Shown here one piece after another: positions 1 to 64,000 of a stretch of 64,000 bases of DNA. A model generated the notes under the pieces. It did no database searches and was not told where the DNA came from. It saw only the letters and a program-made list of their open reading frames with translations. Source of the stretch: Archaeoglobaceae archaeon. Its GTDB lineage: Archaea; Halobacteriota; Archaeoglobi; Archaeoglobales; Archaeoglobaceae. Position 1 is the stretch's first letter. Every line of letters starts with the position of its first letter. Both the position numbers and the translations under genes were made by a program. The stretch spans positions 1 through 64,000 of the forward strand of contig JANXDX010000003.1 in NCBI GenBank assembly GCA_025058735.1. The letters run 5' to 3'.

Positions 1-1681
1 ACCTAAGATTGAAATAAAAAAGGGAGAAGCTGTTGAAATATCTACAGGAGCTGCAATGCCAAAGGGAGCAAATGCAGTAGTTATGTTAGAATACACAAGA
101 AGGTTTGACGAAAATTTAGAAGTTTTAAAAGCTGTAACTCCAGGAGAGAACGTTGTCTTTGCAGGTAGTGATCTGATGGCCGGTGAACTACTTGTCCGTG
201 AAGGAACTCTAATTACTCATAGAGAGATCGGATTGCTTGCTTCTTGTGGAATAAAAACTGTTAAAGTTTACAGAAGGCCAAGAGTTGCGATCATATCTAC
301 GGGAAATGAGCTATTACCTTTAGGTGAAGAGCTTGAACATGGAAAGATCTACGATGTGAACTCTACAGTCCTAGCTGCAGCAGTTGAAGAAAATGGAGGA
401 GAGGCTTTTATACTTGGAATAGCAAGGGATTGCGAGGAGGAAATATTTTCAAAGATAAAAGATGGATTGGAGAAGTGTGAAATAGTTTTAACAAGTGGAA
501 GTACATCTATAGGCTCTGGGGATTTGATCTACAAAGTCTTTGAAAGAGTTGGAAAATTACTAGTCCATGGAATAGCTGTAAAACCTGGAAAGCCTACTGC
601 AATAGCTTTTAGCAATGGAAAACCAATTTTTGGTCTTCCAGGATATCCAACTTCTTGCATAACTGTTTTTGAAGTTCTCGTCGCACCTTTGATAAGAAAA
701 CTCTCAGGTTTGAGAGAGAATAGAAGGACTATAAAAGCTAAAACAGCTTTTAAGATTTTCTCTGAAAAAGGAAGGAGAGAATTTTTACCAGTTCATCTGG
801 TAAGTAGCTTAGATCACTTTTACGCTTATCCAGTTCTAGGTCATTACAGCGGAGCAGTTTCAGCTTTTGCTTTTTCAGATGGATTTTTAGAGATAGATGA
901 GGATACTATTTCGATAGATGAAGGTGAAGAAGTTGAAGTCAAACTCTACAGTTCTCTAAATCCTGTGGATTTAGTTATAATTGGAAGCAACTGCATAGGA
1001 TTAGAAGTTTTGTTGTCGATCATGAGGAAGAATAGAGGATTTCTTGCTAAGGTTGTAAACGTTGGCTCAACTGCTGGAATATTGGCTGCAAAGAAAGGTG
1101 AAGCTGACATAGCAGGAGCCCATTTATTGGATGAGAACGGAGAGTACAACGTTGGAATAGCAAAGAAGTACGGTTTCAAAGGTTACTTGGTTAAGGGATA
1201 CATTAGAGAGCAGGGAATAGTTGTTGCAAAGGGAAATCCGAAGAGGATAAGTAGTTTTAAAGATCTTCTGAGGGAAGAAGTTGTTTTCATAAACAGAAAC
1301 AAGGGCTCTGGAACTAGATCTCTTATCGATATGAACTTTAGCAAGGTCGCTGAAAAACTCGGTTTAAGTTTTGAAGAAGTTGTGTCTAAGGTGAAAGGTT
1401 ACGAAGTTGAAGCTAGAACTCACACGTCTGTAGCTGTAGCAGTTGCTACTGGAAAAGCTGATGCAGGTGTTGCTTTGAAGAGTGCAGCGATCAAATACAA
1501 CTTAGACTTCATACCTTTGAGAAGTGAAGAATACGATTTTCTGATCCCAAAAAATAAAATGGAAAAAGAGATCGTTAAATTTTTCATAGAAACTCTTCGC
1601 AGCGATGAATTTGCTAGAGAACTTGAGAAGATAGAAGGTTTAAAAACTTACAAGAGAACTGGCGAAGTTTTAGAGATCTAG
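1..1681 (+). CDS. moeA: MoeA-type molybdopterin molybdenumtransferase fused to a C-terminal substrate-binding-protein-like domain (5' truncated by window)
   Basis: The frame is open from base 2, and the residues before the first ATG (base 56) already match the MoeA 'GEAVEISTGAAMPKGANAVV' region, so the gene begins outside the window. MoeA inserts molybdate into adenylylated molybdopterin to make molybdenum or tungsten cofactor in the cytoplasm. The visible middle domain has the MogA-like motif TSGSTSIGSGD and then FGLPGYPTSC, typical of MoeA. After about residue 310 of the visible part the protein continues with a periplasmic-binding-protein/LysR-effector-like domain (NKGSGTRSLID, then ATGKADAGVA), a known archaeal MoeA architecture. 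That domain could sense molybdate or tungstate, but this is inference. The stop at 1679-1681 is followed by an intergenic stretch. Confidence 0.92.
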   Translation, partial: PKIEIKKGEAVEISTGAAMPKGANAVVMLEYTRRFDENLEVLKAVTPGENVVFAGSDLMAGELLVREGTLITHREIGLLASCGIKTVKVYRRPRVAIISTGNELLPLGEELEHGKIYDVNSTVLAAAVEENGGEAFILGIARDCEEEIFSKIKDGLEKCEIVLTSGSTSIGSGDLIYKVFERVGKLLVHGIAVKPGKPTAIAFSNGKPIFGLPGYPTSCITVFEVLVAPLIRKLSGLRENRRTIKAKTAFKIFSEKGRREFLPVHLVSSLDHFYAYPVLGHYSGAVSAFAFSDGFLEIDEDTISIDEGEEVEVKLYSSLNPVDLVIIGSNCIGLEVLLSIMRKNRGFLAKVVNVGSTAGILAAKKGEADIAGAHLLDENGEYNVGIAKKYGFKGYLVKGYIREQGIVVAKGNPKRISSFKDLLREEVVFINRNKGSGTRSLIDMNFSKVAEKLGLSFEEVVSKVKGYEVEARTHTSVAVAVATGKADAGVALKSAAIKYNLDFIPLRSEEYDFLIPKNKMEKEIVKFFIETLRSDEFARELEKIEGLKTYKRTGEVLEI

Positions 1682-1998
1682 TGTTCAGCTGAAAGAATAG
1701 GACAGTAACGACTGCAATAATTATATAAAAATTTTTTCTATTAACAAACGTCTTGAAATTCTAGAAGTGTTTTACAACATTCAAGGCTAGCTTTTGTAGA
1801 TATTTAAATAGTACATTACCATTTGTAGACATCCTTGCTTTCAGTGCACTGCAGATTTATGCTTACTACTTCAAGCAACTTCTTTAAATTAGCTTTTCTG
1901 AACTCTGCGATTTGACGTCACTAACATCCTAGGCTCTCAATTTTCAATCTTTTCAAATTTTGAAACAAAATGGACATTCCGTATATTTTGCATAGCAA
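1682..1998. other. intergenic region between convergent moeA and tbp; possible coding remnant on minus strand
   Basis: There is no intact gene in these 317 bases. On the minus strand, just after the tbp stop, short pieces in different frames look protein-like. One contains TECPFCFK (a CxxC pair). Another is an open stretch ending at 1816-1818 that reads roughly QIAEFRKANLKKLLEVV. They could be remains of a small zinc-finger-like protein, but the pieces are too short to name. I see no clear terminator. Confidence 0.25.
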
Positions 1999-2550
1999 TC
2001 ACATCAAACCTAGAGTTTTCAGCTCATGCGCAATCTTTTCAACGGCTTTTTTTGCATCTTCAGGGTTTTTTCCTCCAGTAACTACCATTTTTCCTGAGCC
2101 AAATATTAGAACTACGACTTTTGGATTTGTAAGTCTATAAACTAGTCCAGGAAACTGTTCTGGTTCGTATTCTATGTTTTCCAATCCAAGCCCTACTGCT
2201 ATAGCATTTAAGTTCAAATCTACACCAAGATCTGCTGAAGCAACTATGTTCTGTACTCTGACGTCTGGTTCATCTATTACCTCTATACCGATCTCTTTCA
2301 ACATCTTTATTATCTCCTTTACAGCCATTCTAGCATCGTCTACACTCTTCGATCCTGTACAGACAACTTTTCCACTTCTGAATATTAAAGCTGCGGCTTT
2401 TGGCTCCTTTGTTCTTAAAACTAGTCCAGGAAATTGTTTTGGCTTGTACTCAGAATCTTTTATTTCTCTTGCTATTTTGTTCAGGTCGATGTTTTCACCT
2501 ATCTGTGTAGAAGCTACAACATTCTCTATCCTTATCTTGTAATTTTCCAT
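1999..2550 (-). CDS. tbp: TATA-box-binding protein (TBP)
   Basis: General archaeal transcription initiation factor that binds TATA boxes and recruits TFB and RNA polymerase. The protein shows the two imperfect direct repeats of the TBP saddle, each with the signature QFPGLV(L/Y)R followed by ALIFRSGK or VLIFGSGK and VCTG or VVTGGK. Length (183 aa) is normal for archaeal TBP. I chose ATG at 2550 over the in-frame TTG at 2556, because ENYKIRIENVVAS is the usual N-terminus and a TATA-like box lies about 24 bp upstream. The gene is convergent with moeA and has no operon partner here. Confidence 0.97.
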   Translation of the reverse strand: MENYKIRIENVVASTQIGENIDLNKIAREIKDSEYKPKQFPGLVLRTKEPKAAALIFRSGKVVCTGSKSVDDARMAVKEIIKMLKEIGIEVIDEPDVRVQNIVASADLGVDLNLNAIAVGLGLENIEYEPEQFPGLVYRLTNPKVVVLIFGSGKMVVTGGKNPEDAKKAVEKIAHELKTLGLM

Positions 2551-2566
2551 GTACAAAGTTTATATA

Positions 2567-2580
2567 CCTTTTATAAATTT
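2567..2580 (-). promoter_or_regulatory. TATA-like box of tbp
   Basis: On the minus strand this reads ATTTATAAAAGG, centred about 24 bp before the ATG at 2550. That spacing predicts a leaderless or nearly leaderless transcript. A second AT-rich box (TATATAAAC) lies closer to the start and would place initiation inside the gene, so it is less likely. Confidence 0.5.
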
Positions 2581-2830
2581 TTTCATATCAACTATAATAT
2601 TTTTAAATTTAATAAATCTAATTAATTTATTTCTTGATAGATTATTTTAACTGCAAAGCAGAAGGTCATGCAGTTATCTGAACGAATAGAAGTTACAGTA
2701 AAAAGGTAGAAAAGTATTTATCTGAAAACGAAAAATTTTAGTCGGTGAAATTTCATTACAAGTTTTAATTGCTCGATTTTCAAACCAAAAGTTTGTTTAA
2801 CTGTTTTCGCAAGTTATCTCACACAACAGT

Positions 2831-2840
2831 AATATATAAT
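2831..2840 (+). promoter_or_regulatory. TATA-like box upstream of the decayed surface-protein gene
   Basis: The bases AATATATAAT lie 11 bp before an ATG at 2851, which opens a frame that breaks at once. A second possible box follows at 2862-2869. This may be the surviving promoter of the pseudogene. Nothing shows that it is still used. Confidence 0.35.
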
Positions 2841-2850
2841 GAAGAGTTAG

Positions 2851-4285
2851 ATGGTAAGTTGAATATATAGATCAGTTGAAGTGTTGTTAACAGTTTTAGC
2901 ATTCTTAGCTATAGTTGGTTCAGTTAGTGCTCAGAATACAGTTACGAGTTGCATGGAAATAAACACCAAAGGAGAATAAGGAGTAACAGCTCAAGTTCAG
3001 ACAGTTGTAGTCAAAAATCCGATCAATGAAAAACCCAATCTTAGCTCTTTGAAGCTATATAGCTGGCAATATATACAAGCTAGTAGATGAGATAAGTTTT
3101 GACGAAGATCCAAGGTAAATGTCACGATGCAGATCTATACTGAAAATAGGACTGTTCTTTGGATCTTTAGAACACTGAACGCAACAACTGGAGAAGAAAT
3201 AAACTCTTCACACATAGATAACTGGGTAGAATTCTTTCCACCGGACAACGAATCCCTAGGACTTGCAGAAAAAGGAGAAGGATTGATCAAACAGAATAAA
3301 GCTTTCAAATACCACAGATTGTACGAATGTGATGAACAATGCAACCATTTACTTCGATGATCTTTGAATACATCAGCTTGGTTCAACGTCATAGATGCGA
3401 GCAACCTAAGCAGTAGCACCGAAATCTGAAACTACTGAGAAGAACTTCCACAGTCTCTTGGCATGGCAATGATAACAGTTCTAGTTGGAACTTACACGAT
3501 CTTGTTCAGATAGTCTGTTTGTCGTATAGCTTTCACAAGTTATAAGCAACTCAGCTACTTTTGAAGAAACTCGGAAGTTTTGCTTCTACAGCATCGCTTG
3601 CGACAAAGTAGGCAATTTTGAAATCTTTAGTGCGAACAAAATTAAATGCATCAATGTAAAAGAGGCTACACCTACAACTAATACTCCAACGTCAACACAT
3701 ACATCAACTCAACTCAGCCTTGTCTAGGAGGTGAAGGAGTAGTTTCGGGGCTTATGTATAAGTCCAATCTAGATTTTGAAAGCAAACGAAGAAAATGAAA
3801 TAAGAACGCCGTCAAAGACTGTAGACGATACAAAAACAATTTCGATAACTGTAGTTTCAACAGAGGATCTAAAATCAAAGTAGATAAAAAGTTGAAATAT
3901 TTATTGCCAGAAGTTTCAAGGCCCACTGCTATTCCGATATAATTGAACCAATTTTGAGTAAAAAGCAGATGTTAGAGGAAAGAAAAGTTCAGGATTGAAA
4001 TAGACGTGATTAGAGAAAAGGAGTTCGATCCAAACGTTGTCATCTTGCTTTTACTGAAATGGGATGGAAAAAGATGGATAGATTTATCGGCAAAATTGTT
4101 GAAAGCGATAGTTCAACTACTACGAAGCCAGTACTGAATGTTATTTCGTTGTAGCTCTCAAAACAGAAGTTAAGTTGACACCTACACCAACTCTTGTACA
4201 AACACCGATAAAGACTTCTGTTGAGAGTCCAATCATTCCTGGCTTTGAGATCTTCTTTCACAACTTTCAATCGCTTACCTGCTGA
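2851..4285 (+). pseudogene. decayed cell-surface protein gene with signal peptide, Thr/Pro linkers and PGF-CTERM-like end
   Basis: No frame is open throughout, but pieces in shifting frames make one coherent exported protein. From 2881 a hydrophobic segment ending in SVSAQ resembles a signal peptide and is interrupted by a stop at 2977. Frames around 3070-3400 give polar surface-protein text such as VNVTMQIYTENRTV and NATTGEEINSS, with NxS/T glycosylation sequons. At 3662-3715 there is a Thr/Pro linker. From about 4060 WDGKRWIDL, then GKIVESDS, then (frame of 4118) YYEASTECYFVVALK resemble the PGF-pre-PGF region. They are followed by a second Thr/Pro linker and PGFE at 4238-4249. In intact PGF-CTERM proteins the PGF motif precedes a hydrophobic helix and basic tail cleaved by archaeosortase A; here that helix is ruined. 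Flanking genes are intact, so sequencing error alone is unlikely. No transposase is visible. Confidence 0.7.
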
Positions 4286-4336
4286 GGAGAAGAACTTAAT
4301 TCTTTTTTAATTTTTAGCTTAACCTTATCTGAAAAG

Positions 4337-4417
4337 CGCCGGGGGTGGGATTCGAACCCACGCGGGCAAAGCCCAACGGCTTAGCAGGCCGTCGCCTTAC
4401 CACTCGGCAACCCCGGC
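4337..4417 (-). tRNA. tRNA-Ser (GCU anticodon)
   Basis: On the minus strand the 7-bp acceptor stem GCCGGGG pairs with CCCCGGC and the discriminator is G. The D-arm is TTGCCGAGTGGTAAGGC, the anticodon arm carries CTGCTAAG (anticodon GCU, serine AGC/AGU codons), the variable arm is GGGCTTTGCCC, and the T-arm contains GGTTCGAATCCC. The long variable arm is diagnostic of tRNA-Ser. CCA is not encoded and no intron is seen. The stems are almost entirely G/C although the region is AT-rich, as expected for a thermophile. Confidence 0.97.
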
Positions 4418-4465
4418 TCAAGTGATTTATAAAGTCCGTTCTTAAAAACTTTTCCTTAAAAGATC

Positions 4466-4846
4466 TTAAGTTTGACTTGGTTTGATCAGGAGCAAGTTTA
4501 TTGGCTTCTTAATTTTTTCTTCAATAGTCTTTCTTATTTTTTCAATTTCATCTCTATTCAGTTCTCTGTTTGAACATATGTAGAGAGATGAAGCGATCAT
4601 TTCATAAAAAGATTTGTAAGCTATTATTCTACTGCTACTCTTTTTCCTCGATCCAGAACGAGTTTTTATTGTTATGGTCTTTTTTTGCGTAACTTGAAAC
4701 TCTACAGCTTCAACATCACTTAACTCAACATCTTTCAAAGCTAGTACAGTTTTCACTATCTCTGCATCACCTTGAATTCCTTCGATCGTGTAGATGTAGT
4801 TGTATTCTTCCATCCACCTCTTTTCCGTTTCAACTCTGATCTGCAT
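4466..4846 (-). CDS. hypothetical protein, 126 aa
   Basis: I do not recognise this family. The protein has no membrane segment, no signal peptide and no cysteine cluster (one Cys in LYICSNREL). It looks like a small alpha/beta protein: an acidic N-terminal half with alternating hydrophobic residues (VEAVEFQVTQKKTITIKT), a basic Ser/Arg/Lys stretch (SGSRKKSSSR) near residues 65-73, then a charged helix (RDEIEKIRKTIEEKIKK). It starts with ATG at 4846 and lies between tRNA-Ser and a divergent radical SAM gene, 53 bp apart. The basic patch could bind nucleic acid, but that is only a guess. Codon use resembles its neighbours, so I take it as real. Confidence 0.7.
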   Translation of the reverse strand: MQIRVETEKRWMEEYNYIYTIEGIQGDAEIVKTVLALKDVELSDVEAVEFQVTQKKTITIKTRSGSRKKSSSRIIAYKSFYEMIASSLYICSNRELNRDEIEKIRKTIEEKIKKPINLLLIKPSQT

Positions 4847-4899
4847 AGAAATAAATTGTTTGTTAGATTAAAACTTTTTTACTCAAAAAAACTTTTTCC

Positions 4900-5907
4900 A
4901 TGCTCTACATTCTAATTTTAACACCAGAGTGCAACGGCAGTTGCATTTACTGCGGAGGATTTGAAGAGGGTTTAATGCCTAAAGAGCTGAAGTTCACGAT
5001 AGAAGATCTAAAAAATTTTTTATCTAACGATGATAAACCTTCGATAGCATTTTACGGTGGAGAGCCCTTGCTGAAACTTGACGTGATGATAGATATCATA
5101 GACAAAGTTTACGCTGAACATTACATTCTGCAAACGAACGGTCTCTTGCTGCATAGATTGCCAAAAGATTATGTTAGAGAGTTTTCTACTATTTTAATTT
5201 CATTCGACGGAAGAAGAGAAGTTCACAACTACTACAGAGGGAATTACGACAAAGTTCTAAAAAATGTCAAGGAGATTGGTAAGTTTTTCGATGGAGAGTT
5301 AATAGCTAGAATGGTTGCAAGCAGAAGAACAGATATATATGAAGATGTTAGGCACGTAATTTCTTTGAACTGTTTTACTCACGTTCACTGGCAGATAGAT
5401 GCTGTATGGTGTAGTAGAGATGGTTTCGATGTTTGGGTTGAAAAGTACAACAGAGATGTTTTGAGGTTGTTCAATTTTTGGATAGATGAAATTGGAAAAG
5501 GAAGGATCTACAACATAGTACCGTTCATTGGTATAGCTACAGCTTTCAAAAAACCCTTCACTTATCCACCTTGTTCTTCTGGTTTTGAATCTTTTGCAAT
5601 AACAACGGATGGAAAAGTTTTGGCATGTCCGATCTGTCCAGATCTAGAATGGAATGTTCTAGGAGATTTATGGAAGGGATTTAGAGTTGGTGTTGAAATA
5701 CTTGATCCCTGTCCAAGATGTGAATTTTTCAGCTTTTGTGGAGGAAGATGTTTGTTTTTCAATAGGGAAAGACTTTGGGGTGAAGACGGATTTGAAAAAG
5801 TCTGTTATACAGTAAAAAATTTGGTGAAAGCTTTAAAAAGTAAGATCAACGAGATACCAGATGTTACATATCCAAAGTTTTTAAACACGACGGAGATTAT
5901 TCCATAG
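4900..5907 (+). CDS. radical SAM protein with SPASM-like C-terminal cysteines (AF1420-like putative peptide-modifying enzyme)
   Basis: The N-terminus carries the radical SAM [4Fe-4S] motif CNGSCIYC (CxxxCxxC) at about residues 10-17, then FYGGEPLL, the glycine-rich SAM-binding segment typical of the family. After residue 220 there are many more cysteines (PPCSSG, LACPICPD, CPRCEFFSFCGGRC and a final C), a SPASM/twitch-like arrangement that would hold auxiliary Fe-S clusters. Enzymes with this layout often modify peptides or proteins. The overall form fits the archaeal AF1420-type family, named from memory. The stop is 1 bp before the start of a DUF5611-like gene, so the two are probably cotranscribed. 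Substrate unknown. A TATA-like AGATTAAAAC lies about 26 bp upstream of the ATG. Confidence 0.82.
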   Translation: MLYILILTPECNGSCIYCGGFEEGLMPKELKFTIEDLKNFLSNDDKPSIAFYGGEPLLKLDVMIDIIDKVYAEHYILQTNGLLLHRLPKDYVREFSTILISFDGRREVHNYYRGNYDKVLKNVKEIGKFFDGELIARMVASRRTDIYEDVRHVISLNCFTHVHWQIDAVWCSRDGFDVWVEKYNRDVLRLFNFWIDEIGKGRIYNIVPFIGIATAFKKPFTYPPCSSGFESFAITTDGKVLACPICPDLEWNVLGDLWKGFRVGVEILDPCPRCEFFSFCGGRCLFFNRERLWGEDGFEKVCYTVKNLVKALKSKINEIPDVTYPKFLNTTEIIP

Positions 5908-5908
5908 C

Positions 5909-6208
5909 ATGAGAGAATATAAACTTAAAAAAGCAGCCACAAAAGAGGAACTTGAAGAGGTTTTGAAAAAATACTTTGGAAGCTTCGAATTCGACGGTGA
6001 ATACTATGTAGTCAAAAATTTTGGTGCTATTGAAGAGCTTAGAATGAAAGTTGAAAAAAGAAAGCTTTTTGTAGAATCAAGGACGAAGATAGTTGACAAT
6101 GAGAGTTCGATCAAAACTTTAAAAACTTACAACAATTTCTTGGAAGAATTTACCGGTTACAGTGCAAAGGAGAGGATGAAGATGCTTATGAGAGAAGTTG
6201 ACGTGTGA
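5909..6208 (+). CDS. small DUF5611-like protein
   Basis: A 99-residue soluble protein beginning REYKLKKAATKEEL, with an FDGEYYVV segment and a C-terminal half ending YNNFLEEFTGYSAKERMK. The pattern of an REYK start and an FLEE-TGY-AKER end matches the archaeal DUF5611 family as I remember it. It has no cysteines, membrane segment or known catalytic motif. It starts one base after the radical SAM stop, so it is likely translated with it and may be its partner or chaperone; this is inference from position only. A 45-bp gap with a TATA-like stretch separates it from ftsZ. Confidence 0.7.
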   Translation: MREYKLKKAATKEELEEVLKKYFGSFEFDGEYYVVKNFGAIEELRMKVEKRKLFVESRTKIVDNESSIKTLKTYNNFLEEFTGYSAKERMKMLMREVDV

Positions 6209-6253
6209 ACAAAATTTAAATATTTTACATAATTAAAACTTGAGGGGATTTGT

Positions 6254-7354
6254 ATGAAATCCATAATTGAAGAAGCTTTGGCTAGAGCTGAAAAAGAGAA
6301 GAAGGAAAAATTTGAAAGCAAACCAGCTGAAGGGGTTGAAGAAGATATTCTACAAATTCTTCGTGAATTGAAAACTGTAATCAAAGTAATAGGAGTTGGA
6401 GGAAGTGGTTGCAACACTGTTACGAGAATATACGAGGAGGGAATAGAGGGTGCTGAACTAATAGCTATAAATACAGATGCTCAACACCTACTCCACACAA
6501 AAGCTCACAAAAGAATTCTGATTGGAAAAAGAAGGACGAGAGGATTGGGAGCTGGAAGTTTACCTCAAGTCGGTGAAGAGGCTGCTAGAGAGAGTGAGGA
6601 AGATATAAAGAAAGCTGTAGAAGGAACAGATATGGTTTTTGTTACTTGTGGCCTAGGTGGGGGGACAGGAACTGGAGCTGCACCTATCGTTGCTGAAGCT
6701 GCTCAGGAAGCTGGAGCTTTAACAATTGCAGTAGTAACTTTTCCATTTACATCTGAAGGTGCTGTTAGGAGAAGCAATGCAGAAGCTGGTTTGGAGAGGC
6801 TTAGAGAAGTTTCAGACACTGTTATAGTTATTCCGAACGACAAGTTACTTGAAGTAGTTCCAAACTATCCTATACAGATAGCTTTCAAAGTCGCCGATGA
6901 GATACTTATGAGAGCTGTGAAAGGTATCACTGAACTCATAACAAAGCCAGGGCTTGTGAACTTGGACTTTGCAGATGTGAGGACGATAATGGAGAAAGGA
7001 GGAGTTGCAATGATAGGTTTGGGAGAAGCAAGTGGAGAAGATAAAGCAGCTGAAAGTGTCAGAAAAGCGTTAAAGAGTCCTTTGTTAGATGTCGATATCT
7101 CGGGAGCAAAAGCAGCTTTAGTAAACGTAACAGGCGGGCCAGACATGACAATTGAGGAGGCAGAGGGAGTTTTGGAAGAGATATACAGCAAGCTAGATCC
7201 TGATGCTAGAATAATCTGGGGCGCTATGATAGATCCTGAGCTTGAGAATACGATGAGAACCCTCATAATAGTAACTGGAGTTAAAAGTCCTCAGATACTT
7301 GGAAAGAAAGGCTATCCGACTACGAGAAAGTATGGAATAGATTTTGTCAGGTAG
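6254..7354 (+). CDS. ftsZ: cell division GTPase FtsZ
   Basis: Tubulin-family GTPase that assembles the division ring at midcell. The tubulin signature [12 protein letters not shown] is at residues 134-145, preceded by the N-terminal [11 protein letters not shown] loop near 46-56 and followed by [17 protein letters not shown]. Length (366 aa) is usual for archaeal FtsZ1-type proteins, with a charged N-terminal extension of about 40 residues. GAGGGGATTTGT upstream of ATG 6254 gives a ribosome site. The gene heads the conserved archaeal run ftsZ-secE-spt5-rpl11, and the next start codon lies one base after its stop, so division and secretion/transcription genes are cotranscribed. Confidence 0.97.
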
Positions 7355-7355
7355 T

Positions 7356-7532
7356 ATGCAGATCAGGGAAGTTCTGAAGGAATACTACAACGTACTTAAG
7401 ATGGCGAGGAAGCCAGACTGGGAAGAGTTCAACTTAATAGCCAGAGTTGCAGTAGTTATAATGCTCATAGTTGGACTCGTAGGTTTTATAATTTACCTTT
7501 TACTAGAAATTCTTCCAGGTGTCTTCAAATGA
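7356..7532 (+). CDS. secE: preprotein translocase subunit SecE (Sss1 homologue)
   Basis: A 58-residue, single-span membrane protein: a cytoplasmic amphipathic N-terminus (REVLKEYYNVLKMARKP-W-EF) followed by one hydrophobic helix (ARVAVVIMLIVGLVGFIIYLLL). This is the form of archaeal SecE/Sec61-gamma, which clamps the SecY channel. I chose ATG 7356, one base after the ftsZ stop, instead of the TTG at 7344 that lies inside ftsZ. Its stop overlaps the spt5 start by 4 bp (ATGA), so translation is probably coupled. Confidence 0.95.
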   Translation: MQIREVLKEYYNVLKMARKPDWEEFNLIARVAVVIMLIVGLVGFIIYLLLEILPGVFK

Positions 7533-7972
7533 GCAAGTTCTATGCTGTAAAAACTACAGCGAATCAGGAAAGGATCGTAGCGAATTTGCTTGAAATGTAT
7601 GCGAGGAAAAATAGAACAAACGTTTACTCGATACTTGAGCCTAAAGAGCTGAAAGGTTACGTGATCGTTGAAGCTGAAAGCTACGAAGATGTTGTAAAAA
7701 CTGTCAAGGGCTTGTCTAAAGTTAAAGGTGTTGTTAAGAGGGAGATATCTACAAAAGAAATAGACCACTTCCTAGCACCGAAGAAGATTGTTGAGAAGAT
7801 AAAGGAAGGAGATATGGTTGAAATTGTATATGGCCCATTCAAGGGGGAGAGTGCTATAGTTAGGAAGGTTGATGAAGTTAAGAACGAAATAACGATCGAG
7901 TTGATAAACGCAGTCGTTCCAATACCTGTAACTGTAAAAGCTGATCACGCTAGAAAAGTTGAAAGGAGGTGA
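7529..7972 (+). CDS. spt5: transcription elongation factor Spt5 (NusG homologue)
   Basis: NGN domain over about residues 1-85 (FYAVKTTANQERIVANLL, ending in VKGVVKRE) and a KOW motif over about 90-140 (IKEGDMVEIVYGPFKGESAIV). Archaeal Spt5 pairs with Spt4, binds the RNA polymerase clamp and raises processivity. Length (147 aa) is standard. It overlaps secE by 4 bp and its stop is 4 bp before the L11 start. An AAAGGAGGTGATT just upstream of rpl11 is a perfect ribosome site and overlaps the end of this gene. Confidence 0.97.
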   Translation: MSKFYAVKTTANQERIVANLLEMYARKNRTNVYSILEPKELKGYVIVEAESYEDVVKTVKGLSKVKGVVKREISTKEIDHFLAPKKIVEKIKEGDMVEIVYGPFKGESAIVRKVDEVKNEITIELINAVVPIPVTVKADHARKVERR

Positions 7973-7976
7973 TTAA

Positions 7977-8450
7977 ATGCCAAGGGAAGTAACTGTTCTT
8001 GTTCCTGGAGGGAAAGCTACTCCTGGGCCACCTTTAGGTCCTGCCATAGGTCCACTTGGCTTAAATGTTAAGCAGGTAGTAGATAAGATAAACGCTTTGA
8101 CGAAAGAATGGGAGGGGCTGAACGTTCCAGTTAAAATTGTTGTGCACGATGACAAAAGTTTTGAAATAAAAGTCGGAGTTCCTCCTGTTTCAGCATTGAT
8201 AAAGAGGGAGTTGAAAATTGAAAAGGGTTCAAGCAATCCAAACAAAGATTTTGTCGGAAACTTAACACTTGAACAACTTTTAAAGATTGCAAGAATGAAG
8301 AAAGAGCAATCGATCTCTTACAACTTGCTCGGAACTGTTAAAGAAGTTGTTGGAGTTTGCATATCGATGGGAGTAAAGATAGATGGAAAAAATCCAAGGG
8401 ATTTTTTGAAAGATCTGGAAGAGGGAAAAATAAAAATACCAGATAAATGA
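7977..8450 (+). CDS. rpl11: large ribosomal subunit protein L11 (uL11)
   Basis: Core protein of the ribosomal GTPase-associated centre. The N-terminal domain has the proline-rich [19 protein letters not shown] segment, followed by [25 protein letters not shown]. The C-terminal rRNA-binding half has [12 protein letters not shown] and the conserved [15 protein letters not shown]. Length (157 aa) is normal for archaea. In many archaea L1 and P0 follow; here the run stops and a convergent gene begins 1 bp after the stop. I recall the same break after L11 in Archaeoglobus fulgidus. Confidence 0.97.
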
Positions 8451-8451
8451 A

Positions 8452-8838
8452 CTAAACTTCAGGTAGCTTTAGAGCTGAAACTGGACATACTTTTACACAT
8501 ATCTCACAGTGGATACATCTTTCTTCAAAAACCAAAATTTTTCTTTCTTCATCGAAGTTTATAGCTTCAGTTGGACAAACACTTATACAAAGACCGCAGT
8601 GAACACAATTCTCATCTACAGTCACTCCTCTCTTTAATTCCAAAACTGAGACTCCTTCAGAGATCAGAAAATCTTCAACTTCCTTAGCTTTTTCATCTGG
8701 AACCTCTATCAGTATTTCGCCTTTTCTAGATTCAACAAATGCTCTAAGGATGTTTATCAAGGCACCTGTTTTTAATGCAGCACTTGAAAGCAGAGGCCTT
8801 TTAACTGTTTTTGAATCGTACTTTAAAAGCAACCTCAT
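8452..8838 (-). CDS. NIL-domain ferredoxin (2x[4Fe-4S]), partner of the homocysteine-forming sulfurtransferase
   Basis: The N-terminal ~75 residues form a NIL-type domain (LLLKYDSKTVKRPLLSSAA, then ILIEVPDEKAKEVEDFLISEG). The C-terminus carries two ferredoxin motifs, CVHCGLCISVCP and CIHCEICVKVCP. In Methanosarcina the pair DUF39/CBS protein plus NIL-ferredoxin (MA1821/MA1822) is needed to make homocysteine from aspartate semialdehyde, and this pair matches. I chose ATG 8838 because AAGGTGAT, which includes the upstream gene's stop, sits just before it; an in-frame ATG at 8853 would lie inside the upstream gene. The two genes are 4 bp apart on the same strand. Confidence 0.93.
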   Translation of the reverse strand: MRLLLKYDSKTVKRPLLSSAALKTGALINILRAFVESRKGEILIEVPDEKAKEVEDFLISEGVSVLELKRGVTVDENCVHCGLCISVCPTEAINFDEERKILVFEERCIHCEICVKVCPVSALKLPEV

Positions 8839-8842
8839 TTCA

Positions 8843-10318
8843 TCACCTTGCAAGGAGTTTACTCAGATCTTCACTCGTAACTATTCCCAAAACTTTCAAG
8901 TTCACATCAACAACTGGAAGTGCTGATATATCGTGTTTTTCCATTTTAGATGCTGCAAGTTCTATTGGTTCATCTGGATTTGCAGTTACAACTTTTTTTG
9001 TCATGATCCCATTTATTTTACCTTTGTAACCTATCGCAACTGCTTTTGCTATGTCCCAGGAGGTAATTATGCCAACAAGCTTTCCCTCATCATCTACTAT
9101 CGGTATGTGGTTTATGCTTTTTTCGATCATAACTTTAGCAGCCTCCTCCAAGCTGACGTCTTCTTTCAAAACGATCGCCCCTCTCATAACTTTTCTTACG
9201 AACATAACCTTCTGTCTCATAGGCTTTAAAACTCTACTTCTGGGAATACTATCTACCGGCTCAGTTAGGAAAAAGTCCCCCTTCTCTATCATCTTCTTCA
9301 ACTCTTTCATTATCTTTTCTGCCATGTAAAAACTTGAAAGAGACGAAACTCTAACTTCTTGACCTTTTATTTCAACTTTTCCACTTAAAAGTTCAGCATA
9401 ACTAACTTTTTTAACTACCGGTCTATTTCTTCTAGCTACTCCAAAGTCTATTATCTCTGTTTCAATTTCAGAGTTTCTTACAGCTGTAAAGCTTGCGATC
9501 TCTTCATCCAGTATAGGTATTGGAATTCCTATTCCGACGAAAAGAGATGCTCCATAGCCTGGAAAATAGCAAGCTTTCATGAAATCTGGTTTCATCTCTT
9601 TCAAATTTCCAGAAACCATCAGAGTTCCGAACGGTGGTGAATGCTGAGTACCTTCACCGATCACGTAGCCTTTAGCTCCGCAAAGAAAGATCCTAGTTCC
9701 AACCCCTATTGTTCTGTAAAGAGGATCGTTGTTCAAAGGAGAGATCTCTCCACATCCTGCAAAAGTTATGTTTCCGTAGTTTGGTAGAAGTGTTCCCATG
9801 TATGTTCTCAGAACTCTATCGCTGGAATTCGTTGCAGCTCTGTAACGCTGATAAGCGTTTCTTGGATTCACCATTATAGCTTGATTTATGTCTTCCAAAG
9901 AAATTTCAGTTTCAATTTCTTTTCTAGGATAGCAGTCTGTTCCGTATCCTATAGCTCTAAGTTCAACCTCTTTCCCCTTGACCAACTCTTCTATTACATG
10001 ACCTCCACCATAGTTTTCTCTAGTTTCTGAAAGCTGAGTAACTCCAAGGTAAGCATCTACAGCTGCTATACCTTTGTAAGCCTCAACATCGTTTAGCCAG
10101 ACTCTTCTCATTCTTATTGGAGGATCTGAATGTCCAAAATTTAAAAAGACACCACTTGAGCACATTGCTCCAAAAGTCCCAGTTGTTACAACGTCTACTT
10201 CTTTTACAGCTTTTTTTACTCCAATTTCCGCTATAATTTCTTTTATTTCTTTTGCAGTAGCTACAGAGACGTTTCCTTCTTTTATTTTTTCGTTTATTTC
10301 ATTTATCGTTTTTTCCAT
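8843..10318 (-). CDS. L-aspartate semialdehyde sulfurtransferase-like protein (DUF39/COG1900 with two CBS domains)
   Basis: The DUF39 domain occupies about residues 1-365 and two CBS repeats fill the rest (HIPIVDDEGKLVGIITSWDIA and ALPVVDVNLKVLGIVTSEDLS). DUF39 proteins replace the aspartate semialdehyde carbonyl with sulfur to give homocysteine without O-acyl-homoserine. Two conserved cysteines are present at positions 53 (GAMCSSG) and 129 (GYGTDCYP), close to the pair reported as essential in the Methanosarcina enzyme (C54, C131, from memory). The CBS pair may sense an adenosyl ligand such as SAM. A TATA-like box lies about 25 bp before ATG 10318. It is followed by its ferredoxin gene. Confidence 0.92.
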   Translation of the reverse strand: MEKTINEINEKIKEGNVSVATAKEIKEIIAEIGVKKAVKEVDVVTTGTFGAMCSSGVFLNFGHSDPPIRMRRVWLNDVEAYKGIAAVDAYLGVTQLSETRENYGGGHVIEELVKGKEVELRAIGYGTDCYPRKEIETEISLEDINQAIMVNPRNAYQRYRAATNSSDRVLRTYMGTLLPNYGNITFAGCGEISPLNNDPLYRTIGVGTRIFLCGAKGYVIGEGTQHSPPFGTLMVSGNLKEMKPDFMKACYFPGYGASLFVGIGIPIPILDEEIASFTAVRNSEIETEIIDFGVARRNRPVVKKVSYAELLSGKVEIKGQEVRVSSLSSFYMAEKIMKELKKMIEKGDFFLTEPVDSIPRSRVLKPMRQKVMFVRKVMRGAIVLKEDVSLEEAAKVMIEKSINHIPIVDDEGKLVGIITSWDIAKAVAIGYKGKINGIMTKKVVTANPDEPIELAASKMEKHDISALPVVDVNLKVLGIVTSEDLSKLLAR

Positions 10319-10408
10319 ATGCGGCAGAGTTTTCTTAACTATATAAATGTTTGGAATCTTATTGTTGAAAGAAAATTACTATTTGTAATCATGTTACGAT
10401 GAATTTAA

Positions 10409-11434
10409 TTATTTATTTTTTAAGATATTTGGAACATTCAACTCGTACGGCGGCCAAACTATACCTAGCTCTGTAACTATTGCCGTAACATAACTCAGAG
10501 GTGTTGCATCGAAAGCGGGGTTGTAAACTTTTACATTCTTCGGAGCTAGAACCTTTTCTCCACAGTATATCAGTTCATTGGGATCCCTTTCTTCTACAAC
10601 AACTTCATCGGAACATTTATCCCAATCAAACGTAGTCGTTGGAGCTGCAACATAGAAAGGTATTTTGTGCTCTTTTGCAACTATTGCTATTGTATAAGTT
10701 CCAATTTTGTTAAAAACTGCATCTCTAACTATTCTGTCAGCTCCTACAATTACTTTTTTTACCATTTTCTTTTTCATCACAGTACCAACCATGTTGTCAG
10801 CGATCAGAGTTACATCTATTCCATCCTGCATAAGTTCCCAGCAAGTTAATCTAGAACCTTGGTTTAGAGGTCTAGTTTCGCAGGCAAATACTTTTATCTT
10901 TTTACCTACTTCAACTGCACTTCTAACAATACCTAAAGCTGTACCCCAGTCAACCGTTGCAAGTTTTCCGGTGTTGCAGTAAGTTAAAATTACATCATCA
11001 TCTTCCAACAACTCAGCTCCAATTTTTCCTATCATCTTGTTTCTCTTCACATCTTCTTCCGCAACTTTTTCAGCTTCAGTCAGAGCAATTTTTCTTATCT
11101 CATCAACACTTCTACCTTTTAAAGCAGAATCCAAAACTCTTTTTACTCCAACAGATAAATTTACAGCAGTGGGTCTAGCGTTTTTTAGTTTTTCAGCCTT
11201 TTCAATCAGATACCTTTTCATCTCTTCAACGTTGGAAAATTCTTTTTCAAAAGCAGACAGAGCTACACCGTAAGCTCCAGCAGCTTCCAAAGCTGGAGCC
11301 CCTCTTATAGACAACTTTTTTATTGCATCTATTAGCTGATCAACTCCTCTACACTCAACTACTTCCAGCTTTTCTGGAAGCTTCGTCTGATCTATCAACT
11401 TCACAGAACAGCTCTCCCAGAATATTGAGCGCAT
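10409..11434 (-). CDS. mtnA: S-methyl-5-thioribose-1-phosphate isomerase
   Basis: Converts methylthioribose-1-phosphate to methylthioribulose-1-phosphate in methionine or 5'-deoxyadenosine salvage. Family hallmarks are present: SIRGAPALEAAGAYG near residue 45, the catalytic-cysteine segment TYCNTGKLATV, the catalytic Asp in VGADRIVRDAVFNKIGTY, and the end segment AFDATPLSYVTAIVTE. Length (341 aa) is typical. The eIF2B-like relatives (ribose-1,5-bisphosphate isomerase) lack this full set of segments, so MtnA is the better call. It is divergent from a radical SAM gene. SpeE and the two deaminases elsewhere in the window fit the same salvage route. Confidence 0.93.
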   Translation of the reverse strand: MRSIFWESCSVKLIDQTKLPEKLEVVECRGVDQLIDAIKKLSIRGAPALEAAGAYGVALSAFEKEFSNVEEMKRYLIEKAEKLKNARPTAVNLSVGVKRVLDSALKGRSVDEIRKIALTEAEKVAEEDVKRNKMIGKIGAELLEDDDVILTYCNTGKLATVDWGTALGIVRSAVEVGKKIKVFACETRPLNQGSRLTCWELMQDGIDVTLIADNMVGTVMKKKMVKKVIVGADRIVRDAVFNKIGTYTIAIVAKEHKIPFYVAAPTTTFDWDKCSDEVVVEERDPNELIYCGEKVLAPKNVKVYNPAFDATPLSYVTAIVTELGIVWPPYELNVPNILKNK

Positions 11435-11472
11435 GTAGGATAAATTTTTTAAAATTTAAAAACTATTTGTTC

Positions 11473-12471
11473 GTGTTGGTGATAAATCCTAGTCCAAACG
11501 TCAGCCCATATTGCTACTCGTTGCTTCACGTTGAACCTTATTCAAGTTGCAGTTTCAAATGTACTTACTGCTTTGCCAGATGGTATAGAGGAGAAGTTCT
11601 GCAGCAGCAGAGAGAAGTTATAGACCTCTTTGAAAAAGTTTCGAAGCAGATGAGGATCAAAGATCTTAAGCCTTTTGCCTTTAGACTTTCAAGCTTCGTA
11701 GATCCGTTCCAACCGATTGAACATTCTTTTAAACTTTCAAGGAAAGTCATGAAAATAGCTTTGAATTACAAAGTTCCACTAATAATCAATACAAAAGCCG
11801 TTGGTTACGACAAAGATCTTTTGGAAAATTTAGCTTCAAAAGAACTTGCAGTTTTACAGGTTTCTTTAAGTGTGATCGGAGAGAAATTGTCTTCTTTACT
11901 AGAACCAAATGCTCCAAAACCTATTGAAAGGTTAGATTATGCTGAAAAAATTGAAGCACCAAAGATCTTAAGACTTCAACCTCTGATCCCAGGAGTCAGT
12001 GAGATCGAAGAGATAGTTGAACAAGCTAAGGCAGCAGGATTTAGGCATGTAATTGCAGAAGTTTTGAGAGATGATGAAAAGAACATGCAAATTTATCGAA
12101 GAATTTCAAAAGATTTTCCAGAACTTGAAGTATATAACCCATCTGTTGAAGTTGGAAAAGTTTTAAGACCAAAGGCTGAATTTAGGCTAAAAATTTATGA
12201 AGAAGTTAAAAGAAAAGCCGAAAAAGTAGGTTTGGATTTTTCTGTATGTAAGGAACCATTTTTTGACCTAAACACAAAGAATTGCTGCGGAATGCACTAC
12301 TTAGACTGTGCAATCAGAATAACTTTGAAGGAGTTAAAAGAGGGGAACTTTAAAAACTTTGTTTACGGAGATGAACTTAAGAAGTATCCAAAAGCTATCG
12401 GTAAAGGCCTAAGGTGGCATGAAAAGGTTTTGATGAAGGTCGCTCAAGAAAAATTTAAAATATCAGTTTGA
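11473..12471 (+). CDS. radical SAM protein of the SPL-like family
   Basis: The radical SAM motif CSFKCTYCFARWY follows HVEPYSS near the N-terminus, an arrangement typical of archaeal spore-photoproduct-lyase-like/COG1533 radical SAM proteins. A core with FRLSSFVDPFQPIE follows, and a late pair of cysteines (NCCGMHYLDC) could bind a second cluster. Function is unknown; COG1533 members are often annotated as DNA repair photolyase-like without proof. The frame is open further upstream into the divergent mtnA gene, so I prefer a GTG at 11473 (or 11479), just before INPSPNVSPYC. No ribosome site is visible and the transcript may be leaderless. It converges on the dehydratase gene with a 9-bp overlap. 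Confidence 0.8.
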   Translation: MLVINPSPNVSPYCYSLLHVEPYSSCSFKCTYCFARWYRGEVLQQQREVIDLFEKVSKQMRIKDLKPFAFRLSSFVDPFQPIEHSFKLSRKVMKIALNYKVPLIINTKAVGYDKDLLENLASKELAVLQVSLSVIGEKLSSLLEPNAPKPIERLDYAEKIEAPKILRLQPLIPGVSEIEEIVEQAKAAGFRHVIAEVLRDDEKNMQIYRRISKDFPELEVYNPSVEVGKVLRPKAEFRLKIYEEVKRKAEKVGLDFSVCKEPFFDLNTKNCCGMHYLDCAIRITLKELKEGNFKNFVYGDELKKYPKAIGKGLRWHEKVLMKVAQEKFKISV

Positions 12472-13932
12472 AGGTCTTATTTTTTTATGGAGCTCATCTT
12501 CCACTATACCTGAAAGAACTCTAGCTATCTCCTTCTTTTTGTCAAGATCACTCCTTCTCAACATCATTATCTTTTGAGCCTGCGGCGATCCTGCGCCGTG
12601 CATAGATTCGATCAAACCAGATCCCATGGACAGATTTTCAAGTAGTCTGAGCATCCTTATTCTATGTTCAGTTGGAATTTCCGCATACCCTTTCAAATAT
12701 TTCTCTATCAATTCTCTCGTTTCTGGATTCTTGTAATCTTTTTCCGATGGCATCGTAGCTATTATACCTCCAGCGATGTCGTGAGCTAGTCTAGACCATT
12801 CGTATGGAAATCTTGTAATGTTCAACTTTGTGACGTTTGCAAGTAGAGGGTTTGGCATGTAAGCTCCTGAAGGAGTTTTTATTCCTTCATAAGAACAAGC
12901 TAAAGAACAGCTCCAGCAAGTTTCAGCTAGGTGTATCATCTCAGTTATCTTATCAATTATGTGTGGAGCGTTTGCAACACCGTTGTACTCTGCTACACAA
13001 GCTGCAGCACCTATCAAAGCGTCTGCAACTCCAACTTTGCAGCCACCGTAGTTTTGTCTGTGGAAAGTTGCAAAGACTTCTACTAGATCAGCTGCAAACT
13101 CGTACTCTCCACACATGAAAACTCTTTCCCAAGGCAAAAAGACGTCTTCAAAAATGATTAAAGCCTCTCCTCCTACTGTAGCGTATTTTGGATTTCCACA
13201 GTCAATTTCACCTTCAAAACGTCTTGAATCGTTTGTTTGTCTACCGAAGATCATCTTTACACCTTCAGCATCAACTGGAACTGCAAAAGCTACAGCATAA
13301 CTCGAATCTTTCTCTGTTAAAGCCCTTGTAGGTAGTACGATTATTTCATGCGAATTTACAGCTCCAGTTATGTGAGCCTTTGCACCTCTCACTACTATTC
13401 CCCCTTCTTCTTTTCTAACAACTCTAACGTAAAGATCTGGATCTGCCTGCTGGTGGGGTTTTAGGCTTCGATCACCTTTTACATCTGTCATAGCTCCTGC
13501 ACACATGAGATCTTTTTTCTGAACGTACTTTACAAAATCCTTAACTCTCTCATGGTAGTCTGTTTTGTACTTCTTATCAACGTTGTACGTTACGATGTAC
13601 AGAGCGTTCATCGCATCAAAACCTACGCATCTCTGAAAACAGCTTCCAGTTCTTTGTCCAAGTAGTCTCATCATTCTAACTTTTTTAACTAGATCATCGG
13701 TACTTTGATGGATGTGTGTAAACCTGTTGATCTTCTCCCCAGTGAGGTGTGATCTTGCAGTCATGATTTCTTCGTATCTATGATCGTGAGCTAACTCATA
13801 AGTAAGAGCTGCAGCGTTCACGTGAGGAGCTGTAGCTGGATCGTCTGCAACATTCTCAATTCTACGGCCCATGTAGTAAACTACCGGCTTGATCTTTCTC
13901 AAACTTTCGATATACTCTTTTCCATCCATCAT
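12463..13932 (-). CDS. 4-hydroxybutyryl-CoA dehydratase / vinylacetyl-CoA isomerase family protein
   Basis: Belongs to the HpaB-like FAD enzymes. Unlike the monooxygenases it keeps all four ligand positions for the dehydratase [4Fe-4S] cluster: the pair in CFQRC, and His plus Cys seven residues apart in HRQNYGGC. That arrangement matches the clostridial AbfD ligands (C99, C103, H292, C299). The reaction would be reversible dehydration of 4-hydroxybutyryl-CoA to crotonyl-CoA. Its cellular role in Archaeoglobi is not settled; substrates could differ. I chose ATG 13932 (ATGATGGATGGA), since GKEYIESLRKIKP is the normal N-terminus, rather than an upstream in-frame ATG at 13995. Length is then about 489 aa, as in the family. 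Confidence 0.88.
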   Translation of the reverse strand: MMDGKEYIESLRKIKPVVYYMGRRIENVADDPATAPHVNAAALTYELAHDHRYEEIMTARSHLTGEKINRFTHIHQSTDDLVKKVRMMRLLGQRTGSCFQRCVGFDAMNALYIVTYNVDKKYKTDYHERVKDFVKYVQKKDLMCAGAMTDVKGDRSLKPHQQADPDLYVRVVRKEEGGIVVRGAKAHITGAVNSHEIIVLPTRALTEKDSSYAVAFAVPVDAEGVKMIFGRQTNDSRRFEGEIDCGNPKYATVGGEALIIFEDVFLPWERVFMCGEYEFAADLVEVFATFHRQNYGGCKVGVADALIGAAACVAEYNGVANAPHIIDKITEMIHLAETCWSCSLACSYEGIKTPSGAYMPNPLLANVTKLNITRFPYEWSRLAHDIAGGIIATMPSEKDYKNPETRELIEKYLKGYAEIPTEHRIRMLRLLENLSMGSGLIESMHGAGSPQAQKIMMLRRSDLDKKKEIARVLSGIVEDELHKKIRPSN

Positions 13933-14067
13933 GATATTTATTTTTCGTAAAATGATAAATAGTTTACGAGATCCTTCTCTAATTTTACATACCAATCAAA
14001 AATTTCGTGCGCACGATTAGAAATAAAAAATTAGAATAATAATTTATTTTTAATAATATTTAAAAAA

Positions 14068-14580
14068 TTAAGGTTCAAAAACGTCTTTCGAATTCGTTGT
14101 AAACCTCTTTCCAAACGATGCATGTAGTAAAAATTTGTAATTCAAATCTGGTTTTCCTTTGGCAAAAGCATCGCCAAAGGTTGCATCAACGATCTCTGCT
14201 ATAAAAAACGTATGGTCTCCAGTTTCTACATCTTTTACAACTTTGCATTCTATGTTTGCTTGACATTCTTTGATCGATGGAACTTTAACTTTCCTCGATC
14301 TTATCAAAGTCAAACTCATCTTAGCCAACTTATCCTCTTTCGCACCACTGACAGTTCCAGCTGTCCAGACATCTTTCAAAAGTTCTAAAGTTGGGACTGC
14401 AACGACAAATTCTCCATATTTCTTTATAAGGAAATGCGTATGCCTTTTATGTCCTATCGCTACTCCAAGCATTTGTGGATTCAAAGAAAGGGGTACTACC
14501 CAGTCTGCAGTCATTACGTTTGGCTTTTCTACTCCAGAAACTATGAGGTAAGTTCTAAAAGGATAAAGGTATTCTAACAT
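14068..14580 (-). CDS. flavin reductase-like FMN-binding protein
   Basis: A 170-residue protein of the flavin reductase/ferric reductase split-barrel fold: PFRTYLIVSGVEKPNVMTADWVVPLSLNP near the start and GDHTFFIAEIVDA near residue 125, the usual FMN/NAD(P)H-binding landmarks. It starts inside the last codons of the upstream regulator gene (7-bp overlap), so it is probably cotranscribed with it. The 4-hydroxybutyryl-CoA dehydratase homologue follows on the same strand after 135 bp. Such proteins either reduce free flavin for a partner or act as flavoprotein reductases; the sequence does not decide between these. Confidence 0.85.
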   Translation of the reverse strand: MLEYLYPFRTYLIVSGVEKPNVMTADWVVPLSLNPQMLGVAIGHKRHTHFLIKKYGEFVVAVPTLELLKDVWTAGTVSGAKEDKLAKMSLTLIRSRKVKVPSIKECQANIECKVVKDVETGDHTFFIAEIVDATFGDAFAKGKPDLNYKFLLHASFGKRFTTNSKDVFEP

Positions 14581-15506
14581 AGAGATCCCTTACTCTTCTC
14601 CTCTATAAGGTAAACGAAATCTTTTGCAGAATTAACACAGTCCAATTCATCTTTCAATATAAAGACAACAGATTTAATATCAAGCTTTGGTTGTTTTTCG
14701 GTGATGTAAGCTGCAATCTTTTCAGTTACTCTTGAAATTTCTCCAATTAGAATTACCCTTCTTCTAAGCTCTCTAACTTCTCTTACTCCGGTTATGATCG
14801 TATTCCCAGCTGCATCAGATATTGCATCGAACGGGGCTTGCTTTACAGGGTAAACGTCGAGCCCTATCTCTTTCAACTTTACAAGTGTACGATCTTTTAT
14901 CTCCTCTTCTTCAGCAGCTTTAAATTCGTAGTTAACAAAACTTTTGAAATCTAAGCTTTTTATGACTTCTATTCCAAATAGTTCTTCCATTTTTACTGCA
15001 GTTTCTAAGTTCGTATCTATTCCTTCTTCATACTTCTTTATCGTTCTTCTAGATACACCTAAACACTTTGAAACTTCACCTATACTCATTCCGAGCCTTT
15101 CTCTAGCTTCTCTTATCTTTTCTCCGTCTAATTTAACGTAGTAACCTCCTGGAGCTGAGTATATAAATATGGGTATCTTTTCAACCACGTAATCGTAAAA
15201 AGTTGCTACACTTACTACAGGTACGCCGTACCTTGTGTAAACTACTCCTCTTTCCAAGAAGTCTGTCTTGAATTTTTCTCCAACTACTAATGGGACTGCT
15301 TTTAGTAGATTTGCTAGTTTTTTAAGTTCATCAGCAACATCTGGTTTCAAGGAGTCAACATTGTAAAGAACTTTTATTAAATAGAGCTCATCTTTCTTTC
15401 TTGCTACTAAATCGAAGCATCTCGACTTAGTTTCAGTTAACATTACAAAATCGAAGTCCGCTTTTCTCAGTATCCTCGAGATCGATTCAAGTAGTAGCAG
15501 CTGCAT
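14574..15506 (-). CDS. COG1395-type HTH transcriptional regulator
   Basis: The N-terminal ~130 residues form a domain with a nuclease-like or sensor fold (DLVARKKDELYLIKVLYNVD). A Cro/C1-type helix-turn-helix follows at about residues 135-185 (IREARERLGMSIGEVSKCLGVSRRTIKKYEEG), then a C-terminal domain. This matches the archaeal putative HTH regulator family of about 310-325 aa. I chose ATG 15506 because QLLLLESISRIL is the family start and a TATA box lies 22-26 bp upstream. It overlaps the flavin reductase gene by 7 bp and diverges from a flavodoxin-like gene, so it may control either or itself. Confidence 0.87.
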   Translation of the reverse strand: MQLLLLESISRILRKADFDFVMLTETKSRCFDLVARKKDELYLIKVLYNVDSLKPDVADELKKLANLLKAVPLVVGEKFKTDFLERGVVYTRYGVPVVSVATFYDYVVEKIPIFIYSAPGGYYVKLDGEKIREARERLGMSIGEVSKCLGVSRRTIKKYEEGIDTNLETAVKMEELFGIEVIKSLDFKSFVNYEFKAAEEEEIKDRTLVKLKEIGLDVYPVKQAPFDAISDAAGNTIITGVREVRELRRRVILIGEISRVTEKIAAYITEKQPKLDIKSVVFILKDELDCVNSAKDFVYLIEEKSKGSLC

Positions 15507-15520
15507 CCTTAAGTAATTAG

Positions 15521-15536
15521 TTTTATAATTATATAG
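15521..15536. promoter_or_regulatory. palindromic TATA element, probable bidirectional promoter
   Basis: Only 43 bp separate the ATGs of the COG1395 regulator (15506, minus) and the flavodoxin-like gene (15550, plus). The middle holds TTTTATAATTATATAG, whose core TATAATTATA (15524-15533) is a perfect palindrome. Its centre lies about 22 bp from each start codon, so one element could serve two leaderless transcripts. This is inferred from spacing. Confidence 0.5.
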
Positions 15537-15549
15537 CTTTCGTTGTTGC

Positions 15550-15981
15550 ATGGGATCTGAAGTTTACTACTTCACATTCACAGGCAATTCGAAGATGATA
15601 GCTGAAAAAATAGCATCTAGGTTTTCGTTGAAAATAAGTCAAATAAAAGCTCCAAAGCTTCCATATTTAGCCTGGCTAATCTTATCTTTTACACCCTTTG
15701 AAGTTAAATCTTCTTTTAAAGAAGTTGAAGAAGAAGATCTAATACTGTGCTTCCCAAAGTGGACTTTCAACTGTCCTCCAGTAACTTACTTTTTGAAAAG
15801 GTTGAAAGCTAGAAAGTTGGCCATGGTAATTTCCTACGGTGGATTCGATGAAGTTAGGTACGCTGAATTTTATAGATCTTTAGCTATGAAGAGAGTTGAG
15901 GCTTGCAGCTATTTTTTGATGAAAAGAGGGAAGTTCGATGAAAGAGTTTTCGATTGGCTCAAGGACTTTTTGCATATCTAA
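15550..15981 (+). CDS. flavodoxin-like protein
   Basis: A 143-residue protein beginning SEVYYFTFTGNSKMIAEKIA, which has the flavodoxin phosphate-binding loop pattern (S/T-x-TGN-S/T). A second conserved stretch is LILCFPKWTFNCPPVTYFLK. It has no ferredoxin motif, unlike EFR1-type proteins. Probably binds FMN and carries electrons; the partner is unknown. It shares a short promoter region with the COG1395 regulator and its 3' end overlaps the convergent aconitase X gene by 23 bp. Confidence 0.72.
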   Translation: MGSEVYYFTFTGNSKMIAEKIASRFSLKISQIKAPKLPYLAWLILSFTPFEVKSSFKEVEEEDLILCFPKWTFNCPPVTYFLKRLKARKLAMVISYGGFDEVRYAEFYRSLAMKRVEACSYFLMKRGKFDERVFDWLKDFLHI

Positions 15982-17080
15982 CGCAATCTTCTAGTGAAGA
16001 AAAAGATACGTGACACTTCCTTCTTAAAGGTATGTAGTGTAAAGCTTTTGCTGAATTAACCATTAAACAGTTGAATTTGTCTGTTGCTGGAGAGACTACC
16101 ATGCAAGTATCGCAAAAAACTTTTACTCCAAGTTTTTCTAACTTCTCTACTAGATCTTTACTTTCCTCAAAGATCTTTCTAGAAGTGAATATCCAAAAAT
16201 TTTTCTTTACTTTTTCTCCATTTAGCAGTTCCAGTATTGTTTTCAGCTCTTCTCTAGATGTATGCGGACAACCTATTGCAATTAGATCTGCATCACAACT
16301 TTTCTCACCTTTCCCCTCAACTTCAATTTTCTCTCTAGGCACTTCAAAATCTTCAGCTTCTGGAGTTATTTCTGGTGAATGAAACATAGCAATTCCACTA
16401 GAAGTTGCAAGAGATGCTGAGAAAAGTTTTAATTCAAATTCTAAAGGTTTTTTTTCAAAAATTACATAAGGTATTTCATTTCCTTTCAGCTCTTTACCAA
16501 GTATGTAACCTGCTAAAGCTAAGTTTCCACTAACTTTTACCTTAACAGTTGGAGCTCTGTTTTCTTTTATATGTAAACCAAAGTAAGCAGTTCTTCCAGT
16601 TATAGCTGCTGCTATAGAAGTTATTCCTGCTTCTCTATTCGTTCTAGCTCCTATCAAAGAGTTAGCATAGACTACTGCAGAGCTTTCCGCCCAAGCCAAG
16701 TGATCTCCGAAATTCGGTCTGTTCACATAGTAAGGTGTACAAGTTAAAGTTAAATTTGCACCAAGATCTTTTAAAGCTTTCAATATTCTGATCTGTTTAT
16801 TGTAAAATTCATCGTCTATTCTCATTTCTTTCCATCTAAGTAGATCGAAACCAGCTGGATTTATAGTAGTTGGTACCGAGAACTTAGCTTTTAAAGATTC
16901 GAGAAATTCCAAGCCAGCATCTCCTATGTTATCGTAACTTATCCCTGAAACGTGAGCAGACCTTATCTTTATCAACCTCTCTGCCTCAAACATCTTTCCA
17001 ATCGTAACAAGTATCTGCATAGCCTTTGCTACGTCGTCACCTCTTTCAAGCATTTCCTCCTCATCTTTGCTCAAGTACAT
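15959..17080 (-). CDS. aconitase X large subunit; probable phosphomevalonate dehydratase catalytic subunit
   Basis: DUF521/aconitase X catalytic domain: SAHVSGISYDNIGDAGLEFL near residue 42, CTPYYVNRPNFGDHLAWAESSAVVYANS near residue 115, and cysteines in IAIGCPHTS, FCDTCMVVSP and FNCLM as candidate [4Fe-4S] ligands. In archaea the large and small AcnX subunits dehydrate 5-phosphomevalonate to trans-anhydromevalonate 5-phosphate in the modified mevalonate pathway for isoprenoid lipids. The small subunit (DUF126) is not in this window. The gene is last in the ribL-to-acnX array and overlaps speE by 20 bp. Other AcnX substrates (cis-3-hydroxy-L-proline) are bacterial and less likely. Confidence 0.87.
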   Translation of the reverse strand: MYLSKDEEEMLERGDDVAKAMQILVTIGKMFEAERLIKIRSAHVSGISYDNIGDAGLEFLESLKAKFSVPTTINPAGFDLLRWKEMRIDDEFYNKQIRILKALKDLGANLTLTCTPYYVNRPNFGDHLAWAESSAVVYANSLIGARTNREAGITSIAAAITGRTAYFGLHIKENRAPTVKVKVSGNLALAGYILGKELKGNEIPYVIFEKKPLEFELKLFSASLATSSGIAMFHSPEITPEAEDFEVPREKIEVEGKGEKSCDADLIAIGCPHTSREELKTILELLNGEKVKKNFWIFTSRKIFEESKDLVEKLEKLGVKVFCDTCMVVSPATDKFNCLMVNSAKALHYIPLRRKCHVSFSSLEDCVRYAKSP

Positions 17081-17864
17081 CTCTTAACCACCCTGGAAGA
17101 CTGAAAGCTGATCTGTGAACATCTAAGTTGTAATGTCTAACTTTTTTTCTGATCTTTTCAAACCTCTCTGGGTAAAAATTGTCGACGTCCCCAGCTAAAA
17201 CAAAGGCCCACAAAGCAAAGGGATATGTAGGGATCGTTGAAAGGTAGACTTTTCTTTTACCAAAGACTTTTGAAAATTTCCAAATTTTTAAGAAAAGATC
17301 TCTTTGAATGAGTGGTGATTGAGCTTGAGTACAAAGTATGTCGCACTTATCTTTAGCTACCTCGAAGAAGTCTTTTCCAAAAAGAGGATCGCTAACCCCA
17401 ACTGGATCTGTACTGTCGACCAGTATTAGATCAAACTTTTTACAGTAGTTTACGTAATCTCTTCCATCTTCTACGACAATTTCTAATCTTTTATCCTCAA
17501 ATGCTCCGTGATCGATCTTTAGATATTTCTTCGACAATTCAACAACTTTTTCATCGATTTCAACCAAAACAACTTTCTCTACATCGTGCTTAAGAACTTC
17601 CCTCAAAGTTCCTCCATCTCCACCACCTATTATTAGAACTTCTCTGGGATCTCTGTGTATCATCATTGGGACGTGGACGAGCATTTCATGATAGATGAAT
17701 TCGTCAAACTCTGTCAGTTGAACTTTTCCATCTATAACTAACATTTTTCCAAAGTTTTCAGTTTCATAGATCTCTATTTTTTGTAAAGATTGGACTTCAA
17801 CGATCTTCTTCTTCACCTTTATCATTATTCCACTACCATCGTACTTTTCTACAAACCACTCCAT
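17061..17864 (-). CDS. speE: polyamine aminopropyltransferase (spermidine synthase family)
   Basis: Transfers aminopropyl from decarboxylated SAM to a polyamine acceptor, releasing methylthioadenosine. The N-terminal beta-barrel is followed by the Rossmann domain: GGGDGGTLREVLKH binds the cofactor and LVDSTDPVG contains the catalytic Asp. Length (267 aa) is typical for short archaeal SpeE. Acceptor choice (putrescine, agmatine, longer amines) cannot be told. The gene starts 8 bp after the NIP7-like gene and overlaps acnX by 20 bp, so it is within a long operon. MTA formed could be recycled through the deaminases and MtnA in this window. Confidence 0.93.
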   Translation of the reverse strand: MEWFVEKYDGSGIMIKVKKKIVEVQSLQKIEIYETENFGKMLVIDGKVQLTEFDEFIYHEMLVHVPMMIHRDPREVLIIGGGDGGTLREVLKHDVEKVVLVEIDEKVVELSKKYLKIDHGAFEDKRLEIVVEDGRDYVNYCKKFDLILVDSTDPVGVSDPLFGKDFFEVAKDKCDILCTQAQSPLIQRDLFLKIWKFSKVFGKRKVYLSTIPTYPFALWAFVLAGDVDNFYPERFEKIRKKVRHYNLDVHRSAFSLPGWLRDVLEQR

Positions 17865-17872
17865 GCTCTGAT

Positions 17873-18382
17873 TTAGTACGAGTTGTAAAGCTTTTTTCTT
17901 CTGATGTATTCTCCCCTATCGACCAAGTTCTCAACAAAAACTTTATCTTTTTCTATTTCTGAGAGTTTTCTTGAAGGATATCTACTCTTTCCCAACCCAA
18001 TTATGTCTCCAAACCTGTTGCAGACGAAGACTATTTCGTTTTCGTCAAATTCACTGCATTTTTCTACAGAACCTGCAAATATATCTCTTCCATAAAGAAA
18101 AAGCATCTCTCCCTTCTCGTTTACAAAAACTCTCTTTTTCTCATTTTTAACGAGCCAATAAGTTCCCTCTAAAGTCAATCTAAGTCTTCTACTTCCAACT
18201 TCTCCAACTTTTATTCCAGCTATACATGGAAGTTTTCTCTTTTCCAAAAACTCTGCGAGATCTTTGGAAAAAGCGTAAAGTTCTTTATCTTTTAAAAATA
18301 GAACTAGATCGTTTTCAGAACTACCAAAGAAGTTTAAAGCTGAATTTATAACTTTTCTTTCCCTTTTATTTGGTTTTCTCAT
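17873..18382 (-). CDS. NIP7-like PUA-domain RNA-binding protein
   Basis: A 169-residue basic protein. The C-terminal half resembles archaeal NIP7: LFLYGRDIFAGSVE corresponds to the LFTTGKDAPKEAV segment, and IVFVCNRFGDIIGLGKS to the PUA strand that ends in GDIIGIG. An extra charged tail follows (IEKDKVFVENLVDRGEYIRRKK). NIP7 takes part in ribosome subunit assembly by binding RNA through the PUA domain. Similarity in the N-terminal half is weaker, so another PUA family is possible. It sits 1 bp after the ABC permease gene in the same direction. Confidence 0.6.
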   Translation of the reverse strand: MRKPNKRERKVINSALNFFGSSENDLVLFLKDKELYAFSKDLAEFLEKRKLPCIAGIKVGEVGSRRLRLTLEGTYWLVKNEKKRVFVNEKGEMLFLYGRDIFAGSVEKCSEFDENEIVFVCNRFGDIIGLGKSRYPSRKLSEIEKDKVFVENLVDRGEYIRRKKLYNSY

Positions 18383-18383
18383 T

Positions 18384-19133
18384 TTACTCTACCTCTGTTT
18401 TGTTGAACAAGTAAGAGGCTAGAAAAGTAGTAAGTACGGAGCAGAGAATTAAAACTGAGAAATCTACCAAAGGATCTATTTCACAAAATCCTATAGATGC
18501 CCATCTAGCTGCATCTACTCCATAAGTTAGAGGATTGAGCTTTGAAATTGATCTTAAAATTTCTGGTAATTCAGAGATCGGAAAGAGAGCTCCGGAGAGT
18601 AGGAAAACTGGAAATACAAAAAAGTTGACAACTATCTGAAACCCATGTATGTCTTTCATCTTCGTCGAAATGGCAATTCCTATCCCTGTAAAAACCAAGG
18701 CAGTTAAAAACAAAGATAGGAAAAAGAATGGAAGCATTTGGATTCTAAAGTTGAATCCTAAGGCTATTCCCAATAAAAACATCACTGTAGCTTGGAAAAT
18801 AGCAGTAGTTGCTCCACTGAAAATTCTACCAAGTGCAATAGTTGTTCTACTTACTGGAGAGACCATTATTTCTCTTAAAAAACCAAACTGCCGATCCCAG
18901 ACAACTGAAACTCCAGAAAATGTTCCCGTAAAAAGGACAACCATGGAAACTATACCTGGTATAAGGAAATCTATGTAATTTAAACTTTCTAAAGATGGAA
19001 TGTTAGCTCTCCTGAATCCGAGGCTGAAAAATATCATGAAAAATATTGGCATTCCCAGGGAACCGATCAGTCTACTTCTAGCTCTAACGAATCTCTTTAC
19101 ATCTCTCAGCCATATGACGTACAGACCTCTCAT
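18384..19133 (-). CDS. ABC-2 type transporter permease (DrrB-like)
   Basis: A 249-residue integral membrane protein with about six hydrophobic segments. The motif WDRQFGFLREIMVSPVSRTTIALGR is characteristic of the ABC-2/DrrB permease family, as is SKLNPLTYGVDAAR near the end. With the ATPase gene just upstream it should form an exporter of a lipid, polysaccharide or hydrophobic compound; the substrate cannot be inferred. It overlaps the ATPase gene by 4 bp. Confidence 0.92.
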   Translation of the reverse strand: MRGLYVIWLRDVKRFVRARSRLIGSLGMPIFFMIFFSLGFRRANIPSLESLNYIDFLIPGIVSMVVLFTGTFSGVSVVWDRQFGFLREIMVSPVSRTTIALGRIFSGATTAIFQATVMFLLGIALGFNFRIQMLPFFFLSLFLTALVFTGIGIAISTKMKDIHGFQIVVNFFVFPVFLLSGALFPISELPEILRSISKLNPLTYGVDAARWASIGFCEIDPLVDFSVLILCSVLTTFLASYLFNKTEVE

Positions 19134-20011
19134 TCTACCATCTTTATGTAAGCATCTTCCAGCGTTGATCTCTTGATCGACATCTCCTTCACTTTTGCAA
19201 CTTCGAAGAGTTTTGGAATAAAACTTTCAACATCTTTAACGAGCAACTCAACTTTTCCATCATCTTCCGAAACTATCAAGCTTCCGAAGTTTTTCTTTAT
19301 CAAATCTAAGTCTTCTTTTGATGAATAGATCACAACTCTATCTTCAGCTTTCAGATTTTTAGGTGAATCCATAGCTACTATCTTTCCCTTGTTCATTACA
19401 ACGATCCTGTCGCACAACTTCTCAGCCTCTTCAATGTAGTGAGTTGTTAAAACGATCGTAGAACTACCCTTCAACTCCTCTATGTACTTCCAAATCTTTC
19501 TCCTTGTTTTTGCATCTAATCCTAAAGTTGGCTCGTCTAAAAAAAGAATTTTTGGATTGTGTAAAAATCCTCTAGCTATTTCCAACCTTCTTTTCATACC
19601 TCCGCTAAAAGTTTTTACAAGTTTATCAGAAAAGCTTTCAAGCTCAACTAAGTTCAACATTTCTTCGATTCTTTTTTCTCTTTCAGCTTTGCTCATTCCG
19701 TAAAGTCTTGCATGAAAATCCAAGTTTTCCCTTGCAGTAAATTCTAGTTCTAGGGTAGTTTCTTGGAAAACAACTCCTATATTTTTCCTCACATCACTTG
19801 CACTCTTTAGAACATCGTATCCGGCAACAAATGCTCTTCCTTTAGTAGGTTTCAACAAAGTTATCAGTATCTTTATCGTAGTAGTTTTACCTGCTCCGTT
19901 TGGTCCTAATATTCCAAACACTTCTCCTTCTTCAACTTCAAAACTTACACAATCGATAGCTCTAAAGTTTCCAAAATCTTTAACTAAGTTCTCAACTACT
20001 ACCGCTTTCAT
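19130..20011 (-). CDS. ABC transporter ATP-binding protein (DrrA-like)
   Basis: Walker A GPNGAGKTTT, Q-loop VFQET, signature FSGGMKRRLEIARG, Walker B ILFLDEPTLGLD and the switch His in LTTHY are all intact. A C-terminal domain of about 70 residues (LKAEDRVVIYSSKEDL onward) is typical of DrrA-type exporter ATPases. It overlaps the upstream ribC gene by 4 bp and the downstream permease gene by 4 bp, so an export system is placed inside a flavin gene array. Confidence 0.94.
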   Translation of the reverse strand: MKAVVVENLVKDFGNFRAIDCVSFEVEEGEVFGILGPNGAGKTTTIKILITLLKPTKGRAFVAGYDVLKSASDVRKNIGVVFQETTLELEFTARENLDFHARLYGMSKAEREKRIEEMLNLVELESFSDKLVKTFSGGMKRRLEIARGFLHNPKILFLDEPTLGLDAKTRRKIWKYIEELKGSSTIVLTTHYIEEAEKLCDRIVVMNKGKIVAMDSPKNLKAEDRVVIYSSKEDLDLIKKNFGSLIVSEDDGKVELLVKDVESFIPKLFEVAKVKEMSIKRSTLEDAYIKMVE

Positions 20012-20469
20012 CTCATTATAGGACCGACGTCTGGAAAACCTTGTCTTTGTCCAGTTCCTGCAAGTTTTTGCAACTTCTTTGGATTTACCAGCAGATCAAC
20101 TGCATTTCTTACATGTTCTCTAACTCTACTTTCAGCTACTTTAAAAAGTTCAATTTCGTTTTCAGCCTCATCTTCATGAACTGTCACATCGATTATATGT
20201 TTGTTCGTCAAAATTTGAACGATCATCAGCGCTAAACTTAGTGTAGCATAACTTATCAAATCTTTCTGGGTCTTTCCAACCCAACCCAAGGTAATTACTA
20301 GATCGCAGCCCTTCTCTTCTATCAACTTTTTAGCTGCAACTGGCAGATCTTTTATCCCGGGTACCGTGTACCTTTCGTACGGGATAGTACTAATTTTTCT
20401 GAGCTCATCTATAGCTATTTTCCCCATGTCGATTCTAGAAAAAGTTGTATCTACTATTCCGATCTTCAT
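20008..20469 (-). CDS. ribC: riboflavin synthase, archaeal type
   Basis: Archaeal RibC is related to lumazine synthase and unlike bacterial RibE. It dismutates two 6,7-dimethyl-8-ribityllumazine molecules to riboflavin. Family segments seen: KIGIVDTTFSRIDMGKIAIDEL at the start, RYTVPGIKDLPVAAKKLIEE, LGWVGKTQKD, and the C-terminal GTGQRQGFPDVGP. Length (153 aa) is typical. It overlaps the aminotransferase gene upstream and the ABC ATPase gene downstream by 4 bp each. Confidence 0.95.
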   Translation of the reverse strand: MKIGIVDTTFSRIDMGKIAIDELRKISTIPYERYTVPGIKDLPVAAKKLIEEKGCDLVITLGWVGKTQKDLISYATLSLALMIVQILTNKHIIDVTVHEDEAENEIELFKVAESRVREHVRNAVDLLVNPKKLQKLAGTGQRQGFPDVGPIMR

Positions 20470-21581
20470 AACGCTCTCAAAGTTTCTGCTGCAATTTCTA
20501 TAGAACTTTTTATCTTTACAAACCTTCTCATAACATCTTCAACTGCGACTAGAGTTGATAGTACTTCAAACTTTCCAACGTTTCCCATTGCAGCGATCCT
20601 GAATATCTTTCCCTTCACTCTATCCTGTCCTCCACTTATCATTATTCCGTACTCTTTCTTCAAAGTGTTTCTTAGCTGAGAATCGGTTATCCCATTTGGT
20701 ATCTTTATAGCTGTCAAAGTATTTGAATAGCTAGAATATTCATCTATTTCTGGGAAAAGCTCTAGTCCTGCTTCAACGGCCCATTTTCTTACAGCTAAAT
20801 TCAAAGTTCTGTGTCTTTTAATTCTATTTTCTAATCCCTCCTCTTCTATTATCTTTAAAGCTTCAGCTAAAGCTAAGAATAAAGGAATGGCTGGAGTAAA
20901 AGGTGTTTGTAGCTCAGAAAGCTTTTTTCTATAGGAACCTAGATCTAGGTAGTAATTTCTTGCGTTGTAGTACTTCCAAGCATCATCTTTGACAGCTACT
21001 ATTGCCAATCCAGGAGGAGCTCCTAAGCATTTTTGAGTTCCAGTAATAGCTACATCTATTCCCCAATCATCCATTTTCAAATAATCTCCTCCAGCAGAAG
21101 TTATGGCATCTACTATTACTAAAGCATCATGCTCTTTTGCAATTTTAGCGATCTCCTTTGCAGGATTTAGAATTCCTGTAGAAGTTTCGTTGTGAACAAA
21201 AGCTACAGCATCGCAACCTTTCATCTTCTTTTCGACTTCACCAAGGTCTATTGATTTTCCCCATTCAAATTTAAGTTTTTCAGTTTCATAGTACTTTTCT
21301 GCAATTTCTCTAATCCTCTCTCCAAACTTTCCATTTTCAATTGTAAGGATTTTTCTTATTTTACCGAAAGATGCTATAGCAGCTTCAACACCAGCAGTTC
21401 CTGAGCCAGATATTATGCTTATCGTTCCATCTTTGAGTCCAAAGATAGGCTTCAAAGCTCTTACACAGTACTTCATAATTTCAGCAAACTCTTCCCCTCT
21501 GTGGTAGATCATTTGTCTGCACATAGCTTTGATGATCCTTTCGTGCAGCTGAACTGGGCCTGGGATCATCAGCAACATCAT
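20466..21581 (-). CDS. class V PLP aminotransferase (alanine-glyoxylate / serine-pyruvate type)
   Basis: A 371-residue fold-type I aminotransferase. It starts LMIPGPVQLHERIIKAMCRQMIYHRGEEF, the standard opening of the alanine-glyoxylate/serine-pyruvate/aspartate aminotransferase family. The PLP Lys is in GTQKCLGAPPG, preceded by VVDAITSAGGDYLKMDDWGIDV. Natural substrates in archaea are usually unclear (alanine, serine, aspartate or phosphoserine donors). Its 4-bp overlaps with ribL (upstream) and ribC (downstream) make it part of a flavin operon, which hints at but does not prove a link to flavin or a related deazaflavin cofactor. Confidence 0.9.
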   Translation of the reverse strand: MMLLMIPGPVQLHERIIKAMCRQMIYHRGEEFAEIMKYCVRALKPIFGLKDGTISIISGSGTAGVEAAIASFGKIRKILTIENGKFGERIREIAEKYYETEKLKFEWGKSIDLGEVEKKMKGCDAVAFVHNETSTGILNPAKEIAKIAKEHDALVIVDAITSAGGDYLKMDDWGIDVAITGTQKCLGAPPGLAIVAVKDDAWKYYNARNYYLDLGSYRKKLSELQTPFTPAIPLFLALAEALKIIEEEGLENRIKRHRTLNLAVRKWAVEAGLELFPEIDEYSSYSNTLTAIKIPNGITDSQLRNTLKKEYGIMISGGQDRVKGKIFRIAAMGNVGKFEVLSTLVAVEDVMRRFVKIKSSIEIAAETLRAL

Positions 21582-22003
21582 TTCACCCCATACCTCTCAA
21601 CTATCCTCTCAATTATCTTATGAGAACTACAGAGTTCACACTCTTCTTTAACTTTTATCCTTACAACTTCACAGTTCAAACCCCTTTTTTTCAACTCCTC
21701 CCTCAACCACTCCTCACTGAAGTGCTGATCGTAGCCTAAAACTATTATATCTGGCTTTAATTCCATAATAGGCTTGAAAATGTCTTCTTTATCTCCAAGT
21801 ATTGCTTTATCTACAAATTTTATAGCTTCAACAACTTTCCTCCTCTGCTCTTCAGGTATTACAGGTTTTGGTTTATGTTTGACGTTCTTCTCCCTAGCTA
21901 CTATAACTATTAATTCATCTCCTAGCTTTTTAGCCTCCTCTAGGAATTTTATATGACCAGGATGGATTATGTCAAAAGTTCCCGTTGCAACTACTCTTTT
22001 CAT
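21578..22003 (-). CDS. ribL: FAD synthetase (FMN adenylyltransferase), archaeal RibL
   Basis: A cytidylyltransferase-like nucleotidyltransferase: VATGTFDIIHPGHIKFLEEAKKLGD with the HxGH motif, then VLGYDQHF. The cysteine pair in EECELCSSHKI near the C-terminus is typical of the RibL group (MJ1179-like), which makes FAD from FMN and ATP. A general CTP-dependent glycerol-phosphate enzyme is the alternative, but ribC in the same operon favours RibL. It is the first gene of the array. A TATA-like stretch and the palindrome TGCATATGCA (22017-22026) lie just upstream. Confidence 0.93.
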   Translation of the reverse strand: MKRVVATGTFDIIHPGHIKFLEEAKKLGDELIVIVAREKNVKHKPKPVIPEEQRRKVVEAIKFVDKAILGDKEDIFKPIMELKPDIIVLGYDQHFSEEWLREELKKRGLNCEVVRIKVKEECELCSSHKIIERIVERYGVK

Positions 22004-22121
22004 CTAGTCCTGTACTTGCATATGCATAAAACATTTGTCTAATTAAAATTGGATTTAAAATATATTAAATAAAAATTAAAAAATTGTTCAAAATATTTAA
22101 ACTTAGTGCAAACTGTACGAT

Positions 22122-23372
22122 ATGATTTTAATTAGAAATGCAAGAATATTGGGAAAGGAAAAGGGAAACATATTGGTAGAGGATAACAAAATCGTTGCAG
22201 TTGGAGACATTGTAGATAAGAGCGATGTAGTGATAGATGCTGAAAACTTAGCTGCAATACCAGGTCTTTTCAACTCACATACACACGCTGCAATGGTCTT
22301 GTTCAGAGGTTATGCAGATGACATGAAGTTACATGAGTGGCTTCAGAAAAAAATATGGCCAGCAGAGGCTAAACTAAACGCCAAAGCTGTTTACTGGGGA
22401 ACAAAGCTAGCCTGCATCGAAATGTTGAAAGGTGGAACGACTTTTTTCAACGATATGTACTTCTTTTCTGAAGAGGTTGCAAGAGCTGCAAGTGAATGTG
22501 GTATAAGAGCTTGTATAGCTTCAGCCTTCTTTGACTTCTTCAACAAAGACCTACTTGAAGAGAACATTAAAAGAGTTGAAAAAGAAGTAAAAGAGATCAA
22601 GAAAAATCCACTGATCTTACCAGCTGTTGGGCCACATGCTGTTTATACGGTTAGTTTGGAAGGTTTGAAAAGATCTGCTGAAATAGCTGAAAAGTATGAT
22701 GCCCTAATTCATTTCCATTTAGCTGAAACCGAAAAAGAAGTAGTTGATTTCAAAAGAAAGCATGGAGAAGGTATAGTTAAAACTTTGGACAATATAGGTT
22801 TCTTAAGTGAACGCTTAGTTGCAGCACACTCAGTCTGGCTCGAAAAAAATGAAATAGAGATTCTTGCAAAAAGAAAAGTAAACGTAGCTCACTGTCCTAC
22901 AAGCAATATGAAGTTGTGCGTTGGAAAAGCTATAGACTACAGAAGTATGAGAGAGTTTGGTGTTAACTTCTGCATAGGAACAGACAGTGCAGCAAGTAAC
23001 AACAATTTAGACATGTTTGAAGAGATGAGGTTTGCAGCTCTACTTCAAAAATTTTACTACAACGATCCAACTCTTATGAAAGCTGAAGAAGTATTCGATA
23101 CAGCCACAAAGAATGCTGCAAAAGCTTTTAGATTGAACGCAGGAGAAATAGCTGAAGGAAAACTTGCAGACATAGTTTTGGTAAATCTAGATAATTTGAA
23201 CCTGGTTCCTGGACACAACTTGATATCAGACCTAGTTTACTCAGCGAACTCGAGCTGTGTTGAGACTGTGATAGTTGATGGGAAGATAGTTGTAGAAAAT
23301 GGTTACTTTGAAGGTGAAGAAGAAGTTGTTGAAAAAGTTAAAAAAATAGCGCTCGATCTCGTTAAAGGTTGA
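22122..23372 (+). CDS. dadD: amidohydrolase: 5'-deoxyadenosine / MTA / SAH deaminase
   Basis: A TIM-barrel metal-dependent deaminase of 416 aa. Metal-binding residues are seen in FNSHTHAAM (HxH), IHFHLAETEKE, HSVWLEK, and GTDSAASNN. In methanogens the enzyme deaminates 5'-deoxyadenosine, and related ones accept methylthioadenosine and S-adenosylhomocysteine. Waste 5'-deoxyadenosine comes from radical SAM enzymes, two of which are in this window. A second gene of this family lies at 31349-32584. It diverges from ribL; the putative promoter TATTTAAAC lies about 25 bp before ATG 22122. It converges with the EMC6-like gene with an 11-bp overlap. Confidence 0.88.
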   Translation: MILIRNARILGKEKGNILVEDNKIVAVGDIVDKSDVVIDAENLAAIPGLFNSHTHAAMVLFRGYADDMKLHEWLQKKIWPAEAKLNAKAVYWGTKLACIEMLKGGTTFFNDMYFFSEEVARAASECGIRACIASAFFDFFNKDLLEENIKRVEKEVKEIKKNPLILPAVGPHAVYTVSLEGLKRSAEIAEKYDALIHFHLAETEKEVVDFKRKHGEGIVKTLDNIGFLSERLVAAHSVWLEKNEIEILAKRKVNVAHCPTSNMKLCVGKAIDYRSMREFGVNFCIGTDSAASNNNLDMFEEMRFAALLQKFYYNDPTLMKAEEVFDTATKNAAKAFRLNAGEIAEGKLADIVLVNLDNLNLVPGHNLISDLVYSANSSCVETVIVDGKIVVENGYFEGEEEVVEKVKKIALDLVKG

Positions 23373-23601
23373 GCAAGAAGACCCAGAAGATGTACCAGCC
23401 TGCAAAGGTCATGAAAGATATGCTGATCCAATCTTTTGCCTCAATTTTTTCAAACCTTCTTAATATAAATTTTTGAATATATATAAACAGTACAAGTACA
23501 ATTATTCCCAGCGGATCTCTACCTCTAACACCGAATGTTATAATGTATGATAGAAGACCAGCAATTATACCTAAAAAAAGTGGAATTAAGACTTTGTACA
23601 T
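23362..23601 (-). CDS. EMC6-like archaeal membrane protein
   Basis: A 79-residue membrane protein with three hydrophobic segments: VLIPLFLGIIAGLLSYIITFG, a middle span, and a C-terminal span. The centre GRDPLGIIVLVLFIYIQKFIL and the end KDWISISFMTFAGWYIFWVFLLN match the archaeal EMC6-like family pattern. EMC6 is part of the eukaryotic ER membrane protein insertase; archaeal function is inferred. It follows thrS by 4 bp on the same strand with a GAGGTGAT ribosome site before the ATG, so it is likely cotranscribed. Confidence 0.75.
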   Translation of the reverse strand: MYKVLIPLFLGIIAGLLSYIITFGVRGRDPLGIIVLVLFIYIQKFILRRFEKIEAKDWISISFMTFAGWYIFWVFLLNL

Positions 23602-23605
23602 TTTA

Positions 23606-25453
23606 TCACCTCAGAGAAAACCTTTTTGATAAAACTTTTGGTAACAAAAGTTTAGCTTTTGGTTTTCCAAAGCATTCTCTATTTATTCTTTCTGCAAGTT
23701 CTTCTGCAGTCATCTCAACTTTCACCTGTTCTTTCAAGTTTGATTCACTTCTAACGGTAACTGTAAGCTTTCCACTCAGAACTTCCCTTTCACCGACAAC
23801 TGCTATGTATGGGATCCATTCGGTTGATGCATCTCTCACTTTTTTACTCAAAGTTTCATCTCTGTCATCTACATCTACTCTGATCTCTTTTGATTCTAAA
23901 AATTCTGCAACTTTCAAGGAGTAATCTAAGTACTTCTCACTTACTGGGATTATTCTGACTTGTGCAGGCGAAAGCCAGACTGGAAGCATTGGTAATTTTT
24001 TATCTATCTCCATGTAAGCTTTCTCAAGCAAAGCGTAGATGACTCTTTCTATAGCTCCACTTACTGAACAATGTAAAATTAAAGGATGTTTCTTGCTTCC
24101 ATCCGAATCTACGAAGTAAATTCCATACCTTTCAGCGTTTTCTACATCTATCTGAACTGTAGAAAGAGCTGAAGCTTTATCAAGTGAATCTACAAAGTTG
24201 AACTCGAACTTGAGAACAAAGTAGAAAAACCTTTGGTCCCACATTTCCACCAATATCGGTTTTTTCAAAACATCTACTAAGCTATGTACAAACTCCTTGT
24301 TTTTTTCGTAAAAGTCTTTTGTAACTCTTACAGCAACTTCGTAATCATGAGGTTCTAGTCCAACTTCTTTTAAAACTTCTACAGACAACTTGTACTGCTC
24401 AAAAAATTCTTTTTTAGCCTCTTCAACATCTCTAACTAATGTGTGCATATCTGGCATAGTAAAAGCTCTCAACCTCCTTAATCCAACAAGTTCTCCTCTT
24501 TGCTCTTTTCTAAAAGAATACCTAGTAAGCTCGTAGATCTTTAGGGGTAAACTCTTGTAAGTTATAACTGCATCACTAAGCATAAGAAATTGTCCAAAAC
24601 AAGCTGCAAATCGCAAAAAGAATTCTCTTTTATCACCAGTTAATATGTACTGCCTTGCAGGAAACCTTTCAAGGTACCTCCTTAAAGTTGGATGGGCTCT
24701 GTCGTACATTATAGGTGTCTCAACCTCCATTGCTCCGTAATCTATGCACTTCTGTGTTATGAACCTTTCAAGCAAGGATTTTACTAACCTTCCCTTTGGA
24801 TAGTATCTCATGTTCCCAGAATCGCTGGCAAATTCATAATCTGCTATTTCAAGTTTTCTCATAAATTCTACATGCGGAGGCACTCTGTCTACAGCTCTTT
24901 TTTTAGCCATTTCATAGTTTACAAACTTTTTCAACTTTTCATATCTAGAAAAATCGAATTTTTCTACTTCAACAAGTTCCCTTTCTGGAGTCAAAATGTA
25001 CCAGTAGCTTACAACTTTCTCCTCATCCTTCAAAGCTGTTGTAACTTCTGCCTCATCTCTTATCTCTCTAGACAACTCACTCAACGGGTGACCTTTACAA
25101 GAAACTCTAAAAGCTTTGTACCATCCAAAAGGTGCTCTATGAACTTCAAAGTCTGTAAGATTTTTTTCCATTGATTTTAAAACATCCAAAGCTGTTTGAG
25201 AATCTGCCAAGTTTGAGGAGAGATGCGCGTATGGATATATCAAAATTCTTTGTGCTCCAACTTTTTTTGCAACATCTCTTATCTCTTCTGCAGCTTTTCT
25301 TGCAGTCTCTTCACTGTCCCCCTTTTCTACGCTAGTAAAGGCTATGAGAACTTCTTCGATTTTTTCATCTTTTTTTTCTGTTTCTTCAGCTATTTCTGTA
25401 GGCTCTTTTACTTCATACTCCATGTAATCAGCGTGGATCAATAGCAGCTTCAT
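23606..25453 (-). CDS. thrS: threonyl-tRNA synthetase, archaeal type
   Basis: The N-terminal ~140 residues are the archaeal DTD-like editing domain ([14 protein letters not shown], then [13 protein letters not shown]). The class II core has [16 protein letters not shown] (motif 2) and [11 protein letters not shown]. Zinc ligands are expected at Cys in RFAACFGQ, His in MPDMH and His in [13 protein letters not shown]. The anticodon-binding domain begins near [18 protein letters not shown]. Length (615 aa) is normal. It diverges from hisS, and the EMC6-like gene follows. Confidence 0.97.
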
Positions 25454-25592
25454 AACTTCTGAGTTGCATTTAGAGTTAAAAGTTTAATGATAGATTAAAA
25501 ACTTCAAATTATTTTTATTATTTTATTATTTATTTTTTTGTTAATTTAAACTTTACAGTTAAAGTTTTAAGTCAATCTAAGAACTTAGCTGC

Positions 25593-26813
25593 GTGAAAAT
25601 TGAAAGACCTAGAGGAACTAGGGACTTCTTACCAGAGGAGATGGAGAAAAGAAGAGCTGTAGAAAAAGTCATGAGGAGGATAGCAGAAAGTTATGGATAT
25701 AGAGAGGTAATGACACCGACTTTTGAACATTCCGAGCTATTCAAGATCAAATCTGGAGAGGAGATAGTTAAAGAGATGTACGTTTTTCTAGATAAAGGTG
25801 GTAGAGAAATGGCTTTAAGACCAGAATTGACGGCACCAGTTGTAAGGATGTTTTTAGACTGTTGTGAAGTTCTTCCAAAACCTTTGAGATTTTACTACTT
25901 TTCAAACTGCTTCAGATACGAAAGACCACAAAGGGGTAGGTTTAGAGAATTTTGGCAGTTTGGAGCAGAGCTGATAGGTTCAAACTCATGTTTAGCTGAA
26001 GCAGAAGTTATTTCACTAGCTTATGAAATTTTAAAAGCTTTAAAGGTTGAATTTGAATTGAAAATTGGCCATGTAGGAATAATGAGAAAAGTTTTGTCTG
26101 GAATTGAAAATTCCGAAAAAATAATGCATCTAATAGATAAAAAAGATGTAGAAAATCTTTTGAGTGAGATGGAAAGGCTTGAAGTTCCTAAAGATGTTAG
26201 AGAAAAAGTTCTGATGTTGATGGATCTGAAAGGTGATCTTTCGATCCTTGAAGATGTGAAAATTGAAGAAGCAGATAGGTTGAAGAAACTAGCTGAAGTA
26301 CTCGAGGATTACAAGGTAAAGTACAAACTTGATCTAGGCATAGTTAGGGGTCTTGATTATTACACAGGAGTAGTTTTTGAATTTTACTCCGAAAAACTTG
26401 GAGCGCAAAAGCAGATATGCGGTGGCGGAAGTTACGAATTAGCCTCTCTTTTTGGTGGAAAAGAGACACCTGCAACTGGGTTTGCAATTGGATTTGATAG
26501 AGTTTGCGAGATCTGTGAAGTAGATTTGGAAAAGAGAGTAAAAGTTGTTGTCGTTTCTTTTAAAGAAACTTACAGTAAAGCGATAGAAATTGCAAAAAAG
26601 CTAAGAGAAAAAGATTTAATTGTAATAATAGATGTCATGGATAGAAGTGTTAAAAAACAACTGAGTTTTGCAAACGATATCTCAGCTGACTTTGCTTTGA
26701 TAGTTGGTGGAAGAGAACTTGAAGCTGGAGAAGTTCTTATCAAGAATTTGAGGAGTGGAGAACAGTTTGGTGTTAAGATATCTGATCTATCACCAGCCCT
26801 TTTTGTAAAGTGA
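25593..26813 (+). CDS. hisS: histidyl-tRNA synthetase
   Basis: Class II synthetase that attaches histidine to tRNA-His. Motif 1 begins RPRGTRDFLPEE, motif 2 is CFRYERPQRGRFREFWQFGAELIG, the HisA loop is LGIVRGLDYYTGVVFEF, and motif 3 is FAIGFDR. A C-terminal anticodon-binding domain starts near KVVVVSFKETYSKAIE. Length (406 aa) is typical. The start is GTG at 25593. It converges with trkH with a 24-bp overlap. Confidence 0.97.
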   Translation: MKIERPRGTRDFLPEEMEKRRAVEKVMRRIAESYGYREVMTPTFEHSELFKIKSGEEIVKEMYVFLDKGGREMALRPELTAPVVRMFLDCCEVLPKPLRFYYFSNCFRYERPQRGRFREFWQFGAELIGSNSCLAEAEVISLAYEILKALKVEFELKIGHVGIMRKVLSGIENSEKIMHLIDKKDVENLLSEMERLEVPKDVREKVLMLMDLKGDLSILEDVKIEEADRLKKLAEVLEDYKVKYKLDLGIVRGLDYYTGVVFEFYSEKLGAQKQICGGGSYELASLFGGKETPATGFAIGFDRVCEICEVDLEKRVKVVVVSFKETYSKAIEIAKKLREKDLIVIIDVMDRSVKKQLSFANDISADFALIVGGRELEAGEVLIKNLRSGEQFGVKISDLSPALFVK

Positions 26814-28184
26814 TGCAAAAAGTATGAGCACTGAAAATATTTCAAGTCTTCCTAGCCACATGTTGAAGCATAGAAGTATCTTCACATGATCCTTTAGATC
26901 AGCGTAGCATTCAGCTGCAGCCCCCATCCCAGGGCCGAAGATGTTGAGAGTTGCAGCTGAAGTTGAAAGTGCTGTTAGCAGATCGTAGCCTGAAACTGCT
27001 ATAAGAAATGCAGAAATTATGTATATGAAGATGTGAAGTACGAAGATCGTCATAACTTTTTCCAACAACTCTTGATCTACGATCTTGTCGTCGATCATCA
27101 AAATCTTGATCGCTCTAGGTTCTACAGATTTCAAAATTTTTTGAATAGAATATTTTATTAGTATATATATTCTTATTATTTTTAAACCGCCAGCAGTCGA
27201 GCCCGCGCATCCTCCAAGAAACATCAACATTATCATGAAAAGTTTCGAAGCATCGTTCCATTCGTTGAAGTTGTAAGTTGTATAGCCAGTGCAAGTTATA
27301 GCTGAGATGGCCTGAAAAGCTGAAACTCTAAAAGAGCTAACGATATCATCTTTCAAGTTCAAGAAAGTTAGTGCTACTATAGCAAAAATTGTTGCAGCTA
27401 AATATATTCTGAACTCCAAGTTTCTTAGTGGGTTCATTTTACCTGAAAGAGCTAAATAGAGCAGAGCAAAGTTTGTTCCTCCGAGGAACATGAATACAGC
27501 TATTACCAACTCAACTCTCCAATCTTTGAAGGCAGCTATACTTTCAGAATGAGTTGAAAAACCACCCGTAGAAACAGTCGTTAGTGCATGTATCAGAGCA
27601 TCAAACGTGTCCAAACCTAAAAGTAGAAGTAAAAAAAACAGTATAGATGTTAACAAAATATAAACTTCACACAGCACTATTGCACTATCTTTGATCCTAG
27701 GTTTTACTTTTTCCAAAGTTACTGTTGGGAATTCAGCATAAAAAACTGCTGGAGCAAATTTTCCAAGACTAGGAAAAACTGCTAAAAACAGAACAACTAT
27801 TCCTATACCTCCAAACCATTGAGTTAATCCTCTCCATAGAAGTAGAGATTTTGGCAACTCTTCTGGATTCAAAATAGAAGCTCCAGTTGTCGTAAATCCA
27901 GAAATTGATTCAAAAAAAGAGTTTATAGGATTTATTCCAAAAAAAATGTATGGAAGTGCACCAAAAGCTGAGACTAAAATCCAAGAAAGAGCTACAAAAG
28001 TAAAAGCATCCTTAGTTTTTATTTCTTTAAATTTAAAAAATGCTAAAGATAAACCTAAAGCAAAAGTTATTGCGAACGATAAAAAATAGATACTGTATTC
28101 TTCTCCAACATAATAAGCATAAATTGCAGGGATCAAAAAAGTCGGTGAAAAAAATAGTAAAAATCTACTGAAGAGTACGATCAT
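26790..28184 (-). CDS. trkH: Trk/Ktr potassium uptake membrane subunit
   Basis: A 464-residue, very hydrophobic protein with four pore-loop repeats and selectivity-filter-like segments: FTTTGAS, VSTGGFSTH, ITCTGYTTYN, and the divergent TLNIFGPGMG. These are typical of TrkH/KtrB K+ channels. It starts 4 bp inside trkA (ATGA overlap), so the channel and its gating ring are made together. The sequence looks complete. Confidence 0.95.
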   Translation of the reverse strand: MIVLFSRFLLFFSPTFLIPAIYAYYVGEEYSIYFLSFAITFALGLSLAFFKFKEIKTKDAFTFVALSWILVSAFGALPYIFFGINPINSFFESISGFTTTGASILNPEELPKSLLLWRGLTQWFGGIGIVVLFLAVFPSLGKFAPAVFYAEFPTVTLEKVKPRIKDSAIVLCEVYILLTSILFFLLLLLGLDTFDALIHALTTVSTGGFSTHSESIAAFKDWRVELVIAVFMFLGGTNFALLYLALSGKMNPLRNLEFRIYLAATIFAIVALTFLNLKDDIVSSFRVSAFQAISAITCTGYTTYNFNEWNDASKLFMIMLMFLGGCAGSTAGGLKIIRIYILIKYSIQKILKSVEPRAIKILMIDDKIVDQELLEKVMTIFVLHIFIYIISAFLIAVSGYDLLTALSTSAATLNIFGPGMGAAAECYADLKDHVKILLCFNMWLGRLEIFSVLILFASLYKKGW

Positions 28185-29479
28185 TTGAATACCTTTTCAA
28201 CTTCCTCAACTTCGCTCCATTCTGTAAGAACTATCAAACTGTCTCCAGGTAAAATTTCTGTATCTCCTCTTGGAATCAGACATTCTTCTCCTCTTATCAC
28301 AGCTCCTATCATTACATTCTTTGGAAGCTTTAGATCTTCGATCTTCTTTTTCAACGTTTGGTTCTTCACTTCTATAACTACAACTTTTCCAAATTCTACT
28401 AAAGTTTCTACTCCTTCTAGTTTTAAAAGTTTCAAAGTCTCGTTGAACATAACAGTTTTAGGACAGAACGCATCTATACCGACTGTTTCAAAAAGATCTA
28501 CGTACTCCGTTTTTTCTACTTTTGCAATCGCCTTTTTAGCACCTAAACTTTTTGAGACTAAGCAAGTTGCCAAGTTTATTTCATCGCTCTCAGTTGCAGC
28601 TACAATTGCATCACTACTTCCTATCTCTTCATCTTTTAACAACTTAACTTCTGTGAAGTCTCCACATACTATCTTCACATTTCTCAACTCTTCACTCATC
28701 AAACTACATCTCTCTGGATCCAGATCGAACAACTTGATCTTCATAGGCCCCTTGCTTAAGATTTTAGCAACGTAACTTCCAACTGTTCCAGCACCAAATA
28801 TTGCAACTTTTTTTACAACTGCTGCACCAAAAATACTCGTAAGATTTTCTATTTCCTCACTTTTTCCAACAAGTACTATTTTATCTCCAGATCTTAGAAC
28901 GAAATCCCCTTTGGGAATTATGACTTCTCCATTTCTGTAAACAGTAGTTATAATGACGTTCTTTGGCAAGTTCATCTCTTCGATCCTCTTTCCATCTGCA
29001 TCAGACGATTGCATCACTATCAACTCAACCATGTCAACTTTTCCGCCGCTCAAAGTTACAACATCCACTGCTCCAGGTGTGCTAAGAATCTTTGCAATTT
29101 CACTTGCCAAGGCAAGTTGGGGACAGATCATTGCATCGTAGCCAAAGGGATGATTTTTCACTAATGGCTTGTCGACATATTCAGGATTTTCTACTCTAAC
29201 AATAACTTTTGGAACTCCAAGTCTCTTTGCAATTAAACCTGATAGCATGTTCACTTCATCGTTTCCAGTTACAGCTAAGAATATGTCTGCCTTTGAAACT
29301 TCTACTTTTTTCAGTGTCAGCAGGTTTGCAGCATTACCTCTAACTACTGCAACATCTAGTTGAGAAGCTTTCCTGATCTTCTCAAGATCTTTTTCAACTA
29401 TTAAAACTTCATGATCTTTCATTAATTTTTCAGCCAACCTGTAACCGACTTCTCCGAACCCAGCTATAACTATCCGCAC
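28181..29479 (-). CDS. trkA: Trk system regulatory subunit TrkA (two RCK domains)
   Basis: Two tandem RCK modules of about 215 residues. The nucleotide-binding loops are IAGFGEVGYRLAEKL (residue 4) and IFGAGTVGSYVAKIL (near 227), and each is followed by a TrkA-C subdomain that ends in a GD(K/S)(I/L)(V/I)VL strand. TrkA rings bind NAD(H)/ATP and gate the TrkH channel. Length (432 aa) is typical for a two-module TrkA. It precedes trkH with a 4-bp overlap and lies 4 bp downstream of tatC. Confidence 0.95.
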   Translation of the reverse strand: MRIVIAGFGEVGYRLAEKLMKDHEVLIVEKDLEKIRKASQLDVAVVRGNAANLLTLKKVEVSKADIFLAVTGNDEVNMLSGLIAKRLGVPKVIVRVENPEYVDKPLVKNHPFGYDAMICPQLALASEIAKILSTPGAVDVVTLSGGKVDMVELIVMQSSDADGKRIEEMNLPKNVIITTVYRNGEVIIPKGDFVLRSGDKIVLVGKSEEIENLTSIFGAAVVKKVAIFGAGTVGSYVAKILSKGPMKIKLFDLDPERCSLMSEELRNVKIVCGDFTEVKLLKDEEIGSSDAIVAATESDEINLATCLVSKSLGAKKAIAKVEKTEYVDLFETVGIDAFCPKTVMFNETLKLLKLEGVETLVEFGKVVVIEVKNQTLKKKIEDLKLPKNVMIGAVIRGEECLIPRGDTEILPGDSLIVLTEWSEVEEVEKVFK

Positions 29480-29483
29480 GAAA

Positions 29484-31272
<1,789 letters not shown>

Positions 31273-31348
31273 TTAGAAACTTGTTCTAAGTTAAAAAGTT
31301 TATTTACTAAAAGGATAAAATAAATATTAATAAATAATATAAAATATA

Positions 31349-32584
31349 TTATAATAATACATTTATTAGGTCTTCCGCTATTTTTTCAACTTTTGAAAAA
31401 ACTTTTTCTTCATCGAAAGTTAAAATTGTCCCATCCTCTACTACTATCTTTCCATCAATTATTACCGTAGAAACTTTCTGCGGAGGGCTGTAAGTAAAAT
31501 TCTCATACCTCGGTCCAAAAATCAGTTTTTTATCTATTATTATCAGATCGGCAAGTTTTCCAACTTCTATCTTTCCACCGTTGAAGTTGTAAGCTTTGTA
31601 ACCGTTTTCACTTGCAATCTTTATTATTTCAAAAAACTTTATTGGTTTTCTTCTGAGCTGCTGAAGAAGTGCAGAAATTCTAATTTCTTGCAGCATGTTA
31701 AGAGTATCGTTGCTAGCTGCACCGTCTGTAGCTAAACAAACGTTTATTCCAGCGTTTAACATTTCTCTAACTTTTGCTATCCCAGAACCTAGACGCATGT
31801 TACTTGCCGGACAATGAGCTACATTTACTTTTCTTTTAGCAAGTATTTCTATCTCTTCATCGCTTAACCATACTGCATGAGCTGCAACAGTTTTATCATC
31901 AAGAAAACCTATTCTATCTAGCAATTTTACTGGTGTAACTCCATACTTCTTCTTTAATTCTTTCACTTCCCAGAGAGTTTCTGCCAAGTGTATGTGCTTT
32001 AGATATCCAAGCTCAGAAACTTTCTTCAAAAAATCTAGAGAACATGTGTAAAGAGAATGAGGAGCTAGATGACATTTGATCCTTCCAAAAGCCCCATCCC
32101 ATTTATTGGCAAACCTTAATCCCTCCTCAAGCTCTTTTTTAGCTCTTTCCGGATCACCTCTATCTGCCATTCCATAGCCAAGTGAAGCTCTCATTCCAGC
32201 TTCGCACACAGCTTTTGCTACACTGTCCATGTGTATATACATGTCTGCAAAGCCAGCAGTTCCACTTTTCAACATTTCAACACAAGCCAACATTGTACCC
32301 CAGTAAACATCTTTTTCACTCATTCTTCTTTCGATCTCTTGAACTTTTTTCAACCATTCTGTCAAGTTGCCTTCTACTAAGTTCCTAAGAATTGTCATAG
32401 CGGAATGAGTATGGGAATTGAAAAAAGCTGGAAAAATCAAACAATTTGAAGCATTTATTTCTATTTCAGCTTTTTCTTCTTTTTTTCCAATGTAAGAAAT
32501 GTTTTTTTCTTTTATACCAATGTTACAATCTTCAAACTTGCCATCTAACCAGCACTTTCCACCGTAAATTATTAAATCGTACAT
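31349..32584 (-). CDS. amidohydrolase: second 5'-deoxyadenosine / MTA / SAH deaminase-like protein
   Basis: A 411-aa paralogue of the deaminase at 22122-23372, with the same landmarks: FNSHTHSAM (HxH), KHIHLAETLWEVKEL, AHAVWLSDEEIEIL, AHCPASNMRLGSG and ATDGAASNDTLNM. The metal ligands look intact. It differs in the substrate-facing stretch around SYGMADRGD, so substrate preference may differ (for example MTA/SAH in one, 5'-deoxyadenosine in the other); this is inference. It follows the acyl-CoA ligase gene on the same strand by 4 bp. Confidence 0.85.
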   Translation of the reverse strand: MYDLIIYGGKCWLDGKFEDCNIGIKEKNISYIGKKEEKAEIEINASNCLIFPAFFNSHTHSAMTILRNLVEGNLTEWLKKVQEIERRMSEKDVYWGTMLACVEMLKSGTAGFADMYIHMDSVAKAVCEAGMRASLGYGMADRGDPERAKKELEEGLRFANKWDGAFGRIKCHLAPHSLYTCSLDFLKKVSELGYLKHIHLAETLWEVKELKKKYGVTPVKLLDRIGFLDDKTVAAHAVWLSDEEIEILAKRKVNVAHCPASNMRLGSGIAKVREMLNAGINVCLATDGAASNDTLNMLQEIRISALLQQLRRKPIKFFEIIKIASENGYKAYNFNGGKIEVGKLADLIIIDKKLIFGPRYENFTYSPPQKVSTVIIDGKIVVEDGTILTFDEEKVFSKVEKIAEDLINVLL

Positions 32585-32588
32585 AATT

Positions 32589-34358
32589 TTACTTCTTAAG
32601 TTTTCTTAATTCTTCGTCTCTAAGTACTCTCCTCAAAACTTTACCTACCATCGACTTTGGCAGATCATCTCTAAATTCCCAAATTCTTGGAATCTTATAT
32701 GGAGCCAATTTATCTTTGCAGAATTTTTCAAGCTCTTCTGCAGTAATTTTTCCTTTATACTCAGGCTTAAGAACTACAAAAGCTTTAACAGTTTCTCCCC
32801 TGTAAGGATCTGGAACACCTATTACCGCTGCCTCAAGAACTGCTGGATGTTCGTACAAAACTTCTTCAACCTCTCTGGGATATATGTTGTAACCACCAGC
32901 TATGATCAGATCCTTCTTTCTATCTACTATGTAGAAATAACCATCATCATCTACTTTTGCTAAATCACCAGTTAAAAGCCAGCCGTTTATGAGCGTCTTT
33001 TTAGTCTCATCTTCCATCTTCCAGTAACCTTTCATAACTTGTGGTCCAAAGATTGCAAGTTCACCGATCTCGCCGGGTGGCAAAATAGTTCCTTCATCGT
33101 CGACAATTACAGCAAGAGTATCAGGTATTGGGATACCTATACTTCCCTCTTTGTTTAATCCGTAAACTGGATTGCAGTGGGTAACTGGAGATGCTTCACT
33201 GAGTCCATAGCCTTCAACCAACTTTCCACCTGTAACTTCTTCCCACCTCCTCTTAACTTCTACCGGAAGTGGAGCTGCACCACTTACACAGGTTCTTACA
33301 CTCCTCAGATCGTACTTTTTTATGTCTGGATGGTTTAGTAGTGCTACGTACATAGTTGGAACTCCTGGAAATACAGAAACCTTGTGCTTATGAATAGCTT
33401 TAAGATAGAAAGTGAAATTCCTAGGATCTGGAACTATGATGAATTTTCCACCAGTTAAAAGGCCTGCATGAGACATTGTAAAACCGTAACTATGGAACAT
33501 TGGCAAGGCAGCTAGATAAACATCACTTTCACTTGATTTTGGATCCCAAGCTTTAACTTGGTGTGCATTCACTACAATGTTGTAATGAGTCAGCATTGCA
33601 GCTTTAGACAATCCAGTTGTACCACCTGTATACTGGAAAACTGCAATATCTCTCTTTGGATCAACTTCTACTTCTTTTTCACTCCTCTCATATTTCATTA
33701 CATCGCTCCAAAAGCAAACTTCACTTGTTTTTTCAATCTTGATCTCTCCAAACTTTTTCTTTTTAACAGTTCTCGAGTAAAGAAGGTTCAATGGAAACCG
33801 AAGGTAATCTTCGACCTTACATATTACAACTTTCTTAAATTTACCCTCTTCTATTAAAGGTCTGTAGTTGTTGTAACTTATGTCTATTGCAAACATCGTT
33901 TCAGCTTCGCTGTTCTCAACTATGTGTTTCATCTCTCTTTGAGAATAGATCGGATTCGCTTGAACTACAGTTGCGCCAACCTTCCAAATGGCGTAAGTTA
34001 TCTGCATGTAATGAGGTGTATTTGGTAGACAGACTACTACTCTATCATCTTTTTTCACTTCCAAATCGTATAGGAAAGATACAACTTTTTGCGCGCTATC
34101 GATGAGTTGCTTATAAGTCAATTTTGTTCCAATAAATTCTAAAGCAATTTTGTTTGGATATTTTTTAGCAGTTTGCTCGTACATTTTATAAGCAGGGATC
34201 GACGGGTAATCTATAGTTTTTGGAACTCCATCGTCGTACGCTTTAAGCCAAAATCTTTCGATCTTTTCTACATCTATCTCAGCTATATTCTCTCCTACAA
34301 CGTTTACCATGATAGATCTTTCGAGTTTTGCTTTTAAACTTTTGTTCAGAAAGATCAT
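32589..34358 (-). CDS. long-chain fatty acid-CoA ligase (AMP-binding enzyme)
   Basis: A 589-residue ANL-superfamily adenylate-forming enzyme. The P-loop is QYTGGTTGLSKAAMLTH, the A5 segment is GYGLSEASPVTHCNP, the hinge motif is GWLLTGDLAKVDDDGYFYIVDRKKD, then GGYNIYPREVEEVLYEHP, and the A10 catalytic Lys lies in PKSMVGKVLRR. It activates fatty acids to acyl-CoA for beta-oxidation; chain length is not predictable. I keep ATG 34358 because a TATA-like box lies about 25 bp upstream; ATG 34310 (MVNVVGENIAE) is possible. Confidence 0.92.
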   Translation of the reverse strand: MIFLNKSLKAKLERSIMVNVVGENIAEIDVEKIERFWLKAYDDGVPKTIDYPSIPAYKMYEQTAKKYPNKIALEFIGTKLTYKQLIDSAQKVVSFLYDLEVKKDDRVVVCLPNTPHYMQITYAIWKVGATVVQANPIYSQREMKHIVENSEAETMFAIDISYNNYRPLIEEGKFKKVVICKVEDYLRFPLNLLYSRTVKKKKFGEIKIEKTSEVCFWSDVMKYERSEKEVEVDPKRDIAVFQYTGGTTGLSKAAMLTHYNIVVNAHQVKAWDPKSSESDVYLAALPMFHSYGFTMSHAGLLTGGKFIIVPDPRNFTFYLKAIHKHKVSVFPGVPTMYVALLNHPDIKKYDLRSVRTCVSGAAPLPVEVKRRWEEVTGGKLVEGYGLSEASPVTHCNPVYGLNKEGSIGIPIPDTLAVIVDDEGTILPPGEIGELAIFGPQVMKGYWKMEDETKKTLINGWLLTGDLAKVDDDGYFYIVDRKKDLIIAGGYNIYPREVEEVLYEHPAVLEAAVIGVPDPYRGETVKAFVVLKPEYKGKITAEELEKFCKDKLAPYKIPRIWEFRDDLPKSMVGKVLRRVLRDEELRKLKK

Positions 34359-34376
34359 TTATAATTGAAGTTATCC

Positions 34377-34389
34377 TTATATAAATATA
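34377..34389 (-). promoter_or_regulatory. TATA-like box of the acyl-CoA ligase gene
   Basis: On the minus strand this reads TATATTTATATAA. It is centred about 25 bp before ATG 34358, so transcription would start on or next to the start codon. Confidence 0.5.
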
Positions 34390-34431
34390 AGTAACTAAAT
34401 ATTTTTAATATAATTAAAAATGAACAAAATT

Positions 34432-34460
34432 TTACGACCTGTAACAATTTCAACTTAAGC
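34432..34460 (+). promoter_or_regulatory. upstream motif shared with 38008-38036, before lsm-rpl37e-purF
   Basis: Contains TTACGACCTGTAACAA, then 7 bases, then TTAAGC. The same arrangement (TTACGACCTGTAGCAA, 7 bases, TTAAAC) occurs at 38008-38036 before the surface-protein gene. The TTAA(G/A)C part could act as a TATA-like element, with the 16-mer just upstream of it as a factor site. If so, lsm would have a leader of about 25 nt, which fits its GAGGGG ribosome site. Confidence 0.4.
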
Positions 34461-34497
34461 GATATTCTTATATATGCTTTTTGAGGAGAAAAATTGA

Positions 34498-34739
<242 letters not shown>

Positions 34740-34740
<1 letters not shown>

Positions 34741-34919
34741 TGTCAGATGGGACTGCTTCAATGGGTAAAAGGAATTGGAAAAGAGTACATATCCGCTGCA
34801 GAAGATGTGGAAGAAATTCTTTCCATTGGAGAAAGAGGTATTGTGCAGCTTGTGGTTTTGGAAGAAGTAAAAGGATTAGAAGCTATAATTGGGTAAAAAA
34901 GAAAAAATCTAGCTGGTAA
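34740..34919 (+). CDS. rpl37e: large ribosomal subunit protein L37e (eL37)
   Basis: A 59-residue, very basic zinc-ribbon protein: [22 protein letters not shown], then [19 protein letters not shown]. The four zinc cysteines (CRRC and CAAC) are intact. I chose ATG 34740, which shares a base with the lsm stop codon, over TTG 34737. Its TAA overlaps the ATG of purF by one base, so three genes are chained. Confidence 0.97.
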
Positions 34920-36286
34920 TGTGTGGTATAACTGCAATTTATTGCGAAAACGAAGAATTAACTCCCTCTCTTTTGTATTATTCTCTCTTCTCTTTACAAC
35001 ACAGAGGTCAAGAATCTGCTGGGATCTCAGTTTTTAAAAATGGTACAATAAAAACAAAGAAAGGTTTAGGGTTAGTTTCGGAAGTTATAAAGAACAGTGA
35101 TTTAAAAAATTTTGAATCTAAGTGCGGAATCGGACATATAAGATATTCAACATCAGGTTCCTCTAGCTTAGAAAATGCACAGCCTTTTGTAGTTAAATCA
35201 AAAGTCGGTACAGTAGCAGTAGCCCACAATGGAAATCTAGTTAACCATTTACGATTGAGAAAAGCACTTGAAGCTGAAGGAAGTATTTTTGTAGCAGATT
35301 CAGATTCAGAAATAATAGCTCACATTTTTTCAAAGTCACTTTCAAGAAAAGACGTAATAGGGTCTTTGGAGGTTCTTACAAATTTACTAATTGGAAGCTA
35401 TTCGTTAGTTATTCTTGTAAACGATACAGTGGTAGCTTACAGAGATCCACTTGGCTTCAGACCTCTTTGTTTGGGAGAAATTGAAAATGGTTACGTAGTA
35501 GCTAGTGAGAGTTGTGCGATAGATGCTTTGGAAGGAAAATTTTTGTGCGATGTGAAGCCAGGTGAAGCTGTAGTAATAAAAAATGGAGAGATGGAGAAAT
35601 TCAAAGTTGCTGAAAGTAAAGAAGAAGCCTCTTGCGTATTTGAGTACATATACTTCGCCAGACCCGACTCTATAATAGATGGGATCAGTGTCTACGACGC
35701 TAGAAAAAACATGGGAGAAGAGTTAGCTAGAGAGTCACCTGTCGAAGCTGACGTAGTTTCTGCAATTCCAGACAGCGGTGTTACTGCAGCTATAGGTTTT
35801 TCAATGGCTTCAAAACTTCCATATACTGAATGTTTAATAAAAAACAGATACGTTGGTAGAACTTTCATAATGCCAAAACAAGAGTTAAGAGAAGTTTCTG
35901 TAAGATTGAAAGTAAATCCGATTCACAAAAACATAGAAGGAAAGAGGATAGTTTTAGTAGACGATAGCATAGTTAGAGGGACTACTTCGAAGAAGATCGT
36001 AGACATGATAAAGAAAGCTGGAGCAAAAGAGGTTCACATGAGGATAGCAAGCCCACCTATAATTTCGCCTTGCTACTTTGGTATAGATATGAAGAGTAGA
36101 GAAGAGCTGATCGCAGCAAACCACAGTGTAAGTGAGATCGCAAAGATCTTAGGTGTAGACAGTCTTTCTTACTTAAGTTTAGATGGTTTATTAAAAGCTT
36201 TGAAAAGATGTGGACGAAACAAAAGTTATTGCTTGGGTTGTTTAACTGCTAAGTATCCACTATCTTGGAGCGAAGATGAAAAGTAA
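34919..36286 (+). CDS. purF: amidophosphoribosyltransferase
   Basis: First committed step of purine synthesis: PRPP plus glutamine to phosphoribosylamine. Residue 2 is Cys ([11 protein letters not shown]), the N-terminal nucleophile after Met removal, with SLQHRGQESAGI next. The PRPP loop is IVLVDDSIVRGTT near residue 342. Candidate [4Fe-4S] ligands are the Cys before VFEYIYFARPDS, Cys in ISPCYFG, and the pair in SYCLGC. Length (455 aa) is typical. Start overlaps the L37e stop by one base. Confidence 0.96.
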   Translation: MCGITAIYCENEELTPSLLYYSLFSLQHRGQESAGISVFKNGTIKTKKGLGLVSEVIKNSDLKNFESKCGIGHIRYSTSGSSSLENAQPFVVKSKVGTVAVAHNGNLVNHLRLRKALEAEGSIFVADSDSEIIAHIFSKSLSRKDVIGSLEVLTNLLIGSYSLVILVNDTVVAYRDPLGFRPLCLGEIENGYVVASESCAIDALEGKFLCDVKPGEAVVIKNGEMEKFKVAESKEEASCVFEYIYFARPDSIIDGISVYDARKNMGEELARESPVEADVVSAIPDSGVTAAIGFSMASKLPYTECLIKNRYVGRTFIMPKQELREVSVRLKVNPIHKNIEGKRIVLVDDSIVRGTTSKKIVDMIKKAGAKEVHMRIASPPIISPCYFGIDMKSREELIAANHSVSEIAKILGVDSLSYLSLDGLLKALKRCGRNKSYCLGCLTAKYPLSWSEDEK

Positions 36287-36448
36287 TGCTAACAAAATGA
36301 AAAGTAGTAGAAACATAAACAATGTAAAATTTCTCTGTCTCCTTCTTTCTTTTTTGAATGTCTCTTCACAATCTTTGCTACAGAAATGTTTGTCAAGTTC
36401 AACAGCTTTACCGCAAATTACGCAGTGTCTGTGCGGAATAATTACCAT
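36260..36448 (-). CDS. DUF2116-type zinc-ribbon protein with C-terminal membrane anchor
   Basis: A 62-residue protein. The N-terminal half has a CxxC...CxxxC arrangement (HCVICGK and HFCSKDCEETF) that could bind zinc. The C-terminal half is one hydrophobic helix (FMFLLLFILLALLFIF) after a basic stretch RRQRN, so it is tail-anchored. This matches the small archaeal DUF2116/COG4068 family. Function unknown. It overlaps the convergent purF 3' end by 27 bp. Confidence 0.8.
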   Translation of the reverse strand: MVIIPHRHCVICGKAVELDKHFCSKDCEETFKKERRRQRNFTLFMFLLLFILLALLFIFAPR

Positions 36449-36612
36449 GAACTTGCTAAGTATTCAAGTTCATAAATTTTTTTATTTTGGATGATCAAAA
36501 TTCAATTGTTATTTATATTTAATATATTATTTAATAATAAATTTAATAGTATTTTTGTTTTTAATCGGGGTACTTTCCACAAAAAGTATTTTTCTTAAAG
36601 AGAACTTAAACT

Positions 36613-37950
36613 ATGCGTGTAGGTGGTGCTGGAACTTTGTTCGGAACAAACGGTGTAAGAGGTATAGCCAACAAAGATTTAACTGCTGAATTAGCTCTGA
36701 ACCTAGGGAGAACGATTGCAACTCTAAAGGAGGGAAAGATAGCTGTAGCTTGCGATACAAGGATTTCCAGTTCAATGCTTAAATGTGCCGTGGCAGCTGG
36801 AATAATGAGCTGTGGGAGCGATGTTGTAGATCTTGGAATCTCTCCAACTCCTGCATTGCAATTTTATGTAAAAAATACCGATTGTGTAGCTGGAGTTATA
36901 ATTACAGCAAGTCACAATCCTAAGGAGTACAACGGAATAAAGTTCATTCAAGAGAACGGGGTTGAATTTTTCAGGGAAATGGATGAAGAAAGTGAAAGAT
37001 TGTACATGAGTAAAAGTTTTAAGGAAGTCGACTGGAGTAAAGTTGGAAAACTTATACAAGACGATTGTAAAGAGGTTTACGTAGATGCGGTAGCTGAAAG
37101 CGTCGACCTTGATAAAAAGTACAGAGTTGTAGCAGACTGTGGAAATGGAGCTGGAAGCTTTACAACACCTGAAATATTAAAAAGTCTAGAATGCGAATCT
37201 TTGGTGATAAATGCGAATCCTGATGGAAGATTTCCTGCGAGAGATCCTGAACCTGTTGAGCGGAATTTAGAAATATTAAAGAAATTAGTTATAGAATTTA
37301 GAGCAGACTTTGGTGTAGCTCACGATGGGGATGCAGATAGAGCTGTTTTTGTTGATGAAAAAGGAAACTTTGTCAGCGAGGATGTAGTTTTGGCTTTGAT
37401 GGCGAGATACTATGTAGAAAAAAATAGGGGAGGGATAGTCGTTACTCCTGTTTCAACTTCGAAAGTTGTTGAAGATGTTGTGAAAGAGGTTGGAGGAGAA
37501 GTGATCTATACAGCAGTTGGATCTCCTGTAGTTGCTAAAGTTATGATCGAGAAAAATTCGATCTTCGGCGGAGAAGGGAACGGTGGATTGATCTTTCCAG
37601 AACACCTGGTTGCGAGAGATGGAGGTATGAGTGTTGCTAAAATGCTACAACTTCTGGATGAAACTGGAAAAAAACTCAGTGAACTTGCAGCTGAAGTTCC
37701 GAGATATTTCACAGTTAAAGGAAAAATTCCATGCAAAGACAAAATAAAACTACTTGAAGAGTTGAAAAAAGAATTTCCTGAAGCGAATCATATAGATGGG
37801 GCTAGAATAGAATTCAAAGATGGTTGGATCTTAATAAGACCATCTGGAACCGAACCAATAGCTAGAATTTATGCAGAAAGTAGAAATAAAAAGAGGGCTG
37901 AGGAACTCTACGAATTCGGTGTGAACGTTGTGAAGAAAATTCTAAGATGA
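36613..37950 (+). CDS. glmM: phosphohexomutase, probable phosphoglucosamine mutase
   Basis: Alpha-D-phosphohexomutase family: TLFGTNGVRGIAN at the start, active-site Ser in ITASHNPKEYNGIK, metal loop DGDADRAVF, sugar-binding FGGEGNGGL, and C-terminal phosphate-binding RPSGTEPIARIYAES. Length (445 aa) fits archaeal GlmM; phosphomannomutase activity cannot be excluded. Its stop overlaps no real gene: the next gene probably starts at 38055 with its own promoter motif. Confidence 0.9.
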   Translation: MRVGGAGTLFGTNGVRGIANKDLTAELALNLGRTIATLKEGKIAVACDTRISSSMLKCAVAAGIMSCGSDVVDLGISPTPALQFYVKNTDCVAGVIITASHNPKEYNGIKFIQENGVEFFREMDEESERLYMSKSFKEVDWSKVGKLIQDDCKEVYVDAVAESVDLDKKYRVVADCGNGAGSFTTPEILKSLECESLVINANPDGRFPARDPEPVERNLEILKKLVIEFRADFGVAHDGDADRAVFVDEKGNFVSEDVVLALMARYYVEKNRGGIVVTPVSTSKVVEDVVKEVGGEVIYTAVGSPVVAKVMIEKNSIFGGEGNGGLIFPEHLVARDGGMSVAKMLQLLDETGKKLSELAAEVPRYFTVKGKIPCKDKIKLLEELKKEFPEANHIDGARIEFKDGWILIRPSGTEPIARIYAESRNKKRAEELYEFGVNVVKKILR

Positions 37951-38007
37951 TGTCACTGATGCTCTGTAAAAATAAAATTTTAAACAAATTTATGTTTTAT
38001 TTTAAAC

Positions 38008-38036
38008 TTACGACCTGTAGCAACAGAAATTTAAAC
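38008..38036 (+). promoter_or_regulatory. upstream motif shared with 34432-34460, before the surface-protein gene
   Basis: TTACGACCTGTAGCAA, 7 bases, TTAAAC. The AATTTAAAC part lies about 24 bp before ATG 38055, a good position for a TATA box, so the 16-mer would sit just upstream of it, where a regulator or TFB contacts could act. Confidence 0.45.
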
Positions 38037-38054
38037 TCGACAAGTACTTTGTGC

Positions 38055-39347
38055 ATGAAGTTTGCGTTGATAGTTTTACTTATTCTTTTCACACCTCAAG
38101 CTTCAGCCCTATCTATAACGTATTCTGTAGAACCAGAGATCGTTTTGCCTGGAGGGATTGCAGAATGTAAAGTCACGATCACTTCTCCAAAAGCTGTAAA
38201 AATATACTACGTTTCAATCTTAGGTTATGGGGTAGAAGTTGACAGGAGTATTTTTTACGTTGGTAGCAACGTAACTTTCTACACTTTTAGCTTCACGGCA
38301 AAAGCTGAAAAAGTGGGTATATTTTACGTAGATGTAAACATAAATCTGGAAAACGAAAGCTTGATGCAAACAATACCTATAGTTGTTTATGACAATTTTC
38401 CATATGTTTCAGTTCTAAGTTCAGCTTATGAGAACGAAATAAATACAGTAAAATTTTTACTTTCAACTCCAGTAAAACTTAAAAATGTAAAAATTAAACC
38501 ACTATTCGATTCTTTACCAAAAGAACTTGTCTTTAGCGTTGTTGACAACTTTGTAGAATTTTATTTAACTTTTGAAGTTAGAAAAAGCTTAGATTTTGAA
38601 ATTTCTTTCTACAATGGAAAGAGTTATCACGTTATCTTTAGGAAAGTTGAGCTCCCAGTTCTACCATCTAAAGGTGTATTTTTAAATTTAAACTTAAGTC
38701 ATCAAACTTTTTACTTTGGAGAAGCTGTAGAACTTTTCGTAGAAGTTACAAACTTGAGAAACGATAGGATTTACGATTTACAAGTTTCTTTGATTTGTAA
38801 ATGCGATTACGATTCAGAAAAAACCATTGTAAAGCTTGAAAGCAAAGAGACAAGACTTTTTAAGTTCATTTTTAGTCAATCAGATGTTGGAAAAGGAAAT
38901 TTAACAGTTCTAGTTAAATTTAAAGACGAATTTGGAAAAAAACATTTTGTAGAAAGAAGTACAGATTTCTATGTTTTAGGAGAACATCAGCTTGTTTTCA
39001 GTGATGTAAAAGCATCTCCTGGATTTATCTCTGGAGAGATAAGTAATGTTGGAAGAAGTAGAGCTTACAACGTCTTTATCGAAGCGATCTGTGAAGAAAG
39101 AAAAGAGAAATTTTTGGGAAACATTGAACCTTCTGATTTTCAAAGTTTTGAATTTACACTAGCTTGCAACGAATCCCTGTTAAAAGTTTCCTGGAACAAT
39201 GAGATAGGTAAAAAGTTCGAAATTTACAAGAAAGTTGAGTTTTTAAGAAAAGAAGTCCAACCTTCTATTTCTCCAATAGCAATAGCTGGAACAGTTGTTG
39301 CTGTAGCTATCATAGTTCTGATCGTTTTAAGAAGTTTTAGGAAATGA
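38055..39347 (+). CDS. secreted or surface protein with signal peptide and C-terminal membrane anchor (CARDB-like)
   Basis: I chose ATG 38055 because it gives a signal peptide (KFALIVLLILFTPQASALS). The frame is open 36 codons upstream but without export features. The body of about 380 residues is beta-rich with repeated Ig-like or CARDB-type units (YSVEPEIVLPGGIAECKVTI; LNLNLSHQTFYFGEAVELFVEVTN; LVFSDVKASPGFISGEISNVG) and many NxS/T sequons. The end has a hydrophobic helix then RSFRK. The stop overlaps the start of an ABC ATPase gene by 4 bp, followed by a MacB-like permease, so it is probably the external subunit of that exporter. Confidence 0.82.
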   Translation: MKFALIVLLILFTPQASALSITYSVEPEIVLPGGIAECKVTITSPKAVKIYYVSILGYGVEVDRSIFYVGSNVTFYTFSFTAKAEKVGIFYVDVNINLENESLMQTIPIVVYDNFPYVSVLSSAYENEINTVKFLLSTPVKLKNVKIKPLFDSLPKELVFSVVDNFVEFYLTFEVRKSLDFEISFYNGKSYHVIFRKVELPVLPSKGVFLNLNLSHQTFYFGEAVELFVEVTNLRNDRIYDLQVSLICKCDYDSEKTIVKLESKETRLFKFIFSQSDVGKGNLTVLVKFKDEFGKKHFVERSTDFYVLGEHQLVFSDVKASPGFISGEISNVGRSRAYNVFIEAICEERKEKFLGNIEPSDFQSFEFTLACNESLLKVSWNNEIGKKFEIYKKVEFLRKEVQPSISPIAIAGTVVAVAIIVLIVLRSFRK

Positions 39348-40027
39348 GAGAAGTGATCGTTGAACTTAAAAAAGTTTGGAAAGTTTTTAAAACAAAATAC
39401 TACGAAATTCACGCTTTGAGGGGTATAGATCTTCAAATAGAGAAGGGTGAATTTCTGATCGTCATGGGCCCATCTGGAAGTGGAAAGTCGACACTTCTAC
39501 ATTTGATCGGCTGCTTAGATAAACCTACAAGCGGCGAAGTTTTAATAGATGGTATAAGCACTTCTAAGTTGAGCGATTCTGAGCTTACAAATTTGAGAAG
39601 AGATAAAATAGGTTTCATATTCCAGCAATACAATTTAATTCCAACTTTGACAGTCTTTGAAAACGTTGAACTTCCAATGGTTTTAAAAGGTGTTTCAAGA
39701 GATGAGAGAAAGAAGAGAGTCTCAATTCTACTTGAAATGCTAGGTATTAAAGATACTGCTCAAAGAAGACCAAATGAGCTGAGCGGAGGCCAGCAGCAGA
39801 GAGTAGCTATAGCTAGAGCTTTAGCTAACGATCCTAAAATTTTACTTTGCGACGAACCAACTGGAAATTTAGATAGTAGAACAGGTGAACAGATAATACA
39901 AAAGATCAAAGAACTGAATAAAAAGGAAAACGTAACAGTTGTACTTGTAACTCACAATCCAAGTTTTAAGGTATTTGGGGATAGAGTTATCTATCTGAGA
40001 GATGGACAGATTGTAGATGTTACTTGA
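39344..40027 (+). CDS. ABC transporter ATP-binding protein (LolD/MacB type)
   Basis: Walker A GPSGSGKSTLLH, Q-loop FIFQQYN, signature LSGGQQQRVAIARAL, Walker B ILLCDEPTGNLD and switch His in LVTHNPSF are intact. The 227-aa size and the GNLDSRTG segment are typical of the LolD/MacB/FtsE group that drives mechanotransmission rather than classic transport. It overlaps the surface-protein gene by 4 bp and the permease gene by 11 bp. Confidence 0.95.
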   Translation: MREVIVELKKVWKVFKTKYYEIHALRGIDLQIEKGEFLIVMGPSGSGKSTLLHLIGCLDKPTSGEVLIDGISTSKLSDSELTNLRRDKIGFIFQQYNLIPTLTVFENVELPMVLKGVSRDERKKRVSILLEMLGIKDTAQRRPNELSGGQQQRVAIARALANDPKILLCDEPTGNLDSRTGEQIIQKIKELNKKENVTVVLVTHNPSFKVFGDRVIYLRDGQIVDVT

Positions 40028-41141
40028 ACTTGCAAGGAGAAATCTGGAAAGGATAAAAGTTAGAAGTATTCTTGCAATCGTAGGAATACTTATAGGTGTA
40101 ATGGCCATAGGATCTATAGGAATATTTGGAGAGAGTCTCAAAGCTGCAGTCATGAAAAATTTTAAAGATGTTGTAAATCAGTTGAATGTTTATCCAAACT
40201 TTCAAGAAGGCTATACGTACATTGAACAAAGGGATCTTAGATCAATTGAAAAGATTGAGCTAGTTGAATCTGTTACACCCATTAGATCGGACAGTTCTTT
40301 GATCGTTTACAGAGAAAAGAAAACGTACGCTACAGTATATGCTTTAAATGATGATTTCTTGAAAAAAAATTTCAAAGTCGAAAAGGGAGATATAAACTTG
40401 AAAAACGGCTGTGTAGTTGGAAAACTTTTGGCAGATCATCTTTCTTTGAAAGTTGGATCAAAAATATATTTAGATAACAATGAATGCAGAGTTTCAGCGA
40501 TTTTGGAAAACACTGGAGCTAGATTTGACATAAATCCAAACTTCGCAGTAATTGTTTCCGAAGATTATTTTGAAAAAATTTCGAACGCTAGAATAAATTT
40601 AGTAGTAGTTAAAGTTAAAAGTTTAGAAAACGTTGAGGAAGTCAAAAGTACTATAGAAAAAACGATCAACAGAAAAGATGAGAGAGTTGTAGTTTTTGAG
40701 CTCAAAATCATAGTTGAAAGGATATCTGAAGCTTTCAATCAGATAAACTTGTTTTTGATAGCTATAGCATCTGTCTCTCTACTAGTCGCTGGAGTTAGTA
40801 TTTTGAACGTAATGCTGATATCTACGATAGAGAGAACCAAAGAGATAGGCGTGATGAGAGCTATAGGAGCTCAGAGATCTACTGTAATGAAGATTTTTCT
40901 GATGGAAGCTATGGTACTGGGTTTAATAGGTTCAACAATTGGTGCAATTTTGAGCATTTTCGGAGGAATTTTGATCGATTACGCTCTACTCAAAGATTTC
41001 AGCTATGTATTCCAGCTTTCAACAATATTCTACGTATTTTTGGGAATACTCATTGGAGTTACAACTTCTTTGCTGAGCGGTTTATATCCAGCTTGGAAAG
41101 CATCAAAACTTGAACCGATCGAAGCTTTAAGATACGAATAA
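40017..41141 (+). CDS. MacB-like ABC transporter permease (FtsX domain)
   Basis: A 374-residue protein: one N-terminal transmembrane helix (RSILAIVGILIGVMAIGSIGIFG), a long extracellular MacB-PCD domain of about 220 residues, then three helices in the FtsX domain with the family motif STIERTKEIGVMRAIGA. It should pair with the ATPase just upstream. Archaea lack an outer membrane, so the cargo may be a surface protein, lipid or signal rather than a lipoprotein. It ends 1 bp before a convergent TctA-like gene. Confidence 0.93.
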   Translation: MLLELARRNLERIKVRSILAIVGILIGVMAIGSIGIFGESLKAAVMKNFKDVVNQLNVYPNFQEGYTYIEQRDLRSIEKIELVESVTPIRSDSSLIVYREKKTYATVYALNDDFLKKNFKVEKGDINLKNGCVVGKLLADHLSLKVGSKIYLDNNECRVSAILENTGARFDINPNFAVIVSEDYFEKISNARINLVVVKVKSLENVEEVKSTIEKTINRKDERVVVFELKIIVERISEAFNQINLFLIAIASVSLLVAGVSILNVMLISTIERTKEIGVMRAIGAQRSTVMKIFLMEAMVLGLIGSTIGAILSIFGGILIDYALLKDFSYVFQLSTIFYVFLGILIGVTTSLLSGLYPAWKASKLEPIEALRYE

Positions 41142-41142
41142 T

Positions 41143-42324
41143 TCAGAAGTAAAGTAGATCGAGGTAAAATATCGTCACAGGCAACATTGTGCATCCCATG
41201 CAGTTCACTCTTTTAACTCTAAGTTTAACGCAAAGAATTCCTACAATTGAAGATACAAAAAACACTAGAATTCCAACTAAGCTTGTAAGGTAGAAAATTA
41301 GTATAATTAGGAAAATTAGTACTCCAATTGATAACTTCCTAGCATCGATTTTTGTTATAGTTGACGCAAAGAAGAAAGCTATAAGTATTGTAGCTAAAAA
41401 AGCAAGTAAGGCTGCAAAAAAGCTTACTAAAGATATTTCAATAAAATTACTTTTGTATCCTAGCTGCTTTAATGCTACAGCTGCTCCACTTCTAGTCTTC
41501 CCTGCTGCAAGGAAAGAGAAAAGACTTAAAATTGCGTTAGCTGAATTTGCTGCACTGACAGCTGCTATGTATCTTTCTACATTTCTCTCATTTATTGTTG
41601 CGATTATTGTAGCAATACCACTGCTCATTCCTGGAAAGATCGAAACAAAAAGCCCAGACAAGGTCCCTCTAAATGTAGCTTCTATGTCTGGAAGTTTGAA
41701 AGATTTTCTCTGCTTTCTAACTTTTCCAGCACTAGAAATTAGTACTGGTGTTGCAAAGAAACCTGTCAACATTGGAAGCATCAAGGAAGCTAACGGATCG
41801 TCAACGCCGTAGTTGAAAACAAAGCAACCTACAAGGCCACTCAATGTAAATATTAAAAGAGCGTAAGATCTCTTTTTCCAGCTTGAAGACTCTTCAGATC
41901 CTACTTCTCCTCTTTCAGTTATTATCAACAAGAAAGCTATCAGTATCAAGATGATCGGTGTAACTGCTCTGACAACTTGGTAGTACTTGAAAACAAAAGA
42001 TACTGTGAAGAACAAGGGGATCGATACAACTATGGCTATAAAAGATGCTACAGCTGAAATTGTTATGCAATCAAACCCTCTACCTTCAAGAACCATTTTA
42101 TGTGCTGGAAGAACACTTATAGCTGTATCTTCATCTGGAACCCCTAAGAAGGTTGTAGGTATTATGTTAACTACTGTGTAAGCTATAGCTGCTGCAATTA
42201 TCATCAAAGCCGCTTCTCTTGAAGCTAGAACCGTTAATAAGGCTGCGAAAGTGTTGCTGTGGATCCCAGGTGTAAGGCCTGCGATTATACCTAGGAGAGA
42301 TCCTATGGACGACTCAAGCCACAC
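41143..42324 (-). CDS. TctA-like integral membrane permease (COG1784/DUF112)
   Basis: A 393-residue, highly hydrophobic protein with two related halves: LLGIIAGLTPGIHSNTFAALL at the start and FRGTLSGLFVSIFPGMSSGIAT in the middle. These G-x-x-PG(I/M) repeats are typical of TctA/DUF112 permeases, which in bacteria take up tricarboxylates with TctB and TctC. It is shorter than bacterial TctA (about 500 aa) and no TctB or TctC gene is near, so the substrate is unknown. The start codon is GTG at 42324. Confidence 0.82.
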   Translation of the reverse strand: MWLESSIGSLLGIIAGLTPGIHSNTFAALLTVLASREAALMIIAAAIAYTVVNIIPTTFLGVPDEDTAISVLPAHKMVLEGRGFDCITISAVASFIAIVVSIPLFFTVSFVFKYYQVVRAVTPIILILIAFLLIITERGEVGSEESSSWKKRSYALLIFTLSGLVGCFVFNYGVDDPLASLMLPMLTGFFATPVLISSAGKVRKQRKSFKLPDIEATFRGTLSGLFVSIFPGMSSGIATIIATINERNVERYIAAVSAANSANAILSLFSFLAAGKTRSGAAVALKQLGYKSNFIEISLVSFFAALLAFLATILIAFFFASTITKIDARKLSIGVLIFLIILIFYLTSLVGILVFFVSSIVGILCVKLRVKRVNCMGCTMLPVTIFYLDLLYF

Positions 42325-42483
42325 TCGTGATTGATCAGTTATAAATAATTTGTTTTCTTTTTATGATGGATTGAAACAAAAATTAACACGATTAAGAAGG
42401 ATGTTGTACAAGTGGAAACTCTACAGCAATTTTTGACTAAATTTTTGTCTAAGAAAATTAGATAGAAGCAAAAGAGGGTTGAA

Positions 42484-42960
42484 TTATCTTTGAAAGATCT
42501 TTACATACTCTTTCTCTCTACCATCTGATACAAATTCAAAAACTTTTTCTGCATCAACTTTTAAAGAATTGATTCTTTCTTTAAACCTGTAAGGTACAGC
42601 AATTACTAAGAGACCAGAACTTTTCAGAGGAGAAGTGTCAAGTCTTTTCAGCAGATGTGCTACGTCTATACAAAAAATTGCATCAAAAACACCTCTTTTG
42701 AAAGGAGTAAAGTTTGCATCTCCTAAAACTTTATAATCGGATGAATTTTCTAGTAAGATTTCTAAATCTACATCTAAAGCTACTACTTCAACATCTACAT
42801 CGTGAGCTTTTAAGTATTCTTTCAAAAATCCATTTCCTGAGCCAGCATCAAGAACTAATTTGCCTAAATCTAAACCTAGTTTTCTTAGCTTTTCGAAAAT
42901 ATTGTCAAATTTTTCGAATTGTATTTCTCTCCAGCTTTTGTAGATCTTTGATGAAAACAC
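42484..42960 (-). CDS. class I SAM-dependent methyltransferase-like protein
   Basis: A 158-residue protein with a Rossmann SAM-binding motif LVLDAGSGNGFLKEYLKAH near residue 35, an acidic residue in VALDVDLEIL at motif II, and DAIFCIDVAHLL at motif IV. These positions are standard for small class I methyltransferases (ubiE-like topology). The substrate cannot be deduced. It stands alone; the next gene, ADH synthase, is divergent. Confidence 0.75.
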   Translation of the reverse strand: MFSSKIYKSWREIQFEKFDNIFEKLRKLGLDLGKLVLDAGSGNGFLKEYLKAHDVDVEVVALDVDLEILLENSSDYKVLGDANFTPFKRGVFDAIFCIDVAHLLKRLDTSPLKSSGLLVIAVPYRFKERINSLKVDAEKVFEFVSDGREKEYVKIFQR

Positions 42961-43064
42961 TTCTGCAAGTGCCTTCGAAGTAGATAAACTTTTTTATTTT
43001 ATATAAAATAAAAATTAATTATATATTTTGTCTAAAATAAAGTTTATCGGAACGTTTAGTAAAA

Positions 43065-43074
43065 GATTTAAACT
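43065..43074 (+). promoter_or_regulatory. TATA-like box of the ADH synthase gene
   Basis: GATTTAAACT is centred about 26 bp before ATG 43096, which supports that start codon over the in-frame one at 43081 and predicts a leaderless message. Confidence 0.5.
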
Positions 43075-43095
43075 CACAGTTTGCTATATGTAAGT

Positions 43096-43881
43096 ATGAG
43101 CCAAATTGGCAAACGAATAAGGATTGAAAGGATAATCAACAGAAACACCGGTAACACTGTAATAGTTCCAATGGATCACGGCGTTTCTTTAGGGCCGATA
43201 CAAGGTCTAATAGATCTTCAGAAAACTGTAAATGCTGTAGCTGATGGAGGGGCCAACGCTGTAGTTTTACACAAGGGATTAGTCCACTTTGGTCATAGGG
43301 GATATGGAAAGGATATAGGATTGATAATACATCTAAGTGCATCAACAAAGTTCTCTCCAGATCCAAACGAAAAAGTTCTAGTTTGTACAGTTGAAGAGGC
43401 TATAAAACTTGGAGCAGATGCTGTAAGCATACACATAAACGTAGGAAGTAAAACTGAAGCTGAACAGTTAAAAGCTTTTGGAGAAATTTCAAGGATCTGC
43501 AACGAATGGGGAATGCCATTACTTGCTATGATGTATCCTAGAGGAGAGGGAATAAATCAGTACGATCCAGATGCTGTAGCTTTAGCTGCAAGAGTTGGAG
43601 CGGAGCTAGGCGCTGACATAGTCAAAACAAATTTTACTGGAAGCGTTCAAAGTTTTAAGAGAGTTGTTGAAGGGTGTCAAGTTCCAGTAGTAGTTGCTGG
43701 AGGGCCAAAGATGGACAGTGTTGATGCTTTACTCAAGATGGTAAGAGATGCCATGGACGCTGGAGCTAGAGGAGTAGCGATCGGTAGAAACATATTCCAG
43801 GCTGATGATCCAAAGAAGATGACGAGAGCAATAGCTGCAATAGTCCATGAAAACGCTGATGTAAAGGAAGCAATGGAAATT

Positions 43882-43890
<9 letters not shown>
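43096..43890 (+). CDS. 2-amino-3,7-dideoxy-D-threo-hept-6-ulosonate synthase (AroA') / FBP aldolase DhnA family
   Basis: Class I (Schiff-base) aldolase: [30 protein letters not shown] at the start, then VVLHKGLV (Lys), and the Schiff-base Lys in [10 protein letters not shown]. Two activities are known in the family: fructose-1,6-bisphosphate aldolase, and ADH synthase, the first step of archaeal aromatic amino acid synthesis from 6-deoxy-5-ketofructose-1-P and aspartate semialdehyde. The INRNTG and MDHG patterns and the size (264 aa) favour ADH synthase. I chose ATG 43096 by promoter spacing. The gene converges with pyrI with a 9-bp overlap. Confidence 0.85.
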
Positions 43891-45298
<1,408 letters not shown>

Positions 45299-45309
45299 CT
45301 ACCGATCTT

Positions 45310-46098
45310 ATGGATCTGTTGGAGTTGATAGATCAGGCTAAAAGCTTGATGAAAGACAAGAAAGTTTTAGAAATTTATGAGAAAAAGATAACGATCGTCG
45401 GAGATCTTCACGCAGATTATAAAGCTCTAAAGAGGATACTTTCTGAGGCTGAGGGATTAATAGTATTTTTAGGGGATTATGCTGACAGGGGTTATCAGCC
45501 TTTGGAAGTTTACAGCGAAGTTCTGAAACTTTTTGTAGATGGAAAAGCTACGATGATGAGAGGAAATCATGAAACTGAAGAGGTTTTTCCTCACGAGCTT
45601 CCTTATCAGGTAGATCATGTTGTCTACGAATCTTTGAAAGATCTTTGGGAAAAAATGCCTGTTGCAGCTATAGCAAATGATCTTTGGCTTGCACATGCTG
45701 GAATTCCGACAAAAAGATGTAGAATAGGAATTGATGGAATAAAGTTGTCTGAAGTAAAGAATCCTACGAAGGAACTGCAGTTAGAAATCATGTGGAACGA
45801 TCCTTGGGAATACGATGAATGCGGAGAAAATTACAACAGAGGAGTTTTCTACTTCTTTGGAAAAATAGCTTCAGATGTATTTTTAGATTCCGTGGGATGT
45901 AGAGTCATTGTAAGATCTCATGAACCTTACAAAGTTTTGAAAGCAGAACAAGATGGAAGAGTTGTAACTTTAGGTTCTTGTGCCGAACCTTACGGGTTAA
46001 AAAGCTTTGCAACCTTGAAAATAGACTTTGAAAAGAGTTACAGGAACGGTTTTGATCTAGTAAGACTATTTGGACATGTTTTTGATTACTATTTTTAA
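45310..46098 (+). CDS. PPP-family metallophosphatase (protein serine/threonine phosphatase-like)
   Basis: The di-metal motifs of the PPP family are seen as GDLHAD, GDYADRG and GNHE, with later His in AHAGIP and a RSHEPYK segment. In eukaryotic PP1/PP2A the first two are GDxHG and GDYVDRG. The protein may dephosphorylate proteins, but archaeal substrates are unknown. I prefer ATG 45310 (DLLELIDQAKSLMKDKK), since an upstream GTG at 45280 lies only 17 bp from pyrB. It ends 86 bp before fqoJ. Confidence 0.85.
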   Translation: MDLLELIDQAKSLMKDKKVLEIYEKKITIVGDLHADYKALKRILSEAEGLIVFLGDYADRGYQPLEVYSEVLKLFVDGKATMMRGNHETEEVFPHELPYQVDHVVYESLKDLWEKMPVAAIANDLWLAHAGIPTKRCRIGIDGIKLSEVKNPTKELQLEIMWNDPWEYDECGENYNRGVFYFFGKIASDVFLDSVGCRVIVRSHEPYKVLKAEQDGRVVTLGSCAEPYGLKSFATLKIDFEKSYRNGFDLVRLFGHVFDYYF

Positions 46099-46152
46099 AA
46101 ATTATTAATATTTTTGATTAAATATATGCTCCCTCCAAAAGCTATTTTAGTA

Positions 46153-46163
46153 AAGCTTATTAG
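46153..46163 (+). promoter_or_regulatory. TATA-like box of the fqo operon
   Basis: AAGCTTATTA-type sequence centred 26 bp before ATG 46185 of fqoJ. A second AT-rich box (AAATATATG at about 46121) is further upstream. The whole eleven-gene operon is then likely transcribed from here. Confidence 0.4.
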
Positions 46164-46184
46164 TTTCTTCACTCGATCACTTGC

Positions 46185-46637
46185 ATGAACTACGAGCTAG
46201 CGATTCTGTCAGCAGTCAGCATATTTGCAGTCCTCACAGCACTTGGAGTTTTACTTTCAAAGGACAACTTCTACTCAGCTCTTTACATGGCAACAACAAT
46301 GCTTTTGGTAGCAGCAATATACGCTCTATACAACTTACAGCCAGTCGTAGTTCTTTTAGTTCTAGTTTTTGTTGGAGCTGTAAGTATAGTAACTGTAGCA
46401 CTTGCAGCAACTTACAGAACTGCTCCAGCAAGGAAAGTTAACATCTTTTGGTCGATTCCAGCAATCATAATTTTTGCGATCGCATATCTATCTTACTTCT
46501 CTTTAGATGAATTGAATGTTTCAACAGAATTCTCTTCGGTTCCGACGGATTACTTCAACGCAATAGTGATCCTTTTCTCTCTCATAGCAATAGTAGCTAT
46601 TGCAGCTGTAAAGATAGCTAGGAGGGTTGAGTTATGA
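46185..46637 (+). CDS. fqoJ: F420H2:quinone oxidoreductase subunit J
   Basis: ND6/NuoJ-like membrane subunit, 150 aa, with about five hydrophobic helices, including the pair ALYNLQPVVVLLVLVFVGAVSIV, typical of the subunit J pi-bulge helix. It belongs to the membrane arm of the complex-I-like F420H2 dehydrogenase. First gene of the operon; its TGA overlaps the fqoK ATG by 4 bp. Confidence 0.93.
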   Translation: MNYELAILSAVSIFAVLTALGVLLSKDNFYSALYMATTMLLVAAIYALYNLQPVVVLLVLVFVGAVSIVTVALAATYRTAPARKVNIFWSIPAIIIFAIAYLSYFSLDELNVSTEFSSVPTDYFNAIVILFSLIAIVAIAAVKIARRVEL

Positions 46638-46930
46638 TCTTGTTTTTAACCGCTTTGGCTATACTTATTGTAGCTTACATAACAGCTATATCTGCAAAAG
46701 ATTTGATAAGATTACTTATAAGTTTGGAATTAATGTTTGCATCGGTTTTTTTAGCAATAGTTCCTCTTTTTGCACTTAAACCTTCAACAGCTTACATGGT
46801 AGCAATTTTGACAATTTTTACAAGCAGTTGCGAGCTTTTGATACTAATAACAGCAATAATTCTACTCGATAGGATAAAAAGAAGTATTGCGATTGAAGCA
46901 GTTTCTGTAGGAGGTGAACGTCTTGATTGA
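46634..46930 (+). CDS. fqoK: F420H2:quinone oxidoreductase subunit K
   Basis: ND4L/NuoK-like, 98 aa, with three hydrophobic helices and the conserved acidic residue in LISLELMFASVFLAIV (proton path). The start ATGA overlaps fqoJ by 4 bp. The last codons overlap the start region of fqoM. Confidence 0.94.
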   Translation: MILFLTALAILIVAYITAISAKDLIRLLISLELMFASVFLAIVPLFALKPSTAYMVAILTIFTSSCELLILITAIILLDRIKRSIAIEAVSVGGERLD

Positions 46931-48398
46931 ATTAGCTATATTTATACCTCTCATCGTAACTTTTCTACTACCAGCTTTGAGAGAAAAAGCAGCTACAGCT
47001 TTATCAACGACATCTTTTTTAATTCCAATGGTCTTATCTCTCTACAGTCTTTTAAAACTTCAAAGTTACAACGTGTCCCTCTTTGATTTTGGCCCGCCGA
47101 TCGGTGAATTTTACATACTGGTAGATCCTGTAAGCAACGCCTTTGGTTTCACGATATGCTTAGTTTCTGCGATGGTTGCAGCTTATTCCCTACCATACAT
47201 GAGGCATCGCTTTGTTGAGATGTTGCATCACAAAGAAATAGAAAATTCTGAGAAAGAATTCAAAAAGTACTGGTTTCTTTACAATTTTTACGCGGTATCA
47301 ATGCTTTTACTAGTTTATTCAGGAAACTTCTTGCTCCTATATATATTTCTAGAAATATCTTTGCTTACTAGCTTTCTCCTGATCTACTTGTACGGCTATG
47401 GAAATAGGCAATGGGTTGGAATACTGTACTTCGTATGGACCCACATAGCAGGAGTTCTAGCTTTGTTAGGTTTCTTGATCTTAGCTTTTGAAAGTCAAAC
47501 ATTAGCGATCAAAGATCTTAGAGCTGTAAGCTTTGTAGCATGGCTTTTAATTTTCCTTGGAATGATTGTAAAACTTCCTGGACTTGGAGCACACATGTGG
47601 CTTCCATGGGCCCATGCTGAAGCTCCTACTCCAGTTAGCGCTTTACTTTCTCCCATAATGGTTGGTTTAGCCGGTTACATACTTTTCAGAGTTTACATGA
47701 TAGACAGTTCTTTCGTTCTAGATTTCAAGAACTTAATACTAGCATATGGTATAGCTACTAGCATATATGCTGGGCTTTCTGTTTTGAAACAAACAGACTA
47801 CAAGAGACTTTTAGCTTACTCTACAGTTTCCCAAATGGGTTACATGCTTATAGCTTTATGCTTAGGAGCTGCAGGGCTGGCTGGATTAATTGTACAATAC
47901 ATGAGTCATGCATTTGGAAAATCTATACTCTTCATGACAGCCGGAGCAATAATAGCAACTTTTAACTTGAGAGATATAAAAAAGATGGGAGGAATGCACG
48001 AACACATTCCAACAATAGCCAACGCTGCACTGATAGGTTTTATGACTTTGAGTGGTATACTTACAATAGGAATGTTTGGAGAATTTTTGATCTTAGCAGG
48101 AGTTGCAAAAGTTTACGGATTCGATCTGTCTGTAGTTTTGGCAGTGGTTGTTGTCTTCATAATCTCAGGTTTCTACAGCTTTTACACAATGAAAGTTATC
48201 TACTACGGAAGGCCAGCAAAATATGAAAAACCGAAATTCAGTAGACTCCTAGATGCTCCACTTTACGTCATAGCTTTCTTCAGTGTGATCTTCATCTTCC
48301 CACCACTTGCAACAGCTTTGATAAATGGATTAGATTTTGCCCTTGGCGGTGAGCTTGTTAAGATAATTAAAGAAGTCCTCGGAGGTGTCCGTCCATGA
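46923..48398 (+). CDS. fqoM: F420H2:quinone oxidoreductase subunit M
   Basis: ND4/NuoM-like antiporter-type subunit, ~490 aa, with many helices and the key Lys/His residues in MIVKLPGLGAHMWLPWAHAEAPTPVSALLSP and MSHAFGKSILFM. I prefer TTG 46923, which is 5 bp after GAGGTGA; a GTG at 46914 would lie inside that ribosome site. Fqo pumps ions while electrons pass from F420H2 to membrane quinone. Confidence 0.94.
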   Translation: MIELAIFIPLIVTFLLPALREKAATALSTTSFLIPMVLSLYSLLKLQSYNVSLFDFGPPIGEFYILVDPVSNAFGFTICLVSAMVAAYSLPYMRHRFVEMLHHKEIENSEKEFKKYWFLYNFYAVSMLLLVYSGNFLLLYIFLEISLLTSFLLIYLYGYGNRQWVGILYFVWTHIAGVLALLGFLILAFESQTLAIKDLRAVSFVAWLLIFLGMIVKLPGLGAHMWLPWAHAEAPTPVSALLSPIMVGLAGYILFRVYMIDSSFVLDFKNLILAYGIATSIYAGLSVLKQTDYKRLLAYSTVSQMGYMLIALCLGAAGLAGLIVQYMSHAFGKSILFMTAGAIIATFNLRDIKKMGGMHEHIPTIANAALIGFMTLSGILTIGMFGEFLILAGVAKVYGFDLSVVLAVVVVFIISGFYSFYTMKVIYYGRPAKYEKPKFSRLLDAPLYVIAFFSVIFIFPPLATALINGLDFALGGELVKIIKEVLGGVRP

Positions 48399-50305
48399 TA
48401 GAAGTTTTAGCGATCCTATTTTTAGCACCGATCTTTTCAAGTATACCGATAGCGATCGCTTGGGGAATAGAACCAAGACCTAGATGGGCTGAAAAACTTT
48501 CATATCTGAGCGTTTTTGGACTATTTCTATCTTTGTTAGCTTCTCTGTACCTGTTAATTTATCTGGGAGAACTTTCACCTGAAGCTAAACCAATAAAATA
48601 CACGATCGAATGGATTCCAGCGTTGAACATAAACTTTGTCTTCATATTCGATTATCTGAGCAGAATAATGGGTGTCCTTACAGCTCTAATAGCTTTTCTT
48701 ATAGGAGTTTATGGCTTAGAATACATGAGAAACGATTATAGACTTGGATGGTACTGGTTCTTCTTCAACCTTTTCACAGCTTCAATGTTGCTGACAGTTT
48801 ACAGCGACAACATGCTTCTACTTTTTATAGGCTGGGAAGGATTAGGACTTGCTTCTTGGGGATTGATAGGACATTGGTTTAGAGATGATGATGAACTAAG
48901 TTACGTTGGAAATGTTGGTAGAAAAATATGGAAACTGAACATGTTTTGGACTCCAAGCTTTGCAGGATGGAGAGCGATTTCAACGATAAGGATCGGAGAT
49001 ATGCCTATGTTTTTTGCAATAGCAGCTTTCTTCGTCTTGACAGGTACTTTGAACATAAGTGAAATTGACTGGCATGGACTTGAAGGGAAAGTGGGTACAG
49101 TTGGAATAGTAATTTTGATAACAGCATTTTCGATGGGGCTTTTTGCAAAATCAGCCCAGCTTCCATTCAGTGATTGGCTTATGACAGCTATGACAGGTCC
49201 TACAACTGTTAGTGCTTTGCTTCACTCAGCTACGATGGTCGCAGCTGGAACTTACATCTTCATGAGGTTAAGTTGGTACATAGAACCTTGGAAGTTCCAT
49301 GGCCATGGATACGAGTACGTTTACATCTTGGTGTTGTTCCTAGGTTTAGCATCAGCTTTGTACGGAGCATTGGTAGCTGCAGGGTGTTTAGAAAGAAAAG
49401 TTCTTTTAGCTGCATCAACGATGTCGAGTTTAGGTTTAATGTTCGCATCTACGGCGACTTGTTATTGGGTAGGAAAAATAGGAATACTGGTTGGTTTCTG
49501 GTATTTAGTAACTCACGCTTTTGCAAAAGCTACACTGTTTCTAGTAGCGGGTCATCTAATACATGAAACTCACGACAGATTTTGTGTTGGAGATTTTGAA
49601 GTTGCAAAACATTTAAAATTAGCTTTTATAGCTACAGTTGCAGCAACTCTCAGCCTATCAGGAATTCCTCCTTTGACAGCTTACTGGGTTAAGTCTGGAA
49701 TGGATGGAGTTATGCATGCGCTAGAACATGAACTCGGTTACTTGCCTTTAGTTCTACTGATCTTAACTTCGATGGTTTATTCTGGGTTCCTTGCGAAGTT
49801 CCTAAGCTTAAACTTTATAAAAGGAAAGCATGTACATATACATCCACACGGCGGAAAGTTGATGGAAATTTCCTACACTGCAATGTTCTTGATGCTCTTC
49901 CTACTCCTTGCAATATACATAACATCCTACGAAAAGCCTTTCAAAGAATTCCATCATGAAGGTTTTCTTCCATCATCAATCGCAGTAGGGATCCTTGTAT
50001 TGGCAGCTTACATCTTTGCACTTTACAAGCCACAAATAAAGTCAAAAGTTGGCGAATTCTTAGGAGACAGGATGTATTTACCTTTCCTGAACGATCTTAT
50101 AGTAGCAAAGTTTGGTTGGGTCTTGTCTACTTTGTCAGATTATGGAAACAGATTCATAGATTTCATGTGCCACAAAGCTGTTCCAAAATTGTTTGAAATT
50201 TATTCGAATGGAACCAGAATGATACAAAGTGGAAATATAAATACATATATAAAAATTGCTGTAGCTTTTGTTTTCATCGTAGTCTTAATTGCTGCGGGGT
50301 GGTAA
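48395..50305 (+). CDS. fqoL: F420H2:quinone oxidoreductase subunit L
   Basis: ND5/NuoL-like, 636 aa, the largest membrane subunit. The core has KSAQLPFSDWLMTAMTGPTTVSALLHSATMVAAG and THAFAKATLFLVAGHLIHE. A long C-terminal part includes a basic, His-rich loop (KGKHVHIHPHGGK) and a last helix, consistent with the lateral helix anchor of subunit L. Its ATG overlaps the fqoM stop by 4 bp. Confidence 0.95.
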   Translation: MIEVLAILFLAPIFSSIPIAIAWGIEPRPRWAEKLSYLSVFGLFLSLLASLYLLIYLGELSPEAKPIKYTIEWIPALNINFVFIFDYLSRIMGVLTALIAFLIGVYGLEYMRNDYRLGWYWFFFNLFTASMLLTVYSDNMLLLFIGWEGLGLASWGLIGHWFRDDDELSYVGNVGRKIWKLNMFWTPSFAGWRAISTIRIGDMPMFFAIAAFFVLTGTLNISEIDWHGLEGKVGTVGIVILITAFSMGLFAKSAQLPFSDWLMTAMTGPTTVSALLHSATMVAAGTYIFMRLSWYIEPWKFHGHGYEYVYILVLFLGLASALYGALVAAGCLERKVLLAASTMSSLGLMFASTATCYWVGKIGILVGFWYLVTHAFAKATLFLVAGHLIHETHDRFCVGDFEVAKHLKLAFIATVAATLSLSGIPPLTAYWVKSGMDGVMHALEHELGYLPLVLLILTSMVYSGFLAKFLSLNFIKGKHVHIHPHGGKLMEISYTAMFLMLFLLLAIYITSYEKPFKEFHHEGFLPSSIAVGILVLAAYIFALYKPQIKSKVGEFLGDRMYLPFLNDLIVAKFGWVLSTLSDYGNRFIDFMCHKAVPKLFEIYSNGTRMIQSGNINTYIKIAVAFVFIVVLIAAGW

Positions 50306-50306
50306 A

Positions 50307-51503
50307 ATGCTGGAGTTAGCGATTTTGATAATTTTAACGATCGCTGCAGCTCTAAGTTATTGGGACAGAAGATTTTCTTTGGCTTTAAGTTTACTGGCAA
50401 TTTTTGCAGCTTCAGTAATACTTCCACTAGCTCCTCTATTAACTTTAGTCGCTTTTCTTGGAATAATCTTCCTCCTAGTTATCAAAAACAATCAGATAGC
50501 AGGAGTAGATTACGTAATGGTAGCTTTCATGCTAGTAGTTACAGTTCTAGCTTTTGTAGTTAAAGATCTAGCTCTTTTACTTACACTCTTCGTTGCAGCA
50601 TCTGTGCCAACTTATTTGCTCGTGATGATCGGAGATAAACTCAACATCGATATAGGAATAAAGTACGTAACTTTCATGGTTCTTGCAACGATACTCTTCA
50701 TAATTGGAGCAGCTCTTACTTACTACGGTTATGAAGAAAGAAGTCCTCTTTACATCGCAGGATTTCTAATACTTTTAACTGGTCTCTGCTTAGAAGTTGG
50801 TATAGCTCCTGTTCACGAATGGGTTCCAGACGTCTTCGCTTCAGCAGATCCTGTTCCAGTTTCAATAATAGCTTCACTTGCAAAGTTCGTTCCATTTGTT
50901 GTTGCTTACAAGATCTTTTTAGTGACGGCAAATCCCTTAACGGCTCAGCTTTTGTTTGTAGTAGCAATAGTGTCAGCTATTTCAATGTTTGTTGGAAACA
51001 TAGCTGCTTTAACTAGCTACGAACCGAGTAGAATTTTGGCCTATTCAACTGTAGCTAACATGGGATACATATTAGCTGCATTTTCAGCTATAATGTCAAA
51101 GGAGTTAATTTACTTTGCATTGGCAGGAGTTTTGCTTCAACTCTTTGTAAACTCATTTGGAAAAATTGGCTTCTTTGCATCTATAAAAGGTGGAGGAACA
51201 TCATCTCTCTACAGCTGGATCTTGGGAGTTTCATTTATAGGTATTCCACCCCTTATGGGCTTCTGGAGTAAGTTTTTTATAATATATGCTCTAGTTTTCT
51301 CAAACTACGTCTGGCTAGCTATAATTTTGATTTTGAATTCAGCAATTTCAGTTCCTTACTACGTTAGACTGTCAAGGATCCTTGGAACTGGATGGAGACG
51401 TAACATCGCAAATACTACAGCTTTAATTTCCGCCGCAGCTATGCTTATAACTGTCATCCCACCAACTTGGTTTGTAGATCTGGTAACGATGGCGAGGTGG
51501 TAA
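50307..51503 (+). CDS. fqoN: F420H2:quinone oxidoreductase subunit N
   Basis: ND2/NuoN-like antiporter-type subunit, 398 aa. Segments of the family: APVHEWVPDVFASADPVPVSIIASLAKFVPF with the key Lys, and the SRILAYSTVANMGYIL segment. I chose ATG 50307, one base after the fqoL stop, over an upstream in-frame start at 50289 inside fqoL. Its TAA overlaps the fqoA ATG by one base. Confidence 0.94.
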   Translation: MLELAILIILTIAAALSYWDRRFSLALSLLAIFAASVILPLAPLLTLVAFLGIIFLLVIKNNQIAGVDYVMVAFMLVVTVLAFVVKDLALLLTLFVAASVPTYLLVMIGDKLNIDIGIKYVTFMVLATILFIIGAALTYYGYEERSPLYIAGFLILLTGLCLEVGIAPVHEWVPDVFASADPVPVSIIASLAKFVPFVVAYKIFLVTANPLTAQLLFVVAIVSAISMFVGNIAALTSYEPSRILAYSTVANMGYILAAFSAIMSKELIYFALAGVLLQLFVNSFGKIGFFASIKGGGTSSLYSWILGVSFIGIPPLMGFWSKFFIIYALVFSNYVWLAIILILNSAISVPYYVRLSRILGTGWRRNIANTTALISAAAMLITVIPPTWFVDLVTMARW

Positions 51504-51856
51504 TGGTGGAAAGCATACTGATCGTACTGATCATAATTGCTGTAACTTTGATCATCGATCTCGTAATCGTTGTTCTTGCAAAAATCCTTCCAAAGTACAA
51601 ACCCACTCCCGTAAAACTTTCAAGGTTTGAAGCGGGAAATGTGCCAGTTGGATTCCAGAAATGGAAGCTTCCAATGCAGTACATAGGTTTCATGGTCCTC
51701 TTTATGACTTTGGAGCCAGTGGCAGTTCTTTTACTTTTGTTTGCAGCTCTTCCAACGATCGACGTCTATGCAATAACTCTGATAGCTCTCGTGATGTTTT
51801 TACCTGTAGTATACGTTGGATATGATTATTCTTTAGAGATCGCGAAGTTGAGGTGA
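51503..51856 (+). CDS. fqoA: F420H2:quinone oxidoreductase subunit A
   Basis: ND3/NuoA-like, about 117 aa, three helices with the conserved loop PVKLSRFEAGNVPVG (FE.G motif) and PMQYIGFMVLFMTLEPVAVLLL. I chose ATG 51503, which shares its A with the fqoN TAA. The frame is open further upstream but only within fqoN. Confidence 0.94.
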   Translation: MVESILIVLIIIAVTLIIDLVIVVLAKILPKYKPTPVKLSRFEAGNVPVGFQKWKLPMQYIGFMVLFMTLEPVAVLLLLFAALPTIDVYAITLIALVMFLPVVYVGYDYSLEIAKLR

Positions 51857-51861
51857 GAAAT

Positions 51862-52905
51862 GTGGAGGAAAACATAAAATTTTTGAGGAGTGGAATTTTA
51901 GCTCCGATTAAAAAATGGGGTACTCACTGGAGTTTATGGCCAGTTCACCTCGTTACTGCTTGCTGTGGAGCTGAGCTAGCTCATGCTTTTGCTAGTGGAT
52001 ATGACGGAGAAAGGATTGGAGCTTTAAACTATGGAATAGCTAGACAAACCAACCTTATAATTGTTGAGGGGGCTATAACTAGAAAAATGGCGAGGGTTCT
52101 AAGGATAACTTGGGAACAGATGCCAGACCCAAAGTTTGTAATAATTATGGGAACTTGCGGTTTAAACGGTGGAGTTTTTTGGAACAGTTATCACTTAGTA
52201 AAGCCTTTTGAAGTAGTTCCTGTGAACTACTTTATCCCAGGCTGTCCTTCTACTCCAGAAGCTTTACTTAGAGGGATAAGACAACTTCAAAATGAGATAA
52301 GAACTGGAGAACCTAGAAGTTCGATCGAATTCGAAAAAGTAGATCTTGGTAAAGGAAAGATGATGCCTGTAACCCCAAAGAGTCCAAAAAAGATCTCTTT
52401 AGCACCATCTATAGTAGTAAATGTTCCAAGAAAGGCTGATGAAGAAACAAAAAAGTTAGCAGATGAAATTTCAAAGTTAGGATTGGCTACAACTGTAACT
52501 GGTAAAAACAGGATAGCTTTGAGAGTGGAGAAAGATGAATTAGTTGATGCTGCTAAAAAACTTCAGAACTTTGGGTTTGATCACGTGAAAAATGTGAACG
52601 TTATAGATGTCCCAAACGAAGACAAGTTCATAGTAGAATATCACTTGGGAAGTTACAGCAAAAGGGAACTTATGCCAGTTGTTTTAAACCTTTTCACTGA
52701 ACTTCCAAGAAGTGAACCTAAGTTGAAGAGCTTGGCAAAAATATTTCCAAGCGCAGATTACATGGAAAGAGAAATGCACGACTTCTTTGGAGTAGTTTTT
52801 GAAGGAAATGAATGGATGGGAAGAAAATTCCTTCTAGCACCAGATACTCCAGAATATCCATTGAAAAAGGATTTCAAATTAGAAGAAGAAAAATATTTGA
52901 GGTGA
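51862..52905 (+). CDS. fqoBC: F420H2:quinone oxidoreductase fused subunits B and C
   Basis: The N-terminal half is NuoB-like with the N2 [4Fe-4S] ligand region: TACCGAE, GTCG, and FIPGCPSTPEALLRG. The C-terminal half (after about residue 190) is NuoC-like, ending SADYMEREMHDFFGVVFEG and LLAPDTPEYPLKKDF. I recall the fusion from Archaeoglobus fulgidus. I prefer GTG 51862, 6 bp after GAGGTGA, over GTG 51853, which overlaps that site. Confidence 0.93.
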   Translation: MEENIKFLRSGILAPIKKWGTHWSLWPVHLVTACCGAELAHAFASGYDGERIGALNYGIARQTNLIIVEGAITRKMARVLRITWEQMPDPKFVIIMGTCGLNGGVFWNSYHLVKPFEVVPVNYFIPGCPSTPEALLRGIRQLQNEIRTGEPRSSIEFEKVDLGKGKMMPVTPKSPKKISLAPSIVVNVPRKADEETKKLADEISKLGLATTVTGKNRIALRVEKDELVDAAKKLQNFGFDHVKNVNVIDVPNEDKFIVEYHLGSYSKRELMPVVLNLFTELPRSEPKLKSLAKIFPSADYMEREMHDFFGVVFEGNEWMGRKFLLAPDTPEYPLKKDFKLEEEKYLR

Positions 52906-52909
52906 TCTT

Positions 52910-54112
52910 ATGGAGTACGAAATAAAAGTTCCAGTACAGCCTCCAACAGAATTGCAATCTTTGTTTATTCCAATTCCACCTGAATATGTTGAAGAAGTTT
53001 ATAGGTCTGAAGATTTTCTAGTCTTAGTAGGCCCACAGCATCCAGGTAGCGGTCACATGAGGTTGATTGTAAGAGTTCACGGTGATATAATAAGAGAAGT
53101 TATTCCAGATCCTGGTTACGTTCATAGATGTGTTGAAAAAATTGCAGAAAATAGGTTGTACATTCAAAACATTCCTCTAGTTGAGAGACCTTCAATAATG
53201 GATGCCTTAAACTTTAACTTAGGTTACGTGAGAGCTATAGAGGATGCTTTAGAAGTAGAAGTTCCAAAAAGAGCTAAATATATAAGAACGATGCTAGCTG
53301 AAATTTGCAGAATTGGAACCCATCTTTACGACGCTGCAATCTTAGCAGTTTTCCTAGGACACACAACAGGATTCATGTATCCGTTTGGAATAAGAGAGCT
53401 GATCTGCGAAGTTCTTGTAAGAATAACTGGTGCAAGGTTTACCTCTTCTTTCATAATACCTGGAGGAGTTAGGAGAGATGTTGATGAACAAACTCTAAAG
53501 TTCGTTTACGAAACAACTTTCGCAATAGAGAAAAGGCTAAAGTCCTTTGAAAGAATTTTCATAAAGAATCCAACTGTAATAGCTAGACTTAAAGATGTAG
53601 GAGTCTTGACAAAAGAGGAAGCAATTAAATTTGGAGTAGTAGGACCTTTTCTGAGAGCAAGTGGTGTAGAATATGATGTTAGAAAAGTAGAGCCTTATGA
53701 AGCTTATGGTGAATTAGATTGGGATATACCTGTAGCTGATGCTGGAGACAGTTATTCCAGATTTTTAGTTCGAGTAAACGAGATCTCTCAAAGCTTAAAA
53801 ATAGTAAGGCAGTGCATAAAGAACATGCCAGAGGAGAAGTTGAAAGATTTTAGAGGTACGTTCTTTGATGAATTTGCAGACATAGTTTTACCTCAAGGAG
53901 AATTTACAACTTTAACTGAAGCTTCTAGGGGAACTTTGATCTATTCAATCGTAAGCGATGGCGAATCGAATGTTCCTTACAGAATGAGGATGATCACACC
54001 TGGATGGCTTTATTTGAGAGGTTTCATGGAATCTTTGAAAGGAGAAAGGTTAGCTGATTTACAAGCGATTTATGGAAGCTTTGGTTATTTCCCACCAGAA
54101 GCAGATAGGTGA
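52910..54112 (+). CDS. fqoD: F420H2:quinone oxidoreductase subunit D
   Basis: NuoD/49-kDa-like, 400 aa. Visible landmarks: LVGPQHPGSGHMRL (the quinone-site His region), PDPGYVHRCVEKIAENR, ICRIGTHLYD, and the end GSFGYFPPEADR. Together with fqoBC and fqoI it makes the peripheral arm. AGGTGAT lies before the ATG. Confidence 0.96.
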   Translation: MEYEIKVPVQPPTELQSLFIPIPPEYVEEVYRSEDFLVLVGPQHPGSGHMRLIVRVHGDIIREVIPDPGYVHRCVEKIAENRLYIQNIPLVERPSIMDALNFNLGYVRAIEDALEVEVPKRAKYIRTMLAEICRIGTHLYDAAILAVFLGHTTGFMYPFGIRELICEVLVRITGARFTSSFIIPGGVRRDVDEQTLKFVYETTFAIEKRLKSFERIFIKNPTVIARLKDVGVLTKEEAIKFGVVGPFLRASGVEYDVRKVEPYEAYGELDWDIPVADAGDSYSRFLVRVNEISQSLKIVRQCIKNMPEEKLKDFRGTFFDEFADIVLPQGEFTTLTEASRGTLIYSIVSDGESNVPYRMRMITPGWLYLRGFMESLKGERLADLQAIYGSFGYFPPEADR

Positions 54113-54116
54113 TAAA

Positions 54117-55211
54117 ATGCTAGAAGGTTTGATTTCTGGTCTTTTTAAAATTTTCACTTCAAACATGATGAACATACCACTAATTGAACCTCTGGTAGAT
54201 TACTTGATGCAGATCCCACTAGTAAACTTGTTAGTAGCCTTGATACTCTGGCGTCCTTTCTTTGCAGTCATAATTTTACCAGGTCTTGTTGGCTTATTGA
54301 TCTACCTTCTTTGGATCGTTTACTGGGAAAGAAAACTTACTGCAAGAGTTCAATGGAGAGTTGGCCCTATAGAGGTTGCAAGGCCTATAAGAGGAGCTAT
54401 ACAAGCTTTAGCGGATGGTATAAGGTACTTCTTCCAGGAAGCGATAATCCACAGGGAAGCTCATAAAATATACTACATCCAGCTTCCAATACTAGCATTC
54501 ATTCCAATACTTCTTCCACTCCTTTTCATCCCAGCAGGAAATGTTGTTGGAATAAAAACTCCCTACGGTATTCAGCTGATCGTGGCTTTCATAGCTTTGA
54601 TACCTCTCTTCATAGTGGCAATGGGTTGGGCTTCCCACAGCAGATTTGCCTACATAGGAAGCTTGAGAGAAGCTTTCATGTACTTTGCATACGAGATCCC
54701 CTTCATAATTGCAGTTGTAGCTATGATATACGTTTACGGGAGCGGAGATCCTTACGTAGCTGTAGAAAAGCAAAACATTCCAGGAGCTGTTTTGAATCCT
54801 TTAGCTTTCATAGTATACATAATAGCCATGATCATGGCAACTTCAAGGCTTCCCTTTGAAATTCCTGAGGCTGATCAAGAGATAGCTTTTGGACCATTTG
54901 TTGAATACAGTGGAATACTTTTCGGCCTAGTGATGACTTTATTATACGAGAAGCTGTATTTGATGGCTTTACTTTTTGTCATACTGTTCCTAGGGGGCTG
55001 GGAAGGATTTTATGTAGGAATATTAGGAGACTTCTGCGCTCCTCTTGTTTTGTTCATAAAAACAGTTGTAGTTATATCTGTACTAGTCATCGTAAGGTCT
55101 GTTTATGCTAGGTACAGGTTAGATCAGGCTATACGCTTAGGCTGGACAAGCTATTTAACTTTGTCTATAGCAGCTTTAATATTGGGCATGTTTGTAGGTG
55201 TTTTGGTATGA
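54117..55211 (+). CDS. fqoH: F420H2:quinone oxidoreductase subunit H
   Basis: ND1/NuoH-like, 364 aa, about eight helices. Landmarks: VYWERKLTARVQWRVGP, GAIQALADGIRYFFQE, AFMYFAYEIPFI and SRLPFEIPEADQEIAFGPFVEYSG, which line the quinone tunnel. I chose ATG 54117 (LEGLISGLFKIF) after AGGTGATAAA; the earlier in-frame ATG at 54072 lies inside fqoD. Confidence 0.95.
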   Translation: MLEGLISGLFKIFTSNMMNIPLIEPLVDYLMQIPLVNLLVALILWRPFFAVIILPGLVGLLIYLLWIVYWERKLTARVQWRVGPIEVARPIRGAIQALADGIRYFFQEAIIHREAHKIYYIQLPILAFIPILLPLLFIPAGNVVGIKTPYGIQLIVAFIALIPLFIVAMGWASHSRFAYIGSLREAFMYFAYEIPFIIAVVAMIYVYGSGDPYVAVEKQNIPGAVLNPLAFIVYIIAMIMATSRLPFEIPEADQEIAFGPFVEYSGILFGLVMTLLYEKLYLMALLFVILFLGGWEGFYVGILGDFCAPLVLFIKTVVVISVLVIVRSVYARYRLDQAIRLGWTSYLTLSIAALILGMFVGVLV

Positions 55212-55948
55212 TAAGAGTTGAGAAGGTAGAGTTAAACTTAGTTGAAAGCCTAAAAAGGCATGTAGAGGCTTTAGGAGAGGCTTTTAAGCAAGCAATAAAA
55301 CCTGACAGGGTAACTATCGAGTATCCTAGGGAGAGGAGAAGGTATCCACTATCTTTTAGAGGTTTTATAATTTTTAACTCTGAGAAATGTGTAAGCTGCT
55401 TTAGGTGTGCTCAGATATGTCCAGCAAATGCTATACAGATGGAAGCTCATTCTAAGCCATACCCTTCAATAGACTATACTAAATGCATTTTTTGTCATTT
55501 CTGCATTGAAAGTTGTCCAACTGGATCCTTAAACAGCTCAAAGATACATGATGTAGCCTTTAGAAAGATGGAAGAAATGGTTGTTAGCGCAAACATGATG
55601 GTAAAGTTGCCAAGAATTTTGAAGGAAGAGAAGTTTACCGTAGATGTTATCGTTAAAGACAAGTATTGGAAACTTTTGAGAAAGAAGGAAATGGATGATC
55701 TATCTATTCCTCCAATAAAAGTTGAGGTGCCAAAGAAGATAGTCACATGCGCTGAACCTGAAAGTTGTTTAGGCTGCAGACTTTGTGCGAACGTTTGTCC
55801 ACGTGAAGCGATAACGGTTAAAGAAATTGAAGTAGCTAAAAGAGTCGTCAGTTATGTTCTGAAAGTATTAACAGAAAAATGTGTAGGTTGCGGACTGTGC
55901 GTTAGGCAATGTCCAATGAACGTTTTGAAGTTGGAGGTGGTTAAATGA
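55208..55948 (+). CDS. fqoI: F420H2:quinone oxidoreductase subunit I with four [4Fe-4S] ferredoxin motifs
   Basis: NuoI-like iron-sulfur subunit of 246 aa. The usual two clusters are CVSCFRCAQICP and CIFCHFCIESCP near residues 62-112. After a linker of about 70 residues two more complete CxxCxxCxxxCP motifs follow: CLGCRLCANVCP and CVGCGLCVRQCP. Ordinary NuoI/FpoI proteins carry only the first pair. The extra pair could relay electrons from FqoF, whose gene starts 4 bp inside this one. ATGA overlap with fqoH. Confidence 0.92.
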   Translation: MIRVEKVELNLVESLKRHVEALGEAFKQAIKPDRVTIEYPRERRRYPLSFRGFIIFNSEKCVSCFRCAQICPANAIQMEAHSKPYPSIDYTKCIFCHFCIESCPTGSLNSSKIHDVAFRKMEEMVVSANMMVKLPRILKEEKFTVDVIVKDKYWKLLRKKEMDDLSIPPIKVEVPKKIVTCAEPESCLGCRLCANVCPREAITVKEIEVAKRVVSYVLKVLTEKCVGCGLCVRQCPMNVLKLEVVK

Positions 55949-56964
55949 TCACTGAGTGGCAATCCCTTTTACCAGAAAAAAAGTTAGAAAAGAAATATTT
56001 TGGCATTCTAAAAGAAATTGTCATAGATTCAAAGCTATGCAGCCACTGCGCTGCATGTGCAGCAGTGTGTCCAGTAGATGGAATCAGTTCAGGTGATCAG
56101 CCAATAGATTTTCCAAATTGGACAGAAAAATGCGTAGATTGTGGAGCTTGCATAAAAGTTTGTCCTAGGTATGATTACAAACCTCTGAGTGGTTTGGGAG
56201 ATTACATAGAGATTTTCTCTGGAAGAAGTAAAAGGTTCGTAGGACAAGACGGAGCTATGGTCAGTGAAATTACAGTATCAGCTATAGAAATGGGTTTAAT
56301 TGAAGCGGCGATATTTGCTGGAAGATCTGAAGATTGGAGCACAAAGATAGTTACAATAAAGAGTCCAGAGCAGCTGAAAAATAGAAAAGTTACTGGAACA
56401 AAGTACAGTTATGCAGACGTTTTAATAGCTTTAAAAGAAGCTGTACTTAGATACAACTCTGTAGGATTTGTTGGAACGCCTTGCATGATCTCTGCGGTTA
56501 GAAAGATGCAGAAAACTTTTAAGAAATTTGAAAGAGTTAAACTTGCAATAGGTCTTTTCTGTACAGAAAACTTCTATCGACACGATCTTTACGATTTTTT
56601 GATTGAAAAGAAGAGTGTAAATTTAAAAAATGTAGTGAAAACAGACATAAAGAAAGGAAAATTTATAGTAACTCTGAAAGATGGAAGAAAGATTAGCTTT
56701 TCAGTAAAGGAACTTGAAGAAATAGTCCCTTCTGGATGCAAAGTCTGTCAGGACTTTTCAGCAGTTGAAAGTGATGTAAGTGTTGGAAGCGTTGGAAGCG
56801 AAGAAGGTTTTTCAACAGTAGTAGTCAGAAGTGAGGCTGCGAAAATTGTAGCTGATTATTTAAAAGAAAAAGGATATGCAGAAATTTCTCAAACTAGCGT
56901 TGATGCGATTAAAAAGTTGTGCGACTACAAAGTAAAGATACATCCATATCCAAAGAAGTCATAA
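55945..56964 (+). CDS. fqoF: F420H2:quinone oxidoreductase F420-binding subunit FqoF
   Basis: The electron input subunit, 339 aa. Two N-terminal [4Fe-4S] motifs (CSHCAACAAVCP, CVDCGACIKVCP) precede an FrhB/FpoF-type F420H2-oxidising flavoprotein domain: GRSKRFVGQDGAMVSEI, VGFVGTPCMISAVRKM and VPSGCKVCQDFSAVESDVSVG. In methanogens fpoF is usually unlinked; here it ends the operon, as I recall in Archaeoglobus. It converges with marC (6-bp overlap). Confidence 0.95.
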   Translation: MITEWQSLLPEKKLEKKYFGILKEIVIDSKLCSHCAACAAVCPVDGISSGDQPIDFPNWTEKCVDCGACIKVCPRYDYKPLSGLGDYIEIFSGRSKRFVGQDGAMVSEITVSAIEMGLIEAAIFAGRSEDWSTKIVTIKSPEQLKNRKVTGTKYSYADVLIALKEAVLRYNSVGFVGTPCMISAVRKMQKTFKKFERVKLAIGLFCTENFYRHDLYDFLIEKKSVNLKNVVKTDIKKGKFIVTLKDGRKISFSVKELEEIVPSGCKVCQDFSAVESDVSVGSVGSEEGFSTVVVRSEAAKIVADYLKEKGYAEISQTSVDAIKKLCDYKVKIHPYPKKS

Positions 56965-57585
56965 TTCATTTATTTTTCCTTTTAATCCCTCGAAAACAAA
57001 TTCTACAGCTAAAGCTGTTAAAAATATCGCTAATATTCTAGCAACTATGTCAGCTCCACTTTCTCCTAGTAGCTTTATTATAGCATCGCTGTAAACGTGA
57101 CTCAATCTAACTAGAAAGAAAACTATCACAGCTGCAACTACAACCAAAATTTTTGAAAAAACATCTAAAGCTTGCGAGTAAAGAACTATGCCTGCTGTTA
57201 TAGCTCCCGGACCTGTGTAAAGAGGCAGAGCTAATGGAAAAATTGCTACAGAATCTATATCTATACTTTTTTCAGCCCTTCTTTTATAAGCTTCCTTTCT
57301 AGTTCCACCGAAAACGATGTCCATTGCTACGATGAAAAGAAGTATTCCTCCAGCTATTCTTAAGCTGTCTATAGATATTCTAAAAAAATCCAAAATTGCA
57401 CCTCCAGTTATAGTTACTGATAAAAGCAGTACTAATGCAACTACTGTAGATCTCTTCGATATCTTTTCTCTAACTTCCTTACTAAATTTCTCAGTTAGAG
57501 CAACAAATATCGGCAAATTTCCTGGTGGATCTACGATGACGAAAAACGTCGTAAAGCATGTAACAAAAAAAGTTAAATAATCCAT
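56959..57585 (-). CDS. MarC family integral membrane protein
   Basis: A 208-residue protein with about six hydrophobic helices and the family start YLTFFVTCFTTFFVIVDPPGNLPIFVAL, then PLALPLYTGPGAIT. MarC is not a proven antibiotic pump in E. coli and its transport role is unclear, so function is left open. It overlaps the upstream MetE-like gene by 13 bp in the same direction, suggesting cotranscription with leuA/cimA and metE. Confidence 0.88.
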   Translation of the reverse strand: MDYLTFFVTCFTTFFVIVDPPGNLPIFVALTEKFSKEVREKISKRSTVVALVLLLSVTITGGAILDFFRISIDSLRIAGGILLFIVAMDIVFGGTRKEAYKRRAEKSIDIDSVAIFPLALPLYTGPGAITAGIVLYSQALDVFSKILVVVAAVIVFFLVRLSHVYSDAIIKLLGESGADIVARILAIFLTALAVEFVFEGLKGKINEL

Positions 57586-58529
57586 TTTCTAACCTCTTCT
57601 AAAGCTTTTCTTATATTGCTAAGTAACTTTAAAGCAGAACTTTGTGTTGGAAATGAGAAAAGACCGCAATCTGGACCAATGTAAGCTATAAGATCTTCAA
57701 AAATTTCGTAAGCTCTAAAAATTCTTGAACGAATTTCTTCAAAAGGTTCTACTTCTTCAACAGCCATCTCGATCAACTCTTCACTCTTCCAAGCGTTCAG
57801 GTTGTACTTTGCATTGAATTCTGCAACGATCCCATCTATATCACTTCTAGCAACTCCAACTCTGACTTTCTTATCGTAAGACCTTAGCATCTCTGGATCT
57901 AGAAGAGATAAGTTCTTCTGTTCCTTTGCAGCTTCAACACCTACTACATCTATTCCAGTTTCAAGTAATTTGTTGTAAAATATAGGGCTATGAAGATGTA
58001 TTTGAACATCACATCCAACTTTGTAATCGAATGCTCTTTCCAAGATCTCTTTTTCCGGTTGAAGATCTGGGGCTAATCCTAAGCTAGGCTCATCTATGCT
58101 TATACATTTAACATTTTCGTATTTGGATGCATTTTTTGCAAACCTCTTTACAGATTCAGCTAGATTCAAAAGAACGTCTTCGTAAATTTTTCCTCCAAAT
58201 TCTTTATAGTACAATTCAAATGGTCCAGTTATGCAAACTCTAACACTTTCAACATCCATCTTTTCAACGATCTCAAGCTCAACTATTTTCGCATACCTCT
58301 TTGATATCAAGTAAGCATCATCTTGCAGTTCCTTGTTTTTTATCAGATCCATGAACATCGATACCATATCCCTGAACTGTGGATAGTTTGGAACTTCAAC
58401 GTACTTAGCTTTCATCAAGAAAGCTCTCTGGACCAATTCTTCGTACTCTTTTGAATACAGATTTCTTTCAATCCAACCTCTACTTATACCTTTTGGAAGT
58501 GGAAAGCTTCCTATGTCATCAAAAAACAT
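57573..58529 (-). CDS. core-MetE-type methionine synthase, cobalamin- and folate-independent family
   Basis: A 318-aa single-domain homologue of the MetE C-terminal half: FDDIGSFPLPKG at the start, VRVCITGPFELY, CISIDEPSLGL and GPDCGLFSFPTQSSALKLL at the end. Such archaeal proteins methylate homocysteine, probably from a methyl-corrinoid donor. Zinc ligands expected are His, Cys, Glu, Cys; here the first region reads QIHLHSPIF, so the usual HxC is HxH, while Glu (GVEA) and the last Cys (GPDCG) are present. It lies between leuA/cimA (8 bp upstream) and marC. Fits homocysteine supply by the DUF39 protein. Confidence 0.82.
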   Translation of the reverse strand: MFFDDIGSFPLPKGISRGWIERNLYSKEYEELVQRAFLMKAKYVEVPNYPQFRDMVSMFMDLIKNKELQDDAYLISKRYAKIVELEIVEKMDVESVRVCITGPFELYYKEFGGKIYEDVLLNLAESVKRFAKNASKYENVKCISIDEPSLGLAPDLQPEKEILERAFDYKVGCDVQIHLHSPIFYNKLLETGIDVVGVEAAKEQKNLSLLDPEMLRSYDKKVRVGVARSDIDGIVAEFNAKYNLNAWKSEELIEMAVEEVEPFEEIRSRIFRAYEIFEDLIAYIGPDCGLFSFPTQSSALKLLSNIRKALEEVRKWII

Positions 58530-58537
58530 GAAAACAC

Positions 58538-60001
58538 CTAGATAAGCATGTTCAGACCTTCCATAAAGGCCTCAACTGAAGCCATTATTATGTCAGTCCT
58601 AGCACCTTTTGCTGTTACGATCTTGTTACCTTTCCTGAGCTGAACGATCACGTCGACGAGGGCATCAGTTCCACCTGTTATAGCTTCCACGTGGTAACTT
58701 ATGAGCTCGACATCAAAGTCTTTTATAGCTTTTCTTATTGCGTTTATCGCAGCATCTACAGGCCCAACTCCTACTGCAGCCTCAACTCTTTCTTCTCCAT
58801 TTATTTTCAATTTAACACTAGCCATTGGCATAGATTTCATTCCAGTGAAAACTGTAAGGTCTTCTAGCTTAACCTTCTTTTCCATTTTGATCTGAAGAAC
58901 TGTTTCTATTATAGCTTTAACATCTGCATTAGTTACTCTTTTTCCTTTGTCACCTATCTCTTTAATTCTTGCTAATATTTCGTTCATCTGCTTTGGATTT
59001 GCCTTGTAGCCAAGTTCCTTCATGATCGCTTCAACGCTAGCCCTTCCAGCGTGTTTTCCTAAAACTATTACTCTCGTTCTTCCAATTGTTTCAGGTGAGA
59101 TCGGTTCGTATGTATTTGAATCTTTCAAAATAGCTGAAGTGTGTATTCCACTTTCGTGAGCAAAAGCATTTTCTCCTACTATTGGCTTATTTGGTGGAAC
59201 TACTACTCTTGTAAGCTTTTCTACAAGTTTTGAAACATTGTATATCATTTCTTTCTTGATTTTAGTCTTTATACCATAGAGAAACTCCAAGGCCATCACT
59301 ACTTCTTCAAGAGCAGCATTTCCAGCTCTTTCACCTATGCCATTTACAGTTACGTGCACTTCGTCTGCACCAGCTTTAACCGCAAACACAGTATTTACTG
59401 TAGCAAATCCAAAGTCGTCGTGGCAATGAATTGCAACTGGAACTTTGAACCTTTCCTTAAGAGCTTTGAATATGTTTTCAGCTTTCTCTGGTATTAGAAC
59501 TCCAACTGTATCAGCAAAAGTTAGTCTGTCAGCTTTAGCATCAACTGCAGCATCAAAAAGTTTTAAAACAAAATCAAAATTCGCTCTGGAGGCATCTTCA
59601 GCACCAAATTCAACGATCAATCCTCTACTTTTGGCGTATTCGATTGCTTCAACGCTCATTTCTATTATATCTTTTTCACTTTTCCCAGGAAACTTTGCTT
59701 TGATGTGTATGTTAGAAGATGGAGCTACCATAAAAATTGAATCTGCATCAGCATCTGCTGCAGCATCTATATCTTCTTTTCTTATCCTAGCAAAACTACA
59801 AATTTCTGCTTTCAAACCTTTTGAGCTTATTTCCTTTATAGCCTTAAATTCTCCCTCTGAAGCTATTGCTGTTCCCGCCTCTATTACGTCTACACCTAGG
59901 TTATCTAAAGCTTCGGCAATCATCACTTTCTGTTCAACACTCAACGCTACACTTGGGGTTTGTTCTCCGTCTCTCAGCGTTGTGTCTAATATTAAGACCA
60001 T
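58538..60001 (-). CDS. 2-isopropylmalate synthase / (R)-citramalate synthase
   Basis: Condenses acetyl-CoA with 2-ketoisovalerate (leucine) or pyruvate (isoleucine). The TIM barrel starts [19 protein letters not shown], with metal ligands in [11 protein letters not shown]. Then [11 protein letters not shown] and a C-terminal allosteric LeuA domain ([14 protein letters not shown]) follow. 488 aa from ATG 60001; 28 more codons are open upstream but [15 protein letters not shown] is the normal N-terminus. LeuA versus CimA cannot be settled without comparing the substrate-pocket residues. A TATA-like box is about 25 bp upstream. Confidence 0.9.
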
Positions 60002-60425
60002 GTAGAAACTCTCCCGAGTGATAAACTTTTTTAACTCTAGATCGTTTTTAAATAACAAAGTTACAAGAGTTTTTAAAGTCATCAAAAAAATCTAGTGAAG
60101 AATTAATAAAAATAGAAGAGGAACTTGAACAAAAATTAAAAAATAGAAAAAATAAAAGTTTTTAAGTCTCTAGTAAAGCTTCTTCTAAACACTTTTGAAG
60201 GTAAACGCTTGTTAGGAGTTTCATCGAGCTTTAAAATTTTGATCAATCATAGATGTTTGGAATTGGAGTAACAAATCTTTCTACTTATCCAGTGCTTTTC
60301 AATCTTCAAATTGTGATCAAAGATCAACAAAAACTAAAATGCTGAAAGTAGAATTTAAGAAGTTTTTGAATTTTAAAATCGGATAAGTCAAAGTATAAGA
60401 TATATATCTGAAGGGTATTTATGTT
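60002..60425. other. intergenic region of 424 bp between divergent leuA/cimA and fae-hps
   Basis: I find no intact gene. One plus-strand frame from about 60059 to 60164 reads charged text ending EELIKIEEELEQKLKNRKN but has no start codon. Another short stretch near 60252-60330 (ATG, then FGIGVTNLSTYPVLF) stops after about 30 codons. These could be decayed remnants. Promoters for both flanking genes lie at the two ends. Confidence 0.5.
60396..60408 (+). promoter_or_regulatory. TATA-like box of fae-hps
   Basis: ATAAGATATATATC is centred about 24 bp before ATG 60426, in line with a leaderless or nearly leaderless transcript. Confidence 0.45.
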
Positions 60426-61607
60426 ATGGAATTCAGAATTGGAGAAGCCTTGATCGGAGAAGGATATGAAGTAGCTCATGTAGACTTGTTGATAGGAACA
60501 AAAAATAGTTCAGTAGCTTTAGCTTTTGCAAACGCCTTAGCAAATCCTTCAGCTGGCCACACCGCTCTTTTAGCAGTACTTAGACCAAACCTAATAACGA
60601 AACCGCCAGTAGTTATTATTCCAAAAGTTACAATAAAAAACATGGAGCAAGCAGAACTGATCTTTGGACCAGCACAAGCTGCAGTAGCAAAAGCTGTAGC
60701 TGATGCAGTTGAAGACGGAATTATTCCAAAAGATAAGGCAGAAGATTACCTGATAATAGCGAGCATCTTTATACATCCACTCGCAAAGGATAAGAACAAG
60801 ATCTATTACTACAACTACGGAGCTACAAAACTTGCAATAAAAAGAGCTATGGACAACTTTCCAGATGTAAACACGGTTCTTTATGAAAAAGATAGAAGTG
60901 TACATCCGCTTGTTGGAAGAAAACTTACGAGACTCTGGGATCCTCCATACTTGCAAATAGCTATAGACATTCCAGATCTTGAAGAAGTAATATCTGTTGT
61001 TAAACAAATTCCAGAAAGTGATCACATAACTTTTGAGGTTGGAACTCCTCTCTTAAAAAAGTACGGAAGCGAGGTCGTTTTGAAGCTTAGAGAAATAAAA
61101 CCAAATTCTTTCATAGTTTTAGACATGAAAACACTAGATGTTGGAAATTTAGAGGCTAGAATAGCTGCAAATGCTACAGCAAATGCTGTAGTTATCTCTG
61201 GACTCGCTCCAATTCAAACTATAGTCAAAGGAATAAGAGAGGCTGAAAAAACTGGAATATGGAGCTATTTAGATATGTTAAACGTTGAGGATCCAGTTTC
61301 AAAACTAGAAAAAGTTTTAAATGCTGGAGTGAAACCAAACGTCGTTGAACTGCACAGAGCTATAGATGTTGAAAGTTCTGAACCTCCATGGAAGATTGCA
61401 AAGGAAATAAAGAAGTACAAAGTTTTAGTTGCTGTTGCTGGAGGAATAAGACCTGAAGACGTTCCGGAAATATTATCCTACGGTGTAGACATAATCGTCG
61501 TTGGTAGAGCTGTAACCAAAGCTAAAGACGTTGAAGGGGCTGCAAGGAAGTTCATGCAGTTTTTGAAAGCTGATACGGATCAGTTTAGAATTATGACGGA
61601 TTTTTGA
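60426..61607 (+). CDS. fae-hps: bifunctional formaldehyde-activating enzyme / 3-hexulose-6-phosphate synthase
   Basis: A two-domain archaeal fusion, 393 aa. Fae domain, about residues 1-165: RIGEALIGEGYEVAHVDLLIG with the active-site His in EVAH. It condenses formaldehyde with tetrahydromethanopterin. Hps domain, about 175-390: LQIAIDIPDLEEVI, FIVLDMKTLDVGN and VAGGIRPEDVPEIL. It links formaldehyde and ribulose-5-phosphate, in archaea often running backward to make pentose. Two bases after its stop, tpiA begins. Confidence 0.96.
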   Translation: MEFRIGEALIGEGYEVAHVDLLIGTKNSSVALAFANALANPSAGHTALLAVLRPNLITKPPVVIIPKVTIKNMEQAELIFGPAQAAVAKAVADAVEDGIIPKDKAEDYLIIASIFIHPLAKDKNKIYYYNYGATKLAIKRAMDNFPDVNTVLYEKDRSVHPLVGRKLTRLWDPPYLQIAIDIPDLEEVISVVKQIPESDHITFEVGTPLLKKYGSEVVLKLREIKPNSFIVLDMKTLDVGNLEARIAANATANAVVISGLAPIQTIVKGIREAEKTGIWSYLDMLNVEDPVSKLEKVLNAGVKPNVVELHRAIDVESSEPPWKIAKEIKKYKVLVAVAGGIRPEDVPEILSYGVDIIVVGRAVTKAKDVEGAARKFMQFLKADTDQFRIMTDF

Positions 61608-61608
61608 T

Positions 61609-62268
61609 ATGAGCTTAATAGTAATAAATTTTAAAGCCTATAAGGAAGGATTTGGCAAAAATGCTTTGAAACTTGCGAAGATAGCTGAAGATATAGCATC
61701 AAGATGTAATGAAAAGTTAGCTTTAGCAGTATCTTTTTTAGATCTTCCAGTAATAGTCAGAGAAGTGAATTTAGACGTTTTTGCTCAGCATGTAGATCCA
61801 ATAAGCTTTGGTAGCTTTACAGGAAAAATTTGTCCAGAAATGCTCAAAGAAGTCGGAGCAAAGGGTAGTTTGATAAATCATTCAGAGAACAGGATGAAAC
61901 TTTCAGACATAGAGTTTGTTGTAAGTAAAATGAAGGAATTAGATTTAATTTCCATCGTTTGTACAAACAATGCAACTACAACTGCTGCAGCTGCAGCTTT
62001 GGATCCAGACTTCGTCGCAGTTGAGCCACCTGAGCTAATAGGAACTGGTATATCAGTAAGTAAAGCCAGACCAGAAGTTGTTTCTAGAGCAGTTGAAGTT
62101 GCTAAGAAAGTTAATTCAAAGGTAAAAGTCCTTTGTGGAGCGGGAATTTCCAGCAGAGAAGATTACTTAAGAGCTTTGGAACTAGGTGCTGAAGGTGTAT
62201 TATTAGCAAGTGGAGTAGTTAAGGCTAAAGACCAAAAAAAAGCGCTCGAAGAGCTTGTAGGTCTTTAG
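61609..62268 (+). CDS. tpiA: triosephosphate isomerase, archaeal short form
   Basis: 219 aa. NFKAYKEGFGKNALKLA at the start gives the substrate Lys region, INHSENR the catalytic His, VAVEPPELIGTG the catalytic Glu loop, and VLCGAGISSREDYLRALELGAEGVLLASG the phosphate site. The archaeal form lacks some helices and is a tetramer in thermophiles. It follows fae-hps by 1 bp. Confidence 0.96.
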   Translation: MSLIVINFKAYKEGFGKNALKLAKIAEDIASRCNEKLALAVSFLDLPVIVREVNLDVFAQHVDPISFGSFTGKICPEMLKEVGAKGSLINHSENRMKLSDIEFVVSKMKELDLISIVCTNNATTTAAAAALDPDFVAVEPPELIGTGISVSKARPEVVSRAVEVAKKVNSKVKVLCGAGISSREDYLRALELGAEGVLLASGVVKAKDQKKALEELVGL

Positions 62269-62393
62269 TACTTCCAAGTTTTCCTTTTTCTCTTGATTTC
62301 TTGTTTTGGAGGATCTAAAAGCTCTTCGAGCTCCTCATTCGTGACTGGCTTCATTTCTTCAAAGAACTCCTTATACTTCTCCTTCCCCTTCAT
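62265..62393 (-). CDS. small highly charged 42-residue protein, hypothetical
   Basis: On the minus strand ATG 62393 opens a 42-codon frame to TAA 62265-62267, overlapping the tpiA 3' end by 4 bp. The start reads MKGKEKYKEFFEEMKPVTNE and the end has KRKRKTWKY. A TATA-like TTTTTATACTATAG is centred about 27 bp before the ATG, the same spacing as other leaderless genes here. The composition is Glu/Lys-rich like thermophile proteins. No family recognised. It could still be chance. Confidence 0.5.
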   Translation of the reverse strand: MKGKEKYKEFFEEMKPVTNEELEELLDPPKQEIKRKRKTWKY

Positions 62394-62699
62394 GTACTAG
62401 AGGAAATGTCGTCTATAGTATAAAAAGGTTACGTATCTTTAGCTAAACGTAAAATTGTTAAAAAGCCATTCCAGCGATCAAAGGATCGTTAGAAATTATT
62501 CTTGAGTTTTCTTCAAACTTTTACTTGAACCTTAACAATTTGTTCGAAAAGTAAACATACTTTTCGTACAAAAATATTTCTGTTCTTTCTTGATTGAAAA
62601 GTTGAACTTTGATGAATCTTACATGTACAGAAGTCTCAGGGCACTTCTAATAGGATAACTAAATAAAAAATAAAATTATATTTAAAAATAAAAATAAAT
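62394..62699. other. intergenic region between the small gene and the YkgJ-like gene
   Basis: No coding frame is supported. It contains the probable promoter of the small gene (around 62413-62428), the imperfect hairpin at 62541-62570, and the smaller perfect inverted repeat CGATCAAAGGATCG near 62476. The last 50 bases are an A/T run before the YkgJ-like stop. Confidence 0.5.
62541..62570. repeat. inverted repeat / hairpin
   Basis: CGAAAAGTA (62545-62553), loop AACA, TACTTTTCG (62558-62566) is a perfect 9-bp stem. It extends by three more pairs (TGT/ACA) after one T-T mismatch. It lies about 130 bp past the end of the YkgJ-like gene read on the minus strand. No T-run adjoins it, so it is not a classic terminator. 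Confidence 0.65.
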
Positions 62700-63191
62700 T
62701 TATTTTTCAATGTTTTTGAAAGTCTTAAACCTAGCTATTTCTATGAAGTTGTTGGGCCACGGAGCAGAAGTGTATCTTTTTAACCAGTCATCATCCACAG
62801 GTAAATTTTTGAGGACTTCTACTATCTTTTCTATAAGGTTTCGAGGTATGCGATCATCTTTAACTGCTTCACAATCCATGTCTAAGTAAACGATTCTATC
62901 GTTCGTCTCTAGATCGAGGTACATAACTATGGGCCAAACTTTGCAATCGAAAGGTCTTCTTTGATAGATAGTACAAAGACCATCTTTGCTCAAGAATGGG
63001 CATGCAGATTTCAAGTTACCAAGTGTTTTTATAGGTCCAAACTGTGTATAGATTTCATCATAAACACTTTCAAATTCGCTTTCCTCCTCAGAAAGTAGAA
63101 CTGCATAGAATCTACGACAACAATTTGCTTTACATCCGCAGCAAATGTCTTTGAAGTCGATAAAGTTCAAAACATCAGCAAATCTTTTCAA
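62700..63191 (-). CDS. YkgJ-family cysteine cluster protein
   Basis: A 163-residue protein with an N-terminal cysteine-rich segment (ICCGCKANCCRRF) and a second set, CPFLSKDGLCTIYQRRPFDCKVWP, the hallmark of the YkgJ/Fe-S or zinc cluster family (UPF0153-like). Function unknown. It begins with a GAGGTCGAT-like site and starts 116 bp from the TrmO stop on the same strand. Confidence 0.85.
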   Translation of the reverse strand: MKRFADVLNFIDFKDICCGCKANCCRRFYAVLLSEEESEFESVYDEIYTQFGPIKTLGNLKSACPFLSKDGLCTIYQRRPFDCKVWPIVMYLDLETNDRIVYLDMDCEAVKDDRIPRNLIEKIVEVLKNLPVDDDWLKRYTSAPWPNNFIEIARFKTFKNIEK

Positions 63192-63307
63192 GGAATCGAC
63201 CTCCTTATATCACTTATCGATATATTTAAAAAGTTGTTGGATAAAATTAGTCTTACAAGATCAAATTTATAATATAAATATTTGTATAATATATTTATAT
63301 TAAACGG

Positions 63308-63715
63308 CTATTCTACACAATCCAACTCTTTTGAATAAGGTTTTATATCCAAAACTGGAGTTCCATCAATTGCATCAATCCATATTACTTCCAAAAATCT
63401 TCCATTTCTCCTTAAAAGCTTAACTACAGACAATCCAATTGGATTTGGTCTGTTTTGTGAGCGAGTTGCAAAGACACCTTTTTCTACACCTTCATGAGGA
63501 GGTACTGCTGTAAGCTTTGTCCTGTCTGCTAAGTGAAGCCAATAAAGAACAATTATGTATTTGCAATTTTCGATCATCGTAAGTCCTTTTTCGTATTCTT
63601 CAAAGATCTCTAAAACACAAACATCTTCAGAAAATCTCCCCTGTCTTGGAGCTTCATTCAAACTTTTGTACGGTGATCTGATCATGCCTATGGGTAAAAT
63701 TTTGAACTCTTCCAC
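63308..63715 (-). CDS. trmO: tRNA (N6-threonylcarbamoyladenosine-37-N6)-methyltransferase TrmO
   Basis: A 135-residue TsaA-like beta-barrel protein: IGMIRSPYK, EAPRQGRF, YWLHLADR, FATRSQNRPNPIGLSVV and DAIDGTPVLDIKPY. All are diagnostic of TrmO. It methylates t6A at position 37 of tRNAs using SAM. The protein is at the short end of the family; bacterial forms have an extra C-terminal region. Not in an operon. Confidence 0.93.
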   Translation of the reverse strand: MEEFKILPIGMIRSPYKSLNEAPRQGRFSEDVCVLEIFEEYEKGLTMIENCKYIIVLYWLHLADRTKLTAVPPHEGVEKGVFATRSQNRPNPIGLSVVKLLRRNGRFLEVIWIDAIDGTPVLDIKPYSKELDCVE

Positions 63716-63834
63716 AAAAGAATTCTACGTGCATTTTATTTGTTTTACTCTTATCATTGATCGATTAAATAACATATAAAAATTAATTAATTTAATATTA
63801 GTATTTAATAAAATTTTATTGTAATTTTAAATAA

Positions 63835-64000
<166 letters not shown>

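Follow-up and report, generated by a model that had tools for sequence, protein, structure and literature searches.

Radical SAM enzymes cleave SAM at an iron-sulfur cluster and the resulting radical takes a hydrogen from the substrate, while auxiliary clusters handle electrons or bind substrate. Where the auxiliary clusters sit in a SPASM domain, the cysteines follow the pattern CX9-15GX4C - CX2CX5CX3C - C. The sactipeptide thioether enzyme CteB, the closest solved structural relative of the enzyme considered here, has an N-terminal leader-binding domain and an open cluster site, and next in structural likeness stands anSMEcpe, an anaerobic sulfatase-maturating enzyme. By sequence the enzyme falls within TIGR04084 (rSAM_AF0577), from which we found no difference; the description line of this family gives no substrate and does not mention a terminal motif, and to our knowledge no substrate has been assigned to it. 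Judged by titles, our literature search found no description of the function of the TIGR04084 family or of its terminal tail. The small protein encoded beside the enzyme belongs to the same DUF5611 family as Ta0095 (PDB 2joi).

Because the C-terminal tail of the enzyme becomes central below, precedents from other radical SAM enzymes are relevant. MoaA has a Gly-Gly C-terminal tail, a motif for which our literature search gave no paper. Lipoyl synthase carries a conserved RSSY motif at its C-terminal end (PMC13232139), and in QueE a hydrogen bond from the C-terminal tail to the substrate tightened in simulations (PMC8124187, section 3.2). PMC5352715 is a further paper cited beside these precedents, and the accessible portion of another QueE paper (PMC5347944) holds no passage on the C-terminus. 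The likeness to lipoyl synthase is one of functional analogy only, that enzyme having another motif and another auxiliary-cluster domain, and we found no description, judged by titles, of a comparable tail device in SPASM enzymes.

The locus lies in a stretch of Archaeoglobaceae DNA of 64,000 nucleotides, hereafter the window. A sequence-only reading had picked out two genes in it as the best candidate for an undescribed modification system, a radical SAM/SPASM-like enzyme and a DUF5611-like partner 1 bp apart. Both ORFs (4900-5907 and 5909-6208) are present on the same strand with exactly that gap, and the window's genome holds one over-cut-off match each for TIGR04084 and DUF5611. The features concerned are as follows.

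4900..5907, plus strand: radical SAM/SPASM enzyme, TIGR04084 (rSAM_AF0577), 335 aa, 353.3 bits
4930..4953, plus strand: SAM-binding [4Fe-4S] cluster motif CX3CX2C at residues 11-18
5572..5805, plus strand: SPASM cysteines C225, C243, C271, C274, C280, C284 and C302, predicted to hold two auxiliary clusters
5884..5904, plus strand: C-terminal tail N-T-T-E-I-I-P, stop codon directly 3'
5909..6208, plus strand: DUF5611 protein (PF18446), 99 aa, 87.8 bits
6254..7354, plus strand: FtsZ, next gene downstream, context only (TIGR00065, 469.9 bits, cut-off 295.2)

Divergent from the enzyme gene is a 126-aa ORF (4466-4846, minus strand) that matches nothing in Pfam or NCBIfam at E 0.001, and a tRNA-Ser (GCT) gene occupies 4336-4417 on the minus strand, where short ORFs running across the tRNA mimic small peptides. 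Elsewhere in the window, a NIL/4Fe-4S protein and an HcyBio-CBS protein are encoded in tandem (8452-10318, minus strand) and match homocysteine-biosynthesis families, and a 352-aa part, starting at 11413, of the ORF at 11323-12471 (plus strand) gives a weak radical SAM match of 21.7 bits, below the Pfam cut-off of 29.5.

The family assignment of the enzyme is firm: it scores 353.3 bits against a curated cut-off of 225 for TIGR04084, and 38.1 bits against a cut-off of 29.5 for the radical SAM superfamily profile PF04055. It does not reach the cut-offs of two other groups, scoring 38.2 bits against the anaerobic sulfatase maturase model TIGR03942 (cut-off 349.45) and 66.3 bits against the model for PapB-type ranthipeptide maturases, NF047865 (cut-off 340), although the latter is its second-best NCBIfam match. 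For conservation we used an alignment of 66 sequences, the window's enzyme and 65 of the 80 loci collected, from a total of 81; left out were L212 (start misplaced), L236 (frame shift), L238 and L249 (partial) and, as redundant, L218, L219, L226, L258, L265, L275, L278 and L280-L283. The TIGR04084 profile matches 66 of these 66 at E 0.001 or better. All three cysteines of C11-X3-C15-X2-C18 are invariant, and the SPASM pattern is present in full as C225-X12-G238-X4-C243, C271-X2-C274-X5-C280-X3-C284 and C302. Six of the seven SPASM positions are cysteine in all 66 sequences and the seventh, C271, in 65. At the first SPASM site a single cysteine precedes GX4C, as in CteB, and the first auxiliary cluster probably has only three cysteine ligands. 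A possible exchange between C246 and a cysteine in the tail was considered and set aside: the two occur together in only 1 of 66 sequences, but neither occurs in 29, and the pattern looks lineage-bound.

An AlphaFold2 model of the enzyme has a mean pLDDT of 94.9, and its best solved relatives by VIA-align Z are CteB (29.0), anSMEcpe (27.4), ChlB (25.9) and TigE (21.8), followed by the peptide modifiers SkfB and SuiB (both 17.9) and the small-molecule enzymes BlsE (17.4), MoaA (16.4), viperins (up to 16.3) and PqqE (15.4); the peptide epimerase EpeE reaches only 13.1. VIA-align was applied as a second look at Foldseek matches, so a family missing from this ranking proves nothing. The likeness to CteB (PDB 5wgg, 5why) extends over 310 residues and includes the C-X12-G-X4-C spacing at the start of the SPASM domain, but identity is 22% and nothing in the enzyme matches CteB before residue 94, with which residue 1 of the model aligns. 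Because the barrel begins at residue 1, no N-terminal domain precedes it, and in this model alignment the enzyme has no fused leader-binding domain (RRE). The match to anSMEcpe (PDB 4k36-4k39) extends over 321 residues at 18% identity, with a cysteine pattern at the first SPASM site unlike that of the enzyme. The four best solved relatives all modify peptides or proteins, in agreement with the class that the sequence-only reading had assigned, and the predicted fold points to an enzyme of that class. Below these four, however, peptide modifiers and small-molecule enzymes lie close together in Z, and the fold therefore suggests, but does not prove, modification of a protein or peptide.

If the two adjacent genes formed a modification system, they would be expected to stay together. 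All ten genomes of the window's genus carry both genes, yet these are adjacent in only two, the window's genome and G122. They are apart in seven: on the same contig but distant in G087 (~36 kb) and G057 (~188 kb), and on different contigs in G169, G178, G198, G228 and G258. In the tenth, G286, the genes lie on different contigs and the enzyme gene is truncated by a contig end. When the window and 115 enzyme loci were searched with profiles, with less than 1 kb of flank on one side in 14 of the 80 loci of the wider set, DUF5611 turned up beside the enzyme in no place other than the window and L090/L209, two handles for one genome. In that genome 30 bp with a T-run separate the genes, which shows that the 1-bp spacing is not conserved, and a small FastTree of the enzyme does not place the two genomes with the adjacent pair as sisters. 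The tight spacing could mean that the two genes are co-transcribed in this organism.

Distribution separates the families further. A scan of one genome per species gave 399 stretches related to the enzyme, and the best 80 of these 399, taken as loci, come from Archaeoglobi, Asgard groups, Thermoplasmata, Bathyarchaeota, Thermoproteota, Methanoperedens and others. A member that passes the TIGR04084 cut-off is also found in Sulfolobus acidocaldarius. The enzyme is usually single-copy, with two copies in G476. In the window's phylum, which we take to be Halobacteriota, DUF5611 occurs in 323 of 392 genomes and TIGR04084 in 123; DUF5611 is found in 122 of the 123 enzyme-bearing genomes, but also in 201 of the 269 enzyme-free ones, so that the overlap is mostly a consequence of the high frequency of DUF5611. 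The phylum of the Thermoplasmata genome G395 (presumably Thermoplasmatota) is similar, with the enzyme in 18 of 77 genomes (17 over cut-off), DUF5611 in 67 of 77, and DUF5611 present in 17 of 18 enzyme-bearing and 50 of 59 enzyme-free genomes. Joint presence in both phyla was counted by eye from tables that left out 49 DUF5611-less and 249 enzyme-less genomes of the window's phylum. In the phylum of the Thermoproteus genome G436, assumed here to be Thermoproteota, the enzyme is present in 37 of 81 genomes (36 over cut-off) and DUF5611 in 0 of 81. Outside Archaeoglobi, 40 of 50 further enzyme-bearing genomes (the 50 tested among 56 named loci, of unstated completeness) have no DUF5611. Rare co-occurrence of the families, which the sequence-only reading had itself named as counting against its proposal, is what the phylum of G436 and the 50 further genomes show, whereas joint presence is nearly complete among the enzyme-bearing genomes of the other two phyla. 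A link between the two families confined to those two phyla could conceivably exist on these counts.

Counted by eye, 32 of 55 genomes of the window's own family have the enzyme, a patchy presence in which even near-complete genomes (G050, G097 and G102 among them) are without it, but it is present in all 79 genomes listed, each bearing DUF5611, of seven other families (f6, f11, f13, f16, f23, f24 and f36). The enzyme thus belongs to a family that is known but uncharacterised, and its gene stands alone and is widespread in archaea.

The small neighbour is indeed a DUF5611 protein, as proposed, at 87.8 bits over a PF18446 gathering cut-off of 25 and with a match to Ta0095 at E 4.1e-10, and its family has, again as had been stated, no known role. 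Because the window's protein lacks cysteine altogether, it could not receive a thioether link that starts from a cysteine of the substrate. Conservation was compared between 49 DUF5611 proteins from genomes with the enzyme and 63 from genomes without (112 of 323). The core residues L78, T82, G83, K87 and R89 are kept in 98-100% of both groups, whereas K7 is found in 49 of 49 with the enzyme and 75% without (otherwise Arg), and E88 in 49 of 49 and 62%. This difference may be due to lineage, because the enzyme-free set holds many distant lineages, and conservation is in any case weaker evidence than distribution and linkage against DUF5611 as the substrate. A single-sequence model of DUF5611 was poor (pLDDT 46.3). 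Elsewhere DUF5611 is mostly found in other company than in the window: a divergent PAC2 protein and DUF473, each named from one representative, flank it in 15 of 25 loci tested (among L119-L138); the 7 loci tested from the window's genus do not have them there, nor do L121, L129 and L130. This neighbourhood looks like the real conserved context of DUF5611.

In 81 loci, a few of them short of flanking sequence, no family of 20-80 aa ORFs lying up to 1.5 kb from the enzyme is common to the lineages, which bears out the statement that no obvious precursor adjoins the pair and sets the enzyme apart from CteB. The largest group without tRNA-like frames comes from four related Asgard-type loci (L240, L246, L256 and L277), where the enzyme gene is directly followed by an ORF of 48-59 aa that has a CVNC motif and a hydrophobic end; the other recurring small ORFs form groups of two or three loci, mostly close relatives, or are tRNA-like frames. 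Nor does any larger neighbour recur beyond close relatives, apart from common families such as transporters; one of the comparisons behind this covered 34 of 36 enzyme loci, the ORF picking having passed over L096 and L107. In five loci of the genus (L089, L091, L092, L094 and L097), OapC, OapB and a GTPase gene are convergent to the enzyme in place of DUF5611, and in L080 and L082 putative queuosine genes, recognised by eye, adjoin it. A link to FtsZ was also considered, since an FtsZ-like gene that clusters by BLAST with the FtsZ of the window lies 3.5 kb upstream of the enzyme in L093; the other neighbours in L093 differ, and this link was dropped.

A striking feature of the enzyme is its C-terminal end, which is nearly fixed. 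In a first alignment all 20 proteins end in E-I-I-P, in a wide set 78 of 79 complete proteins terminate in E-[IV]-[IM]-P with no residue after it, and across all loci exactly this ending is shared by 102 of 103 distinct complete homologues. The lone exception, L236 (10800-11300), has NNTTEIIP and a stop codon in another frame just past an early stop, probably because the assembly contains a frame shift. No substitution of E332 or P335 occurs in the 66 aligned sequences, whose mean column identity is 52%, and the tail is ordered in the AlphaFold2 model (mean pLDDT 94 for residues 321-330 and 83 for 331-335). DUF5611 proteins offer a contrast: they stop 6 to 19 residues past their last motif (10 or 11 residues in 75 of 110) and their last residues vary.

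Taken together, these observations make it likely that the adjacency of the two genes is a lineage-specific coincidence, and that the enzyme acts alone on a protein or peptide encoded elsewhere with its tail in or over the active site. The contrary view, that of a dedicated two-gene system in which the DUF5611 protein is what the enzyme modifies, draws on the 1-bp spacing on one strand, the second adjacent pair in the genus, the presence of DUF5611 in nearly all enzyme-bearing genomes of two phyla, and the invariance of K7 and E88 alongside the enzyme. We regard it as highly improbable, K7 and E88 raising its odds only slightly. DUF5611 is common without the enzyme in both of these phyla, the enzyme occurs without DUF5611 in 37 of 81 genomes of a third and in most of the further genomes tested, the genes lie apart in seven of ten congeners, and the DUF5611 protein offers no cysteine. 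The idea of a two-gene modification system, which calls for conserved linkage and mutual co-occurrence, finds no support here, and DUF5611 as its substrate is rejected mainly on distribution and linkage. An enzyme that matures a small RiPP precursor, encoded nearby or elsewhere, would suit the CteB-like fold, the second-best match to the PapB model, the patchy presence in the window's own family and the CVNC ORF of the Asgard-type loci. Yet the PapB model matches all 66 members as other SPASM models do, its score is far below cut-off, no domain precedes the barrel, small ORFs beyond the CVNC group recur only in few-locus groups or tRNA-like frames, and seven other families have the enzyme in every DUF5611-bearing genome listed; this explanation seems unlikely to us.

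Presence as a stand-alone gene in all listed genomes of several families would also suit an enzyme of a cofactor or metabolite pathway, acting on a small molecule that its C-terminal carboxylate binds. The QueE tail contacts a small substrate (PMC8124187), and BlsE, at Z 17.4, is a small-molecule enzyme. We find this proposal rather doubtful, since the four solved relatives that score best (Z 21.8-29.0) act on peptides or proteins, MoaA, the viperins and PqqE score lower, and no pathway genes recur beside the enzyme across lineages. The tail might instead be a sorting or cluster-delivery signal. A C-terminal tripeptide recruits the eukaryotic cytosolic iron-sulfur machinery, and the motif described here is likewise at the exact chain end; however, according to the same source the tripeptide is a hallmark of eukaryotic clients and few bacterial or archaeal iron-sulfur proteins end so (PMC10623007). 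The motif of TIGR04084 is moreover longer and predicted to be ordered, and we judge a delivery role to be quite improbable.

Returning to an enzyme that works alone on a substrate encoded elsewhere, its radical SAM cluster would make a 5'-deoxyadenosyl radical, the radical would remove a hydrogen from that protein or peptide, and the two SPASM auxiliary clusters would complete the reaction. A protein encoded elsewhere had been the second substrate option of the sequence-only reading. That the substrate would be a protein or peptide is what we infer from the fold class alone. The tail, N-x-x-E-[IV]-[IM]-P-COOH, would lie in or over the active site and either hold the substrate or supply a ligand to an auxiliary cluster; an active-site role, as in lipoyl synthase, appears most likely by analogy. 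A more specific version is tentative: TIGR04084 enzymes may carry part of their own active site in the tail, with the glutamate or the terminal carboxylate ligating the three-cysteine auxiliary cluster or clamping the substrate, and their target may be a conserved archaeal protein that is not yet known to carry a modification. At its boldest, this version would make the tail itself the modified stretch, a built-in substrate.

These results remove a false lead, since no module of a radical SAM enzyme and DUF5611 is supported. The conserved neighbourhood of DUF5611 with PAC2 and DUF473 merits study of its own. In place of the module, the locus provides a better lead, a widespread archaeal SPASM enzyme with a near-fixed C-terminal motif, and that motif is a direct mutational handle on the TIGR04084 family.
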